Shown here in pieces: positions 1-54,459 of a stretch of DNA of 54,459 bases. The notes under the pieces are model-generated. The model did no database searches and was not told where the DNA came from. It saw nothing but the letters and a program-made list of their open reading frames with translations. Numbering within the stretch: the stretch's first letter is position 1; every line of letters begins with the position of its first letter. The DNA comes from Candidatus Harrisonbacteria bacterium RIFCSPLOWO2_01_FULL_44_18 (GTDB lineage Bacteria; Patescibacteriota; Minisyncoccia; UBA6257; WO2-44-18): contig MHJJ01000008.1 of the NCBI GenBank assembly GCA_001817915.1, positions 1-54,459 on the forward strand. Reading direction: 5' to 3'. Made by a program: the position numbers and the translations under genes.

Positions 1-130
1 AATATTTAAAAATTTTATTCAATGTTTATTTTATATTTTTATATGTCTTCTTTATCTTTATCTTTAATAACATTTTCATTATAACATGAGTTTTCGGACG
101 CAAAACAAAAAACTGTGGATAACTTTCTAG

Positions 131-354
131 ATTTCGGAAACCGATAGAAGCATCTATCGGTTTCCGAAATCCCAAATATTGATTAGTTCTGTTTGGATTC
201 AATTTAAGGATTCCCGAAACCAATAGATACTTCTATTGGTTTCGGGAATCCTTAAATATTGACGGATTCAATCTGGGAATTTCGGCGCCTGAAGGCGCCA
301 ATCCCCAATCTATTGATTCCCGAAACCAATATATTGGTTTCGGGAATCAATAGA
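131..354. repeat. Cluster of hairpins: 131-170 (18-bp arms), 203-256 (25-bp arms), 284-299 (GGCGCC arms), 309-354 (46-bp perfect palindrome)
   Basis: Direct reading: ATTTCGGAAACCGATAGA-agca-TCTATCGGTTTCCGAAAT; TTTAAGGATTCCCGAAACCAATAGA-tact-TCTATTGGTTTCGGGAATCCTTAAA; TCTATTGATTCCCGAAACCAATA|TATTGGTTTCGGGAATCAATAGA. Confidence 0.95.
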
Positions 355-1185
355 TGCGATAGGCACGCTGATATAAAATATCGCGCCGATGTTTTCATGA
401 GCCGGCGATTGAAACCAAATTTTGCCGCCCATTGCTTCAATTGCTGACTTGGCGATAAAAAGCCCCAGGCCGCTCCCTTCCGGCCTTAATTCTTTTGCCG
501 CTTCGCCGCGATAAAATTTCGTGAAAATTTTACTTTGTTCTTGTCCGTCTATGGCCGGACCGTCGTTATGAACCGAGATCACGTATTCATTTTCTTTTTT
601 ATCTGAAAAAACTCGCACTTTAGAATCTTTTGGCGCGTAAGTAATGGCATTGTCTAAAATATTTTTAAATGCTTCGGAAAAAATCTTTGGATCAAGCATA
701 ATTTCTTTAATTTCTTCGTCTTTTTGAAAAGTAATTTCTATTCCCTTAAAATCAGCGTGAGGTTTTAATATCGTGATTTCTTCTAAGATAAGATTTTCGA
801 AATTGGCCGGCTGAAGCTTAATGCTTAACGCTCCGGCTTCCATTTTGGAAACACTCAAAAGATCGTTAATTATCACGGCGAGATTTTCATTGAATTTTAA
901 AATTTCGGACAGCTTTTGTTTGTTTTCGTCGCTATTCTCCTTTTGAACCAGCAGCTCAAGGGCCCATTTCATTGACGCAAGAGGCGCGCGCAGCTGATGA
1001 GCGGCGATGGACAAATACTCAAGAGTTAATCTACCTCGTTTTTCTAAATCCTTGATTTTGTTGTTTAGTTCAATCTCTTTCCGCTTTGAATCTTTTTTAG
1101 AATTAAAAAACAGCAAAATCAAAACGCTTATCGCCGCCGCCGCGACTCCCAAAAAAACTAAATAGAAAATCTGGAAATTTATCAT
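310..1185 (-). CDS. Sensor histidine kinase; C-terminal tail encoded by a palindromic repeat
   Basis: H-box SIAAHQLRAPLASMKWAL, N-box NILDNAITYAP, G-box GSGLGLFIAKSAIEAMGG; N-terminal TM. Confidence 0.9.
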   Translation of the reverse strand: MINFQIFYLVFLGVAAAAISVLILLFFNSKKDSKRKEIELNNKIKDLEKRGRLTLEYLSIAAHQLRAPLASMKWALELLVQKENSDENKQKLSEILKFNENLAVIINDLLSVSKMEAGALSIKLQPANFENLILEEITILKPHADFKGIEITFQKDEEIKEIMLDPKIFSEAFKNILDNAITYAPKDSKVRVFSDKKENEYVISVHNDGPAIDGQEQSKIFTKFYRGEAAKELRPEGSGLGLFIAKSAIEAMGGKIWFQSPAHENIGAIFYISVPIASIDSRNQYIGFGNQ

Positions 1186-1201
1186 ATACTTTATATTATA
1201 T

Positions 1202-1230
1202 CAAAAAAGACCCGTTTTGGGTCTTTTTTG
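1202..1230. terminator. Bidirectional rho-independent terminator
   Basis: CAAAAAAGACCC-gtttt-GGGTCTTTTTTG. Confidence 0.85.
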
Positions 1231-1247
1231 ATACCTGACACAGATTT

Positions 1248-1679
1248 CTATCTCGTAACTGTGATTGTTTCACTCAACTCTGCCGATGGCGCGCTTACGG
1301 TAACTCTTCCGGTGGTAGCATCACGCGCAATGGTATAAAGCGTATTAGCGGCGGCGCCATTTGTTGGATCAGCTGGCAACGAAACTAAATAAGTCGGCGT
1401 AACGCAGACTCCTAAATTATACAACCCCGCGTCAGTCCCGATGTTAGTTGCTGTTGTCGGAAGCGCGAGACAGCTCGCGTCGGTTGGCCAGTTGCCGCGG
1501 TTATCGGCCAATCGCTGCCCAACGGCGTTTAATACGGTATTTACATTACTCCAGCGCTGAGTGTTGCGCGCTTGCGCGAATTGTCTAGCCGGGTTTAAGG
1601 CGACAATGACAACGGCCGCCAACACGGCGATAATACCGATAACAACTAATAATTCGATTAAAGTAAAACCTTTTTTCAT
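1248..1679 (-). CDS. Type IV pilin/pseudopilin
   Basis: Prepilin leader MKKG|FTLIELLVVIGIIAVLAAVVIVALNP. Confidence 0.9.
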   Translation of the reverse strand: MKKGFTLIELLVVIGIIAVLAAVVIVALNPARQFAQARNTQRWSNVNTVLNAVGQRLADNRGNWPTDASCLALPTTATNIGTDAGLYNLGVCVTPTYLVSLPADPTNGAAANTLYTIARDATTGRVTVSAPSAELSETITVTR

Positions 1680-1681
1680 TC

Positions 1682-1794
1682 CGTTTGCTTCGCAAACGCG
1701 CAGACCTCGTTGACTAAACGCCGACTTCGCGGAATTTTTTCTGCGTTAATCCGCGTAAAGCCCGCGTTTTTCCGCGCATTGTACGAAGTACAAT
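1682..1794. mobile_element. ORF-less palindromic element (solo relative of the GxxExxY element flanks)
   Basis: Terminal hairpins CGTTTGC-ttc-GCAAACG and ATTGTAC-gaa-GTACAAT; interior rich in CCGCG/GACTT motifs shared with the rluA insert. Confidence 0.65.
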
Positions 1795-1828
1795 AACTCG
1801 ACCTTTCAAAAACTACAAACTTATTATA

Positions 1829-2665
1829 TCAAAACTTAACCACTTCTTCTAGGAAAACTGTGGATAACCCCGAGCCGTTCACCGTCAGCTTCAGATTCGT
1901 GGCGGCGCCGCTTACTTGAGCCCGACTCTTAATAATCTTGTTGGGGGGTAGGGATTCGATCGGCAATATAGAACATTGATATAAATCAAGAATCCGGGTT
2001 TCATTGCCGGCATAATTAATATTTTCGGCTAGTTTTAAACGGGCGTACTCAAGGCAAGTTCGCGCCAAAAAATAACTGGTCTTTTTGTGATAAAAATCTA
2101 AGTTGTTAAAACGAGTCAGAAAGGCCGAGGAGCCCAAAACCGCGGCTATGACTAAAATCAAAAGAGATAAAATTATTGAGGTGGTGATGGCGATAAATCC
2201 CATATTTTTAGAAGCGGACTGACGCGGATCAGTCGAGTTATAGAAGCGGATTGACGCGAATTCCGACTTCCTGGCCTTATCGTAAATACGACGCTTTATC
2301 TCTAATTTACGACTTCCAAAATTGATCAAAAATCCTAATTTATATCTAGCGCTTTCTAAGTAACGCCAGAATTGTCTATCGTCCTCTTTAGTAAGAAACG
2401 GTTTTACCTTTAGTTCGATAAGGATTTTATCTTCCACAATAATATCTGGCACATAAACACCGATTTTCTCATCTCTATGAAATATATTTATTTTCTTTTG
2501 ACTGTTTACTTTCAATCCTTTGTATTCTAATTCCTTAACTAAGGCCTTGTTAATCATTGATTCTTTAAAATCTCCTCCAAACTTCTTATATAATTCAAAG
2601 CAGGCCCCTCGAATAATGTAGCTGATATCCTCATATAATAATTTTTCTCCGGTTCTGGTTGCCAT
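1829..2665 (-). CDS. GxxExxY/PD-(D/E)XK-like domain fused in frame to a PilX/pseudopilin-like protein
   Basis: N-terminus LLYEDISYIIRGACFELYKKFGGDFKES...GVYVPDIIVEDKILIELKV...LGFLINFGSRKLEIKR; C-terminus starts SKNMGFIAITTSIILSLLILVIAAVLGSS. Confidence 0.75.
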   Translation of the reverse strand: MATRTGEKLLYEDISYIIRGACFELYKKFGGDFKESMINKALVKELEYKGLKVNSQKKINIFHRDEKIGVYVPDIIVEDKILIELKVKPFLTKEDDRQFWRYLESARYKLGFLINFGSRKLEIKRRIYDKARKSEFASIRFYNSTDPRQSASKNMGFIAITTSIILSLLILVIAAVLGSSAFLTRFNNLDFYHKKTSYFLARTCLEYARLKLAENINYAGNETRILDLYQCSILPIESLPPNKIIKSRAQVSGAATNLKLTVNGSGLSTVFLEEVVKF

Positions 2666-2720
2666 ACTTTCCGCGTGTATCCGCTTCTATAATTTCCCGC
2701 AGATCCGCGTATATCCGCTT

Positions 2721-3260
2721 CTATTTAACAATAATTGTGGCATCAATCGAGGTAGACGCGCTTGCGTTAAATAATGTCCCCGTAATTCGAAGGGCGCTTT
2801 GGCCGGAAAAATTCAAATGCTCAAAAATCAAGTTAGTGGTTGAAGCGTAGTTATTGGTCAAAGGAACGGGCAGTCCCCCGCCGCTTGATAATCTTACTGC
2901 TCCGCCATCGGCATCCACAACGAGCGGATTTTGCGCGAAATTTAATTTATTCACCGATAAAGTGTTGCCGGAACCGCCGAGCGGCGGACTATTTATCGTA
3001 TCGGCGCTATTTAAAATCCAGTCAAGCTTTTGAATCAAAAATCTTTGATTTTCATTTATTTCCCGCTGATTCCTTAGACGGCCGCTAAAATCAATCATCT
3101 GATAAACGACCGAAAGAGATACGGTAATAAAACCGGCAACAATGGCGGCATAAATCAACGTTTCAATTAACGTAAATCCCGTTGTTTTTCGTATATTCAT
3201 AAATTTTTCGCTCCGACTTTGTCGAGAGTCCTCGGTGAAATCGGGATATTTCGTAGCCAT
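2721..3260 (-). CDS. Prepilin-type pseudopilin (PulJ/PilW-like)
   Basis: TTGFTLIETLIYAAIVAGFITVSLSVVYQ; likely native start at MNIRKTTG. Confidence 0.8.
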   Translation of the reverse strand: MATKYPDFTEDSRQSRSEKFMNIRKTTGFTLIETLIYAAIVAGFITVSLSVVYQMIDFSGRLRNQREINENQRFLIQKLDWILNSADTINSPPLGGSGNTLSVNKLNFAQNPLVVDADGGAVRLSSGGGLPVPLTNNYASTTNLIFEHLNFSGQSALRITGTLFNASASTSIDATIIVK

Positions 3261-4699
3261 TATTGCGAAGTGATTATTCTTAACGCGTCGTTGCTGCGGA
3301 TGGACATAAAAATTTTGTTGTCGGCAAAATCGATGCCCGTGCCAAGCTGGGGTAAATTCAAAGAAGCATACTCGGTTATGCTGTCAGGGTTGGCAATGTT
3401 AAGAATAATAAATTCTTTAGTGCTGTTGGCGGTGGCTAGAAAAGCTAGATTTCCGGTGACGCAAACTATATCATTAACATCTCCGTTGGTTGAGAATGAC
3501 GAGCGAATATACATCTGATCGGTAGTAGTCGCGCCAACTACAATAAATTTATTACCTTCGTTTCCAACGAGCAAATCACCCGGCAATTGAAAACTGACCG
3601 AGATATCCTCGGCGCCGTCTCTAAGATCGTGGGTGCCGATTAAATTCGGCGTTAAGGGGTTAATTACGTCAAATACCCAAATATCGTCGTCCGAATCCTC
3701 GCTGACCGCGTAAAGCTTTCGATTAGCATAAGTAAAATCATTGACATCGCCGCCGACAGCCGTTTGACTGATGATGCCCGGCAAACCAGGATTGCTCACA
3801 TCCACAAAAACAATTTCGTAAGAAGCGCCGTCTTTTCTGCCTACTGCCGCAACATTAGAATTGGGAATCGCCAAAACACTTAGAGCATCGGCGCTGCCTG
3901 ACAAATTTAAAAAGCCCGCCTCCGACGTGTTGGGCGGATCGACAATATTAAAAATGGCCAATTCACGGGAATCGTTACTTGAAGCGGCGTAGAGATAATT
4001 GTCTTTCAAAAACAAAGCGCTGATGCCGCCGCTGCCGATATCAATTTGCCTGACTAGCGCCGGCGCGGCCGGATTGCCGACGTTAAAAACAAGCAGATCC
4101 GGCTTGCTTCCGCTTGACGCCGTCGCGCTGACAAACACATATGGCAATTTAACCGCCACGTCCGTGCCTTCATTGCCGGGGCCAATATCGGCGGAACCAA
4201 TAACTTGCGGACTAGCCCAATTACCGCTTAAAAGATCAGCGCCGCAGCCGCCAACAAGAGGATTTTTCCAATTAGTCAACTGCTCCACTAATTCCACTTT
4301 CTGCGCGCGCGCGGGATCGGTTTGCCAAGTAATGGTTGTGCTAGCTTTTTTAGTGTTGGCGTTAATGGTGGAAATATTAACCTTTCGCGTGAATATGTCT
4401 TTGACATCGGAATCCCCGGAAAATTGCCACTGGCCGCCGATAAATATTAAACCGTGCTCGCCTTCGGTTAGTTCATCCCAATTCCGTTCTTTTATTGAAC
4501 GCGCCGCCTCCAGGCCCTCCGAAGCGCGCTCAAGGGCCAATTGAGAATTGAAACTGTCAACGGACAATGACTGTCCGCCAAAAAATAAAAAAATCGCCGC
4601 CGCGCTGGTAATCACAAAAATTGCCATAGCTGCCAAAATTTCAACTAGACTCTGCCCGTCATTAGTTTTTAGTTTATAGTTTTTAGTTTTTAGTTTCAT
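3260..4699 (-). CDS. Pseudopilin-like N-terminus plus LVIVD-type beta-propeller repeats
   Basis: GQSLVEILAAMAIFVITSAAAIFLFF; repeats such as LLVFNVGNPAAPALV, IWVFDVINPLTPNLIG, FIILNIANPDSIT. Confidence 0.7.
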   Translation of the reverse strand: MKLKTKNYKLKTNDGQSLVEILAAMAIFVITSAAAIFLFFGGQSLSVDSFNSQLALERASEGLEAARSIKERNWDELTEGEHGLIFIGGQWQFSGDSDVKDIFTRKVNISTINANTKKASTTITWQTDPARAQKVELVEQLTNWKNPLVGGCGADLLSGNWASPQVIGSADIGPGNEGTDVAVKLPYVFVSATASSGSKPDLLVFNVGNPAAPALVRQIDIGSGGISALFLKDNYLYAASSNDSRELAIFNIVDPPNTSEAGFLNLSGSADALSVLAIPNSNVAAVGRKDGASYEIVFVDVSNPGLPGIISQTAVGGDVNDFTYANRKLYAVSEDSDDDIWVFDVINPLTPNLIGTHDLRDGAEDISVSFQLPGDLLVGNEGNKFIVVGATTTDQMYIRSSFSTNGDVNDIVCVTGNLAFLATANSTKEFIILNIANPDSITEYASLNLPQLGTGIDFADNKIFMSIRSNDALRIITSQ

Positions 4700-5155
4700 T
4701 TAAAAACTAATCGTCCCTTCTGAATTAATATAAACATTGGCGCTTCTTTGTCCTCGGCTAAAGACGTAAGTCGTGGAAGCGGTTTGTCCAGAAAGAGAAG
4801 CGAACACTAATTCTGCCGGTCCGTTGATATTAATATTGCCGTCTCTGGTGAAAATTCTGTCTTGGAAAATATCCCGACCCGCGTAGCTTGGCCCCTGAAA
4901 AATTACAAATTGATTTGGGGCCGCGTAAACGCCGTGCGGCGATTCATTGCGATTAGTCATTGCCGAATTGCGCGCCTGTTCCAAAACCGCGACAAAAGTA
5001 TTTACTTCCGAATCAAATTGGTAAGCGGTATAAAAATTCCAGCTTATCGGCAAGCCAATGGCAAAAATTACGGCCAAAATTCCTATCACAATGAGAATTT
5101 CAAAAATCGTAAATCCTGAAGTTTTTAGCTTTAAGCTTTTAGTTTTTAGTTTCAT
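4700..5155 (-). CDS. Type II secretion/type IV pilus pseudopilin (GspH-like)
   Basis: SGFTIFEILIVIGILAVIFAIGLPISWNFY. Confidence 0.8.
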   Translation of the reverse strand: MKLKTKSLKLKTSGFTIFEILIVIGILAVIFAIGLPISWNFYTAYQFDSEVNTFVAVLEQARNSAMTNRNESPHGVYAAPNQFVIFQGPSYAGRDIFQDRIFTRDGNININGPAELVFASLSGQTASTTYVFSRGQRSANVYINSEGTISF

Positions 5156-6222
5156 CTTCCGATCGTCTGAGTCGCTTGATAAATCGGGCTAATGATGGAG
5201 ATTGCCACAAATCCGACTATTAATCCCAAAGTAACCATCATAATCGGCTCTAAAACATTGGAAAGATTTTTGGCGGCGTCCCCTACTTCGTTTTCATAAA
5301 ATTCCGATAAGTACAGCAAGGTCTCGCTCAGATTGCCGGTGTTTTCGCCTACGGCGATCATATTGGCCAGCATTGGCGGAAAAAGATTCGGCCGGCTTGA
5401 TAAATATTTAGAAATAAGTTCGCCTTTCTGGATATTAACCGCCGCCGTTTTCAATTCTTTCACGTAAACCAAATTAGATAATGTCTCCGATGTTATATCC
5501 AGCGATTCAACAATCTTTATGCCGCTTTTTAAAAGCAATCCGAGGGTGCGGGTAAAATTGGCCATATTAACATTGCGCGCCATTTTCCCCAAAATCGGCG
5601 TACGCAGCAAAAACCAATGATAATAAAATTTAACCGTTTTTATTTTTAAAAGCAGCCAGAAAGCTAAAATGGCGGCGGCGGCAACAGCCAATACCAGCAC
5701 GCCTCTCTGCGTCAAAAGATTACTTATGGCAATCAACAATTTAGTAGTGGCCGGCAATTTAACGTTAAGACTGGCGAAAACCGGCAAAATTTTCGGAAAG
5801 ACAAAAACGATAAGCATGCCGACAACTCCAAAAGTAGCCGCTAAAATAACAATCGGGTACACCATGGCGCCGATGACTTTGCGCCGCAATTCGGCTTTTT
5901 TGCTTAATTCTTCCGAAAGAAAATTTAAATTTTCCGGCAAAATTCCGCCGGTTTCCCCCACTCTGATAATGTTGACAAAAAGATTGCCGAAAACATCCTG
6001 ATATTTCTCCAAACTTTTGGATAAAAACTGTCCGTTGTTAATATCCGCAGCGACATCTTTTAAAATTTTTGCCAAAGACCGGGACCCCGTTTGTTTTTGC
6101 AACATTGTTATCGCGTCTAAAAGCGGCATGCCCGCCTTAATCATTATGGAAAGATGCCGCGCGAAAATCATCTTCTCCTGCAAAGGAACTCTCAAAAATA
6201 AATTTTTAGAAAAACTAGTCAT
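5152..6222 (-). CDS. Type II secretion system F family / PilC-like protein
   Basis: Tandem GspF domains: ARHLSIMIKAGMPLLDAI, GGILPENLNFLSEELSKKAELRRKVIGAMVYP, LEPIMMVTLGLIVGFVAISIISPIY. Confidence 0.92.
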   Translation of the reverse strand: MTSFSKNLFLRVPLQEKMIFARHLSIMIKAGMPLLDAITMLQKQTGSRSLAKILKDVAADINNGQFLSKSLEKYQDVFGNLFVNIIRVGETGGILPENLNFLSEELSKKAELRRKVIGAMVYPIVILAATFGVVGMLIVFVFPKILPVFASLNVKLPATTKLLIAISNLLTQRGVLVLAVAAAAILAFWLLLKIKTVKFYYHWFLLRTPILGKMARNVNMANFTRTLGLLLKSGIKIVESLDITSETLSNLVYVKELKTAAVNIQKGELISKYLSSRPNLFPPMLANMIAVGENTGNLSETLLYLSEFYENEVGDAAKNLSNVLEPIMMVTLGLIVGFVAISIISPIYQATQTIGR

Positions 6223-7507
6223 GTATGACTCTTAAAATTTCTTCCACGGTGGTAATTCCCACCAATGCTTTTTGAACGCCATCTTCCAGCATAGGGGTCA
6301 TGCCATTTTTAACGGCGATTTTTTGAATTTCACCGGCATCCGCTCTGCGCATTAACGCTTCTCGAACTTCATCATTCACTTCCAAAACTTCGTGAATGCC
6401 AATGCGTCCTTTATAACCGCTGCGATCGCAGGAATCGCATCCTTTCCCCGCATAAAATTCCATATCGCGATTCAGGGTTCCCGGGGATAAAACCTCTGCC
6501 AAACTCGTAAATTCATCTTCGGTGATTTTCTTTTTTTCTTTACATCCGGAACAAATTCTTCTCACTAATCTCTGCCCGATGGCGATATTTACCGTTGAGG
6601 CAATCAAAAACGGCTCTATTTTCATATCAAGAAGACGCGGCAAAGTTGTGGCGGCGTCGTTAGTGTGCAATGTCGAAAGCAGTAAATGGCCGGTCAAGGC
6701 GGCGTTAACCGCGATGCCGGCGGTTTCTTCGTCTCGTATCTCGCCCACCATAACGATATTCGGATCCTGACGCAAAATTGATCGCAATCCCGTCGCGAAA
6801 GTCAGACCAGTGCGGGAATTAATCTGAATTTGTTCTATGCCCTCGACGGAATATTCTATCGGATCCTCAATGGTGACTATGGAAACATCCGGTATATTCA
6901 AAATTTTAATAATGGTGTAAAGAGTGGTGGTCTTGCCCGAACCGGTCGGTCCGGTCGCAAGAATCATTCCGTAGGGTTTTTTTATGGCCCTCTCAATTTT
7001 GGCGCGATCTTTGGGAGAAAAACCCAAACTTTCCAGCGTAAACTCTTCGGCTTGTTGGGCCAAAAGACGCATCACCGCGTTTTCGCCGTAATAAGTTGGG
7101 GCGATTGAAAGCCTAACATCCACGTAAACGCCCGGCTGGACAAGCGTTTTAAACCTGCCGTCTTGAGCGGCTTGGTGTTCATCGGTTCTTAACCCGGAAA
7201 GCACTTTCAGTCGGGTGATGATTTCAGATTGCCATTCTTTAGAAAAAATAAAAGTATCGTGCAAAACTCCGTCAATCCGAAGCCGAACTCTCACTTTAGT
7301 AGTTTCCGGATCTATATGGATATCGGAAGCTCTAAGCCGATATGCATACCGGAGCAAGGCGTCAACCAAACGGATAATGGACATTTCGCCTCCCTCAAGC
7401 AATTCCTTTTCAGTTAATATCAATCCGGCCAATTTTTTATTTTCTCCGGCCGCCGCGCTTTTTTCCGCCAGAGGCGGACGCGCCTTTGACACAGAAGATT
7501 TTTCCAT
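6215..7507 (-). CDS. GspE/PulE/PilB ATPase
   Basis: Walker A GPTGSGKTTTLY, DPIEYSVEGIEQIQIN, Walker B IVMVGEIRDEETA, Cys4 zinc motif CSGCKE..CDSCDRSGYKGRIGIHEVL. Confidence 0.95.
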   Translation of the reverse strand: MEKSSVSKARPPLAEKSAAAGENKKLAGLILTEKELLEGGEMSIIRLVDALLRYAYRLRASDIHIDPETTKVRVRLRIDGVLHDTFIFSKEWQSEIITRLKVLSGLRTDEHQAAQDGRFKTLVQPGVYVDVRLSIAPTYYGENAVMRLLAQQAEEFTLESLGFSPKDRAKIERAIKKPYGMILATGPTGSGKTTTLYTIIKILNIPDVSIVTIEDPIEYSVEGIEQIQINSRTGLTFATGLRSILRQDPNIVMVGEIRDEETAGIAVNAALTGHLLLSTLHTNDAATTLPRLLDMKIEPFLIASTVNIAIGQRLVRRICSGCKEKKKITEDEFTSLAEVLSPGTLNRDMEFYAGKGCDSCDRSGYKGRIGIHEVLEVNDEVREALMRRADAGEIQKIAVKNGMTPMLEDGVQKALVGITTVEEILRVIHD

Positions 7508-7639
7508 ATCAGGTTAGTAGAAACTCAATTATATTAATTCAAGCAATCGAGTTTTCACTACCTGGCATACCAGGTTAGTAAAAAACTTAGTTGCCTCTAT
7601 AATTATAATATGATTTACTGCGATTACCAACTATAATAT

Positions 7640-7710
7640 TGCCGGGTCTGCTAATGGTAGGCAACGTGGCTCTGAACCACGGAATCTAGGTTCGATTCCT
7701 AGCCCGGCAG
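7640..7710 (+). tRNA. tRNA-Gln (CTG)
   Basis: Acceptor TGCCGGG/CCCGGCA, anticodon arm CGTGG-CTCTGAA-CCACG, T arm CTAGG-TTCGATT-CCTAG; CCA not encoded. Confidence 0.85.
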
Positions 7711-7802
7711 CTCTTCGTCGCCAAAGTTTGAGATCGCCCTCCAGCGAGTTGCAAAATCTTAAAAATCATTTATGCTATTGATGGTACATTGATGGAGGAC
7801 CC

Positions 7803-8207
7803 ATGGGTCGCTTGGAGGAATTACGGCAGCGTTTTAAGAGTGAGCCGCTTGGAATTCATTTTGGGGCAACTCTTGGCCATTTTGAAGCCGGCCATGCCGT
7901 TGTTTCTGTTAATGTGAAAGACGAATTCCTTATTGTTGACGGCATCGTGCAGGGGGGCATCACTACGGCTATCGCGGATTTTGCCGGAGTTTACGCGGCA
8001 ATGTCCAAACTGGAAACCGGCCACACGCCCGCGATGAACATTAACATATACTTTCTGCGTCCGATTAAGACTGGCGAAACAATAACGGCGGTTGCCGATG
8101 TTATAAACGAAAGCCGACGCACTATCTTAACGCGCGTAGACGTATTCAACCAAGACAGAGAAAACAAAGCTTACGCCACTATCCTCTTCGCGAAACCGAA
8201 AGCTTAG
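7803..8207 (+). CDS. PaaI/hotdog-fold thioesterase
   Basis: VDGIVQGGITTAIADFAGVYAAMS ... TGHTPAMNINIYFLRPIKTGETITAVADV. Confidence 0.85.
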   Translation: MGRLEELRQRFKSEPLGIHFGATLGHFEAGHAVVSVNVKDEFLIVDGIVQGGITTAIADFAGVYAAMSKLETGHTPAMNINIYFLRPIKTGETITAVADVINESRRTILTRVDVFNQDRENKAYATILFAKPKA

Positions 8208-8232
8208 CGCTGACCGCAATACAACGCGCGCG

Positions 8233-9507
8233 TCATCTGACCGCGCGTTTTTTCTTTTTATCACCTGCCGGATACACTGATACTTTCCCAGTGCGGAAAT
8301 CCGCTAAAACAGTAGTGAATGTTTTGGTTTCGGATTTTCCGGAGAGCGGCTGCCTTAACAACATTGTCCAAGTTTTTAAAGCTTCTTTGGGCGATGTTTG
8401 ATTAGAACCCATCTCAAAAATACATCCAGCCCGCGTTGCGAGAGATTTTCTCGTATCCGCAAGGCGCGACAAGGAAGCTGTAGCTTGAGCTACAGCGACG
8501 CAGTCACAACGCAGCGGGACGAGAAAATCGCCGCAACCCGTATGGGATATGGCCAATTTCCGCAATACCGGCGTCAGCTCCTCCTTAGAGTGCAATAAGC
8601 ACACTTTCGTCGTCGCTCCTTGGTCTTGTGGAAATTGGCTCATATCGCGAGCGGAGGTATTTTTGAGATGGGTTCTAGTTAAATTTTCTTGGGCGATTTT
8701 TAGCCGATAAAAACTGCCGTCCTCCTTCTTCCTTCTTCCTTCTTCTTTCTTCTTTTCTCTAAATAATCCGTGAATATAATGATTGCTGTGGCAAAAAGAC
8801 TCACCGGATTTTATTTCTAAAACGCTTGTTTGGCCAAGATATTTTTCAACTGAAACTATCCTTTTGGAAACGGCTTCGCCAAACAAATAATGAAATCCGG
8901 AAGCGCTTTTATTCGCGCGCAAAAAACTCAAGGATTCTTTTAAATTTTTGCTTTCCAAAAGCCGCCTTGCCTCAAAATATCGCGGCGCGCTTTTTAAATC
9001 CACTCGCCGTCCGGAAACCGCGTCCACTGAAAAAAATAGGCCATTATTATTCCAATTAAAAGCGTTGCCGGCCAATTCGCCAAAATAAGCGAAGGATGAA
9101 TATCTGAAATTTTTCTTTCTGTTTCTATAATGAAGCAAGGCGCAGCTCTTCATCGAACGCCATTTATCTTCGTCTTCATTATGAATAATGAAACGATATC
9201 GCGGGCCATTCACGGCTCCGGATGTGCAGCCGGAAAATTTATCCAGTATCTCCGGACAATTTTCTAAAAATAAATCTTGAAAATCAACGCCGGCTCCCAA
9301 AGCCATCCCGCGAAGTTCTTCCAAGTAATCGCCGTATCCGGTCCGCAATTTATTAAATAAAAAAAGCAGCAAGGAGCGGCGCTTTTTCTTGGCGGATAAA
9401 AGCAGTTTTTTGTCCCGCCTTAAGAGTTGTTTTATATACTCCGCGCCAGTTTGGCCTATCTTATAACCATTATCAAAATAGGAACCGGCCAGAATAAGCT
9501 GTGTCAC
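8233..9507 (-). CDS. C45-family peptidase/acyltransferase-like protein with an in-frame inverted-repeat insert
   Basis: LEELRGMALGAGVDFQDLFLENC..CTSGAVNGPRYRFIIHNEDEDKW...SFAYFGELAGNAFNWNNNGLFFSVDAV. Confidence 0.7.
   Translation of the reverse strand: MTQLILAGSYFDNGYKIGQTGAEYIKQLLRRDKKLLLSAKKKRRSLLLFLFNKLRTGYGDYLEELRGMALGAGVDFQDLFLENCPEILDKFSGCTSGAVNGPRYRFIIHNEDEDKWRSMKSCALLHYRNRKKNFRYSSFAYFGELAGNAFNWNNNGLFFSVDAVSGRRVDLKSAPRYFEARRLLESKNLKESLSFLRANKSASGFHYLFGEAVSKRIVSVEKYLGQTSVLEIKSGESFCHSNHYIHGLFREKKKEEGRRKKEDGSFYRLKIAQENLTRTHLKNTSARDMSQFPQDQGATTKVCLLHSKEELTPVLRKLAISHTGCGDFLVPLRCDCVAVAQATASLSRLADTRKSLATRAGCIFEMGSNQTSPKEALKTWTMLLRQPLSGKSETKTFTTVLADFRTGKVSVYPAGDKKKKRAVR
8403..8677. mobile_element. 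275-bp MITE-like element inside the C45-family gene
   Basis: Perfect 21-bp inverted termini TAGAACCCATCTCAAAAATAC / GTATTTTTGAGATGGGTTCTA. Confidence 0.8.
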
Positions 9508-9533
9508 GGAAATTAGTTGTTAGTTGTTAGTTG

Positions 9534-10442
9534 TTAGATTTTTAGATATCGCCGAATGGCGATCGAACTGGAAACCACGCCCAAGAATATACCGAACAAT
9601 AATTGATAACCTAAAATGCCGATGATGTGTGAATAAAAATATCCCTGCAAATTCATTTCCGGAATAAAAACCTGAATATAAGGAGAAGCCAAGGCGATTA
9701 CCGGCGCGGCGATTATTAAACTCGCGAATGCCCCCGCTAAGCCATAGATGATGCCGACCACTATGTACGGGCCGTTAATAAAAACATTTGACGCGCCCAC
9801 TAGCCGCATAATTCCGATTTCCTCGCGATTGGAATAAATAGCCAGTCTGATTGTGTTGAAGGTTATCAAGGCGGCAACAATAGCCAAAACCACAGTCAGC
9901 GACAAGCCGACGGTTTCAAAAGTATCGGCGATTTTGACCAATCGGTCAATCGCTAATTTATTCTGCCCGTAAGTAACTTTTTCTATAATGTTCGCTAAAC
10001 CCTCGTTTTCCAAATAAGAAGCGATCACCGAGTACTCTTCCGGATTCTTTGCCTTCACGTTCAAAGAGGCCAGCAAGGGGTTGTCTCCCAATTCCCCGAG
10101 CGCCTTGGAAATAGTAAGATCGCTCTCGTGTTTTTGTTTAAAAATCGTCAAAGCCTTATCGCGCGAAATGTATTCCACTTTTTTAACTTCCGCTAAACTT
10201 TCCAAAGCTTGCTCAAGCTTCAAAATATCATCCTCGGGGGCGGTAGATTTAAAATAAACGCTGATATCAATTTTATCTTCCAGAGTAACAATGGCGGTTC
10301 TAGCCAAAACGCCAAAAACAATCAGCCCCTCCAAAACCAGAAGCGCCAAAACCATTATCACGATGGTGGCAACCGAAAGCCACCCATTGCGCCAAAAACT
10401 TTGAAAACCGTATTTAATTATTCTGTATAAAGTGGTGGCCAT
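9534..10442 (-). CDS. ftsX: Cell division protein FtsX
   Basis: ABC permease topology, adjacent to and overlapping ftsE; VGASNVFINGPYIVVGIIYGLAGA. Confidence 0.92.
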   Translation of the reverse strand: MATTLYRIIKYGFQSFWRNGWLSVATIVIMVLALLVLEGLIVFGVLARTAIVTLEDKIDISVYFKSTAPEDDILKLEQALESLAEVKKVEYISRDKALTIFKQKHESDLTISKALGELGDNPLLASLNVKAKNPEEYSVIASYLENEGLANIIEKVTYGQNKLAIDRLVKIADTFETVGLSLTVVLAIVAALITFNTIRLAIYSNREEIGIMRLVGASNVFINGPYIVVGIIYGLAGAFASLIIAAPVIALASPYIQVFIPEMNLQGYFYSHIIGILGYQLLFGIFLGVVSSSIAIRRYLKI

Positions 10443-11125
10443 TATACCAAAAAATATTTCCCCTTCTCTTCATCTCTCACCAAACGGCCGTCGGAAATCG
10501 TGATAACTCTTTTCTCAAGACGGTTAACGATGTGTTTATTGTGGGTGGCTAAAATCACAGTCGTTCCCAACTCATTAATTTTTAAAAGCAGGCGAACAAT
10601 TTCTTCGGTGTTGGCGTCGTCTAAATTGCCAGTCGGCTCATCTGCCACGAGGACCGACGGCCTATGAATCATTGCCCTGGCAATAGCCACTCTTTGCTTT
10701 TCGCCGCCGGAAAGTTCGTGAGGAAAATTATTCTTCTTATCCGCTAATCCTACCATATCCAAAACCTGCGGCACTAATTCTTCTATTTCCCACTGTTGCC
10801 GCCCCTCGACTTCTAAAGCAAAAGCCACGTTCTCGTAAGCGGTTTTAGTTGGCAATAATTTAAAATCCTGAAACACAATGCCGATCTGGCGCCTCAACTG
10901 CGGCAAATCCTTTGGTTTTAGTTTATTAACCTCCCAAGAACCGAAAATTACCCGTCCCCGGCTTGGCTTCTCTTCGCCGATCAAAAGCTTAATGATTGTT
11001 GACTTGCCGGCGCCGGATTTCCCGACAATGGAAACAAATTCGGTCGGATTAATCTTCAAGTCCACATCCTCAAGAGCCGTCGAATGGTCATTGTAAATTT
11101 TTGATACGTTTTGAAAGGCAATCAT
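10442..11125 (-). CDS. ftsE: Cell division ATP-binding protein FtsE
   Basis: GKSGAGKSTIIKLL, LSGGEKQRVAIARAMIHRPSVLVADEPTGNLD. Confidence 0.95.
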   Translation of the reverse strand: MIAFQNVSKIYNDHSTALEDVDLKINPTEFVSIVGKSGAGKSTIIKLLIGEEKPSRGRVIFGSWEVNKLKPKDLPQLRRQIGIVFQDFKLLPTKTAYENVAFALEVEGRQQWEIEELVPQVLDMVGLADKKNNFPHELSGGEKQRVAIARAMIHRPSVLVADEPTGNLDDANTEEIVRLLLKINELGTTVILATHNKHIVNRLEKRVITISDGRLVRDEEKGKYFLV

Positions 11126-11325
11126 ATTTGACCGATACGAAACTACAAATTATTATCCGAATCTACAAATTTAGGACATTTGATGTCCCAAATATTTATC
11201 TAGCCACTAGCCACTAAGGGAGTTCGTTAGCCACTAGTAGTTAGCCACTAGAAATTATATTTCATTCTAGTCGCTAATCACTAGTCGCTAGCTACTAACT
11301 TTAGTCGCTAGTCGCTAACCACTTT

Positions 11326-12051
11326 CTATAATTGTAACTCAGCTTCGATGAATTTATCCAGACCGCCCTCCAAAACCTTGTCCGGCTGATGGGAAACAAC
11401 ATTGGTACGATGATCCTTAACTTGCTGATAAGGATGGAGCACGTAAGAACGTATTTGATTTCCCCATTCCGGTTTTACAACGGTTCGCAAATTCTTTAAT
11501 TCTTTTTCCTGACGCTCCTGCATCAAATGAGAAAGCTTTGTCTTTAAAAGCGCCAGGGCTTTTTCTCTATTTTGCGGCTGCGATCTTTCCGACTGCGAAG
11601 CGGCGCTTAAACCGGTCGGCAAATGAACAACGCGGACGGCTGTTTCCCGCTTATTCACATTCTGGCCTCCGGGCCCGCTGGAACGCGAAAATTCTACCCT
11701 TAAATCTTCCGGCGGAATAACAATGTTTTTTAATTCAAGTTCCGGCAGTTCCGGCAAAACCTCAATCAAAGCAAACGAAGTGTGCCTTAGCTGCTTGGAA
11801 TCGAACGGAGAAATTCTAACCAAACGATGCACCCCCTGCTCGTTTTTCAAACTGCCGTAAGCATATTCTCCTCGTATATCTATGGCGCGCTCATCTACCA
11901 ATGATACTTTCCAATTTCGCTTTTGGGCATATTTGATGTACATTTTCAACAACATATTTGCCCAATCTTTGGCATCCTCGCCGCCCACGCCGGGAAAAAT
12001 AGAAATATGCGCGTGGCCTTTATCGTATTTTCCTGTGAGTGATTTAAACAT
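11326..12051 (-). CDS. prfB: Class I release factor, RF2-like, lacking the N-terminal domain
   Basis: GGEDAKDWANMLLKMY, RISPFDS (SPF motif), SSGPGGQNVNKRETAVRVVHLPTG, IRSYVLHPYQQVKDHRT; 241 aa only. Confidence 0.85.
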   Translation of the reverse strand: MFKSLTGKYDKGHAHISIFPGVGGEDAKDWANMLLKMYIKYAQKRNWKVSLVDERAIDIRGEYAYGSLKNEQGVHRLVRISPFDSKQLRHTSFALIEVLPELPELELKNIVIPPEDLRVEFSRSSGPGGQNVNKRETAVRVVHLPTGLSAASQSERSQPQNREKALALLKTKLSHLMQERQEKELKNLRTVVKPEWGNQIRSYVLHPYQQVKDHRTNVVSHQPDKVLEGGLDKFIEAELQL

Positions 12052-12541
12052 ATAGATCTTTGTTCAAATTTTTTCTGTACACCAAATCTTCTCCGGCACC
12101 TCTATTATAGAGGTCGGTTTTTGTAACAATTTGATAATGATGTGTCAAAAGAAAATATTTGATCTGCCAATTTTTTACCTTTGCGTCACATAAAACAAGT
12201 TTAGAGTTGAATTCTTTAGTACCTTCAATTTCTGTATTCCTTAATAAAAAACTGGCGATATGCCTGCCTCTTTTATCGGGGCGAACGGTTAGATTCTTAA
12301 TTTCAAGCGCTTCTGCGCGCTTTTTATGCCGTTGATACACGCTAACGCCCACTACTTCATGACCATCAATTGCCACTAGGGCGCGCTTAGATTCTTTTTT
12401 TAATTCTTGATACGTTTTTTGCGCCCAATCGGAGAAATCCGGATAATCAACCCGAGGAATCCATAACCTAGGCCCCAAAAGGTAATTTACTATCTCATCC
12501 AACCTCGATATCGGATATTCATTTGTAAATAAAAAATTCAT
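12044..12541 (-). CDS. GNAT-like acetyltransferase
   Basis: LEIKNLTVRPDKRGRHIASFLLRNTE. Confidence 0.65.
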   Translation of the reverse strand: MNFLFTNEYPISRLDEIVNYLLGPRLWIPRVDYPDFSDWAQKTYQELKKESKRALVAIDGHEVVGVSVYQRHKKRAEALEIKNLTVRPDKRGRHIASFLLRNTEIEGTKEFNSKLVLCDAKVKNWQIKYFLLTHHYQIVTKTDLYNRGAGEDLVYRKNLNKDLYV

Positions 12542-12561
12542 TTCAGTTGTCTTTCCAGTTA

Positions 12562-12589
12562 CCTTTCAATAATGTAAAGTATTGAAAGG
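12562..12589. promoter_or_regulatory. Palindrome, copy 1, flanking the TrpR-like gene
   Basis: CCTTTCAATA-atgtaaag-TATTGAAAGG. Confidence 0.7.
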
Positions 12590-12629
12590 TAAAGATATTA
12601 CAAAAATTTCTATCTTCCTTGTCTGCTTT

Positions 12630-13058
12630 TTAAAAGAAAATTCTCACCGTCGAGCTATGGCTATAGTCCGAGGTTCGCCCTTTAGGGTGCGCTGATTTTG
12701 CCTTTTTCAATTCTAAAACTATTCGCTTATCTAACGCCCTAATCAATTGTAAATAACCGTCGTTATTTTTCATTATATTATTGCGCACAAAACTTATGGT
12801 AACCGAAGAAACTTTGATCGCGCTGCTAATTTCCGGGTAGCTCAATCCCTGTTCTAATAGCACGGCTATCGCCAAGCGCTTAGCCAGCATTAATTTTTCG
12901 GTTTTAGTGAATATGCTCTCGAATAAACCCTTTATATCTTTTTCTGATTTTGGATCGCGAAAAGCAGAAATAAGCTGATCCAAAATTGCCTCATGAATTT
13001 CTACATCTAATCTATTTCTTGAAACTTTGGACATGTAAACAATTATAACTGTTGTCAA
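12630..13058 (-). CDS. TrpR-like (YerC/YecD family) DNA-binding protein
   Basis: LFESIFTKTEKLMLAKRLAIAVLLEQGLSYPEISSAIKVSSVTISFVRN. Confidence 0.85.
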   Translation of the reverse strand: MTTVIIVYMSKVSRNRLDVEIHEAILDQLISAFRDPKSEKDIKGLFESIFTKTEKLMLAKRLAIAVLLEQGLSYPEISSAIKVSSVTISFVRNNIMKNNDGYLQLIRALDKRIVLELKKAKSAHPKGRTSDYSHSSTVRIFF

Positions 13059-13071
13059 TCAATTTGGTCAA

Positions 13072-13098
13072 CTTTCAATAATGTAAAGTATTGAAAGG
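13072..13098. promoter_or_regulatory. Palindrome, copy 2, upstream of the TrpR-like gene
   Basis: CTTTCAATAATGTAAAGTATTGAAAGG; about 30 nt identical to copy 1. Confidence 0.7.
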
Positions 13099-13240
13099 TA
13101 ACGAATTAAATATTAAATTATAAGGCGGCGCAGGTGTCTGCGGTTAAATCGGCGGATCGCTGAATTTGACATTCTGCGTGTTTTAATATATCATCTTGAG
13201 AGTACGTTAACAAATCAACCCCGTTAGAAAGGAGGGTAGG

Positions 13241-14479
13241 ATGCTTTTGATTGCTAGTGTAGTTGCCGGTGTGGTGGTTGTTGTGATTGTTACGCTTGTT
13301 GTTTTAAAATATCTGCCCGTGAAATATACAACCCTCATAGAGGGTGTATTTGACCGAAAAGAGGATAGCTCGGATTTTTATAAGGAAGTTATCGCTTTTT
13401 GGTTCGATAATGAGTGCCGTGAGTGTTTTGAGAAAAATCCAGGAGGCAAAGTCCTTTATAACCAATGTCATACGTCTGTTCCCGCAGGGGCAGTCAATCT
13501 TAATCCTGAAATTGAACCGCAGAATGGCGATTCCATAAAGATTATTGCCCGGCAAACTATCTTTGGCCGTATTGTCGCGTACGAACTCATTCGAACAAAT
13601 TTCGCTGAAGAGTTTGCGGTACGACAGTTGCAAAAAGAAGTTTCCGAAAATGAGGCATATCAAGATGCTTACGACCGCCGCGAAGCCATGAGACGTAGAC
13701 TTAGCCTTGAAGAGTACCGCCAGGCAAAAAAAAATGAAAAAATACAATACGCGGCTGAACGACTTAAGCTCTCGCGAGAAGAAGTAATTGAACATGAATA
13801 TGATAAGCTCCCCCAATTTACACTATCCATTGTTAGAAAATTAATAAAGGAACTTGGTCGTAAACCAACAAAAGATGAGATGTCGGCTGAACTAAAAAGA
13901 AATAGAGAGGAGATGGCAGAGAGTGCCAGATCAATCCCCGTCAAAGACCACGATGGTATGTGTGCAGAATATATGTTCGGTAACCCAGATCTACATCAAG
14001 AATACATAGCAACCGGCACATCATCAAATCAGGAATTCACCGAGCACTTGGCCGAATGCCAAGATTGCTTATCGCAATTGACTGAGGCGAGAGAAAGATT
14101 TTTAAAATCTGCCGGACCGGATTGTCTGACCGCTGATGAACGTGGCGCTATCAGAACAAGCGGCCTCGAACCAAAAAATCGAAAAGATCATATCGCTAGA
14201 TGCTTTCATTGCTATATCGTCTTTAGCCAATGCAAGGAAAAACATCTTTCTGGTCAGCCAGGATCAGAATGTTTCACTAAGGATAACCTACATACCGTAC
14301 ATTCCGTAGGCGAAATTCCTGAAATGCGCGAGGCGCATCTGGAAAATTGTCTCCGATGCCAAATACAAACGAGTGAACATAGGAATGCCTATATTGATAA
14401 GATAATTCCTCCGCCCAAATTACCGAAAATAAGGCTCAAGAGCATCAGAACCAAATACAAGAACCAAACGACCGTCTAA
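13241..14479 (+). CDS. Membrane-anchored protein with repeated Cys/His (anti-sigma-type zinc-finger-like) modules
   Basis: SD GAAAGGAGG; N-terminal TM; HLAECQDCL, HIARCFHCYI, HLENCLRCQI repeated H-x3-C-x2-C. Confidence 0.65.
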   Translation: MLLIASVVAGVVVVVIVTLVVLKYLPVKYTTLIEGVFDRKEDSSDFYKEVIAFWFDNECRECFEKNPGGKVLYNQCHTSVPAGAVNLNPEIEPQNGDSIKIIARQTIFGRIVAYELIRTNFAEEFAVRQLQKEVSENEAYQDAYDRREAMRRRLSLEEYRQAKKNEKIQYAAERLKLSREEVIEHEYDKLPQFTLSIVRKLIKELGRKPTKDEMSAELKRNREEMAESARSIPVKDHDGMCAEYMFGNPDLHQEYIATGTSSNQEFTEHLAECQDCLSQLTEARERFLKSAGPDCLTADERGAIRTSGLEPKNRKDHIARCFHCYIVFSQCKEKHLSGQPGSECFTKDNLHTVHSVGEIPEMREAHLENCLRCQIQTSEHRNAYIDKIIPPPKLPKIRLKSIRTKYKNQTTV

Positions 14480-14494
14480 TCGGTCGTTTTTTTT
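14466..14494 (+). terminator. Rho-independent terminator
   Basis: AAACGACCG-tctaat-CGGTCGTTTTTTTT. Confidence 0.9.
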
Positions 14495-14511
14495 ACAGAT
14501 GTAAATAAAAA

Positions 14512-14847
14512 TTATCCCGACAGCATACTTCGCGCCTCCTGTTCAATTTCTGGTAGCAACATCTTTAAATCTTCCTTCGTTGCCTTTTTCCATATCTCCC
14601 ATGCATGATAACCCGGTCCATGTTGCTCAGAAGGCGAGGCGCCAACTTGATGAAAGGGATTTAATCCCGCTTTTTTAAGTACAGACTCAATAGCCCAATT
14701 GTATGTCCGACACTCCTCTTGTGATTTTCCTTCAAATCCTATCATAAAATTCTTATCACCGCGAGGTTCAACTATTCTTAACTCAACCTTTTGGGCAACT
14801 TCTTTATTTTCAGGTTTAAATTTTTCAGACATAGAATTATGTGACAA
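14512..14847 (-). CDS. Hypothetical protein (putative cassette ORF)
   Basis: ORF; likely start at MSEKFKPENK (about 14832). Confidence 0.55.
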   Translation of the reverse strand: MSHNSMSEKFKPENKEVAQKVELRIVEPRGDKNFMIGFEGKSQEECRTYNWAIESVLKKAGLNPFHQVGASPSEQHGPGYHAWEIWKKATKEDLKMLLPEIEQEARSMLSG

Positions 14848-14872
14848 AAGAATAATCTTTATTTTTTATTTC

Positions 14873-14960
14873 CGATAACGTATGCGGATAAACGAAGTTG
14901 CCGAAGGCAATTTGGGCGAAGGGCGAGCCGAGCCCTGAGCCGTTTATCCGCTGTTATGTG
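14873..14960 (-). other. attC-like recombination site (a)
   Basis: Minus strand: CACATAAC-A-GCGGATAAACG ... CGTTTATCCGC-ATAC-GTTAT; R and L arms with asymmetric spacers and an internal stem. Confidence 0.6.
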
Positions 14961-15038
14961 CCCCGAGTGTAGCGTAGCGGAACGAGAGCGCAGCGTGGTT
15001 CGGAGCATTAGCGAGAAAGTCGGGCGAAGGCGCCGTAT

Positions 15039-15593
15039 CTATCGGGCAAGAATCAAACCACCCAAGAAATCATGAGTAAAAACAACTTCTTTTTTGAACA
15101 GAATTTTTTCATGTCCCTCAAATTTTGTAATATCACCATTCCATTCGCAAGAATATTCCCAATCACCATCAGAAAAACTTTTTGGACCGCGAGGTTGGAA
15201 ATCCTCTTGTTTTTCACCAGCAGATAAAACCTTTTTGAGAAAATCAAAAGTTTCATGAGCAAATTTAGTATCATTTTGGAATTTTTCAGTCATTCCACCA
15301 CCATAAATTTGCGTCCAAAAAGGCTTTTGATTATGTCAAACAACCTCGCGTCCCCACGATTGAAAAAATCCTGTGTAGCTATCTTTGTAATACCAGCCGC
15401 CCTCTTTAAATTCTAATTCTTTGAAACCGGCTTCTTCGAGATCAACTTCTTGACCACCACCTGCATAAGTATTGAGGGCGGCTTTTCCTAAAAAGCGGTT
15501 TAATTCTTGCAGCAATTTTTTATCTATCATAAGTCTATTATTGATAAGAAAGTTATAAACGTTGTGTTTGTAGGCGCCGTAGCCTGATTGCAT
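15039..15593 (-). pseudogene. DUF5680-like protein interrupted by one in-frame TGA (ORF segments 15336-15593 and 15039-15293)
   Basis: FKEGGWYYKDSYTGFFQSWGREVV-[TGA]-HNQKPFWTQIYGGGM...FQPRGPKSFSDGDWEYSCEWNGDITKFEGHEKILFKKEVVFTHDFLGGLI; exactly 14 codons separate the TGA from the next ATG. Confidence 0.75.
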
Positions 15594-15722
15594 ATAACGT
15601 TCAAGTGTATGCGAAGTTTTTACGGAATGAAATGGAGTAAAAATTTGGGTGAAGGGCTGGCATAATTCCTTAATTTAATTCAATAGCGTGCCAGCCCTGA
15701 ACCGCATACACTTTGTTATGTG
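15591..15722 (-). other. attC-like recombination site (b)
   Basis: Minus strand: CACATAAC-aaa-GTGTATGCG ... CGCATACAC-ttgaac-GTTATATG; inner TTCAGGGCTGGC/GCCAGCCCTTCACCCAAATT resembles site (a). Confidence 0.6.
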
Positions 15723-15785
15723 ATGTAGCCAGAAATTTCTTTTCCTTATTGTTATTTGGCAATTTATTTTATCCACGCATCCTAA

Positions 15786-16049
15786 TTATTTATTTTTGGA
15801 AGCTACGCGCTTTTTTAATTCATCAAGCAACTCAACTCCCTTTGTACTTTCTTTATCGGTGTCGGCTAAATGAGCCTCTAATTTTTTGGCAATTTCAGGA
15901 TCAAGCGCTTGAAGAATTTTCCATAATGCATCTTCGTAATCACTACTATCATTGAACAACAGACTTTTATAAGCAGCTAACAATGCGCGGTCGACGTCGG
16001 GAATATTTTTTTCCTTTTCGGTTTCAAATCCCTGTTCCGGTGATCTCAT
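15786..16049 (-). CDS. Hypothetical protein (putative cassette ORF)
   Basis: 87-aa ORF between attC-like sites. Confidence 0.55.
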   Translation of the reverse strand: MRSPEQGFETEKEKNIPDVDRALLAAYKSLLFNDSSDYEDALWKILQALDPEIAKKLEAHLADTDKESTKGVELLDELKKRVASKNK

Positions 16050-16279
16050 AGTTATATTGGTTAAATTATTAAACTGACTAAATTATATTACAAGCTATGT
16101 TCGACCTGAAATAAATTGCCAAAAAAAACTTAAAAAATAATAAAGAAATTTCTGGCTATTTCACATAACTCGTTTTTATGCGAATTGAATGCATAATATC
16201 GATCTTTTGTTGCGTATTATACGAACTTTCGGTCAAACTTGTCCTGAACAAAGCCGAAAGAAGCCGGAAAGTCTAATTT

Positions 16280-16320
16280 TGGAGCCGATGGTCGGATTTG
16301 AACCGACGGCCTGCTGTTTA
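16280..16320 (-). tRNA. tRNA 3' half (Thr-like), broken in the anticodon loop
   Basis: TAA-ACAGC-AGGCC-GTCGG-TTCAAAT-CCGAC-CATCGGC-TCCA, no adjacent 5' half. Confidence 0.75.
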
Positions 16321-16324
16321 TCCC

Positions 16325-16385
16325 GATGCTCTAAAAATTTTCTAAGTCATCCAACTGAGCTAAGATGACAAAATTTTAGAGCATC
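16325..16385. repeat. Nested palindrome containing a tRNA D-arm-like fragment
   Basis: GATGCTCTAAAAATTTT...AAAATTTTAGAGCATC with inner GTCATC-caactgagctaa-GATGAC. Confidence 0.8.
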
Positions 16386-16447
16386 GAGGACTCTCGATAT
16401 TTTAAAATATCGGAGCGAAAGAGTTGTCCCGATTGTTGAAAACCAAG

Positions 16448-16520
16448 AGCCGCCTCGGAGATTCGAACTCCGGACCTTCACTTTACGAAAGTGTTGCTCT
16501 ACCAACTGAGCTAAGGCGGC
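16448..16520 (-). tRNA. tRNA-Thr (CGT)
   Basis: Acceptor GCCGCCT/AGGCGGC, anticodon loop TTCGTAA, T arm CCGGAGTTCGAATCTCCG. Confidence 0.88.
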
Positions 16521-16569
16521 TCTTGGTTTTCAACTAACAATCGGGGATCCTCGATGGCCTTACTATCGG

Positions 16570-16594
16570 GACTCTACCGCTGAGCTACATCGGC
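16570..16594 (-). tRNA. tRNA 5' fragment (acceptor plus D arm) complementary to the orphan 3' half
   Basis: GCCGATG-TA-GCTC-AGCGGTA-GAG; acceptor pairs with CATCGGC of 16280-16320. Confidence 0.7.
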
Positions 16595-16733
16595 ATTTCT
16601 AACGGGGCTGACAAAAGCGACAAAGTTATCTTAACAGAATTTTGCGCATTCAACCAATCTGGTGTTAAAATGAAACCCGACCCCACTCCAACCCTAGGGT
16701 CGAAGTGGAATTCTGGCAAACAGATTAAAAATT

Positions 16734-17324
16734 ATGGCCTACGAACCAAAAAAATTCGACCATCTTTTGGGAACTCCCGGATTCAGCAATCAACTTTTAA
16801 AAAATCACTTCTCGCTCTATCAAGGATATATCGTTAATACCAATAAATTAACGAATTTATTAAACGCGCTCGCGAAAGAAGGGAAAACCGGAACGCCGGA
16901 ATATGCCGAAATCAAACGTCGATTTGGGTGGGAATTTAACGGCATGCGGCTTCATGAATATTATTTTGAAAACATGAGGCATCCGGATAGCGCGTCCCCG
17001 GCTTTGGATAAAAAATCACCGCTTTTCAAAAAAATTGTTGAAGATTTCGGAACTTACGAAAATTGGGAAAAAGATTTTAAAACCGTTGGCGTAATGCGCG
17101 GTATCGGCTGGGCAATTCTTTATTTTGATAAAATGGCAAACCGGCTATTTAACGTCTGGATTAACGAACACGACCTCGGCCATTTGGCGGGCGCGACGCC
17201 GCTTCTTGTATTAGACGTTTTTGAACACGCCTATATCACCGATTACGGCCTAAAACGCGTTGATTATATTGAAGCTTTCTTCAAAGCCATTGATTGGACT
17301 ACGGTAACTGCTCGTTTCCTTTAG
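16734..17324 (+). CDS. Fe/Mn superoxide dismutase
   Basis: NHFSLYQGYI, MRLHEYYFENM, LLVLDVFEHAYITDYG (DxxxH). Confidence 0.92.
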   Translation: MAYEPKKFDHLLGTPGFSNQLLKNHFSLYQGYIVNTNKLTNLLNALAKEGKTGTPEYAEIKRRFGWEFNGMRLHEYYFENMRHPDSASPALDKKSPLFKKIVEDFGTYENWEKDFKTVGVMRGIGWAILYFDKMANRLFNVWINEHDLGHLAGATPLLVLDVFEHAYITDYGLKRVDYIEAFFKAIDWTTVTARFL

Positions 17325-18318
17325 CCTGAATCAAGAGATCAATCACTCCTTTTATCCAAAGCATATTAACCTCGTCGGCTTTTTCTAATTGCGTAGCCCC
17401 CGTAGTTTCAACAACAATACAGTGCTTTGCCCCTAATCGGTACATCGCATCTATAAGACTGCCATCATGCCGTGTAATAAAGCCGTATTTATCCGACTTC
17501 ATAGACGTTTTAAAACCTGCTGATATTTTAGCGCCACGCATAATTGACAATTCCTGTTCTATCTTTTCAACAATTTTCCTATAAACTTCGGTGGCAACCT
17601 GATCGTTGTGATTATAATGATAGGCTGACGGCGGCGCATCAGGAGTAATATAATCCTGATGTAAATCTATGGCGGCAACTATTGGAGGGGGTGGCGCCTC
17701 CTCCAATTCTCTCTGCGTTAATTCTTCCCATAGCAACCCTGTCTGCGTCAGCTCCTTCAACTCTTTTTGCATTAGCGCCGCTTCTTGCGGCAGACGAGCA
17801 TTAATCCTCGGCGCCGTGGGAAAAAACCACTGCCTGAACGGCTGATTCTCTTCCAACTCATCCACGATCTTGCCATCAGAGAGCTCATAACGGATAATAT
17901 CGTCGGTTCCCTCACTGCCTTCTCCGCCTTGATCATTTACTATATTGAACCGCTCGCCGGATTCAAAACCAGAAGGGTTAGCCAGCGGATAAATCACAAC
18001 CTTTAGGCCGCTTTGATGGGCATAATCAATAATTTCATTTATATGCCGCCTCATTGTCATTGGCCCGGCGATTTCTTCGCCATGCAAACCGGCGCGAATA
18101 AACAAAATTTTGTCCTCTGGCTTTATGTCATTTGAAATAATCCTGACAAAATCATAAGTCTTCCCGCCTTCGGGCGTTTGATATTTTATTACTCCCCGCT
18201 TTTCAAAAACCGCGTCCGGTCTTTTTTCTACTTCCGCCGCCAACTCTGCCAAAAATTTTTCCGCCGGCATTTTTTCAAAAACCGGCTCTGGTTTAAATTC
18301 TGCTTTTTCCTGAATCAT
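17299..18318 (-). CDS. M14/succinylglutamate desuccinylase-aspartoacylase-like metallohydrolase
   Basis: RAGLHGEEIAGPMTMRRHI, VVIYPLANPSGFESGERFN, IDLHQDY. Confidence 0.75.
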   Translation of the reverse strand: MIQEKAEFKPEPVFEKMPAEKFLAELAAEVEKRPDAVFEKRGVIKYQTPEGGKTYDFVRIISNDIKPEDKILFIRAGLHGEEIAGPMTMRRHINEIIDYAHQSGLKVVIYPLANPSGFESGERFNIVNDQGGEGSEGTDDIIRYELSDGKIVDELEENQPFRQWFFPTAPRINARLPQEAALMQKELKELTQTGLLWEELTQRELEEAPPPPIVAAIDLHQDYITPDAPPSAYHYNHNDQVATEVYRKIVEKIEQELSIMRGAKISAGFKTSMKSDKYGFITRHDGSLIDAMYRLGAKHCIVVETTGATQLEKADEVNMLWIKGVIDLLIQAKGNEQLP

Positions 18319-18391
18319 GGAGCGAGAGACGGGAATCGAACCCGCATCTTATCCTTGGGAAAGATATGTACTACCACTGTACTACTCTCGC
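18318..18391 (-). tRNA. tRNA-Gly (CCC)
   Basis: GCGAGAG...TTCCCAA loop...CTCTCGC-TCCA; T arm CGGGTTCGATTCCCG. Confidence 0.9.
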
Positions 18392-18720
18392 GTATCTATT
18401 TCCCTAAAATAATTTTTAATTCTACGATTTATATAACCACGTCCAAAGCCTGTTTTCAATTGTAATTCTCTTTTTCGCGCATCAGTTTTATTACGACATC
18501 CTTCAAAATATATTAGTTCAATCTGATCGAAAGATTTAGTAGTTTGAACCTCTTTATTTTTATGCGCAACAATTCTTTTATTTAAATTATCTGTCGAACC
18601 AATATAAAATTTCCGGCGTTCCCTAACGTCATCAACACATAACAAAATATATGTGTAATGCATAGATTTTATAATCCTTGCCCGCCGAAAGGCCTTCGGC
18701 CAATCAGGCGGGTCCGCCAA
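18382..18720 (-). CDS. GIY-YIG nuclease; 3' end overlaps the tRNA-Gly 5' end
   Basis: MHYTYILLCVDD..KFYIGSTDNLNKRIVAHK; ELIYFEGCRNKTDARKRELQLKTGFGRGYI. Confidence 0.88.
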   Translation of the reverse strand: MADPPDWPKAFRRARIIKSMHYTYILLCVDDVRERRKFYIGSTDNLNKRIVAHKNKEVQTTKSFDQIELIYFEGCRNKTDARKRELQLKTGFGRGYINRRIKNYFREIDTRE

Positions 18721-18740
18721 AATGCGAAGCTTTTGGCGGA
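18681..18740. repeat. Paired hairpins abutting a tRNA 5' half
   Basis: TCCGCCAAAA-tgcgaagc-TTTTGGCGGA (18713-18740); CCCGCC...GGCGGG (18681-18712). Confidence 0.85.
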
Positions 18741-18774
18741 GGAAGGTCGCATTCTACCATTGAACCACACTCGC
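18741..18774 (-). tRNA. tRNA-Gly-like 5' half ending in the anticodon loop
   Basis: GCGAGTG-TG-GTTCAATGGTAGAAT-G-CGACC-TTCC then palindrome; no CACTCGC 3' half nearby. Confidence 0.75.
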
Positions 18775-18835
18775 AAAATTAAACGGGGTCCTCGATTTCT
18801 TAGCTAAATTTTAGCATAAAATTTAGAAGAAATCA

Positions 18836-18871
18836 GGAGAAGGTTGTGTACTGCCACTATACTAATCTCGC
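18836..18871 (-). tRNA. tRNA (Gly/Glu-like) 5' half ending in the anticodon loop
   Basis: GCGAGAT-TA-GTATAGTGGCAGTAC-A-CAACC-TTCTCC then palindrome. Confidence 0.7.
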
Positions 18872-18895
18872 GAATTCTCCCGCCTAACTTCAAAC

Positions 18896-19477
18896 TTATA
18901 ACTTATAACTTTTACTTTCCACTTTGCCATCTTTCCATTCAAATCCCGGACTCAAGATTATCACTCTAGCATTAACTCGCGCGGCTGCCAGCCATTGGTT
19001 AAAATCTTTTTTTTCCAAATATAATCGCCCGGCCAAAATTTCCCGACGCGCCTGCGGCGCCAAAACCAATTTCCTGAAATCTCCGGCATCCAGCCCATAC
19101 AAAGTTAACGCCGCCTCTTTTAAATTTTGACCTTCGCTTTTATCTCCAATCTTGTTATCGACAATCGCCGCCAAATCTTTGCCGACCGCCCGCTTAAGTT
19201 CGCCATAAACCAGCGTGTCTTCAATTATTTTATCAAGAACCGCTCTTTTGATTTCCTTTCTGGATTCTAAAAAATCGGTTTCGCTATTCTTGCCGCTATA
19301 AGTGTCTAAAACAGCGCTATAATATTTAAAAGCCGCGGCGTATTCCTGATTAAGGGTCTTGGCGCTGATCAATTTTGAATTGACAATGGCGACCGGGAAA
19401 AATCCTTGATTGGCGACGTAATACAAAGATACGCCTCCCGCCATCATTATCAAAAATGATATTAAAAACTTTTTCAT
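18896..19477 (-). CDS. Exported SurA-N-like protein
   Basis: N-terminal TM; VNSKLISAKTLNQEYAAAFKYY...VLDKIIEDTLVYGELKR. Confidence 0.55.
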   Translation of the reverse strand: MKKFLISFLIMMAGGVSLYYVANQGFFPVAIVNSKLISAKTLNQEYAAAFKYYSAVLDTYSGKNSETDFLESRKEIKRAVLDKIIEDTLVYGELKRAVGKDLAAIVDNKIGDKSEGQNLKEAALTLYGLDAGDFRKLVLAPQARREILAGRLYLEKKDFNQWLAAARVNARVIILSPGFEWKDGKVESKSYKL

Positions 19478-19540
19478 GCCGATTTTGTCTAAATTTTCGA
19501 GCCCGTTTGTGGCGATGAAAATTTAGCCACAAAATCGAGC

Positions 19541-19656
19541 ACCCCCTCACTCATTCTAGTAAAGATATGGTAATAGCGCCCAATCAGAGACGTAAGTCGG
19601 CTTCGCCTCTACTGATTCTGAAATACCGCAATCGTTGCTGGAATGAGTGAGGGGGT
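19541..19656. mobile_element. 116-bp element with 16-bp inverted termini
   Basis: ACCCCCTCACTCATTC / GAATGAGTGAGGGGGT. Confidence 0.65.
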
Positions 19657-19715
19657 AAAGGTTTGGCGACTAAATTTTGTTCGTCTTTCAGACTCCAAAA
19701 TTTAGGCCAAGCCCT

Positions 19716-19982
19716 TTATTCTTTTGGAATTAAAATTATTAATTTTTCGCCCGGTTTGACATAATTGAATTTTGACCTTAATTCTTTTTCCAAATTTTTA
19801 GGATCAGAAAAATACACAATGTCGGCTTGGAGGTTCTCATTTTCTTTGGCTAATTTCTCAACTTGAGCAATAACTCCAGATGAATCCTTTCTCATTTTCA
19901 ACTGCTGCGCGTAAAGGCGATACAACTGAAATCCCAAAATTGCAAATATAATGACCAAAACAGCAGCCGTAACTAACTTCAT
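19716..19982 (-). CDS. FtsL/DivIC-like septum formation initiator
   Basis: N-terminal TM plus coiled coil; DPKNLEKELRSKFNYVKPGEKLIILIP. Confidence 0.75.
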   Translation of the reverse strand: MKLVTAAVLVIIFAILGFQLYRLYAQQLKMRKDSSGVIAQVEKLAKENENLQADIVYFSDPKNLEKELRSKFNYVKPGEKLIILIPKE

Positions 19983-20002
19983 ATTTAGAGTATATCGCTC
20001 TC

Positions 20003-22240
20003 TTACTTTTTGAGCAATTCCTTGAATATGCTGCTGGGTATTTTGATTTTGCTTTGAACGGCCATTTCTTTAAGTTTTTCCTTGCCGCGCCGCTGTTTTT
20101 TCCAGAGCTTCATTTTGCGAGTCCGGTCGCCGCCGGTTTTACCGAAATTGCCAAGAAGTTTTTTGAACGCCGGAATAGTCTCGCGCGCTATAATCCTCCC
20201 GCCAGCAACCGCCTGAACTGGCTGAACAAACAACTGCTTAGGTAAAAGCTCTTTGAGTTTTTCTACGGTAAACCGCGCTTCTCTTTCAATGTCTTTTTTG
20301 GGCAAAATTCTTGTTAAACCGGGCACTAAATGACCGGCCACCAGCACTTCCAGCTTATCAACTTCCGCCTTTTCATAACCGATGATCTCGTAATGAAATG
20401 AAGCAAACCCTTGCGAAACCGATTTTAATTTATCATCTAAATCGCGGATTAAATCAGCCAGGGGTAATTTTGTCGTAACCATAATTTTATTGCTTAAAGT
20501 TTTCGTTTCTAATTCAGAGAAGCGAAAAATTTCTTTGAGTTGCAAAATGGCGCCTAAAAATTGCGGCGGCGCGACAATTTCTATTTTTGTTATCGGCTCT
20601 TCGGCAACGCCATAGTCATTAGGAAAATCTTTGGGGTTGGTAATGATTTCCCCATCAACTTTGTAAGCAACGGACGGAAAACTATGTACGGTTTCTATTT
20701 GAAATTCTCTCGCCAATCTTTCGGCAGCGATCTCAAAATGCAGCCGTCCTAAAAATCCGCCCTTAAATCCTCTTCCTAAAACTTCGCTCGCATCGGGCTC
20801 AAAAGTCAGCGATGAATCGGTAAGACGCAATTTTCCGAGCGCCTGCTTGAATTTATCGTATTGATCGCTTTCCGCGGGATAAAAAGAAACGAAAACCACC
20901 GGCTGTGGCTCCACATAGCCAGAAAGGGCTACGCACATCCGCGGCCCGCAGATTGTGTCACCGATTTTCAGTTTATTGGGATCTTTAATGCCGGTCGCGA
21001 TGTAACCTATTTCGCCCGTCTTTAACCCGATCGAGGGTTTTAATTGAGGGATGAAATAGCCAATCTCCTTTGCTTTTACCCGAGTCTTGGTTGCCATAAG
21101 TTCGATATCGCCGTTAGTCTGAAATTCTCCGTCAAAAACCCTCACAAACGCCATTATCCCCTTGTGCTCGTCATAAAGAGAATCAAAAATGAGCGCTCTG
21201 TTAATTCCTGCCTCTGATTCCCGCGGGGACGAAACTTTTTTAACAATTGTTTCTAAAAGTTCCGGCACCCCTTCGCCGCTACGGCCGGAAACTTTCAAAA
21301 TCTCGTCTATGCCGACCCCCAGAAGCTCGGCCAAATCTAATACGGCGTCCCGAATTTGCTCTGACTGAGCAATATCAATTTTATTAACCGCTCCGATTAT
21401 TTTTAGTCCCGCTCTTTTGGCATTTTCAAAATTAGCCAATGTCTGCGCCTGAATACCTTGCGTCGCGTCAACTAACAAAACCGCTCCCTCAACCGCCGCC
21501 AGCGCCCGGGAAACTTCATAAGAAAAATCAGAGTGGCCGGGAGTATCTATTAAGTTCAGAATACATTCTGAACTCGCGGACTTCGCGGACTCAAGCGGAC
21601 TTCGCGGACTTTTCCCGTTGCGCGCTTTATCAAAAATAAAGCGTTCTATTTCAACATCTTTCCCGCCAAAATTAACTAAAAGCCCTATTTTATAATCTGA
21701 ACCTTTTAGATATGTTTGTAATTGTATTTTCTCTTTTTTACCGATAAAAGGCAGAGATTTTATTTCCACAATAACTTTATTTTCAATAATAAAATCTGGT
21801 CTGTACACACCCACTTTCTTATCTTCATGAAAGATATCTATAATTTTTTCTTTTTCAAAACTCAAATCGCTTTTTTTAAATTCCTGTTCTAAAATATTTT
21901 GATAAATATTCTCTTTGTGTCCTAGGCCAACGGCTTTTCTAACAGCAAAAAATACGCCACGAATCTTATAGGTTAACTCTTCATATAAGAGCTTGCTTTC
22001 TATTTTTTCCGCGTTGTCCGCTTCCTGTCCGCATTGTCCGCGGTCAGGATGATAAATCATCCTGACAGGCGCCATTTTAATAGTAATTCCTCGTTCTCTT
22101 TCAAGCTCAAGTTGATCTAAATACTGCGGTTTCATCAGTCGTTTTTCTATAGTTCCGGTAATTTCCAAAAGCCGATCCGCTAAAGTTGATTTTCCGTGGT
22201 CAATGTGGGCAATGATTACAAAATTGCGTATGTTATCCAT
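20003..22240 (-). CDS. lepA: Elongation factor 4 (LepA) with an in-frame GxxExxY/PD-(D/E)XK-like insertion
   Basis: AHIDHGKSTLADRLL, ERERGITIK ... LNLIDTPGHSDFSYEVSRALAAVEGAVLLVDATQG, NKIDIA; C-terminal FASFHYEIIGYEKAEVDKLEVLVAGH, FGKTGGDRTRKMKLWKKQRRGKEKLKEMA. Confidence 0.95.
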   Translation of the reverse strand: MDNIRNFVIIAHIDHGKSTLADRLLEITGTIEKRLMKPQYLDQLELERERGITIKMAPVRMIYHPDRGQCGQEADNAEKIESKLLYEELTYKIRGVFFAVRKAVGLGHKENIYQNILEQEFKKSDLSFEKEKIIDIFHEDKKVGVYRPDFIIENKVIVEIKSLPFIGKKEKIQLQTYLKGSDYKIGLLVNFGGKDVEIERFIFDKARNGKSPRSPLESAKSASSECILNLIDTPGHSDFSYEVSRALAAVEGAVLLVDATQGIQAQTLANFENAKRAGLKIIGAVNKIDIAQSEQIRDAVLDLAELLGVGIDEILKVSGRSGEGVPELLETIVKKVSSPRESEAGINRALIFDSLYDEHKGIMAFVRVFDGEFQTNGDIELMATKTRVKAKEIGYFIPQLKPSIGLKTGEIGYIATGIKDPNKLKIGDTICGPRMCVALSGYVEPQPVVFVSFYPAESDQYDKFKQALGKLRLTDSSLTFEPDASEVLGRGFKGGFLGRLHFEIAAERLAREFQIETVHSFPSVAYKVDGEIITNPKDFPNDYGVAEEPITKIEIVAPPQFLGAILQLKEIFRFSELETKTLSNKIMVTTKLPLADLIRDLDDKLKSVSQGFASFHYEIIGYEKAEVDKLEVLVAGHLVPGLTRILPKKDIEREARFTVEKLKELLPKQLFVQPVQAVAGGRIIARETIPAFKKLLGNFGKTGGDRTRKMKLWKKQRRGKEKLKEMAVQSKIKIPSSIFKELLKK
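21553..22066 (-). mobile_element. GxxExxY nuclease-like mobile element within lepA
   Basis: Junction hairpins AGTTCAGAAT-ac-ATTCTGAACT (21553-21574) and GTCAGGATGAT-aa-ATCATCCTGAC (22043-22066); inner CGCGGACTTCGCGGACT / GTCCGCATTGTCCGCGG; ORF motifs GHKENIY, RPDFIIENKVIVEIK. Confidence 0.75.
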
Positions 22241-22242
22241 AA

Positions 22243-24603
22243 ATGCTTAAATATTGTACAATGAAAACTGTGGAAAATACAGGCGAAATTAAGCTAGCCC
22301 GCACCTTAGGTCTGGGCTCGATTATTTTACTGGGCGTAGGCGCCCTATTGGGCGGCGGTATTTTTACTTTACTTGGTCCCGCGGCGGGATTAGCCGGGCC
22401 AGGACTGTTTTTATCTATGCTTTTGGGCGCCGGCGTGGCATTTTTAAATCTCCAAATGTACATCGCCCTAGGCACGACTTTCCCGCGAGCCGGCGGCGGC
22501 TACGTGTGGGTAAAAAAGGGGCTGGGCAATTTTCAAGGATTTTTAGCCGGCTGGTTAGACTGGTTTGCTCATTCGGCTGCCGCCGGTCTATACGCCTTGA
22601 GCTTTGGATTTTACGCCTATGAACTTATAAAAATATTATTCGGGCGCGATCTTAATATAAATATTCTTTCGCTTGAAAAAATTATTGCCGCTTTAGTGGT
22701 TCTCGTCTTTGGCTATTTTCATTGGCGCGGATCAAAAACCAGTAGCCAAGCCGGCAACGTTATCGCCGTATTGCTGTTAGTTATACTGGGGGGATTTATA
22801 ATCTTCGGCGCGATAAAAATTTTGGGTAGCCCGAGCGCTTCATTCGGTCACTTCTCGCCTTTTCTGCCAACCGGAATACTTGGCGTGCTCGCGGCAACAA
22901 GCTTTTTTTACATCGCCTTTGAGGGCTCGGAAATCCAGGTACAAACCGGAGAAGAAACTAAAGATCCAAAACGAAATATTAAAATCGGGCTAATCGCGTC
23001 TTGGGCAATAGTCAGCGGGATCTATCTTTTAATATCGCTTATTATAATCGGAGCAACGCGCGACGGCGGCCCGATCTGGCAAGTGTTGGCCCAATGGGGC
23101 GAAGGAGCAATCGTCAAAGCCGCTCAAAGTTTTATGCCCCTGGGGCAATTTATAATGATTGTCGGCGGCTTACTGGCAAACCTGGCGGCTTTGAACGCGA
23201 CAATTTACTCTTCAAGCCGCGTTTCTTTTGCCTTAGCGAGGGATAACAATATTTGGTCAAGATTGGCTTCGATTCACCTGTCAAATTTAACTCCGCATCT
23301 AGCAGTAATCGCTTCCGCAATCCTTATTTTAATCATGGTCATCTTTCTTCCCCTTTTTGACGTTGCCAGCATCGCCAGCTTGCTTTTCATATTATTGTTC
23401 CTTCAGCTAAATATTGCCGGGATAAACATTCATTTTAAATGGCCCGATACGCAATGGGCTTATAAAATTCCTCTGTTCCCGGTGTTGCCTCTTCTGGCAA
23501 TAATTATTTACGCGATTCTGGCGGTCACTATGATCCAGGTAAACGCAACTGCTTGGATTATCGCGGCTTTTTGGGTACTGCTCGGATTTATAAATTATTT
23601 CGCGTATGCCGAAACAAAAAGCCGCGAACAATTTGAAACGGGAATAGTTTATGAAGAAGCGGTGCGCATCGGCCCCAAAACAGGCAAAAGAATTCTTCTG
23701 CCAATCGCGCCCCATCTTAGCTTGGAAGAAATAAAAAACCTGGCGGAAAACGCCTTTGTGTTGACCAGCAAATACGACGGCGAACTGGTCATTGTAACTA
23801 TCCATGAAATAGCGGCGGCCCTGCCTCTCAATCCGGCAATGATTGAAGAGGGTCTCTTGCAAAGAGAAAAAGAGATCTTCGCCCAACTTCATCAATGGGT
23901 AGAAGAATACAATAAAAAAACCGGTCCGGAAGTTAAAAATATTAATTTCCATAGTTTAATTCTAATCGGCCGGGACATCGTGGACGTTCTCCTTGATGTT
24001 ATTAAGATGGAGGACTGCGATCTGCTGGCGCTTAATTGGACCGGTTACGTAGAGGGGCAAGACGCTATTTTAAGCAGAAAAATTGACCGCATCTTGAGGG
24101 AATCCAAATGCGATTTATTAGTAGTCAAAAATCCTCGCGCTCCGCGATCTATTCTGATCGCCGCCGATCCCAGCGGCCGCGGTCCTTACGCGGAATTGCT
24201 TGGCGAAATTGCCTCGGCTTTTAAAAATTACTATAAATCCTCTTTGTATCTTTTGGGCATCACCGCGGAAGAAGTCCCGGTATATTTAAAACCGGATCCC
24301 AGTCCGGTTCTCGCGGCATTAAAAATGAAAAGGAAGGATTTTAATGAAATAACGTTTGCGCATTCCAGATCCATTACCCGAGCCGTATTGCGGGAAATTA
24401 AAGAAAAAAACATTGATTTGCTGGTCATCGGAGCGGCAAGACCTAAATTGCTAAAAGAAATACGGGTTGGCAATCTGGCCGAAGAACTGGTTAAAAGCGC
24501 TTGGTGTTCCGTGATGATCGCGCGCGGACATGAAGGTACGACAGAAGTATTTTGGAAAAATATGTTGAAAAAAATAATTCCTAAGGCCAAGGAAAGTATT
24601 TGA
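22243..24603 (+). CDS. APC-family amino acid permease with C-terminal UspA-like domains
   Basis: GSIILLGVGALLGGGIFTLLGPAAGLAGPG; later LLVIGAARPKLLKEIRVGNLAEELVKSAWCSVMIARG. Confidence 0.88.
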   Translation: MLKYCTMKTVENTGEIKLARTLGLGSIILLGVGALLGGGIFTLLGPAAGLAGPGLFLSMLLGAGVAFLNLQMYIALGTTFPRAGGGYVWVKKGLGNFQGFLAGWLDWFAHSAAAGLYALSFGFYAYELIKILFGRDLNINILSLEKIIAALVVLVFGYFHWRGSKTSSQAGNVIAVLLLVILGGFIIFGAIKILGSPSASFGHFSPFLPTGILGVLAATSFFYIAFEGSEIQVQTGEETKDPKRNIKIGLIASWAIVSGIYLLISLIIIGATRDGGPIWQVLAQWGEGAIVKAAQSFMPLGQFIMIVGGLLANLAALNATIYSSSRVSFALARDNNIWSRLASIHLSNLTPHLAVIASAILILIMVIFLPLFDVASIASLLFILLFLQLNIAGINIHFKWPDTQWAYKIPLFPVLPLLAIIIYAILAVTMIQVNATAWIIAAFWVLLGFINYFAYAETKSREQFETGIVYEEAVRIGPKTGKRILLPIAPHLSLEEIKNLAENAFVLTSKYDGELVIVTIHEIAAALPLNPAMIEEGLLQREKEIFAQLHQWVEEYNKKTGPEVKNINFHSLILIGRDIVDVLLDVIKMEDCDLLALNWTGYVEGQDAILSRKIDRILRESKCDLLVVKNPRAPRSILIAADPSGRGPYAELLGEIASAFKNYYKSSLYLLGITAEEVPVYLKPDPSPVLAALKMKRKDFNEITFAHSRSITRAVLREIKEKNIDLLVIGAARPKLLKEIRVGNLAEELVKSAWCSVMIARGHEGTTEVFWKNMLKKIIPKAKESI

Positions 24604-24660
24604 CAAAATTTAGCGCGGTTGATACTATTTACATCAGCTCATTTATAGGAGGCAGCATTA

Positions 24661-25307
24661 TGAATTGGCAGGACAGGAGGATTGCTTTTACTGATATTGA
24701 AACTACCGGCCTTGAGCCGTTTTGGTTTCCGGATAATTATGGGCAACATCCCAAATTGTTCGCGCGTCATGAAATCTGCGAAATTGGATTAGTGGTGGCG
24801 TCTCAGCCCGATCTCGAAATTATCGCTAGGGGTAATATAAAAATTAAAATTGAAAGGCCGCGTTTGATTAGCCCCGAAGCAAAAAGAATTAACGGTTACA
24901 ATGAAAAAGATTGGGAATGCGCGACATCGCTTGAAGACGCCCTGAGACAGTATAACAACCTGACTAATGGCGCTATTTTTGCCGCTCATAATGTCGCCTT
25001 TGATTGGGGATTCATGAAGATTGCTTTTACAATCTGCCAAATTCAACCCGCGTTGGACTACCATCGCATTGATCTTCTTAGTTACGCCTTGGCTGTTCTC
25101 CAAACCAAAGGATATTGCCTGACATCCTATCGCCTCAATGATCTGGCAAAGTTTTTGGGCTTGCCACAAGAACCTCTGCCTCATCGAGCGCTTAACGGAG
25201 CTATGCTGGCTTACCAAGTTTACAAAACGCTGCGAACATTAGAGTCGGCCAAGAAAGCTACCCCGTATCAAGCCAACCCATTCGATATTGGCGCTCCGGT
25301 CTCATGA
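24661..25307 (+). CDS. DEDDh 3'-5' exonuclease
   Basis: IAFTDIETTGLEP, AAHNVAFDWGFM, PHRALNGAMLAYQVY. Confidence 0.85.
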
Positions 25308-25384
25308 CCGGATTTTTTATTTTTGGTATGATATTTGTATCATTAGTACGCATTCGTATATTGGTATCGTTTTAGCGTGAGCAT

Positions 25385-26407
25385 ATGGAGTTTATTTCTG
25401 AACAATCTAATGAGCGCTTGGATAAATTTTTAGCCGCTCACTTAATAAAATTTTCCCGCTCGCGATTCCAGCGGATTATTAAAAACGCGGCCATTAAAGT
25501 GAACGGTCATTTTGTCACCAAATCGGGGTTTAAACTTAAAAAAGGCGACCGAATTGTCATACCGGAAGAAGAAATTCTAAAACCTTCTCAAGCCAAAGAA
25601 TTCACTGTTCAGCCGGAGCCGAATATCCCTCTTAATGTGGTTTATGAAGATGATGACATTGTTGTAATAAACAAACCCGCGGGACTTTTAACTCATCCAA
25701 CTCTAAGCCAGCCGTGCCATACATTAGTAAACGCTTTAGTCGCGAGATACCCGGAGATTATAAAAGTCGGCGAAAGTCCTTTGCGGCCGGGCATAGTTCA
25801 TCGCTTAGACAAAGACACTTCTGGCCTTTTGGTCGCGGCAAAAAACCAAAAAGCATTTTTGTTTCTTAAAGAACAATTTTTGAAACGGGAAGTAACCAAA
25901 AAATACCTCGCGCTGGTTGAGGGGGCGCCAAAAGAAAAAGAAGGCGTGATTGAATACGATATTCGGCCGTCAAAAAAATTTCGCTTAAAGAAGGTGGCGG
26001 TTCAACGCGTTGAACCGGCAAAAAAATCAACGCGCTCCGCCAAAACCAGCTACAAAGTCCGCCAAACTTTTGAGGACCGGTTCGCCCTGCTGGAAGTCGC
26101 GCCGCTCACCGGCCGCACTCACCAAATAAGAGTGCATCTTTCCGCCATTGGCCATCCCATTCTTGGAGACCGTTTGTACGGCTCCAAGACGCGGACTTAC
26201 GCCGACTTAACGCAGACCAGCGCAGAAGAACCTCCGCGTAAATCCGCGTATCCTACGCATGAGTCCGCGGTGCCGCTCAAGCGACACTTCCTGCATGCTT
26301 ATTACTTGAAATTCATCGCCCCGAATAGCACGCCGCTGGCATTAGAAATAGAGTTGCCGGAAGATTTACAAACCATTCTCCAATCTATTGGTTTCCGAAA
26401 CCAATAG
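25385..26407 (+). CDS. RluA-family pseudouridine synthase with an in-frame palindromic insert
   Basis: S4 domain; RPGIVHRLDKDTSGLLVAAK; GRTHQIRVHLSAIGHPILGDRLYG; insert TRTYADLTQTSAEEPPRKSAYPTHESA. Confidence 0.92.
   Translation: MEFISEQSNERLDKFLAAHLIKFSRSRFQRIIKNAAIKVNGHFVTKSGFKLKKGDRIVIPEEEILKPSQAKEFTVQPEPNIPLNVVYEDDDIVVINKPAGLLTHPTLSQPCHTLVNALVARYPEIIKVGESPLRPGIVHRLDKDTSGLLVAAKNQKAFLFLKEQFLKREVTKKYLALVEGAPKEKEGVIEYDIRPSKKFRLKKVAVQRVEPAKKSTRSAKTSYKVRQTFEDRFALLEVAPLTGRTHQIRVHLSAIGHPILGDRLYGSKTRTYADLTQTSAEEPPRKSAYPTHESAVPLKRHFLHAYYLKFIAPNSTPLALEIELPEDLQTILQSIGFRNQ
26162..26282 (+). mobile_element. ORF-less palindromic element inside the rluA-family gene
   Basis: Left hairpin CTTGGAG(a)CCGT-ttgt-ACGGCTCCAAG; interior ACGCGGACTTACGCCGACTTAACGCAGACC...CCGCGTAAATCCGCG. 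Confidence 0.65.
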
Positions 26408-26526
26408 ATTTAACCTCGCACTAAATTTTGCTGTAAAATCAAAACCGCTATTTCAGGCGGAAGATTTGCCATTTTAACGAAGTAATCGCGAACAACGCGA
26501 ATCTATGCAAAATAATGCGAATACTG

Positions 26527-27114
26527 TTAGAACATAATATCCTCCTCTGCCCGTTTATATTCGTGAATTTCCTCTGATTTAAACCAAAGACTAATTTCGT
26601 GTTCGGCTTCGGCAAGATTACCGGAAGCGTGAACCAAATTTCTGATGCCGCGTTTTTGGGCGTTAGCCAAAACTGCCGAATCCACGGAATAATCGCCGCG
26701 GATTGTGCCCATTTCCGCTTGCGAAGGCATAGTGTTGCCAACCAATTTTCTAACCATTTCTACGGCATGCAATCCTTGAACAACCATCTTAATAATCGGC
26801 CCGGAGGTCATAAAATCTACAATCCAGCCGTGAACCATTCTGCCAATCTTCACCGGATCGTCAGTCCCGACTTCTTTTTCCGGATCAAGTCCGTATTTTT
26901 TATATGTCGCCAAAGTTTTTTCGCCCATTGCTTTAAGGTTTTCTTCGGAATCGGAATAATGTTTATCTAAATCCTCTTTAGTCGCCTGAAACATTCTCAA
27001 AGCGATAACTTTAAGACCGCGCTGCTCAACGCGCTTAATAATTTCGCCGATGAGTCCCCTTTTAACTCCATCGGGCTTTATTAAAACTAATGTTTGTTCT
27101 TCCTTTAACTTCAT
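26527..27114 (-). CDS. ndk: Nucleoside-diphosphate kinase
   Basis: EQTLVLIKPDGVKRGLIGEII; GTIRGDYSVD; NLVHASGNLAEAEHEISLWF. Confidence 0.92.
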   Translation of the reverse strand: MKLKEEQTLVLIKPDGVKRGLIGEIIKRVEQRGLKVIALRMFQATKEDLDKHYSDSEENLKAMGEKTLATYKKYGLDPEKEVGTDDPVKIGRMVHGWIVDFMTSGPIIKMVVQGLHAVEMVRKLVGNTMPSQAEMGTIRGDYSVDSAVLANAQKRGIRNLVHASGNLAEAEHEISLWFKSEEIHEYKRAEEDIMF

Positions 27115-27833
27115 TATTCAACAATTGTACCAATAAATTTCTTTCCTTCAAAGTATTTTTCAAGATTTCCCCAGTTGCCGCCTTTCATAATAATCACTTT
27201 GACGCCAAGCTCTTCGGCTTTTTTGGCGGCAATGGGATCAAAAGGCGTATTCATGCCGGAAATCCATTTATTACCGGTCAGCCGACGAAATTCTTTCCAA
27301 GAAATCTTAGAAATCGGCTTAGCGCCAAGATATTTGCGCGGATCTTTGTTATAAACCCGATCAATGTTGCTCAAGTTAATAACCGTACCCGCTCCAAAAT
27401 GCTCGCAAAGCATCACTGCGTCATAATCGGTGGACCAGCCCGGCTTCCAACCGGCGGCAATCACCACCGGCTCTTCGGCTTTGCGGATATTGTCATAATC
27501 CTTAATTATATTCGGGCTAGCCAAATCGCGGAAAATTGTTCTAACGAGATGCGCGTTAAGTCTGGTCGCGTGAATGCCGAGCCAATCTAAATCATCTTCC
27601 GCGAGCTCCCGACCCAAAACTGCTTTTCCGGCATCTCGATAATGCCGCGCGATATGGCCGCCGCCCACTACAATAAAAAACTGGCGATTCGGATTTTCTG
27701 CCAATTTTTTCCGTATAAAATTGTTAAGGCCGCTTAAAAACTTAGTGTCAATTCCACCGTCGGGGACAACTAAACTGCCGCCAACCGAAATTACTATTTT
27801 CTCGCTTCTCATTTCTAATTTCTCATTTCTCAT
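27114..27833 (-). CDS. pyrH: Uridylate kinase
   Basis: IVISVGGSLVVPDGGID; VVIAAGWKPGWSTDYDAVMLCEHFGAGTVINLSNIDRVYNKDP. Confidence 0.88.
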   Translation of the reverse strand: MRNEKLEMRSEKIVISVGGSLVVPDGGIDTKFLSGLNNFIRKKLAENPNRQFFIVVGGGHIARHYRDAGKAVLGRELAEDDLDWLGIHATRLNAHLVRTIFRDLASPNIIKDYDNIRKAEEPVVIAAGWKPGWSTDYDAVMLCEHFGAGTVINLSNIDRVYNKDPRKYLGAKPISKISWKEFRRLTGNKWISGMNTPFDPIAAKKAEELGVKVIIMKGGNWGNLEKYFEGKKFIGTIVE

Positions 27834-29214
27834 TTCTCAATTTGATATGCAGTTCTTTTAATTGTTTTTCATCCACTTCAGATGGGGCGGCGCTCATCAA
27901 ATCTCGGCCATCGCCGGTTTTCGGAAAAGCAATGACTTCGCGGATATTCGGCTCGTTTAACAAAATCATCATCAAGCGGTCAAAGCCAATCGCCGCTCCT
28001 CCATGCGGCGGAGCGCCGTAAGAAAAAGCCGCCATCATATGGCCAAATTTTTCCATAATCACATTATCTTTATAACCAAGGAGTTGAAACGCTTTTTTTA
28101 ATAATTCCGGCCGGTGATTGCGAATACTTCCACCGGCAATTTCATAGCCATTCAAAGCAAGATCATATTGGCGCGCTATAACCGACCCTAAATCCTTGAG
28201 ATCGTCGGGCAAAACTTCATTCTCGGGCATACTAAACGGATTGTGTCCAAAATCCCATTTTTTTTCTTGTTCATTATATTCATAAAATGGGAAATCAACC
28301 ACCCAGCAAAAAGCCAATTCATTAGGATCGGTTTTATCTTTGCGTAAGTCTGGCTTATCAGACTTGTATTTTCCCATTACCTCTTTATGAGAAAGCCGCG
28401 GAAATGGCGTTTGCGAGATCCGCTTTTCCGGATAAACATTTTTTACCAAATCAATCATCAATCTTTCTAAAACTTCCAAAACATCGTCGCGGCTGACAAA
28501 ACTCATTTCCAAATCAATCTGCGTAAACTCCGGCTGGCGATCGCCGCGCGTATCTTCATCCCGAAAACAGCGAGCAACCTGAAAATATCTTTCCAGTCCG
28601 GCAACCATCAAAAGCTGTTTATACTGCTGAGGCGCCTGCGGCAAGGCATAAAATTTCCCGGGATAAAGACGAGACGGCACTAAATAATCTCTCGCGCCCT
28701 CGGGAGTAGATTTTCCTAAAATTGGGGTCTCTACTTCAATAAAATCTTTTTCTTTTAAAAAGGCGTCAATGGCGGCGAGGGCTTTGCTGCGCGACCTTAA
28801 GTTTCGCTGCAGGCGCGGCCGCCTTAAATCCAAATAGCGATATTGCATCCGGCTTTCCTCCCCGATTTCATGACCTTCGGTACCAACGGCAATCGGCGGC
28901 GTTTGAGCTTCAGTTAAAATCTCCAATTCTTTAGCCAAAATTTCGTATCGGCCGGTCGGAATGTTCGGATTTTCCATATTGGCCGGGCGGCGATTAACTT
29001 GGCCCTTGATTCGAACCACCCATTCCGGACGCAATTTGTTAGCCAAGTCATACAATTCTTTTGGCTTGGTAATAAAAACCACCTGGGTAATCCCCGATCG
29101 ATCGCGCAAATCAATAAAAATAATTTTGCCGTGATCGCGCCGCGCGCCTACCCAACCCGCTAGTTCAACTTCCTGCCCTTCGCGATCAACTATTTCCTTG
29201 ATAAGATTTCGCAT
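27823..29214 (-). CDS. aspS: Aspartate-tRNA ligase, lacking the GAD insertion domain
   Basis: GWVGARRDHGKIIFIDLRDRSGITQVV; CFRDEDTRGDRQPEFTQIDLEMSF; GFDRLMMILL; GKYKSDKPDLR passes directly to AFCWVVDFPFYE. Confidence 0.93.
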   Translation of the reverse strand: MRNLIKEIVDREGQEVELAGWVGARRDHGKIIFIDLRDRSGITQVVFITKPKELYDLANKLRPEWVVRIKGQVNRRPANMENPNIPTGRYEILAKELEILTEAQTPPIAVGTEGHEIGEESRMQYRYLDLRRPRLQRNLRSRSKALAAIDAFLKEKDFIEVETPILGKSTPEGARDYLVPSRLYPGKFYALPQAPQQYKQLLMVAGLERYFQVARCFRDEDTRGDRQPEFTQIDLEMSFVSRDDVLEVLERLMIDLVKNVYPEKRISQTPFPRLSHKEVMGKYKSDKPDLRKDKTDPNELAFCWVVDFPFYEYNEQEKKWDFGHNPFSMPENEVLPDDLKDLGSVIARQYDLALNGYEIAGGSIRNHRPELLKKAFQLLGYKDNVIMEKFGHMMAAFSYGAPPHGGAAIGFDRLMMILLNEPNIREVIAFPKTGDGRDLMSAAPSEVDEKQLKELHIKLRNEK

Positions 29215-29319
29215 TTTGAATCTATTGAACTTAATTTAACATGAAGTTGCCGTAAAACCAAATATCTGATAATATGACTTTCGACTAAACGTTCTTTGAA
29301 AAAGCAAGAAAGGACCAAA

Positions 29320-29976
29320 ATGCGCGCTCTGATCCAAGAGCATAGAACGCTTTTGAAGGAATCGAGTTTCCGCAAATCGGTTCTGATGGGCCTTTTGTGG
29401 CTGCTAGTTGCCGGTTTTTTAACTTCGCTCGCGCAAAAATACGCCAACCAAGCGCCCGGAAATCCCGTGGGCGATATTATATTGGATAATCTGCCGGCTT
29501 TTCCGCGACCCGACACCCTAATTTGCTTTTTAATATGGGGTAGCTTAACAATAGCCCTCTCAATCTTAATCATCGGTCTGCTAAATCCCCGATATCTTCC
29601 CGCGGGGCTAAAAACCATCGCGTTGCTTTATTCAACGCGTGCCGTATTTATATGCCTAACGCACCTGAAAACGCATCCGGATAAGATCGCGGCTGATGGT
29701 TACGGTTCGCTAGGCAAACTTCTTTACGGCAGTAACGATCTCTTTTTTTCAGGACACACCGCCTTGCCGTTTCTGGCGGCCCTAATTTTTTGGGAAGTCA
29801 AATGGGCTCGCTATTATCTGCTTTCGGCTGCCGTTGTTTTCGCGATAGGAACTCTTTGCGCTAAATCTCACTATTCCATTGATATATTTTCTGTCCCTTT
29901 TATCGGCTACGGACTCATTTCTTTGGCTCGCCGCTTATTTAAAAAAGATTTTAGATATCTCAATGCCCTCGACTAA
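29320..29976 (+). CDS. PAP2-like / sphingomyelin-synthase-type membrane protein
   Basis: DLFFSGHTALPFLAAL...AKSHYSIDIFSVPFIGYG. Confidence 0.75.
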   Translation: MRALIQEHRTLLKESSFRKSVLMGLLWLLVAGFLTSLAQKYANQAPGNPVGDIILDNLPAFPRPDTLICFLIWGSLTIALSILIIGLLNPRYLPAGLKTIALLYSTRAVFICLTHLKTHPDKIAADGYGSLGKLLYGSNDLFFSGHTALPFLAALIFWEVKWARYYLLSAAVVFAIGTLCAKSHYSIDIFSVPFIGYGLISLARRLFKKDFRYLNALD

Positions 29977-29988
29977 TGTCGAGGGTTT
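29966..29988 (+). terminator. Rho-independent terminator
   Basis: CCCTCGAC-taat-GTCGAGGGTTTTA. Confidence 0.85.
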
Positions 29989-30009
29989 TATTATTATGTC
30001 CTTAGCACT

Positions 30010-30675
30010 TTGAAAGGAAAAAACGCCTTGAAAAAAGAAATGGCGGGCGCCCGACTGAAGAAACTCTGCTTGTTCCTTTCAGCCGCAATGCTCCTTGGCG
30101 TCGTCTATCGTTTAGTATCGGAGATTACGCTTGAGCGCAGCCACTTTCTGACTTTGTTGACGCCGCTGGACAAAATCATGCCCTTTATTCCGGAAACTGT
30201 GATTATTTATTTCAGCATTTACCTTTTTTGGCTTGTTCCGATTCTTTCCAGAGAAATCTCTCTAAAATATTTTTGGAGAATCATCATCACCATCGCTATA
30301 GCATTTCTAGCAACTTTCTTGGGCCACCTGCTTCTCCCCTCTTCATATCCGCGACCGGAAATTTCTGAAACGGCGGCCCAATCAAATTGGGCGGAATTCA
30401 TGGTAAAAAAATTTCTGCACTGGGTTGATCCGCCCAATAACACCTTTCCAAGCAGTCATGTGGTAACGGTAATTATTTTGATGAAAATGATGTTTGCCAA
30501 GCTAGGGCGCTGGCCTTACCGGCTGTATTGTTTCTGGGGGACGCTCATCATGTTGTCCACTCTTACGGTAAAACAGCATTATTTGATTGATGTTATTTCA
30601 GCGGCCATCATCGCTTTTCTAGTTTGCTTCTGCGTAAATAAATACCTGCCTGAAAAATCAAAAACGGCCCCCTGA
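30010..30675 (+). CDS. PAP2-superfamily membrane phosphatase/transferase
   Basis: TFPSSHVVTVIILMKM...TVKQHYLIDVISAA. Confidence 0.78.
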   Translation: MKGKNALKKEMAGARLKKLCLFLSAAMLLGVVYRLVSEITLERSHFLTLLTPLDKIMPFIPETVIIYFSIYLFWLVPILSREISLKYFWRIIITIAIAFLATFLGHLLLPSSYPRPEISETAAQSNWAEFMVKKFLHWVDPPNNTFPSSHVVTVIILMKMMFAKLGRWPYRLYCFWGTLIMLSTLTVKQHYLIDVISAAIIAFLVCFCVNKYLPEKSKTAP

Positions 30676-30698
30676 TCAAAAATCAGCGAGGCCGTTTT
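30661..30698. terminator. Rho-independent terminator
   Basis: AAAACGGCC...CTGATcaaaaATCAG...GGCCGTTTT. Confidence 0.85.
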
Positions 30699-30730
30699 GT
30701 ATTTTAATCTGGCGCGCAACTTTTGTCGGT

Positions 30731-31594
30731 CTATTGCCTAGTGTTCCAAACTTTTATGCTTTCTGATTCCACGGCTACTTTTATCGTGCCATCTTTATCA
30801 GTACGAAATATCTGCGAACCAATATCTGCCAAACGGCTTAAAGTTTCTTTGGTCGGATGACCGTAACTATTTTTGCCTACTCCTATCGCTGAGATTTTAG
30901 GACTAACTTTGTTTAAAAATTCCATACTGGAGGCGTACTTGGATCCGTGATGGCCGACTTTTAAAATATCAACGTTCAAATCATATTTTTTCATTAATTC
31001 GTTTTCTATGTTAAAACCCGCGTCACCAGTGTAAAGCGCGGTCAAATTCGAAGATTTTAACAGCATTACTAAAGCAGTATCGTTCAATTCGCGGCTTAAT
31101 AAATTAGATTGCGAGGGAGACAAAATCTCAAATACATAATCTTTGTACTTGATTCTGTCGCTTTCCGATAAAGCAACGTAAGGAATATTATTTTTTATTA
31201 AAGACTCGCGCAAATCTTTATAAGCGCCTATTGGGCTTTTGCGGCCATTCGAAACAAAAGCCCCAATCTGATAGTTTCTGACAACATCAATCAATCCGCC
31301 AAAGTGATCAAGCTGCGGATGAGTTAAAATCACTAAATCTATGTGGCGATCGGCTGGGGACAAAATATCTGACAAACTGCTTAAAACTTTTGAATCCGGT
31401 CCCCCATCAATCAAAAGCTTTACATTACCGGGCAAAACCACTAATTCGCTGTCTCCTTGCCCGACATCCAGAAAATAAAACTCCGGGTTTTCGGCCGGGG
31501 CGCCAGAAAAAATCGCCGACCAAATGAAAATATCTGCCGTCAGCAATATCAAAAAAACCAGATATATAAATTTTTTGTGAAAAAATTTATTCAT
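30731..31594 (-). CDS. Metallo-beta-lactamase-fold protein (stand-alone ComEC C-terminal-like domain)
   Basis: YFLDVGQGDSELV, LIDGGPDSK, ILTHPQLDHFGGL, LKVGHHGSKYASS. Confidence 0.88.
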   Translation of the reverse strand: MNKFFHKKFIYLVFLILLTADIFIWSAIFSGAPAENPEFYFLDVGQGDSELVVLPGNVKLLIDGGPDSKVLSSLSDILSPADRHIDLVILTHPQLDHFGGLIDVVRNYQIGAFVSNGRKSPIGAYKDLRESLIKNNIPYVALSESDRIKYKDYVFEILSPSQSNLLSRELNDTALVMLLKSSNLTALYTGDAGFNIENELMKKYDLNVDILKVGHHGSKYASSMEFLNKVSPKISAIGVGKNSYGHPTKETLSRLADIGSQIFRTDKDGTIKVAVESESIKVWNTRQ

Positions 31595-31645
31595 TTGCCA
31601 TGTCTTAGATGGTCCAACGCGTTGAACCAGGCGTTAATTACTTAA

Positions 31646-32965
31646 TTATATCAATATATTTACAATCTTCGCGAAGATCTCTATCACTGATAATTCGTAG
31701 GTGAGAAAAATATATGCCGGCAAAGCGATTAGCCAGGATAGCCAATAACTAACGATGGCCGCGAAGCCGATAAAAAAACCAAGACCCATCGTAATCGGAA
31801 TAAACTCCAACAAAAACACGTTGGCCGGGATGGAAACCGGCGAAACAAAACCGAACTGATAAACAATTATCGGCAAAACGGCGAGCTGGGCGGAAGTAGT
31901 AGTCCAAAAATGGGATCGCCATCCTAAAAAGCCGGGCTCGTCTTTGGCCTTAAATCTTTTTCGCAGCCACGGCTCTAAATAAATGATTCCGATTAACGCC
32001 ATAAAAGAAAGCTGGAAGCCAACGTCAAACACCAAAATCTTTGGGTTAATTAAAACCATCGCTAACGCGGTGGCGGCGATTACATTCGGAATATAAGCCA
32101 CCCGTCCAGCTTTGTCCGCCAGCAAAAGAATCATCGCCATAATCGCCGCGCGAACCACGGACGGTTCCGCTCCCGTCATCACCACAAATCCAATCACGGC
32201 AAGAACGCTTAGGGGTAATTTAAATTTTTTAGTCACCCACCATAAGGCAAACGCGCCGCCGAGATAGCGAATAATAATAGAAATGTTGTATCCCGATAAC
32301 GCCACAAGATGAGTTGTCCCCGTCAGGCGCATTTCCTCCTTAAATTCATCGCTGAATTCCGCGGTTGATCCCAAAGTGAGGCCGGACATAAAAGCCGCCT
32401 GCTCAAACGGCAAAACTTTTTTATAGCTGTTCTCAAAATGGGATTTTATTTTAAAAAGCGGCGCCTTGATTCGCGAACCCTGCCCCTTGGAAACAAGTTG
32501 GATTTTAGGAAAACTCATCAAACCGGCTATGCCTTCTTTGGCGTAATAATTTTCAAATTCGGCTTGCGGCTTTTTTATAATCCCTTCAATCGCCACTCGA
32601 TCGCCATATTCCCAAACCGGATAACGCGGCGCCGCAACTTGAATATCATCAATAACCAAAACTTGGCTATTGAGCCGGGTTTCCGCTTTTGAAATAATTC
32701 CGACGATCTCTATTTGCTGGCCAAAAACAACGCTGGTTTTTTGCTGATAGAAATCATGCGCGAAATAATAAACCTCGCCCAAGATCATAAAAACGCTGAA
32801 AGCCGCCAGACTATATCGCCTAAAAACTAAAAAAATCGCCGCCACGATTAAAATCATCATAGCGGCGGCAAGGTAAGCTTGGGAAAATTTATATACTACG
32901 CTTGCTATAAAAACTCCGGCCAAGAAAAAACAAGCGCCCCAAAAGAAAACTTCGTAAAGTTTCAT
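31646..32965 (-). CDS. comEC: ComEC/Rec2 competence protein, membrane part only
   Basis: GLTLGSTAEFSDEFKEEMRLTGTTHLVALSGYNISII; GAEPSVVRAAIMA. Confidence 0.88.
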   Translation of the reverse strand: MKLYEVFFWGACFFLAGVFIASVVYKFSQAYLAAAMMILIVAAIFLVFRRYSLAAFSVFMILGEVYYFAHDFYQQKTSVVFGQQIEIVGIISKAETRLNSQVLVIDDIQVAAPRYPVWEYGDRVAIEGIIKKPQAEFENYYAKEGIAGLMSFPKIQLVSKGQGSRIKAPLFKIKSHFENSYKKVLPFEQAAFMSGLTLGSTAEFSDEFKEEMRLTGTTHLVALSGYNISIIIRYLGGAFALWWVTKKFKLPLSVLAVIGFVVMTGAEPSVVRAAIMAMILLLADKAGRVAYIPNVIAATALAMVLINPKILVFDVGFQLSFMALIGIIYLEPWLRKRFKAKDEPGFLGWRSHFWTTTSAQLAVLPIIVYQFGFVSPVSIPANVFLLEFIPITMGLGFFIGFAAIVSYWLSWLIALPAYIFLTYELSVIEIFAKIVNILI

Positions 32966-34185
32966 GATTTTATAATACCGCCGCCCAACAGTTCGTACCC
33001 GCCTCCGTCAAGACTGCGGCGGGCGCGGTAAAAAACCGCGGACTGTCCGGGCGCGACAAATTTAATTGGTTTAGAAAATAGTAATTGGTAATTGGTAATT
33101 GGTAATTGGTTTTTTGATTTTCTATTTACTAATTGCTGATTACTGATTACTAATTTCGCTTTTACCAGCGGCTGACGATATCTTACTCGCGCCAATACAG
33201 GAATAATGAATTTAGAATTATGAATTATGGGATTAAATAAATTTACATCCGTCAATTCAATCTCTTTTGTATATAAAGCAGGATCGCCGTCCGAGGCCAT
33301 TACCAATGTATTTGTTTTTATATTTTTTGCTACCACATAGCGCGGTTTAATTTGACCCCGTCCCTTAATTCCCGATTCCTGATTCATAATTCCAACGTGC
33401 CGCTGGCCGATAGTATAAAAATGGGCTCCGCGATGTTCGCCGATGGTTTTATATGAATTATCACCGAGGGCAAGTCTGACTTGCCCAACTTTGGGTTTAA
33501 TATATTTACTTAAAAAGTCATCGAGTCTGACTCGACCTAAAAAACAAATTCCCTGCGAATCTTTTTTGTCCGCGTTAAACAAACCGAATTTTCGCGCCAA
33601 AGCCCTTACTCGCGGCTTAGTATACTCGCCGATAGGAAAAAGGCAGTGCTTAAGCTGTTCTTGAGTCAAAGTCCACAAAAAATATGATTGGTCTTTGTTT
33701 AAGTCGCAAGCGACTTGTAATTGGTAATTGCCTGCCTGCCGGTAGGCATGGGTAATTGGTAATTGGTTTTTTGAATTCCTAATTACTAATTGCGAATTAC
33801 TAATTACGCGGCGGAGCCGCACGTAATGCCCTGTCGCCACATAGTCCGCCCCCATCTCTAGAGATTTTTTCAAAAACAATCCAAACTTTATTTCTTTATT
33901 ACACATTACATCAGGATTCGGCGTAATCCCCTTCCGATAACCATCAATCATATAATTAACCACCTTATTTTTATAGTCTTTTTCAAAATCAAAAACATAA
34001 AACGGAATACCCAAAACCTCCGCCGCTCGGCGAGCGTCTTCAACATCCTGTTCGGCACAACCGTCTACGTTATAACAACGCATATGGATCCCGACAACAT
34101 CAAAGCCGCGCTTTTTAAGAAGCGCGGCGGCTACGGAAGAATCTACTCCCCCGCTCATCGCTACGAATACTTTCTTTTTTATCAT
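32962..34185 (-). CDS. mnmA: tRNA-specific 2-thiouridylase MnmA with repeat-encoded in-frame insertions
   Basis: VFVAMSGGVDSSVAAALLKKRGFDVVGIHMRCY; NPDVMCNKEIKFG; DLNKDQSYFLWTL; KDSQGICFLG. Confidence 0.95.
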   Translation of the reverse strand: MIKKKVFVAMSGGVDSSVAAALLKKRGFDVVGIHMRCYNVDGCAEQDVEDARRAAEVLGIPFYVFDFEKDYKNKVVNYMIDGYRKGITPNPDVMCNKEIKFGLFLKKSLEMGADYVATGHYVRLRRVISNSQLVIRNSKNQLPITHAYRQAGNYQLQVACDLNKDQSYFLWTLTQEQLKHCLFPIGEYTKPRVRALARKFGLFNADKKDSQGICFLGRVRLDDFLSKYIKPKVGQVRLALGDNSYKTIGEHRGAHFYTIGQRHVGIMNQESGIKGRGQIKPRYVVAKNIKTNTLVMASDGDPALYTKEIELTDVNLFNPIIHNSKFIIPVLARVRYRQPLVKAKLVISNQQLVNRKSKNQLPITNYQLLFSKPIKFVAPGQSAVFYRARRSLDGGGYELLGGGIIKS

Positions 34186-34243
34186 AAATACATAAACTGG
34201 TTCAACGCGTTAAACCAGCTAAGACGAGAAAGCCGATAAAATT

Positions 34244-35518
34244 TTATTGCAACAATAGATCGCCGACTTTATAAATATCGCCGGCGCCCATGGTGATGAT
34301 TACGTTATCGCCTTTTGCTTCTCTTGTCAAAAAAGCGGCGATTTTTTTGAAGCTATCAAGATAAATTACGTTTTTGCGACAACCGGCAAGCCGCTCGGCA
34401 AGCAATTCTGAACTTATATTGCCCGGGTCTTTTTCACGCGCGGCGTAGATATCGGCCAAAACCACTATATCGGCGTCTTTAAAGCTTTTCGCGAAATCAT
34501 CTAAAAGAAATTTCGTTCGGCTGAAAAGATGCGGCTGAAAAACGCAAAATAACTTCTTTTTGCCAAAATATTCCCTAGCCGCTGACAGCGTGGCTTTTAT
34601 TTCCGTCGGGTGATGTCCGTAATCATCATAAACCGCCGCTCCGGTCTTAGTTTCGCCTCTATATTCAAAACGCCTCCAGACGCCGGCGTAATTTTCTAAA
34701 GATTTCTTTGCTGTTCTGGCCGAAACTTTTAAGATTTTCGCCGCCGCGAAAGCCGCTTGCGCGTTATCTAAATTGTGCTCGCCGGGAATTTTAAGTTTAA
34801 AATCGCGCGGCGCTTTGGCGTAATCAATTATTTTTGCTTTGACGCTTTTTATCGCCGCGGATATGTGCTTGCCTTTTGGATTGCAAATTAAATAATCATT
34901 CGGCTCAAGTTTTCGCGCGAATTCGCTGAAACCTTTTATCACGCCGTTGATAGTGCCGTAATAATCCAAGTGGTCATTATCAATGTTAGTAATAATGATA
35001 ACTCTCGGATTGATATTCAAAAATGAACGCTTATATTCGCACGCCTCAACAACTAAATAATCACTTTTGCCGGCCACGAAATTGGACTTAACGTCTTTAA
35101 GCAGACTTCCGACGATGATGCTGGGCGACAGACCGGCATCCGTTAAAATTTTGCCGATCATGGCAGTGGTGGTAGTTTTGCCGTGCGCTCCGGAAACAGC
35201 GATAGTATATTTATCCCGCGAAATAATGCCTAGCATTTCTGGATAGGAAAAAATTGGGATTTTAAGCCGCCGGGCCTCTAAAAGCTCTGGATTATTTTTT
35301 GGCGCGGCCGGAGTATAAACCGCCAAATCAGCCCCGCGCGCATTTTTAGCCGCGTGGCCGATTTTGATTTTGGCGCCAAGTTTCGCCAGCGCGTCGGTAA
35401 TTTCAGACCGCGCCACATCCGAACCGCTCACCTCCTTTCCTTCTTGAAGCATCATTCTCGCGATCGCCGAAACCCCGATGCCGCCAATGCCGATGAAATG
35501 TACCTTGCTCATACGCAC
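34244..35518 (-). CDS. murC: UDP-N-acetylmuramate-L-alanine ligase
   Basis: VHFIGIGGIGVSAIARM; VSGAHGKTTTTAMIG; VYDDYGHHPTEIKATL; CVFQPHLFSRTKFL. Confidence 0.95.
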   Translation of the reverse strand: MRMSKVHFIGIGGIGVSAIARMMLQEGKEVSGSDVARSEITDALAKLGAKIKIGHAAKNARGADLAVYTPAAPKNNPELLEARRLKIPIFSYPEMLGIISRDKYTIAVSGAHGKTTTTAMIGKILTDAGLSPSIIVGSLLKDVKSNFVAGKSDYLVVEACEYKRSFLNINPRVIIITNIDNDHLDYYGTINGVIKGFSEFARKLEPNDYLICNPKGKHISAAIKSVKAKIIDYAKAPRDFKLKIPGEHNLDNAQAAFAAAKILKVSARTAKKSLENYAGVWRRFEYRGETKTGAAVYDDYGHHPTEIKATLSAAREYFGKKKLFCVFQPHLFSRTKFLLDDFAKSFKDADIVVLADIYAAREKDPGNISSELLAERLAGCRKNVIYLDSFKKIAAFLTREAKGDNVIITMGAGDIYKVGDLLLQ

Positions 35519-35540
35519 AAAATATCATATAATTTGCCGT

Positions 35541-36128
35541 ATGTTAACCTATAATGATCTTCGCAGAGGAACTGTCTTTTTGCTTGACGGAGAGCCGTAC
35601 GAAGTTTTGGAATATGAATTCTTGCGGATGCAGCAAAGAAAGCCGGTTGCTAAAACTAAAATCAAGAATCTGATTAACGGGAAAATTGTCGAACGAAATT
35701 TCCATCAAAACGAGACTTTCGAGGAAGCAGAGATGGTAAAACAACCGATTAAGTATCTTTATAATAATCGCGGCCAGTTTTGGTTTTCGGCGATAGAAAA
35801 TCCGGCTGATAGATTTTCTTTAACCGAGGAAATCGTCGGTTCTTCGGGAAAATTTCTTAAACCCAATAGCGAAGTTGTCGCGATTAAATTCTCCGCCCGA
35901 GACGAAGAAAAAATTATCGGCGTTCAAACGCCCATAAAAGCAGATTTAAAAATCAAAGAAGCTCCGCCCGGAGAACGCGGAGATACCGCGACCGGCGGCC
36001 GCAAAGCCGCCACTTTAGAAACCGGCGCCATAATTCAAGTCCCTCTTTTTGTAAACACGGGCGATGTTGTCCGTGTTAATACGGAAACCGGCGAATACGT
36101 TGAAAGGATTGAAAAAGCCAAAACATAA
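35541..36128 (+). CDS. efp: Elongation factor P
   Basis: LTYNDLRRGTVFLLDGEPYEVLEYEFLRMQQRKPVAKTKIKNLINGK; IIQVPLFVNTGDVVRVNTETGEYVER. Confidence 0.88.
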   Translation: MLTYNDLRRGTVFLLDGEPYEVLEYEFLRMQQRKPVAKTKIKNLINGKIVERNFHQNETFEEAEMVKQPIKYLYNNRGQFWFSAIENPADRFSLTEEIVGSSGKFLKPNSEVVAIKFSARDEEKIIGVQTPIKADLKIKEAPPGERGDTATGGRKAATLETGAIIQVPLFVNTGDVVRVNTETGEYVERIEKAKT

Positions 36129-36132
36129 TTTA

Positions 36133-37821
36133 TCATTGTTCATCTTTATGCAATGCTTTATCTAATACTTGCCGCAGATCATCAATATTGATTTTCGGCT
36201 TTTCTTTCCTTGGGCCCAAAGGCCGGGATGTCCCTAGGCCTCCAGTGGCTAGGCCTTCGGCCGCCATCCCGGCTTTAGGCCTAGGGACCGGGATTTCGGT
36301 CGAGGACCCGGGGAGCGGCTCAAGTGGCTTGACCATTTGCGGCATCCCCTCTCTTCGGTCAGGCTCTCTTCGATCAACTTCCCTTCGGTCAACTCGCTGG
36401 TCACGATGATCAAATGACGGCCTATAGCCCGAGGGCTCGGCCCCGTAGGGCCTTTCCCGCCGACGCGCGAAAGACTGCGGCTGACCGCTCAAGGCCCTGG
36501 CCAGCGGCTGTTCGTCCCGCCTCATCGCTTTTTCTTCAAAATTTTCGCTACCCGACATCCACTCACGGGAGATTTTTTCTTCCACTTTCTGTCTTGACAT
36601 AGTGTAACGGCTGCGGCTATTCGCGATAATCGAATCTCTGAAAGACTGCGGCGGCAAAAGATTGGGCTCCAGAGTGGTGGCGGAAAAAGGCCTCGAGGCT
36701 ATGCCGTCAATCATTAATTTTATATAAATATCGTACTTCGTCAGATTTACCAAATCATTGGCGATAAAATCCGGCTCAAATTCTTTTTCTAAAAACTCGG
36801 CGTCTTCGGCGCCAACTCGGAAAAGCGCGATGCTCCCCACATTGCCGAACACCGCCGGCTTAACTTTTTCGCTTAATTGCTCGATGTACTGATTGGCCAA
36901 GATTAAACAAAGACGATATTTGCGCGCCTCGGACAAAATAGCGGCAAAAGAATCGGTGGCGAAATTCTGAAACTCATCAACATATAAATAAAAATCTTTC
37001 CGTTTCTCCTCCGGCACGTCAACCCGCGACATTGCCGCCTGTTGAAGTTTGGTAATAATCATCGCCCCTAAAAGCGCCGAGTTGTCCTCGCCGATTTTTC
37101 CCTTGGCAAGATTAACAATCAAAATTTTCCCCTCATCCATTATTTTCCTCATATTGATCAAGGAATTTGACTGACCCAATATATTTCTTATCAAAGGATT
37201 GGTGACAAATTGTCCGACTTTATTTTGAATGGCCGCCGTGGCTTCGGTTTCAAATTTCTGGCTGTAGCGGGAAAACTCGTTGACCCAAAAACTTTTCACT
37301 ACGGGATCTTTCAAATTATCAACAACTCTTTTGCGATAATCCTTATCAGCCAACATCCGCATAATGCCCAACAAAGTCGAACCCGGATATTCCAATAAAG
37401 CCAAAAGGGTGTTGTTCAAAATATACTCCATTCGAGCCGACCAAAGGTCAATCCAAATTTTCTTAAAAACGCCCATAATGCCCGAAGCGACCAAATGGCG
37501 GAACTCGGTTCCTACTTGCTCCAAAGGGTTGAAGGCAATCGGATGTTCGATGTCGTGAGGATTGAAATAAACAACGTCGTCAATCCGATTTTCCGGAATA
37601 AAATCCAAAATCTTGTCGGCAAATTCGCCGTGAGGATCAACAACCGCCACCCCTCTGCCGGCCAGAATATCGGCAATCACCATATTCTCCAACATAGTGG
37701 TTTTGCCCATTCCAGTCTTTCCGATAATATACATATGCCGCCGGCGGTCGTCGGCTTTAATGCCAAATTTAATCTGCTGATTCCTAAAATTAGTTTTCGC
37801 GAATATAATTACATCCCGCAT
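36133..37821 (-). CDS. VirB4/HerA-like type IV secretion ATPase (DUF87-type)
   Basis: YIIGKTGMGKTTMLENM; VAVVDPHGEFADKIL; FYLYVDEFQNFAT; ILANQYIEQL. Confidence 0.88.
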   Translation of the reverse strand: MRDVIIFAKTNFRNQQIKFGIKADDRRRHMYIIGKTGMGKTTMLENMVIADILAGRGVAVVDPHGEFADKILDFIPENRIDDVVYFNPHDIEHPIAFNPLEQVGTEFRHLVASGIMGVFKKIWIDLWSARMEYILNNTLLALLEYPGSTLLGIMRMLADKDYRKRVVDNLKDPVVKSFWVNEFSRYSQKFETEATAAIQNKVGQFVTNPLIRNILGQSNSLINMRKIMDEGKILIVNLAKGKIGEDNSALLGAMIITKLQQAAMSRVDVPEEKRKDFYLYVDEFQNFATDSFAAILSEARKYRLCLILANQYIEQLSEKVKPAVFGNVGSIALFRVGAEDAEFLEKEFEPDFIANDLVNLTKYDIYIKLMIDGIASRPFSATTLEPNLLPPQSFRDSIIANSRSRYTMSRQKVEEKISREWMSGSENFEEKAMRRDEQPLARALSGQPQSFARRRERPYGAEPSGYRPSFDHRDQRVDRREVDRREPDRREGMPQMVKPLEPLPGSSTEIPVPRPKAGMAAEGLATGGLGTSRPLGPRKEKPKINIDDLRQVLDKALHKDEQ

Positions 37822-37844
37822 AAAGTTAGGTTATAATTTATAAG

Positions 37845-39104
37845 TTATTCGATAGGCAATCCGGCCGGCGGTTCGCCTTTTTTACTTACTAAATGCCTAA
37901 GCATCGGGGCTTCAACGACAATCGAGGGGAAATGATAAAGCGTCGCCAGCTCCTGAACATTCAAAATTGACTTCCTCTTCGGCCACATCAATTTCTGATA
38001 AGAATCGTAAAGCCGGCGCTTGCGATACCAAAGCTTTCTTTTTTTAAAAAGTCCTCGGGCAATGGTAAAGGTGCTTGTATTTGGACGAAGACTGTTTAAG
38101 TTCTGGGTATTAAACTGATTGAATGTGCTCATCGTAGCGGCTACATTGGAGCGAGTAAAACTGTCACGCTTATCAATATATATGAATCTTATGTTCGTCT
38201 GAAACGCGAGCATGCCGATCTTTCTCTCAAGCCCCTCAATGATATCTTTCTCGCCCGGAGTCATTAAAAGCATTCGCGTTTGTTGTTCTTCTCTTTTCGC
38301 GTCCTCCGGCCAGACCGGATGTTCAATGGGCGCGATGACCAAATTCCGGAAAAATTGCCAAATTTTTTCTAAAAATCCGGGCGGCGAACCGGGCTTTTTA
38401 CGGCCGACCAAAGTATCGCGCAGGGCTTCGCCTTTTTTCTTCCAATCATCGCCGGTTGGCCGAATAAAAATTTGAATCCAAAGCGCTTCGTCGTCTTTTA
38501 ATTTGGACATTACTTCGGTAATGGCGGCAATAGGATCCAGCCGTTTTTCTTTTACGGACGCTTCAAAATATTCATAAGTGCGTATCGGATAAGCGTCATC
38601 TTTGGATAAATGATAATCAGTGCCCCAAATGTCATAAACTTCATTGGGCAAAGTTTTGGGCATCAAATTCCGGTAATCTTCGGCCAAATGAATTTCCGCG
38701 TTGGGATATTGAGCGTAAATCGCCGATTCAATCAAATTTCGATAAGAGTCCGGCGTGCGAATATAAAAATGCACGCTCCCCGCGTAGCCAACCAATTCAA
38801 ATGAAATAAAGTCTTCCTGCAAACGTCCTTCCCAATATTTTTGCCAAAATCTAAAACCGTAAGAATAAATGCCGTAGGCGGCCGCGAAGACCTGCTCCAT
38901 TGCCTTGGGGTCTTTTTCGATCATTGTCGGAATCTTTATTTCCAAAAGCAGCCATTTTTGCGAACGAAGATATCCTATATAAATATAGTACTGCCAAAAT
39001 TCCCAGAAAATAAAAATCAGCGCCAAGGGCAATAAAAACCACCAGCTTATTGATAAGATGCCTAGAATTTGATTAAAAATACCCCCTAGTATCTCGGTAA
39101 TCAT
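37845..39104 (-). CDS. Membrane-anchored conserved protein, partner of the VirB4-like ATPase
   Basis: N-terminal TM; position immediately upstream of the ATPase. Confidence 0.5.
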   Translation of the reverse strand: MITEILGGIFNQILGILSISWWFLLPLALIFIFWEFWQYYIYIGYLRSQKWLLLEIKIPTMIEKDPKAMEQVFAAAYGIYSYGFRFWQKYWEGRLQEDFISFELVGYAGSVHFYIRTPDSYRNLIESAIYAQYPNAEIHLAEDYRNLMPKTLPNEVYDIWGTDYHLSKDDAYPIRTYEYFEASVKEKRLDPIAAITEVMSKLKDDEALWIQIFIRPTGDDWKKKGEALRDTLVGRKKPGSPPGFLEKIWQFFRNLVIAPIEHPVWPEDAKREEQQTRMLLMTPGEKDIIEGLERKIGMLAFQTNIRFIYIDKRDSFTRSNVAATMSTFNQFNTQNLNSLRPNTSTFTIARGLFKKRKLWYRKRRLYDSYQKLMWPKRKSILNVQELATLYHFPSIVVEAPMLRHLVSKKGEPPAGLPIE

Positions 39105-39173
39105 AACTATTCGCGCTACCGATTAATTATATCAAAGATCGGCAAAGTAGTTAAAAGTTTATAACTTTAAGAA

Positions 39174-40169
39174 CTAGGCCTCTCTCACTGTGTATCTGCC
39201 GTCATCAAGGCGGGCGAAATACTTTTTATCGCGAAGATTAAACAAAAGCGTATTTTCTTTAAACGTCCTTTCGGCAGTAACCAGTTTAATCACTTCTTGA
39301 GATTTAAGCGGACCATGCTTTTTAAGAAAATGCCCCAGAACTTCTTTGGCCGTGCCCGGAAGCAAACCAAATTCCCGCAATCCATAAGTGCCTCGTCCAA
39401 CCAAAACAAAACGATCATCTTTGATTAATTCGTTATGAACGGTTTGGAAATGAGTGGCTACTCCTTTTCTTAATTGACCAATTTTGTTTGAAAGTTTAAC
39501 AAAGTGAAGCGGCCGATTTTCTTTTTTTAACACTAAATAGGCCCAATCGCGAGCGCCTCGCGGATTTACTTCGGAATCAGAATTTAATCCAAAATCCCCG
39601 TAAGCGTTGAATTTAAATTTTTTGGAAATTGCAACATAATTAAGTCCGGTCGGATCTTGCGGCGGACGATTGTTATTCTCCAGATTGACGGCTAATCTGT
39701 CCAGATACATCCGCGCCTTTCTGCGGTCTGATTCATTAAGATACCAGTGGGCGTAAAAATTTCTCTCGGCCGGCGAATACTTGGCCGCGCCGGTAACTTC
39801 CAGCACGAAGCGAGCTTGACGCGAAACCGCGTCCGAAGAGCCGGCGTCAACCAAAACAGGCTGAAGTTTGTTTACAAGATCATCATCCCTCATTAAGCCG
39901 CCGACGGATTTCAACCGGTCAGTTACTAATCGGCCGAATTGCTGAACATCATTTCCGGCAAGATTCTTTTTGATCCCCTTAAGGGCCAATGCCTCGATTT
40001 GCCTGATCCGCTCTCGGGTAACGCCAAAATCCTCGCCAACCTCGGCTAAGGTGACTTCGGCCTTATTATTTAAGCCATAACGCCTTTCCAGTACCTCCTT
40101 TTGATTTGAGGGTAAACCGGCCAAAACGCCACCGACTATTTTATTAAGATTATAATTGTTGTTTTTCAT
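39174..40169 (-). CDS. Sigma-70 region-4-like HTH plus HARE-HTH-like protein
   Basis: VLERRYGLNNKAEVTLAEVGEDFGVTRERIRQIEALALKGI; RPLHFVKLSNKIG...VHNELIKDDRFVLVGRGTYGLREFG. Confidence 0.78.
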   Translation of the reverse strand: MKNNNYNLNKIVGGVLAGLPSNQKEVLERRYGLNNKAEVTLAEVGEDFGVTRERIRQIEALALKGIKKNLAGNDVQQFGRLVTDRLKSVGGLMRDDDLVNKLQPVLVDAGSSDAVSRQARFVLEVTGAAKYSPAERNFYAHWYLNESDRRKARMYLDRLAVNLENNNRPPQDPTGLNYVAISKKFKFNAYGDFGLNSDSEVNPRGARDWAYLVLKKENRPLHFVKLSNKIGQLRKGVATHFQTVHNELIKDDRFVLVGRGTYGLREFGLLPGTAKEVLGHFLKKHGPLKSQEVIKLVTAERTFKENTLLFNLRDKKYFARLDDGRYTVREA

Positions 40170-40187
40170 GCCAAGTACATTCTAGCA

Positions 40188-41075
40188 TTATCTCCTCCAT
40201 AATGTCAATAAGGGGCTGGCAACGAATATGGAAGAGTAGGTTCCCACGATTGTCCCCGTCAAAATCATCAAAATGAAATAAGAAAGCGCAGTCGGGCCAA
40301 AAAAGTAAAGCGCGACCAATACAAAAATCAAAGTCAGCGAAGTATTGACGGAACGAGCTATGGTTTCATTGACTCCCTGATTGACCAACGTATTAAAATC
40401 CGATTTAGCGGCGCTCGCCAATTTAAGCTTCTCCCTTATCCGATCAAAAACCACGATTGTGTCATGCACCGAAAAACCGATAATCACTAAAAGCGCGACG
40501 ATAAAATTAGTGTCCACTTCCGCGCCTCGGAACCAACCCAAAAAAGCGTAAAGGCCAACAGGAATAACGGCGTCATGAAACAATGTTACTAAAGTAATTA
40601 TTCCGTATTTCCAAGACTTAACCGGATAGGAAACTTTTCGAAAAGCAAAAGCTACGTAAGCCGATATGCCCGTCAAGACCAAGATAAAAGCCCAAATAGC
40701 GCGGCGCCGTAGCTCATTGCCGATTGATGATCCGATGCTTTCAAATCTTAATTCTTCAATCTGCCCTAATTCCTGTTTTAAAACGTCAAGATATTTCTGG
40801 TGGTCTTGTTCGCTAATTTCCTTAACGCGGATCAAAAAACTATTGCTGCTGGTTTCTCTAGTAACGATCGGATCCGTCGCGCCGACTTTGGTTTGGAGAA
40901 TTCCTTTGAGTTCCTGATTATCAATTTCCTTCTCGACGATCTTGATTTGCCAAAGAGTTCCTCCCGCTAAATCAATCCCCTGCTTCAAACCAAAAACCGC
41001 GATGCTGACGATGCTCGCCAAAACTAAAACGCCCGAGAAAGTTAGAAAAATATATTTGTATTTGATAATATCCAT
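40188..41075 (-). CDS. secF: Protein translocase SecF
   Basis: GIDLAGGTLWQIK; VIIGFSVHDTIVVFDRIREKL. Confidence 0.94.
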   Translation of the reverse strand: MDIIKYKYIFLTFSGVLVLASIVSIAVFGLKQGIDLAGGTLWQIKIVEKEIDNQELKGILQTKVGATDPIVTRETSSNSFLIRVKEISEQDHQKYLDVLKQELGQIEELRFESIGSSIGNELRRRAIWAFILVLTGISAYVAFAFRKVSYPVKSWKYGIITLVTLFHDAVIPVGLYAFLGWFRGAEVDTNFIVALLVIIGFSVHDTIVVFDRIREKLKLASAAKSDFNTLVNQGVNETIARSVNTSLTLIFVLVALYFFGPTALSYFILMILTGTIVGTYSSIFVASPLLTLWRR

Positions 41076-41091
41076 ACGGACTTTATAAACT

Positions 41092-42318
41092 TTAACTTCG
41101 TGTAAATACCTTCAATAATGTCCTTGTAACTGTGATTGCCGAGAACATGCTCATTATTACGCCAATCAATAAAGCAAGGGCAAAACCCCGAACGAAACTG
41201 GAAGTAAAATAGTATAAAATTACCGAGGAAATAATCGTTGTAACATTGGAATCTCGGATTGAAGTCCAAGCTCGATGAAATCCTTCCTCAATAGCGGTTA
41301 ATTTTGGCAACCCCTTTCGCAGTTCTTCTTTGGTGCGCTCAAAAATCAAAATGTTCGCGTCAATTGCCATGCCGATTGACAAAATAAAGCCGGCGATGCC
41401 GGAAAGCGTCATGGTCATAGATACGCCCTTAAATACCGCTAGCGTCAAAACGACATAAATAAAAAGCGCCAACGCGGCAAAAATACCAAGACCCCGATAA
41501 TAACTTATCATAAAAATCATTATCAATAAGGTGCCAAAGACCCCGGCCCAAATCGCTTTTTTTAAGGAATTAACTCCCAAAGAAGCGCCTATGGTTTGCT
41601 GGCTGATCAAAGAAATTGGAGCGGGAAGGGCGCCGGCATTAAACCGTTCTACCAGCTGCCGGGCCTCCTTAACGCTAAACTGGCCGGTAATTTGGGCCTG
41701 ACCGCCGCTGATTTTTTCCTGAACAGTCGGCATTTCAATCAAGGTATTATCGAGAAAAATTGCCAGCGGCTTGCCTACATTTCGCTCCGTCACTTTTTCA
41801 AAAATTTCCGCGCCCTCTTTGTTGAATTCCAAACTCACTTGCGCGCGGCTGGTAATATTATCAAAGGCCAATTTGGCGGCCACGACATGGCGGCCGGTCA
41901 ATTCCGGCGGAAGAAATTTAGGATTTTCAGCATCGGTTGAATCTACTTCACTAAAAAATAAAAATGGCGTGGAACCGATTTCTTTGATAGCGGCGGAGAC
42001 GTCTTTAATGCCTGCCAGTTCAACAATCAAACGATTAGACTCCCCGCTTTTGGCCGTAATAACCTGCGGCTCGCTAACGCCGAAAAGATTGACTCGCCGC
42101 TCAATCACGTCGCGCAATCCGTTCATTACCGAATCTTGATCTCCGGCAGCTACATCTTTCATGTCCACTTCATATATCAAATGGGCGCCGCCTATTAAGT
42201 CCAAGCCCAAACGCCAGGGCAAAAATTTTGCCAAAAGGCCATTGGGATAAACAAACAAACCGGCGGCCGCGGCGAGAACAATGATTAAAAATATTAATGG
42301 AAGATTTCTTGAACGCAT
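41092..42318 (-). CDS. secD: Protein translocase SecD
   Basis: LGLDLIGGAHLIYEVD; AGFILSIGMAIDANILIFERTKEELRKG. Confidence 0.94.
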   Translation of the reverse strand: MRSRNLPLIFLIIVLAAAAGLFVYPNGLLAKFLPWRLGLDLIGGAHLIYEVDMKDVAAGDQDSVMNGLRDVIERRVNLFGVSEPQVITAKSGESNRLIVELAGIKDVSAAIKEIGSTPFLFFSEVDSTDAENPKFLPPELTGRHVVAAKLAFDNITSRAQVSLEFNKEGAEIFEKVTERNVGKPLAIFLDNTLIEMPTVQEKISGGQAQITGQFSVKEARQLVERFNAGALPAPISLISQQTIGASLGVNSLKKAIWAGVFGTLLIMIFMISYYRGLGIFAALALFIYVVLTLAVFKGVSMTMTLSGIAGFILSIGMAIDANILIFERTKEELRKGLPKLTAIEEGFHRAWTSIRDSNVTTIISSVILYYFTSSFVRGFALALLIGVIMSMFSAITVTRTLLKVFTRS

Positions 42319-42331
42319 TGGTTATCAGTTG

Positions 42332-42943
42332 TTAGTCGTTAGTTACTTGTAATACAACGACTTCTTCGGTTGGATGATTATTTTCATTGACGGCGACATT
42401 TTCGATTTTAGAAACAACATCCATTCCCTCAATCACTTTCCCGAAAACAGTATGCTTGCCGTCCAGCCAGGGAGTGGCCTCTGCCGTAACAATAAAAAAC
42501 TGGCTACCGTTGGTGTTGGGCCCGGCGTTTGCCATAGCCAAAACTCCTTTTACTAATTGATGCTGGTTAATTTCATCTTCAAAAGCATAGCCCGGACCGC
42601 CGCGGCCGTCATCAGACCAATCATCGTCCTTGCTGTTCGGGTCGCCGCCCTGAATCATAAAATCTTTCATTACGCGGTGAAATTTAGTGCCGCTATAAAA
42701 ACCGCTTTGGGCCAGCTTTATAAAATTTTCTACGGTCTTAGGCGCGTCGGCGTTAAAAAACTCTAGTTTTATGTCGCCGAAATTAGTTTTTAAAGTTGCT
42801 CTGGCATTGCCGGGGATTGCTTCGGCATCCCGCTCAGAAATTGATAATCCCGGCAAAATATATTTATTGTACAAAAAATAAAAACCGGCGAAGGCCGCGG
42901 CCACAATAATTATTGATATTATAAAATTTTTGACGTTGGTCAT
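42332..42943 (-). CDS. Cyclophilin-type peptidyl-prolyl isomerase
   Basis: [59 protein letters not shown]. Confidence 0.93.
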
Positions 42944-43179
42944 TTTATCCCGTTAAACCATGAAACGCGAACAACAAATCAACTTTCTTGAATAATATAC
43001 CAATATAAATTTTACTGCAAGAAAAATAAAAGAAGCAACGCGCGCTTGGCGCGTTGCCCCATGACTACCATCTCCGATGTTTAGAGTTACACTGCCACGA
43101 GAGTGACGGCATCACCCATGATGCGGAGAGCGAATAAACAATTAATTCCTGTTATTTACCGGGGTTAAGTGTTCTTTTG

Positions 43180-43605
43180 TCAAGACAAAGTATTCTTTGC
43201 GGTATTTTTGTTTGCCTTTTCGATAAGTTCTTGGGCTGCCTTGGAATCTTTCTTGACTTTGATGGTCTTAACAGCTGATGTTGTCAAGATCGGTCTGACC
43301 TTCCTGCGCCGATGAAACTCAAGGTTCATGCCAATACCGATCCAGCCGAGCCTAATCATTGATCCGCCAAAAGTTGAGCCGTTGAGAATGCAGATCTCCG
43401 GCTTATCGATATGCGCGCCAGTGCTATTCACAGCAACTAAATGCTCCGCCTTATCAACCAACGCCAACCGATAGATACTTTTTTGGGTATAAACTTCTAT
43501 CAGTTGATCCGGCTCTACATCTTTAAGCCAAATCCCGCCATCCTTTTCAGACTGCTCAATTAGTTTGACAATCTGCGAGTCAAAATACCGTTCGAAACTA
43601 CCCAT
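43180..43605 (-). CDS. Hypothetical protein
   Basis: SD AAAGGAGGCGG before MGSFERYF. Confidence 0.6.
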   Translation of the reverse strand: MGSFERYFDSQIVKLIEQSEKDGGIWLKDVEPDQLIEVYTQKSIYRLALVDKAEHLVAVNSTGAHIDKPEICILNGSTFGGSMIRLGWIGIGMNLEFHRRRKVRPILTTSAVKTIKVKKDSKAAQELIEKANKNTAKNTLS

Positions 43606-43649
43606 ATAGCCGCCTCCTTTCATATAAGCTCTCGGTCGCGTTGCTGGCA

Positions 43650-43806
43650 GACATCCGATATCCCAAATATTATATTCTCGCCGCAGGCGATCCCGATGAA
43701 CATCGGGACGGATATCGGATGTCCTAATATTGAGACTTCCGATGTCCGATCGGCTTCCAGCCGATTGCCCTTCGGAAAATTATCAATATTGGGGACATCG
43801 GAAGTC
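43650..43806. repeat. Two tandem nested palindromes (43650-43723; 43734-43806)
   Basis: GACATCCGATATCC...CCCGATgaacATCGGG...GGATATCGGATGTC; GACTTCCGATGTCC...ATCGGCTtccAGCCGAT...GGACATCGGAAGTC. Confidence 0.9.
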
Positions 43807-43991
43807 AGACAGAGATTTATACGAAAGGAGGTGGCAGCCACCTCCTTTCAAGTTACTACCAAGTATAGTGTGTCAACATTTAACGAATTTTGCAACAACA
43901 ACAAACAAAAAAACCCGCATTTCTGCCGGCTGACGGATTTACCACTAAGCTATGACGATCTGGTTTGGCATAGCTACTCCGGCGGGAGTCG

Positions 43992-44927
43992 TTAAAGTAT
44001 TTTCCCGTTTACGGAAATTATGACCGTTTTTACTGTGGGGAATTGAAGTAATGTTTCTCTAATTTGAGCAATACGCCCAGTCATACTACAACCATCATCA
44101 TTAGACGCTAAGACGTCATTAAAATCCGCTCTAGCCTCGCCATTCGTAATAGTCAGAGAATTTAATTTAGCGCCAACTGGGATATTACTACTAAATTGCA
44201 ACATTTTTTTATCCGGCCCTTCTAATAATTTATTAATGGCTGCGGTAGCGACTTTTTCTGTTTTAGGAATAATCTTGGGCATTACTATTAAGGCGTTACA
44301 TTCATCGGGCGCCTGTATAAGTTTTTTATACCACGTAAACCATGTTTTGTTGATAAAATAAACTTTAATTTCTACATTTTCATCTGTAATAGTAAAAGAA
44401 ACCTCGTTGCTTTTTTCTGGAATACGCTTCGCATAAACTTTATAAACACCCGGTGTTATTTTTTTTGTCTCGCAGGCGTGTAGTTCTCCAGAATAACTTC
44501 CTATTGTTAAATTGCCCAAGCAGTATGATCGTAAGGTGAAGGTGATGCAGTCCTTTTCGGGTACTTGTTTTTCATCACAAGAACGTTCGCCCCATTTTGA
44601 TGAAACATCTTGTGGTATTTCTAGGCCATCATTCCTTACAAAGTTGACGTCAAAATCGGTTTCAAAACCGGCAAGATTACGCCCCTCAATTCTTACTTTG
44701 GTGCCAATTGGACCAGAGACGGGGGAAATAGAGGTGATAACTGGCAACCCATTAACCCCATCTACATAGGGCGCAACGTTTTCAATTATCGATTCTTGTG
44801 TGATTGGTAGTTCGATTGTTTTATTTTCGACTGGCTCGGGTAATTTTTTGACTAAAGTCATGTATCCAGTTATTCCGATAAATAAAACAATAATAGATAT
44901 TAAAGCTATTTTCAGGTTATTGGTCAT
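43992..44927 (-). CDS. IPT/TIG-like plus GerMN-domain membrane-anchored protein
   Basis: PVITSISPVSGPIGTKVRIEGRNLAG; AINKLLEGPDKK...TITNGEARADFND...QIRETLLQFPTVKTVIISVNGK. Confidence 0.75.
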   Translation of the reverse strand: MTNNLKIALISIIVLFIGITGYMTLVKKLPEPVENKTIELPITQESIIENVAPYVDGVNGLPVITSISPVSGPIGTKVRIEGRNLAGFETDFDVNFVRNDGLEIPQDVSSKWGERSCDEKQVPEKDCITFTLRSYCLGNLTIGSYSGELHACETKKITPGVYKVYAKRIPEKSNEVSFTITDENVEIKVYFINKTWFTWYKKLIQAPDECNALIVMPKIIPKTEKVATAAINKLLEGPDKKMLQFSSNIPVGAKLNSLTITNGEARADFNDVLASNDDGCSMTGRIAQIRETLLQFPTVKTVIISVNGKIL

Positions 44928-45031
44928 AATGGTTTTAATTGATTTATCGCTTGTCTAGACACTTATTAATACAATTGAAGTCTGTGCCCCCACTAGGAAT
45001 CCCGCACTTTGGTCTATTGTAATCACTATCG

Positions 45032-45102
45032 TGCCCCCACTAGGAATCGAACCTAGGTCAACTGCTTAAAAGGCAGCTGCTCTACCATTGAGCTATGGGG
45101 GC
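45032..45102 (-). tRNA. tRNA-Lys (TTT)
   Basis: GCCCCCA-TA-GCTCAATGGTAGAGC...CTTTTAA loop...CCTAGGTTCGATTCCTAG-TGGGGGC. Confidence 0.92.
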
Positions 45103-45149
45103 GCGGTTACTATTATAAATTATAATAAATCAGGCACAAAAGCAAAAGC

Positions 45150-45176
45150 AAAAGCCAACTGCGCGAGTTGGCTTTT
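45150..45176. terminator. Rho-independent terminator
   Basis: AAAAGCCAACT-gcgcg-AGTTGGCTTTT. Confidence 0.8.
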
Positions 45177-45205
45177 ATTTGATTCAATTTGTTTACCAGA
45201 ACAAA

Positions 45206-45448
45206 TTAAGATTTATTTAAAACTACCAAGTCCTTATCTTTTACATAGGTGATGAGGTTTTCCTCGTGGGTGGCGCCTTGGAAAATCCCAAGAATATCAC
45301 GAAGGTCGGCTCCCCATACTAAATACCCGCGGCGAGCAAGAATGAAATAAAGCTTTTCGCCTTGAATTTGTCCACCGTGTTCTTCGAGAATCTGCTTCAA
45401 GATATCCCAAGTCAAATAGCCAGGCGATTTTCCATCGCGCTCTTTCAT
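45206..45448 (-). CDS. Hypothetical protein
   Basis: 80-aa ORF with upstream GGAGGGG SD-like sequence. Confidence 0.5.
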   Translation of the reverse strand: MKERDGKSPGYLTWDILKQILEEHGGQIQGEKLYFILARRGYLVWGADLRDILGIFQGATHEENLITYVKDKDLVVLNKS

Positions 45449-45561
45449 GACCCCTCCTGAGCATATCTAAAATGAACTAAATAAAGATTATCAGCTTTCA
45501 TGGCTATTTGCAACAGATTGTGATAATTTCTTTATAGTCTTTCAAAAACGATAGGTGAAAA

Positions 45562-45786
45562 ATGGCCGCGACCAAGCGCTACAGAGTCTTTTATTTATTG
45601 CTTATTTACGATTCGAGCGGCGAGTGTCAAAAAAACAAAATACGCCAAGACGTTAACGCGGAATCGCCGGAAGAAGCCATCGCAAAAGTCAAACAAGAAC
45701 TGGCAAATATCGCGGATCGCGAAACTTTAGATTTAGGGATAAGCCCTTATGATTTCCAAGACTTTCGCGTTCTACGCATTGCCTAA
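45562..45786 (+). CDS. Hypothetical protein
   Basis: 74-aa ORF followed by an AAGCCCG/CGGGCTT terminator. Confidence 0.55.
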   Translation: MAATKRYRVFYLLLIYDSSGECQKNKIRQDVNAESPEEAIAKVKQELANIADRETLDLGISPYDFQDFRVLRIA

Positions 45787-45832
45787 GCCCGCCTAACCGG
45801 GCTTTATTTTTTAACTCTGATATAATTTAATT

Positions 45833-46594
45833 ATGCCGCCAACAAATATGAAACTTACGGGGCTTTCGGTTGTCGCAACCGCGGCGGCGCTGTTTTTCGG
45901 CTATGCCGTTTTCATATTTAGTCCGCTAAATTTCAAATCTTTGGCGCTGTTGATCGCCGGAGTAATTTTATTTTTAATAATTTTTATCTTTCAAGCTCTG
46001 CTTATCAGAAATCTTTATGTTCAGGCGGGTGTTTGCTTTCTTGAAATGATTGCGATTATAACCCCCTTTTACAAATCCCTGTCTTTATTAACAATCTCCG
46101 CGGCTGCCGCCGTATTTTTTATGTTATTCACGGCTGGCCTTAACGCTAGACGACGTGAAAAAAATACTTTGAAAATAGATTTTCCTTTGATGAGCAAACC
46201 CACCGTTAGCCAAGCCGCGACAGCTTTGATTTTGTTTGGCGTAGCGATTTACGCGGCGTCTTTAAGTTTTCAGGATGTGGTAAATTTCGTGATTAAATCC
46301 GGCGAACCGATTCTCCAAAATTTTACAACCCAATTTATGCCGATAGTCCCAAAAGCGACATTCGCGCAGGCTCAAAATTTAATTTCATCCAAGCTGATGG
46401 AATTGCCCGAAAACATCAAAAAATATATAATTTTGGGTTTCGGCGTGACGGCTTTTTTCACAATTAAATCGTTGTTCTTCATAATAAATTGGCTAGTCGC
46501 AATTTTTTCATCTTTTATCTACAAAATATTATTGGCAACGAAATTTATTAAGGTTGTCCCGGAAGAAACTACAAAAGAAACAATTAGTTTTTAG
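45833..46594 (+). CDS. Hypothetical multi-TM membrane protein
   Basis: Several hydrophobic segments. Confidence 0.6.
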   Translation: MPPTNMKLTGLSVVATAAALFFGYAVFIFSPLNFKSLALLIAGVILFLIIFIFQALLIRNLYVQAGVCFLEMIAIITPFYKSLSLLTISAAAAVFFMLFTAGLNARRREKNTLKIDFPLMSKPTVSQAATALILFGVAIYAASLSFQDVVNFVIKSGEPILQNFTTQFMPIVPKATFAQAQNLISSKLMELPENIKKYIILGFGVTAFFTIKSLFFIINWLVAIFSSFIYKILLATKFIKVVPEETTKETISF

Positions 46595-46749
46595 TTTCAA
46601 GGATTTGTCATCGCCTTCCTTTGTTCGCGGCGATAGCGCTGAAAATAATTCGGATGTGCCTTTTGTAAGGCTTTCGGATACATAAATTTGATATTCTGGC
46701 GATGGTTTACTATAGTTACTCTAGAACATAACGTCGCAGTCCTTTGTAA

Positions 46750-47247
46750 ATGGAGGTCCCGATGAGTAGCAACGATGATGAACGAATTCTGAATGAATTC
46801 AAAAACATCATTCTTCCTCCTCTTGTTTCCGCGTTAGAAAAAGTGAGCGCGGAATTAGCGGCTGGTCCAATCGACAATTTTAGAATCGCGGCAAACTTTT
46901 TGATACAAAAAGCGCTTGAAGGACTTATGAGGGCCGCGCAAACGCAAAAACTCAATGACATTAATGATCGCGTCAGGAGCATAGCCACCGCCTGTATAAT
47001 TTTCGAACTGAATTCAGCGCTTCCGATTGACCATCCTTATATCACGGCTCTGCTTGATATCAAAAAAGAGCCGGGAGGTCTTCATTTTATCTGTCTCCGA
47101 CGGAAACTAATTCCCGGAATGCACGACTGTTTAAGCCGGAATCTTGTACCAATTCTCTTCGTTGATAGCAGAGAAGAATTTGAAAGCGGAAGAATTAAAA
47201 TTACCGACGTACGATTTCCAAACGCGGATCAAGACCTCCTTTCGTAA
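46750..47247 (+). CDS. Hypothetical protein
   Basis: 165-aa ORF with upstream GGAGGTC SD and downstream AATGCCAACC-caaa-AGGTTGGCATT terminator. Confidence 0.6.
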   Translation: MEVPMSSNDDERILNEFKNIILPPLVSALEKVSAELAAGPIDNFRIAANFLIQKALEGLMRAAQTQKLNDINDRVRSIATACIIFELNSALPIDHPYITALLDIKKEPGGLHFICLRRKLIPGMHDCLSRNLVPILFVDSREEFESGRIKITDVRFPNADQDLLS

Positions 47248-47294
47248 ACGGAAATGCCAACCCAAAAGGTTGGCATTTAAATTAGGCTTTTTTT

Positions 47295-47329
47295 CAACAA
47301 CATCCTTACATTCTCAAGTTTGTAAGGAT
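47295..47329. repeat. 35-bp direct repeat/terminator hairpin, copy 1
   Basis: CAACAACATCCTTACATTCTCAAGTTTGTAAGGAT. Confidence 0.9.
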
Positions 47330-47352
47330 ATTGTTATTGCCCGTGGCATTTT

Positions 47353-47922
47353 TTACATTTTTTCCCGCAATCCCCGCAATGTCCCCCATACTTCCAATTG
47401 CCGCGCCCATTGTTCCAAGTAATGCCAATCCAAATTTTCACCCGATATTTTAATAATTGATTCCACGTCTTCCAATTGGCGAGAGGATAATGATTCTTGA
47501 TACCAAAGCAATTTGCTTAAAATAAGATCTTCTGGAGATATAAAATAAACTTTTTGGCCGCTGATAGTTTTAGATTTACGGCGTTGAAATTTCAGCCGTG
47601 TAAATTCATCGTCCGGACCGACTATAAAATCAATTTTCAGGCCGGTGCTCGCATCAATGAAATTAAATTCCCGCTTTGATTTGATCGCCTGTCTTGCCAT
47701 GTCCTCGTCTATATAACTGGCCTTGGAAAGCGCGCGCAATGCTTTAATTAAATCATTTACCTGCCGCTCAATCAATTGAATCACGATATCTATATCAAAA
47801 GTAGCGCGCGGCCGTCCCCATACGGAAACCGCGAAACCGCCGGTAACAAAATACCTGATTTTCAACTTTTCCAAGACAGCGGCTATATTAACGAGAAGCT
47901 CTTCCGGACTTTCTATTTTCAT
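47353..47922 (-). CDS. Nucleotidyltransferase (AbiEii/MNT-like)
   Basis: YFVTGGFAVSVWGRPRATFDIDIVIQL; DLILSKLLWYQESLSSRQLEDVESIIK. Confidence 0.82.
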   Translation of the reverse strand: MKIESPEELLVNIAAVLEKLKIRYFVTGGFAVSVWGRPRATFDIDIVIQLIERQVNDLIKALRALSKASYIDEDMARQAIKSKREFNFIDASTGLKIDFIVGPDDEFTRLKFQRRKSKTISGQKVYFISPEDLILSKLLWYQESLSSRQLEDVESIIKISGENLDWHYLEQWARQLEVWGTLRGLREKM

Positions 47923-48049
47923 TAAGTTGATTGAGCTTTACGCAGAGAGCTGATACCGCTCCGGTTAATTGAATCTTTTTCTCCGCGGGCATTTTTCGGA
48001 AAATTTCATCCTGAATATCCTGCGTGGATTTTTTATGGGTCTTTTTCAT
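47888..48049 (-). CDS. Small 53-aa partner ORF upstream of the nucleotidyltransferase (antitoxin-like candidate; absent from the ORF track)
   Basis: Hand translation MKKTHKKSTQDIQDEIFRKMPAEKKIQLTGAVSALCVKLNQLNENRKSGRASR; overlaps the nucleotidyltransferase start by 35 nt. Confidence 0.6.
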   Translation of the reverse strand: MKKTHKKSTQDIQDEIFRKMPAEKKIQLTGAVSALCVKLNQLNENRKSGRASR

Positions 48050-48124
48050 AATTTTATTATATCACGCGACTATTTCCTATAGCGCTTCGCCCCATGCCCC
48101 GTGGCACCCTTTTATACTTCTTAC

Positions 48125-48159
48125 CAACAACATCCTTACATTCTCAAGTTTGTAAGGAT
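48125..48159. repeat. 35-bp direct repeat/terminator hairpin, copy 2
   Basis: Identical 35 nt to 47295-47329. Confidence 0.9.
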
Positions 48160-48182
48160 GTTTTTATTTCTCATGACGCTTT

Positions 48183-49334
48183 TTACGATTCTTCTTTTAG
48201 TTGCTCCAGCAATTTTTTGGCTTTTTCGCTAAGTTTTTTTGGAGTTTTGATTTCAAGTTCAACTAATAACCTGCCCCGCTTGCCCTGAACCATGCCAAAA
48301 GGTCCGTAACTGCCGAGCCGCGGCATACCCCCTCCGACAATAATTATTTTATCCTTTAGGTTAAAACCCTTGGGAATTTCAACATCAATTTCCTTGCCGT
48401 CGATAGTCGCGATTTTTATTTTTTTATCCAATAAAACATCGATTAAGTTCACTTCCTTTTGAACAATTAAATCATCCTCGAGCCGCTTAAACACCGGATG
48501 CGGTTTTATTTTGACGCGAAGATAAAGATCGCCAGCCGCGGCGCCTCGCTCCCCTTTTTCGCCGGCTTTAGGAATTTTTATCAGTTGACCGTCATGAACG
48601 CCGGCAACAATATCCACGCCCACTTTATTTTCGCCGGTTACTCTCCCCAATCCGGAACAGGCGCCACAAGTTTTGTTGGGTAATTGCCCGACGCCCTTAC
48701 ACTGACCGCAAGCGCGAATCTGCGAAAAACTGCCGAAAATAGTACTGCGTGATTCTCTAATTTCTCCTTGGCCGCCGCACATCAAACAATTTTTAAAACC
48801 CTCGTTGGGAAAATAACCCAATCCCGAACATTTTTGGCAGGCAATTAAAGTCTTGTATTTTATTTCTTTGTGGACGCCGGCGAACACTTCTTCCAAAGTA
48901 ATTTCCTGAACTAATTCAAGATCCGAACCGCGCGTGTAGCTTTTTCTTTTCTGTCTCACTCCCATTCCCTCAAAAAAAGCGTCAAAAATATCGCCGATAT
49001 TGCCCATATCTTCGAAATTACGGGAATCCCAGCCGGAAGCCGATCCGTCTCCGGCGGAAAAACCTCCAAAATCCCGACCGGAGAATGGCCCGCCTTGGCC
49101 GAATGGACTATCCCCGCCTCCGGCGGAAAACACCCGCCCGAATCTGTCATATTGCGCCCGCTTTTCTTTATTGGAAAGCACTTGATAGGCCTCGTTGATT
49201 TCTTTAAATTTTTTTTCGTCGCCGCCTTTCTTATCCGGATGATGCTGATGCGCCAATTTACGATAAGCTTTCTTAATATCGTCTTCCTGGGCGTCTCTAG
49301 AAACACCTAGTATGTGGTAATAATCTTTGCTCAT
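48183..49334 (-). CDS. dnaJ: Chaperone DnaJ
   Basis: J domain [24 protein letters not shown]; four CxxCxG-type motifs. Confidence 0.95.
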
Positions 49335-49343
49335 AATATATAA

Positions 49344-51218
49344 TTATGCCTCTTTTTTATCTTCTTTATCTTCGCTTCCAGATTTATACATCTCTTTTCC
49401 GATTTTTTGCAGCTCGGCTGAAAGTTCGGAAATCGCCGATTTTATCGCGCTTAAGTCCTGCCCGTCTTTTACCGATTTTAACGCGTCAACTTTTTTATTT
49501 ACCGCTTCCTTGATATCTGCCGGAACTTTACCTTGCCCTGAGCCCGTCGAAGGGTCCGCGGCGTCTTTCAAGGATTTTTCAGTTGCGTAAATCAAATTCT
49601 CCGCTTGATTGCGAGCCTCAACTAATTCCTTTTTGCGGCGATCTTCATCGGCATGAACAACCGCTTCTTGTTTTAATTTCTCCACCTCCTCTTTTGATAA
49701 GGCAGTGGTGGCTTCAACTCGCACCGACTGGCTTCGATTGGTCGCCTTATCTTTGGCCGAAACATTCAAAATGCCATTAGCGTCTATGTCAAAAATAACT
49801 TCAACTTGCGGCATGCCTCGCGGCGCCGGAGGAAGGCCGTCCAGCATAAATCGCGCCAAGGTTTTGTTGTCAGACGCCATTTCCCGCTCTCCCTGTAAAA
49901 CATGGATTTCCACCGAAGTTTGATTATCGGCGGCGGTTGAAAAAACTTGAGACTTCGCCGTCGGGATCGTGGTATTTTTTTCTATCAATTTGGTAAATAC
50001 GCCGCCCAAAGTTTCAATGCCCAAAGAAAGCGGCGTAACATCCAAAAGCAAAATGTCTTTTACTTCTCCTTGCAATATGCCGGCTTGAATCGCCGCGCCC
50101 AGCGCCACCACTTCGTCCGGATTAAGATTTTTATGCGGTTCTTTGCCGAAATATTTTTTAACCGCGTCCTGCATTGCCGGCATTCTGGTTTGTCCGCCGA
50201 CTAAAATAATCTCGTTAATGTCTTTTACGGCAAAACTGGCCTCTTTAATGGTCTGATCTAAAATCTTAACGGAATGATTAATTAAATCGCCTACTAATTC
50301 CTCCAATTTAGAGCGGTTGAATTTCATCAAAAAATGTCTCGGTCCGGCGGCGTCCGAAGTTATGTAGGGCAAGTTAATCTCCGTCTCAAAAGCCGTGGAA
50401 AGTTCGTGTTTGGCTCGCTCTGCCGCTTCTTTCAAGCGCTGCAGCGCGAGCGCGTCCTTCGCGAGATCAACGCCTTCCAACTTTTTATATTCATTTACCA
50501 GATATTCAATAATTTTTTTATCAAAATCGTCGCCTCCCAAATGAGTGTCGCCGCCGGTGGCTTTTACTTCCACCGTGTCATCGCCGACTTCCAAAACTGA
50601 AACATCAAAAGTGCCGCCGCCAAAATCATAAACAACTATCCGTTCATCTTTTTTCTTATTCAAGCCATAGGCAAGCGCCGCGGCAGTCGGCTCGTTTAAA
50701 ATCCTCCTGACTTTAAGACCGGCGATTTCTCCGGCAGTTTTAGTGGCCTGCCGCTGACTGTCATCAAAATAAGCCGGCACCGTGATAACCGCCTCTTCTA
50801 TTTTTTCGCCAAGTTTAGCTTCGGCGTCGGTTTTTAATTTTGCCAAAATCATCGCCGAAATTTCTTCCGGCTTGTACCACTTATCGCCTCCGCCCGGAAC
50901 GCCCATTTTCACCTCCACGCCGCCAGTTGAAGATTCACGAATATCATAAGGCAGCCACTTTTTATCGTGCTGAACTTCTTTGTCCGTGAATTTGCGGCCA
51001 ATCAGACGCTTAACGGAAAAAATGGTGTTTTTCGGATTAGTAATCGCCTGACGTTTCGCCAAAAGCCCGACTAATTTTTCACCTGATTTGCTAACCGCCG
51101 CTATGGAAGGAGTAATTCTCATTCCTTCGGCATTTTCTAAAATGCGCGGCGCGCCTCCCTCTATAATGGCGGTCTCCGAATAAGTTGTGCCTAAATCAAT
51201 GCCTATAATTTTGCTCAT
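49344..51218 (-). CDS. dnaK: Chaperone DnaK
   Basis: [52 protein letters not shown]. Confidence 0.97.
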
Positions 51219-51319
51219 GTTTTTAATACTTCACCAATATACGAATCAAGCGCGAATATACTAATATAATAAATTCGTATATTTGTATATTGGCGCTGGA
51301 TTAGCCATATTAGTGGAGT

Positions 51320-51817
51320 TTATTTACTTTTTGTTATTTTTACTCTTGCTGGCCTAATAACTCGACCATTTAATGAATATCCTCGTTCGACTTCTTCAAT
51401 AATGGTTCCGACCGGCTTATCCGATTCCACTTCGCTGATCGCTTCGTGTAGCGTCGGGTCAAATTTTTGACCGACTGGAATCATTATTTTCTCTAATCCT
51501 CGTTTTCGCAGAACATCCTCCAATTGATTGCGGATAAGATATATTCCTTTTTCCACCTCTTTTCCTAAAACAACGATAGCCAAATCAAAACTATCCAAAA
51601 CCGTAATTAAATCTCGAACCAAATCCCAATTAGCAAATTTAATCGCCTCTTCAAAACGTTTCGCCTCGTCTTTTTGATAATTTATGAAATCGGCTTTGGC
51701 TCTTTTCCAGCCGTTCAAATACTCATCTTTTTCAACTTCGCACTTCTTCAATTTTTCGACGAGTTTCTTCGCCTCGTCAACTTCTTCTAATTTTTTAACT
51801 TCTTCTTGGTTAGACAT
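51320..51817 (-). CDS. grpE: Nucleotide exchange factor GrpE
   Basis: GWKRAKADFINYQKDEAKR; VGQKFDPTLHEAISEVESD; GYSLNGRVIRPARVKI. Confidence 0.93.
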   Translation of the reverse strand: MSNQEEVKKLEEVDEAKKLVEKLKKCEVEKDEYLNGWKRAKADFINYQKDEAKRFEEAIKFANWDLVRDLITVLDSFDLAIVVLGKEVEKGIYLIRNQLEDVLRKRGLEKIMIPVGQKFDPTLHEAISEVESDKPVGTIIEEVERGYSLNGRVIRPARVKITKSK

Positions 51818-52538
51818 CGCACAATTTTTTTCTTAATGCCCTGAAGGTCGCGATATTTTTTTTATAATCCATCCTCTTTGATCCGACGGCCATCAGCAAA
51901 AACCGGCCGCTGCCGTTATCAATCTCGTAACAATCGGCTATTACTGCTAAATGCCGACTGCGAGTAACAGGACTTTTTTTACCGATAAAAACCGCCGGCG
52001 CCATATTTAGACGCTCCGCGAATCTTTTCAACTTTCGCGCCCTTTCCTCTATATCTTCAAAATCTTTTGCCACCTCGTAGAAATCCGCCTTAGAATTCAA
52101 ATCTAAGCTCGCAAAAAGATTATCCAAGCCGCTTTTGTACACGCCATTTTCCGAAAACTGGTAGCCAATAGTCAGCAATCGCAGTTGATCGGAAAAATCC
52201 CGGATAAAATCGTCTAACGCGCCTTCCAAAAAATTATCCGCTAAATTCTCCAAAAGGTTTACCGTTTGGGACGCTCGATCCGGCAATTCGTTAACCAATT
52301 GGTTAACAAAAAATTCGTAACCTCTGTCTGTCGGCACTCGCCCGCCGGAAGTATGCGGTTGCGTCAAAAAACCATCCTCGGTTAAATGATTCAGTTCTGC
52401 TCGAATTGTCGCCGGCTTAACGCCAAAATCGCCTTTTTCAAAAAGCAATTCCGAGCTCACCGGCTTTCCAAAGCGTATAAACTCTTTTATTGCCGATTCT
52501 AAAACTGTCGCGGTTCTCTGACGCATTATCCAAAGCAT
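51810..52538 (-). CDS. hrcA: Heat-inducible transcription repressor HrcA
   Basis: GVKPATIRAELNHLTEDGFLTQPHTSGGRVPTDRGYEFFV; start placed at MLWIMRQRT, downstream of CIRCE. Confidence 0.92.
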   Translation of the reverse strand: MLWIMRQRTATVLESAIKEFIRFGKPVSSELLFEKGDFGVKPATIRAELNHLTEDGFLTQPHTSGGRVPTDRGYEFFVNQLVNELPDRASQTVNLLENLADNFLEGALDDFIRDFSDQLRLLTIGYQFSENGVYKSGLDNLFASLDLNSKADFYEVAKDFEDIEERARKLKRFAERLNMAPAVFIGKKSPVTRSRHLAVIADCYEIDNGSGRFLLMAVGSKRMDYKKNIATFRALRKKLCDV

Positions 52539-52544
52539 AGAAGA

Positions 52545-52571
52545 TTGGCACTCTCCTGTCAAGAGTGCCAA
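52545..52571. promoter_or_regulatory. CIRCE operator
   Basis: TTGGCACTC-N9-GAGTGCCAA directly upstream of hrcA. Confidence 0.92.
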
Positions 52572-52847
52572 ATTTTAACATGCACACTTTCGATTAGTTT
52601 GATTTTTAACGATTGAATGCGAGGTGTTTATTTCTGCTCACTACTATCTTGTAAGATAGTGATAAGATGGCGATGTTTGGAGTATTTGTTTATGTTTACT
52701 ACTATCTCACGAGATAGTGGTGGATGCGAAATAATATGATTTCACGTGATAGCGATGTACAATTAGCGCGAAAAATCCGCTGCGTTTATTGTCCAGGTTC
52801 AAACACATAGGTAACACCTATGTAGTGAACCAGGACGAGCAGAGCCC

Positions 52848-52875
52848 TTGACAAACCTATTAGGTGTGCTATACT
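52848..52875 (+). promoter_or_regulatory. Sigma-70-type promoter with an embedded dyad
   Basis: TTGACA-N16-TATACT; spacer contains ACCTATTAGGT. Confidence 0.75.
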
Positions 52876-52923
52876 ATTATTTAGTGCATTCAAGGATTTG
52901 AGGGCCCCTTTTTGGAGACAGCG

Positions 52924-53079
52924 ATGAAAGGCTGGAAGGCAACAAAACATCGTAGCCATGTCGGCGCGCGTCGTATTTACAAAAGCCGTTGGCTCGAAGA
53001 TTGGCTTGAGAGAAGGACCAAAAAACTGCGCATAGAGTTGGGAATTTCCCAACCCAGGAATGGCTCAAATAAGAAGTGA
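52924..53079 (+). CDS. Small basic 51-aa protein (absent from the ORF track)
   Basis: GGAGACAGCG-ATG; MKGWKATKHRSHVGARRIYKSRWLEDWLERRTKKLRIELGISQPRNGSNKK; terminator follows. Confidence 0.65.
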   Translation: MKGWKATKHRSHVGARRIYKSRWLEDWLERRTKKLRIELGISQPRNGSNKK

Positions 53080-53112
53080 AAGACTGGCGAATAGCCGGTC
53101 TTCTTTTTTTTG
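53080..53112 (+). terminator. Rho-independent terminator
   Basis: AAGACTGGC-gaata-GCCGGTCTTCTTTTTTTT. Confidence 0.85.
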
Positions 53113-53211
53113 CGTGACATCTACTGATTTGCGATGTTGCTAGGGGGCACTATCATATATGATAGCACTGGCGACCCAACGAGGTTAAACCTCGATAGAA
53201 TTAAAATTCAG

Positions 53212-53240
53212 TTGACGAATTATTACCAATCTAGTATACT
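53212..53240 (+). promoter_or_regulatory. Sigma-70-type promoter
   Basis: TTGACG-N17-TATACT. Confidence 0.75.
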
Positions 53241-53490
53241 AATCTAAACCTGAGGCATACTCAGGCAGTCCTTTGAAAGGAGAAAAAACAACATCCGAAT
53301 AGCGGTATCCGAATGCCTTACAAAAGGCACATCCAAATAATCTTGTCCCCTTTTTGTAGATTCGGATTATTATTTGTAGTTTTGGATCGGTCACTAACAA
53401 AAGGCCCATCCGAATGAACATAAAATAGACAAGAGTTAGTTAGTTGATAGCTTCAGGAAGCCTGAACAGAAAGACAGAAAGGAGGACGCC

Positions 53491-54441
53491 ATGGGATGGT
53501 TCGTCAGCGTCGGTCTGGCTCTTGCGGTAATGGTGGTCGCGGCGCTGATTGGTAAATCGCTCCGCCGCAATTCTGGACGCGAGGAGCGAACCGCCGGCCG
53601 AGTTTTAACAATTGCCGGTCCGCTTGTATGTTTGGTATGGATTGGCCTGCATACGGGTCGCAATATGATCCATCAGGTGCCGGCTGGCAATATGGGAGTA
53701 GTTTATAAATTCGGCGCTATCCGAGGACAAATCAGCGAAGGACTTCAAACCGTAGCGCCTTGGTGTAGCGTCAAAATCCAAACAATTCAAGTTGAACGCC
53801 ATGTCTTTCAAAATATGGAAGCCTTTAGCCAAGAAACTCAAGACGTTTTTGTGAGGGCAACGTTAAATATCAGGGTGTCTCCGGACGCGATTCAAGAACT
53901 CTATCGAACTATCGGCCCCAATTACTTTCAAGTCCTTGTAGAATCTCGAGTTGCTCAAAACTTCAAAGATGAGATTGTAAAATACAAAAGCGTGGACATT
54001 GCTCCCAACCGCGAACCTATCAGGCAAGCCGTCAGAGGACGCCTTGAAGGAGAACTTTCTCGATATTCCATTGAGGTGGTTGACCTGCTTTTGGACAACG
54101 TGGATTTCCGTCCAGAATTCAAATCCGCGATTGAAGCTAAGCAGATCGCCACTCAGCGCGCGCTTGAAGAAGAGCAAAAAGTGCTAGTTGAGCGGCATCG
54201 CGCCGAACAAGCAGTTGAAAGGGCGCGCGGCGAAGGCCAGGCGCTTTTGGAAGTTGCCACAAAGCAAGCCGAAGCCAATGCTCTACTCTCGGCCTCGCTT
54301 ACTCCGCAACTTGTGCAATACTCGCTGATCCAGAAACTCGGCGATAAGATTCAGGTTATGATTTTGCCGTCAGGGCAAAACTTTATTTTGGACGCGAATA
54401 TGCTAAGACAAACCCAAGATCAGGACGAAGATAACCGATAA
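53491..54441 (+). CDS. SPFH/prohibitin (band 7) family protein
   Basis: N-terminal TM; VPAGNMGVVYKFGAI; VEVVDLLLDNVDFRPEFKSAIEAKQIATQRALEEEQKVLVERHRAEQAVERARGEGQALLEVA. Confidence 0.9.
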   Translation: MGWFVSVGLALAVMVVAALIGKSLRRNSGREERTAGRVLTIAGPLVCLVWIGLHTGRNMIHQVPAGNMGVVYKFGAIRGQISEGLQTVAPWCSVKIQTIQVERHVFQNMEAFSQETQDVFVRATLNIRVSPDAIQELYRTIGPNYFQVLVESRVAQNFKDEIVKYKSVDIAPNREPIRQAVRGRLEGELSRYSIEVVDLLLDNVDFRPEFKSAIEAKQIATQRALEEEQKVLVERHRAEQAVERARGEGQALLEVATKQAEANALLSASLTPQLVQYSLIQKLGDKIQVMILPSGQNFILDANMLRQTQDQDEDNR

Positions 54442-54459
54442 AAATCGCAGCCCGTTTCG

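Follow-up and report, generated by a model that had tools for sequence, protein, structure and literature searches.

It might be asked how the GTPase domain of LepA (elongation factor 4), a conserved translation factor, came to contain a nuclease-like domain in Candidatus Harrisonbacteria bacterium RIFCSPLOWO2_01_FULL_44_18, and what kind of genetic element resides there. The window, i.e. the whole stretch of 54,459 nucleotides that was analysed, carries on its reverse strand an open reading frame of 745 codons without internal stop, which matches the LepA profile TIGR01393 with 607 bits (Table 1). Between VRMIY and CILNLIDTPGH this frame includes a domain that matches the entire TIGR04256 (GxxExxY) model (aa 88-202, model positions 1-116 of 116; E 3.9e-31, 107.8 bits against a cut-off of 35) as well as PF13366 (PDDEXK_3; E 7.7e-30, 104 bits against a cut-off of 22). 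GITIKM and LIDTPGH are separated by 173 aa here and by 17 or 13 aa in the nearest relatives, a net gain of about 156-160 aa (about 468 nt). An earlier note on this DNA had recognised the extra domain and the uninterrupted frame, both correctly, and the bounds it gave (21553-22066) coincide with the outer limits of two hairpins, each spanning one junction. It overlooked the repeat arms, the junction palindromes, a second GxxExxY element and in-frame mini-elements, i.e. arms without nuclease, and it took for a single oddity what belongs to a widespread family of elements.

Table 1. Positions in the window of the chimeric lepA gene, the parts of its insert and related elements
Feature	Position	Strand	Remarks
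Chimeric lepA CDS (elongation factor 4), 745 aa	20003..22240	-	ORF list and profile matches; single copy
Element inserted in lepA (residues 64-225)	21566..22051	-	delimited against LepA relatives that lack it; ends accurate to within a few codons
Left junction palindrome GTCAGGATGAT-tt-ATCATCCTGAC	22043..22066	-	outer arm is lepA coding DNA (PVRMI)
Left repeat arm, tandem CGCGGACAA-like units	22008..22042	-	encodes predicted disordered linker
GxxExxY PD-(D/E)XK nuclease domain	21635..21979	-	E27, D66, E76, K78, Q90 and Y94 (domain numbering) intact
Right repeat arm, inverted units TCCGCGAAG	21575..21610	-	encodes predicted disordered linker
Right junction palindrome AGTTCAGAAT-gt-ATTCTGAACT	21553..21574	-	outer arm is lepA coding DNA (ILNL)
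In-frame mini-element (arms, no nuclease)	26189..26269	+	in RluA-family pseudouridine synthase gene 25385-26407; absent in relatives such as G013
Second GxxExxY element	2206..2724	-	domain 2288-2626; inverted arms 2206-2261 and 2670-2724; extends a pilin-like ORF at its N-terminus
Probable mini-element with the same arm units	1697..1778	-	approximate ends; between two pilin-like genes

Trivial explanations can be dismissed. Similar chimeras occur in many independent assemblies, which makes an assembly error very unlikely, and since a profile search of the 752-kb genome found only one LepA_C locus, the second intact lepA that the earlier note had considered does not exist. As a separate observation, the lepA genes of one family (f26, four genomes) all contain two in-frame TGA codons, possibly a sign of TGA reassignment or readthrough.

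By sequence the inserted domain belongs to the GxxExxY family; its architecture does not. It shows the motifs GHKENIY and PDF...VEIK with the invariant residues E27, D66, E76 and K78, but unlike the stand-alone GxxExxY protein of about 125 aa it is embedded in the 745-aa frame and has no stop codon of its own. AlphaFold2 modelled the domain alone (123 aa) with a pLDDT of 95.8, and a fold search with this model returned Cas4 SSO0001 (E 4e-4), lambda exonuclease-type enzymes and MGME1 as the nearest folds; a profile search of PDB sequences gave weak matches alone, among them T7 endonuclease I at a non-significant E of 0.12. In the model of the complete chimera, a check that the earlier note had proposed, LepA keeps its fold around the insert domain, which is folded separately. 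The insert is bordered by LepA strands 57-63 and 226-232 and connected through two linkers with pLDDT below 50 (aa 67-83 and 207-223), which coincide with the repeat arms.

Comparison with other in-frame copies of the domain indicated that it is maintained. The catalytic E/E/K residues were kept in 67 of 67 copies and the D in 66 of 67, Q90 and Y94 were likewise conserved, and dN/dS in close pairs ranged from 0.07 to 0.26 with a median of 0.18. The kept residues together with the low dN/dS imply that selection maintains a nuclease-like protein inside its hosts, i.e. that the in-frame domain is under purifying selection.

Is the insert present in the mature protein? The earlier note had allowed for translation as part of LepA, for internal expression and for removal at the RNA or protein level. 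Internal expression of this copy is unlikely, as the stretch from the host boundary to the domain has no in-frame ATG; 45% of the in-frame clade members, as against 92% of the stand-alone genes, have an ATG in the 24 codons upstream of the domain. Removal found no support either. Pfam and NCBIfam scans of the chimera detected no Hint/intein domain, and no group I or group II intron family was among the Rfam matches up to E=1, the sub-threshold ones belonging to unrelated families far below their gathering scores; an intein or intron identity was rejected on these grounds. It might still be supposed that the insert is excised from mRNA or protein, or bypassed by the ribosome, to leave a normal mature LepA. 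Strong predicted RNA hairpins do border the insert, and Magnusiomyces mitochondria are known to have hairpin elements that ribosomes skip (cited in PMC6649704). Against this, every LepA and RecG insert examined is open in frame through both arms (18 in LepA), which would be needless if they were skipped, the modelled LepA fold is intact around the insert, and the arms encode disordered linkers in the chimera model. We regard removal or skipping as very unlikely.

The history of the insert is not that of its host. The LepA site is empty in four sister genera of the same family, and in RecG, which carries the domain in other genomes, one genus includes an occupied genome and two empty ones; occupancy is thus patchy even inside genera. 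Among 14 LepA hosts the identities of insert and host were uncorrelated (r=0.05, Mantel about 0.32), with inserts up to 85% identical in hosts that are 61% identical and 80% identical in hosts that are 50% identical. Distant hosts may have similar inserts (L016 and L128, 85%) and close hosts dissimilar ones (L128 and L156). Over 29 hosts the insert data rejected the LepA host topology (dlnL 415, AU p=0.0014). The suspicion in the earlier note that LepA hosts a mobile gene is borne out by the empty sites together with the conflict between the insert and host trees. An old fusion of LepA with GxxExxY, vertically inherited and serving some LepA-related function, would fit the occurrence of the domain at the same LepA position across many lineages of one order and beyond, but it is contradicted by the empty closest relatives, by the tree conflict and by the presence of the same GxxExxY clade in RecG, GatB, LeuRS, copper P-type ATPase and others; of all explanations we consider it the least probable, and as an ancient event it was rejected. 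Spread by recombination of lepA segments was also ruled out, because the flanks were no more alike in pairs with similar inserts than in other pairs. Nor does this lack of co-transfer or co-conversion of the flanks fit classical homing by homologous repair.

The LepA insert has numerous counterparts. About 30 LepA and about 30 RecG genes of Paceibacteria carry a GxxExxY domain, in one loop each: before the G3 motif in LepA and before the TATPIPR motif in RecG. Of the 244 genomes of the order, 84 had TIGR04256 matches, frequently within reading frames of 275-935 aa. A scan of GTDB species genomes returned 246 relatives; the best 80 loci comprised 85 domain copies, 61 of them in large reading frames, mostly LepA or RecG, a proportion biased towards in-frame copies because the scan was seeded with such copies. 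A tree to which 50 stand-alone copies from the order survey had been added contained one clade of 69 sequences (SH-aLRT 94), 67 of them in frame and two stand-alone; the tree is based on 123 columns and resolves few deep forks. Part of this in-frame bias reflects selection, since it is in-frame copies that a host can survive. Other hosts include LeuRS, GatB, a copper P-type ATPase and RseP; inspection by eye adds glycosyltransferases, an O-antigen-ligase-like protein and a subunit of transketolase. Independently, another GxxExxY clade, distant from the first, has entered the same RecG loop (four cases), RseP and GatB. The relatives that have names in public records include Candidatus Jorgensenbacteria, Wolfebacteria, Liptonbacteria, Kaiserbacteria and Moranbacteria; no viral contig carrying the element was found among those searched. 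Two further observations concern single loci. One reading frame of 862 aa, glycosyltransferase-like by eye, contains two GxxExxY domains of different clades (L078, G135:C10), and stand-alone GxxExxY genes lie in ribosomal operons, between rpsG and fusA (L002, G000:C5) and between nusG and rplK (L006, G000:C14).

On the coding strand the insert region has the order lepA GTCAGGATGAT, a 2-nt loop, ATCATCCTGAC, the CGCGGACAA-like arm, the nuclease domain, the arm of inverted units, AGTTCAGAAT, 2 nt and lepA ATTCTGAACT. The inner half of the left palindrome, ATCATCCTGAC, is an inverted copy of the host sequence GTCAGGATGAT and stops exactly where the repeat arm starts. The predicted RNA fold of the insert consists of a hairpin, a long arm-to-arm stem around the ORF and another hairpin (z=-7.0). 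Inverted arms flank GxxExxY in every class of element, stand-alone genes included, with p from 1e-4 to 7e-45. At the LepA site both ends of the element match the complement of the neighbouring host DNA and change along with it from locus to locus (18 loci; 0 of 20000 permutations on each side). Of the LepA insertions, 15 of 28 had a left palindrome of 8 bp or more, as did 9 of 25 in RecG, 2 of 10 in other hosts and the one case at LepA site 2 (L039, the only true second-site insertion in LepA), compared with a null expectation of 1.6%. In a focused test these palindromes mostly abutted the first arm unit, also beyond LepA site 1, i.e. in RecG, where the element boundaries are ambiguous by a few codons, at LepA site 2, in GatB and in one further host. 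A clear right palindrome is confined to the LepA site, and a wide-window scan did not find junction palindromes in stand-alone elements or in most other hosts, so that they are not a universal feature of GxxExxY elements.

We read these palindromes as the trace of a host-templated insertion step, such as priming by fold-back and a subsequent switch to the arm, although the restriction of the right palindrome to LepA and the absence of any palindrome in most other hosts mean that fold-back copying may not be a general rule. Alternatively, the palindromes may be selected or maintained, as mRNA hairpins or by quasi-palindrome correction at replication, and would then not be products of insertion. 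Their great strength on both sides of the LepA insert, which extends to mini-elements made of unrelated units, and their weakness or absence at most other hosts agree with maintenance. The left palindromes found in RecG and GatB, at LepA site 2 and in a further host do not, for they end at the start of the arm, as expected if they were made at insertion. We think maintenance unlikely, if less so than the other alternatives.

Besides the RluA-family copy, which is missing from relatives such as G013, in-frame mini-elements were seen by eye in the translations of ValRS, IF-2, GluRS and MurB of the same genome, and the arm pattern had 52 matches in this genome as against four for a reversed control. 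The mini-element of IF-2 (L272, G000:C4:20128-20143) lies in frame immediately ahead of the G3 motif DTPGH, a position that corresponds structurally to the LepA site. In eight other lepA genes the same loop (site 1) contains small inserts of unrelated repeats such as AAATTCC, several of them with strong right junction palindromes copied from the host. The latter suggest that several element families share an insertion route. It is conceivable that the nuclease is merely cargo that is useful to the cell in repair or defence and is exchanged horizontally, while the arms are moved by other machinery such as template switching at replication and GxxExxY does not drive the process. A cellular function would equally account for the purifying selection on the domain, and the arm-only copies and the minis of unrelated units in the LepA loop mean that insertion there needs no adjacent nuclease gene. 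On the other hand, the distribution is patchy within genera, none of the PADLOC models matched the element, so that an assignment as an anti-phage defence gene fails, and GxxExxY is repeatedly accompanied by inverted arms in every context. A role as cargo appears improbable to us, though far less so than skipping or an old fusion.

We consider it the best explanation, with a probability of roughly two in three, that the insert is a mobile element with a nuclease gene and palindromic arms that has become specialised to reside in frame within coding sequences of Paceibacteria. Its layout is host, inverted copy of the flank, arm, nuclease ORF without start or stop of its own, inverted arm, in LepA another inverted flank copy, and host. 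Such an element would be translated as an extra domain that stands out, on two flexible arm-encoded linkers, from a beta-hairpin loop at the surface of the LepA GTPase domain, an arrangement which would allow the host protein to survive. It spreads horizontally between species, mostly to the same few loops of LepA and RecG, and arm-made copies without nuclease are found elsewhere. Movement may start with a break or a structure-specific cut made by the conserved nuclease; at each insertion, before the arm is joined, 8-12 nt of the host flank would be copied, either through fold-back (snap-back) synthesis or because a hairpin end is opened off-centre.

Several known systems resemble this element in part. 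Rickettsia palindromic elements (RPEs) are about 100-150 bp long and carry no enzyme. They too are short palindromic mobile DNAs located in frame in many unrelated protein genes, the extra peptide being tolerated at surface sites (PMC10969869, PMC6649704). In contrast, the full-length element described here possesses a conserved nuclease domain, arms of tandem units and junctions that copy the host flank; it is palindromic and in frame like an RPE, but only the minis are small and non-enzymatic. As phylum and repeat units differ as well, we do not file it among the RPEs. The coding palindromes of Nematomorpha mitochondria are likewise inverted repeats within translated sequence, but they are single perfect repeats with no encoded enzyme or known mobility (PMC6649704). 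LAGLIDADG introns have been described in rRNA genes of CPR bacteria (PMC11270868). With the homing endonuclease genes of inteins and group I introns the element shares a nuclease gene in a conserved host gene, occupation of the same site in distant species and a horizontal history. It differs from them in having no self-splicing part, so that the nuclease probably stays in the mature protein, in its RecB/Cas4-like PD-(D/E)XK nuclease and in that flank co-conversion was not detected. Bacterial MITEs and REP elements are likewise small and built on inverted repeats, and non-autonomous copies of them are dispersed through genes and spacers, but the present element is not accompanied by a transposase of a known class, and its full-length form codes for GxxExxY, which in one clade is almost invariably in frame. 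A search of mainly open-access literature, by the names of the family and for palindromic elements lying in frame in CPR bacteria, yielded no earlier description.

More tentatively, the element could represent a separate selfish class: homing-like, with an in-frame nuclease and neither intron nor intein, translated by the host, bringing its own arm linkers and having host-specific palindromic ends that are remade at each insertion and that the nuclease recognises or cuts. We rate this as possible, at somewhat less than even odds. Selfish genes in conserved proteins are mainly known as inteins and introns, which remove themselves; in this case a nuclease domain apparently stays in the mature host protein and nevertheless spreads between species. 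If this is true, the element would be a nuclease-bearing form of RPE-like in-frame palindromic elements and would provide a way for core proteins to acquire new domains. It would also offer a concrete hypothesis for the function of the GxxExxY proteins, a common family, and the host-copied junction palindromes are a testable signature of the insertion chemistry.
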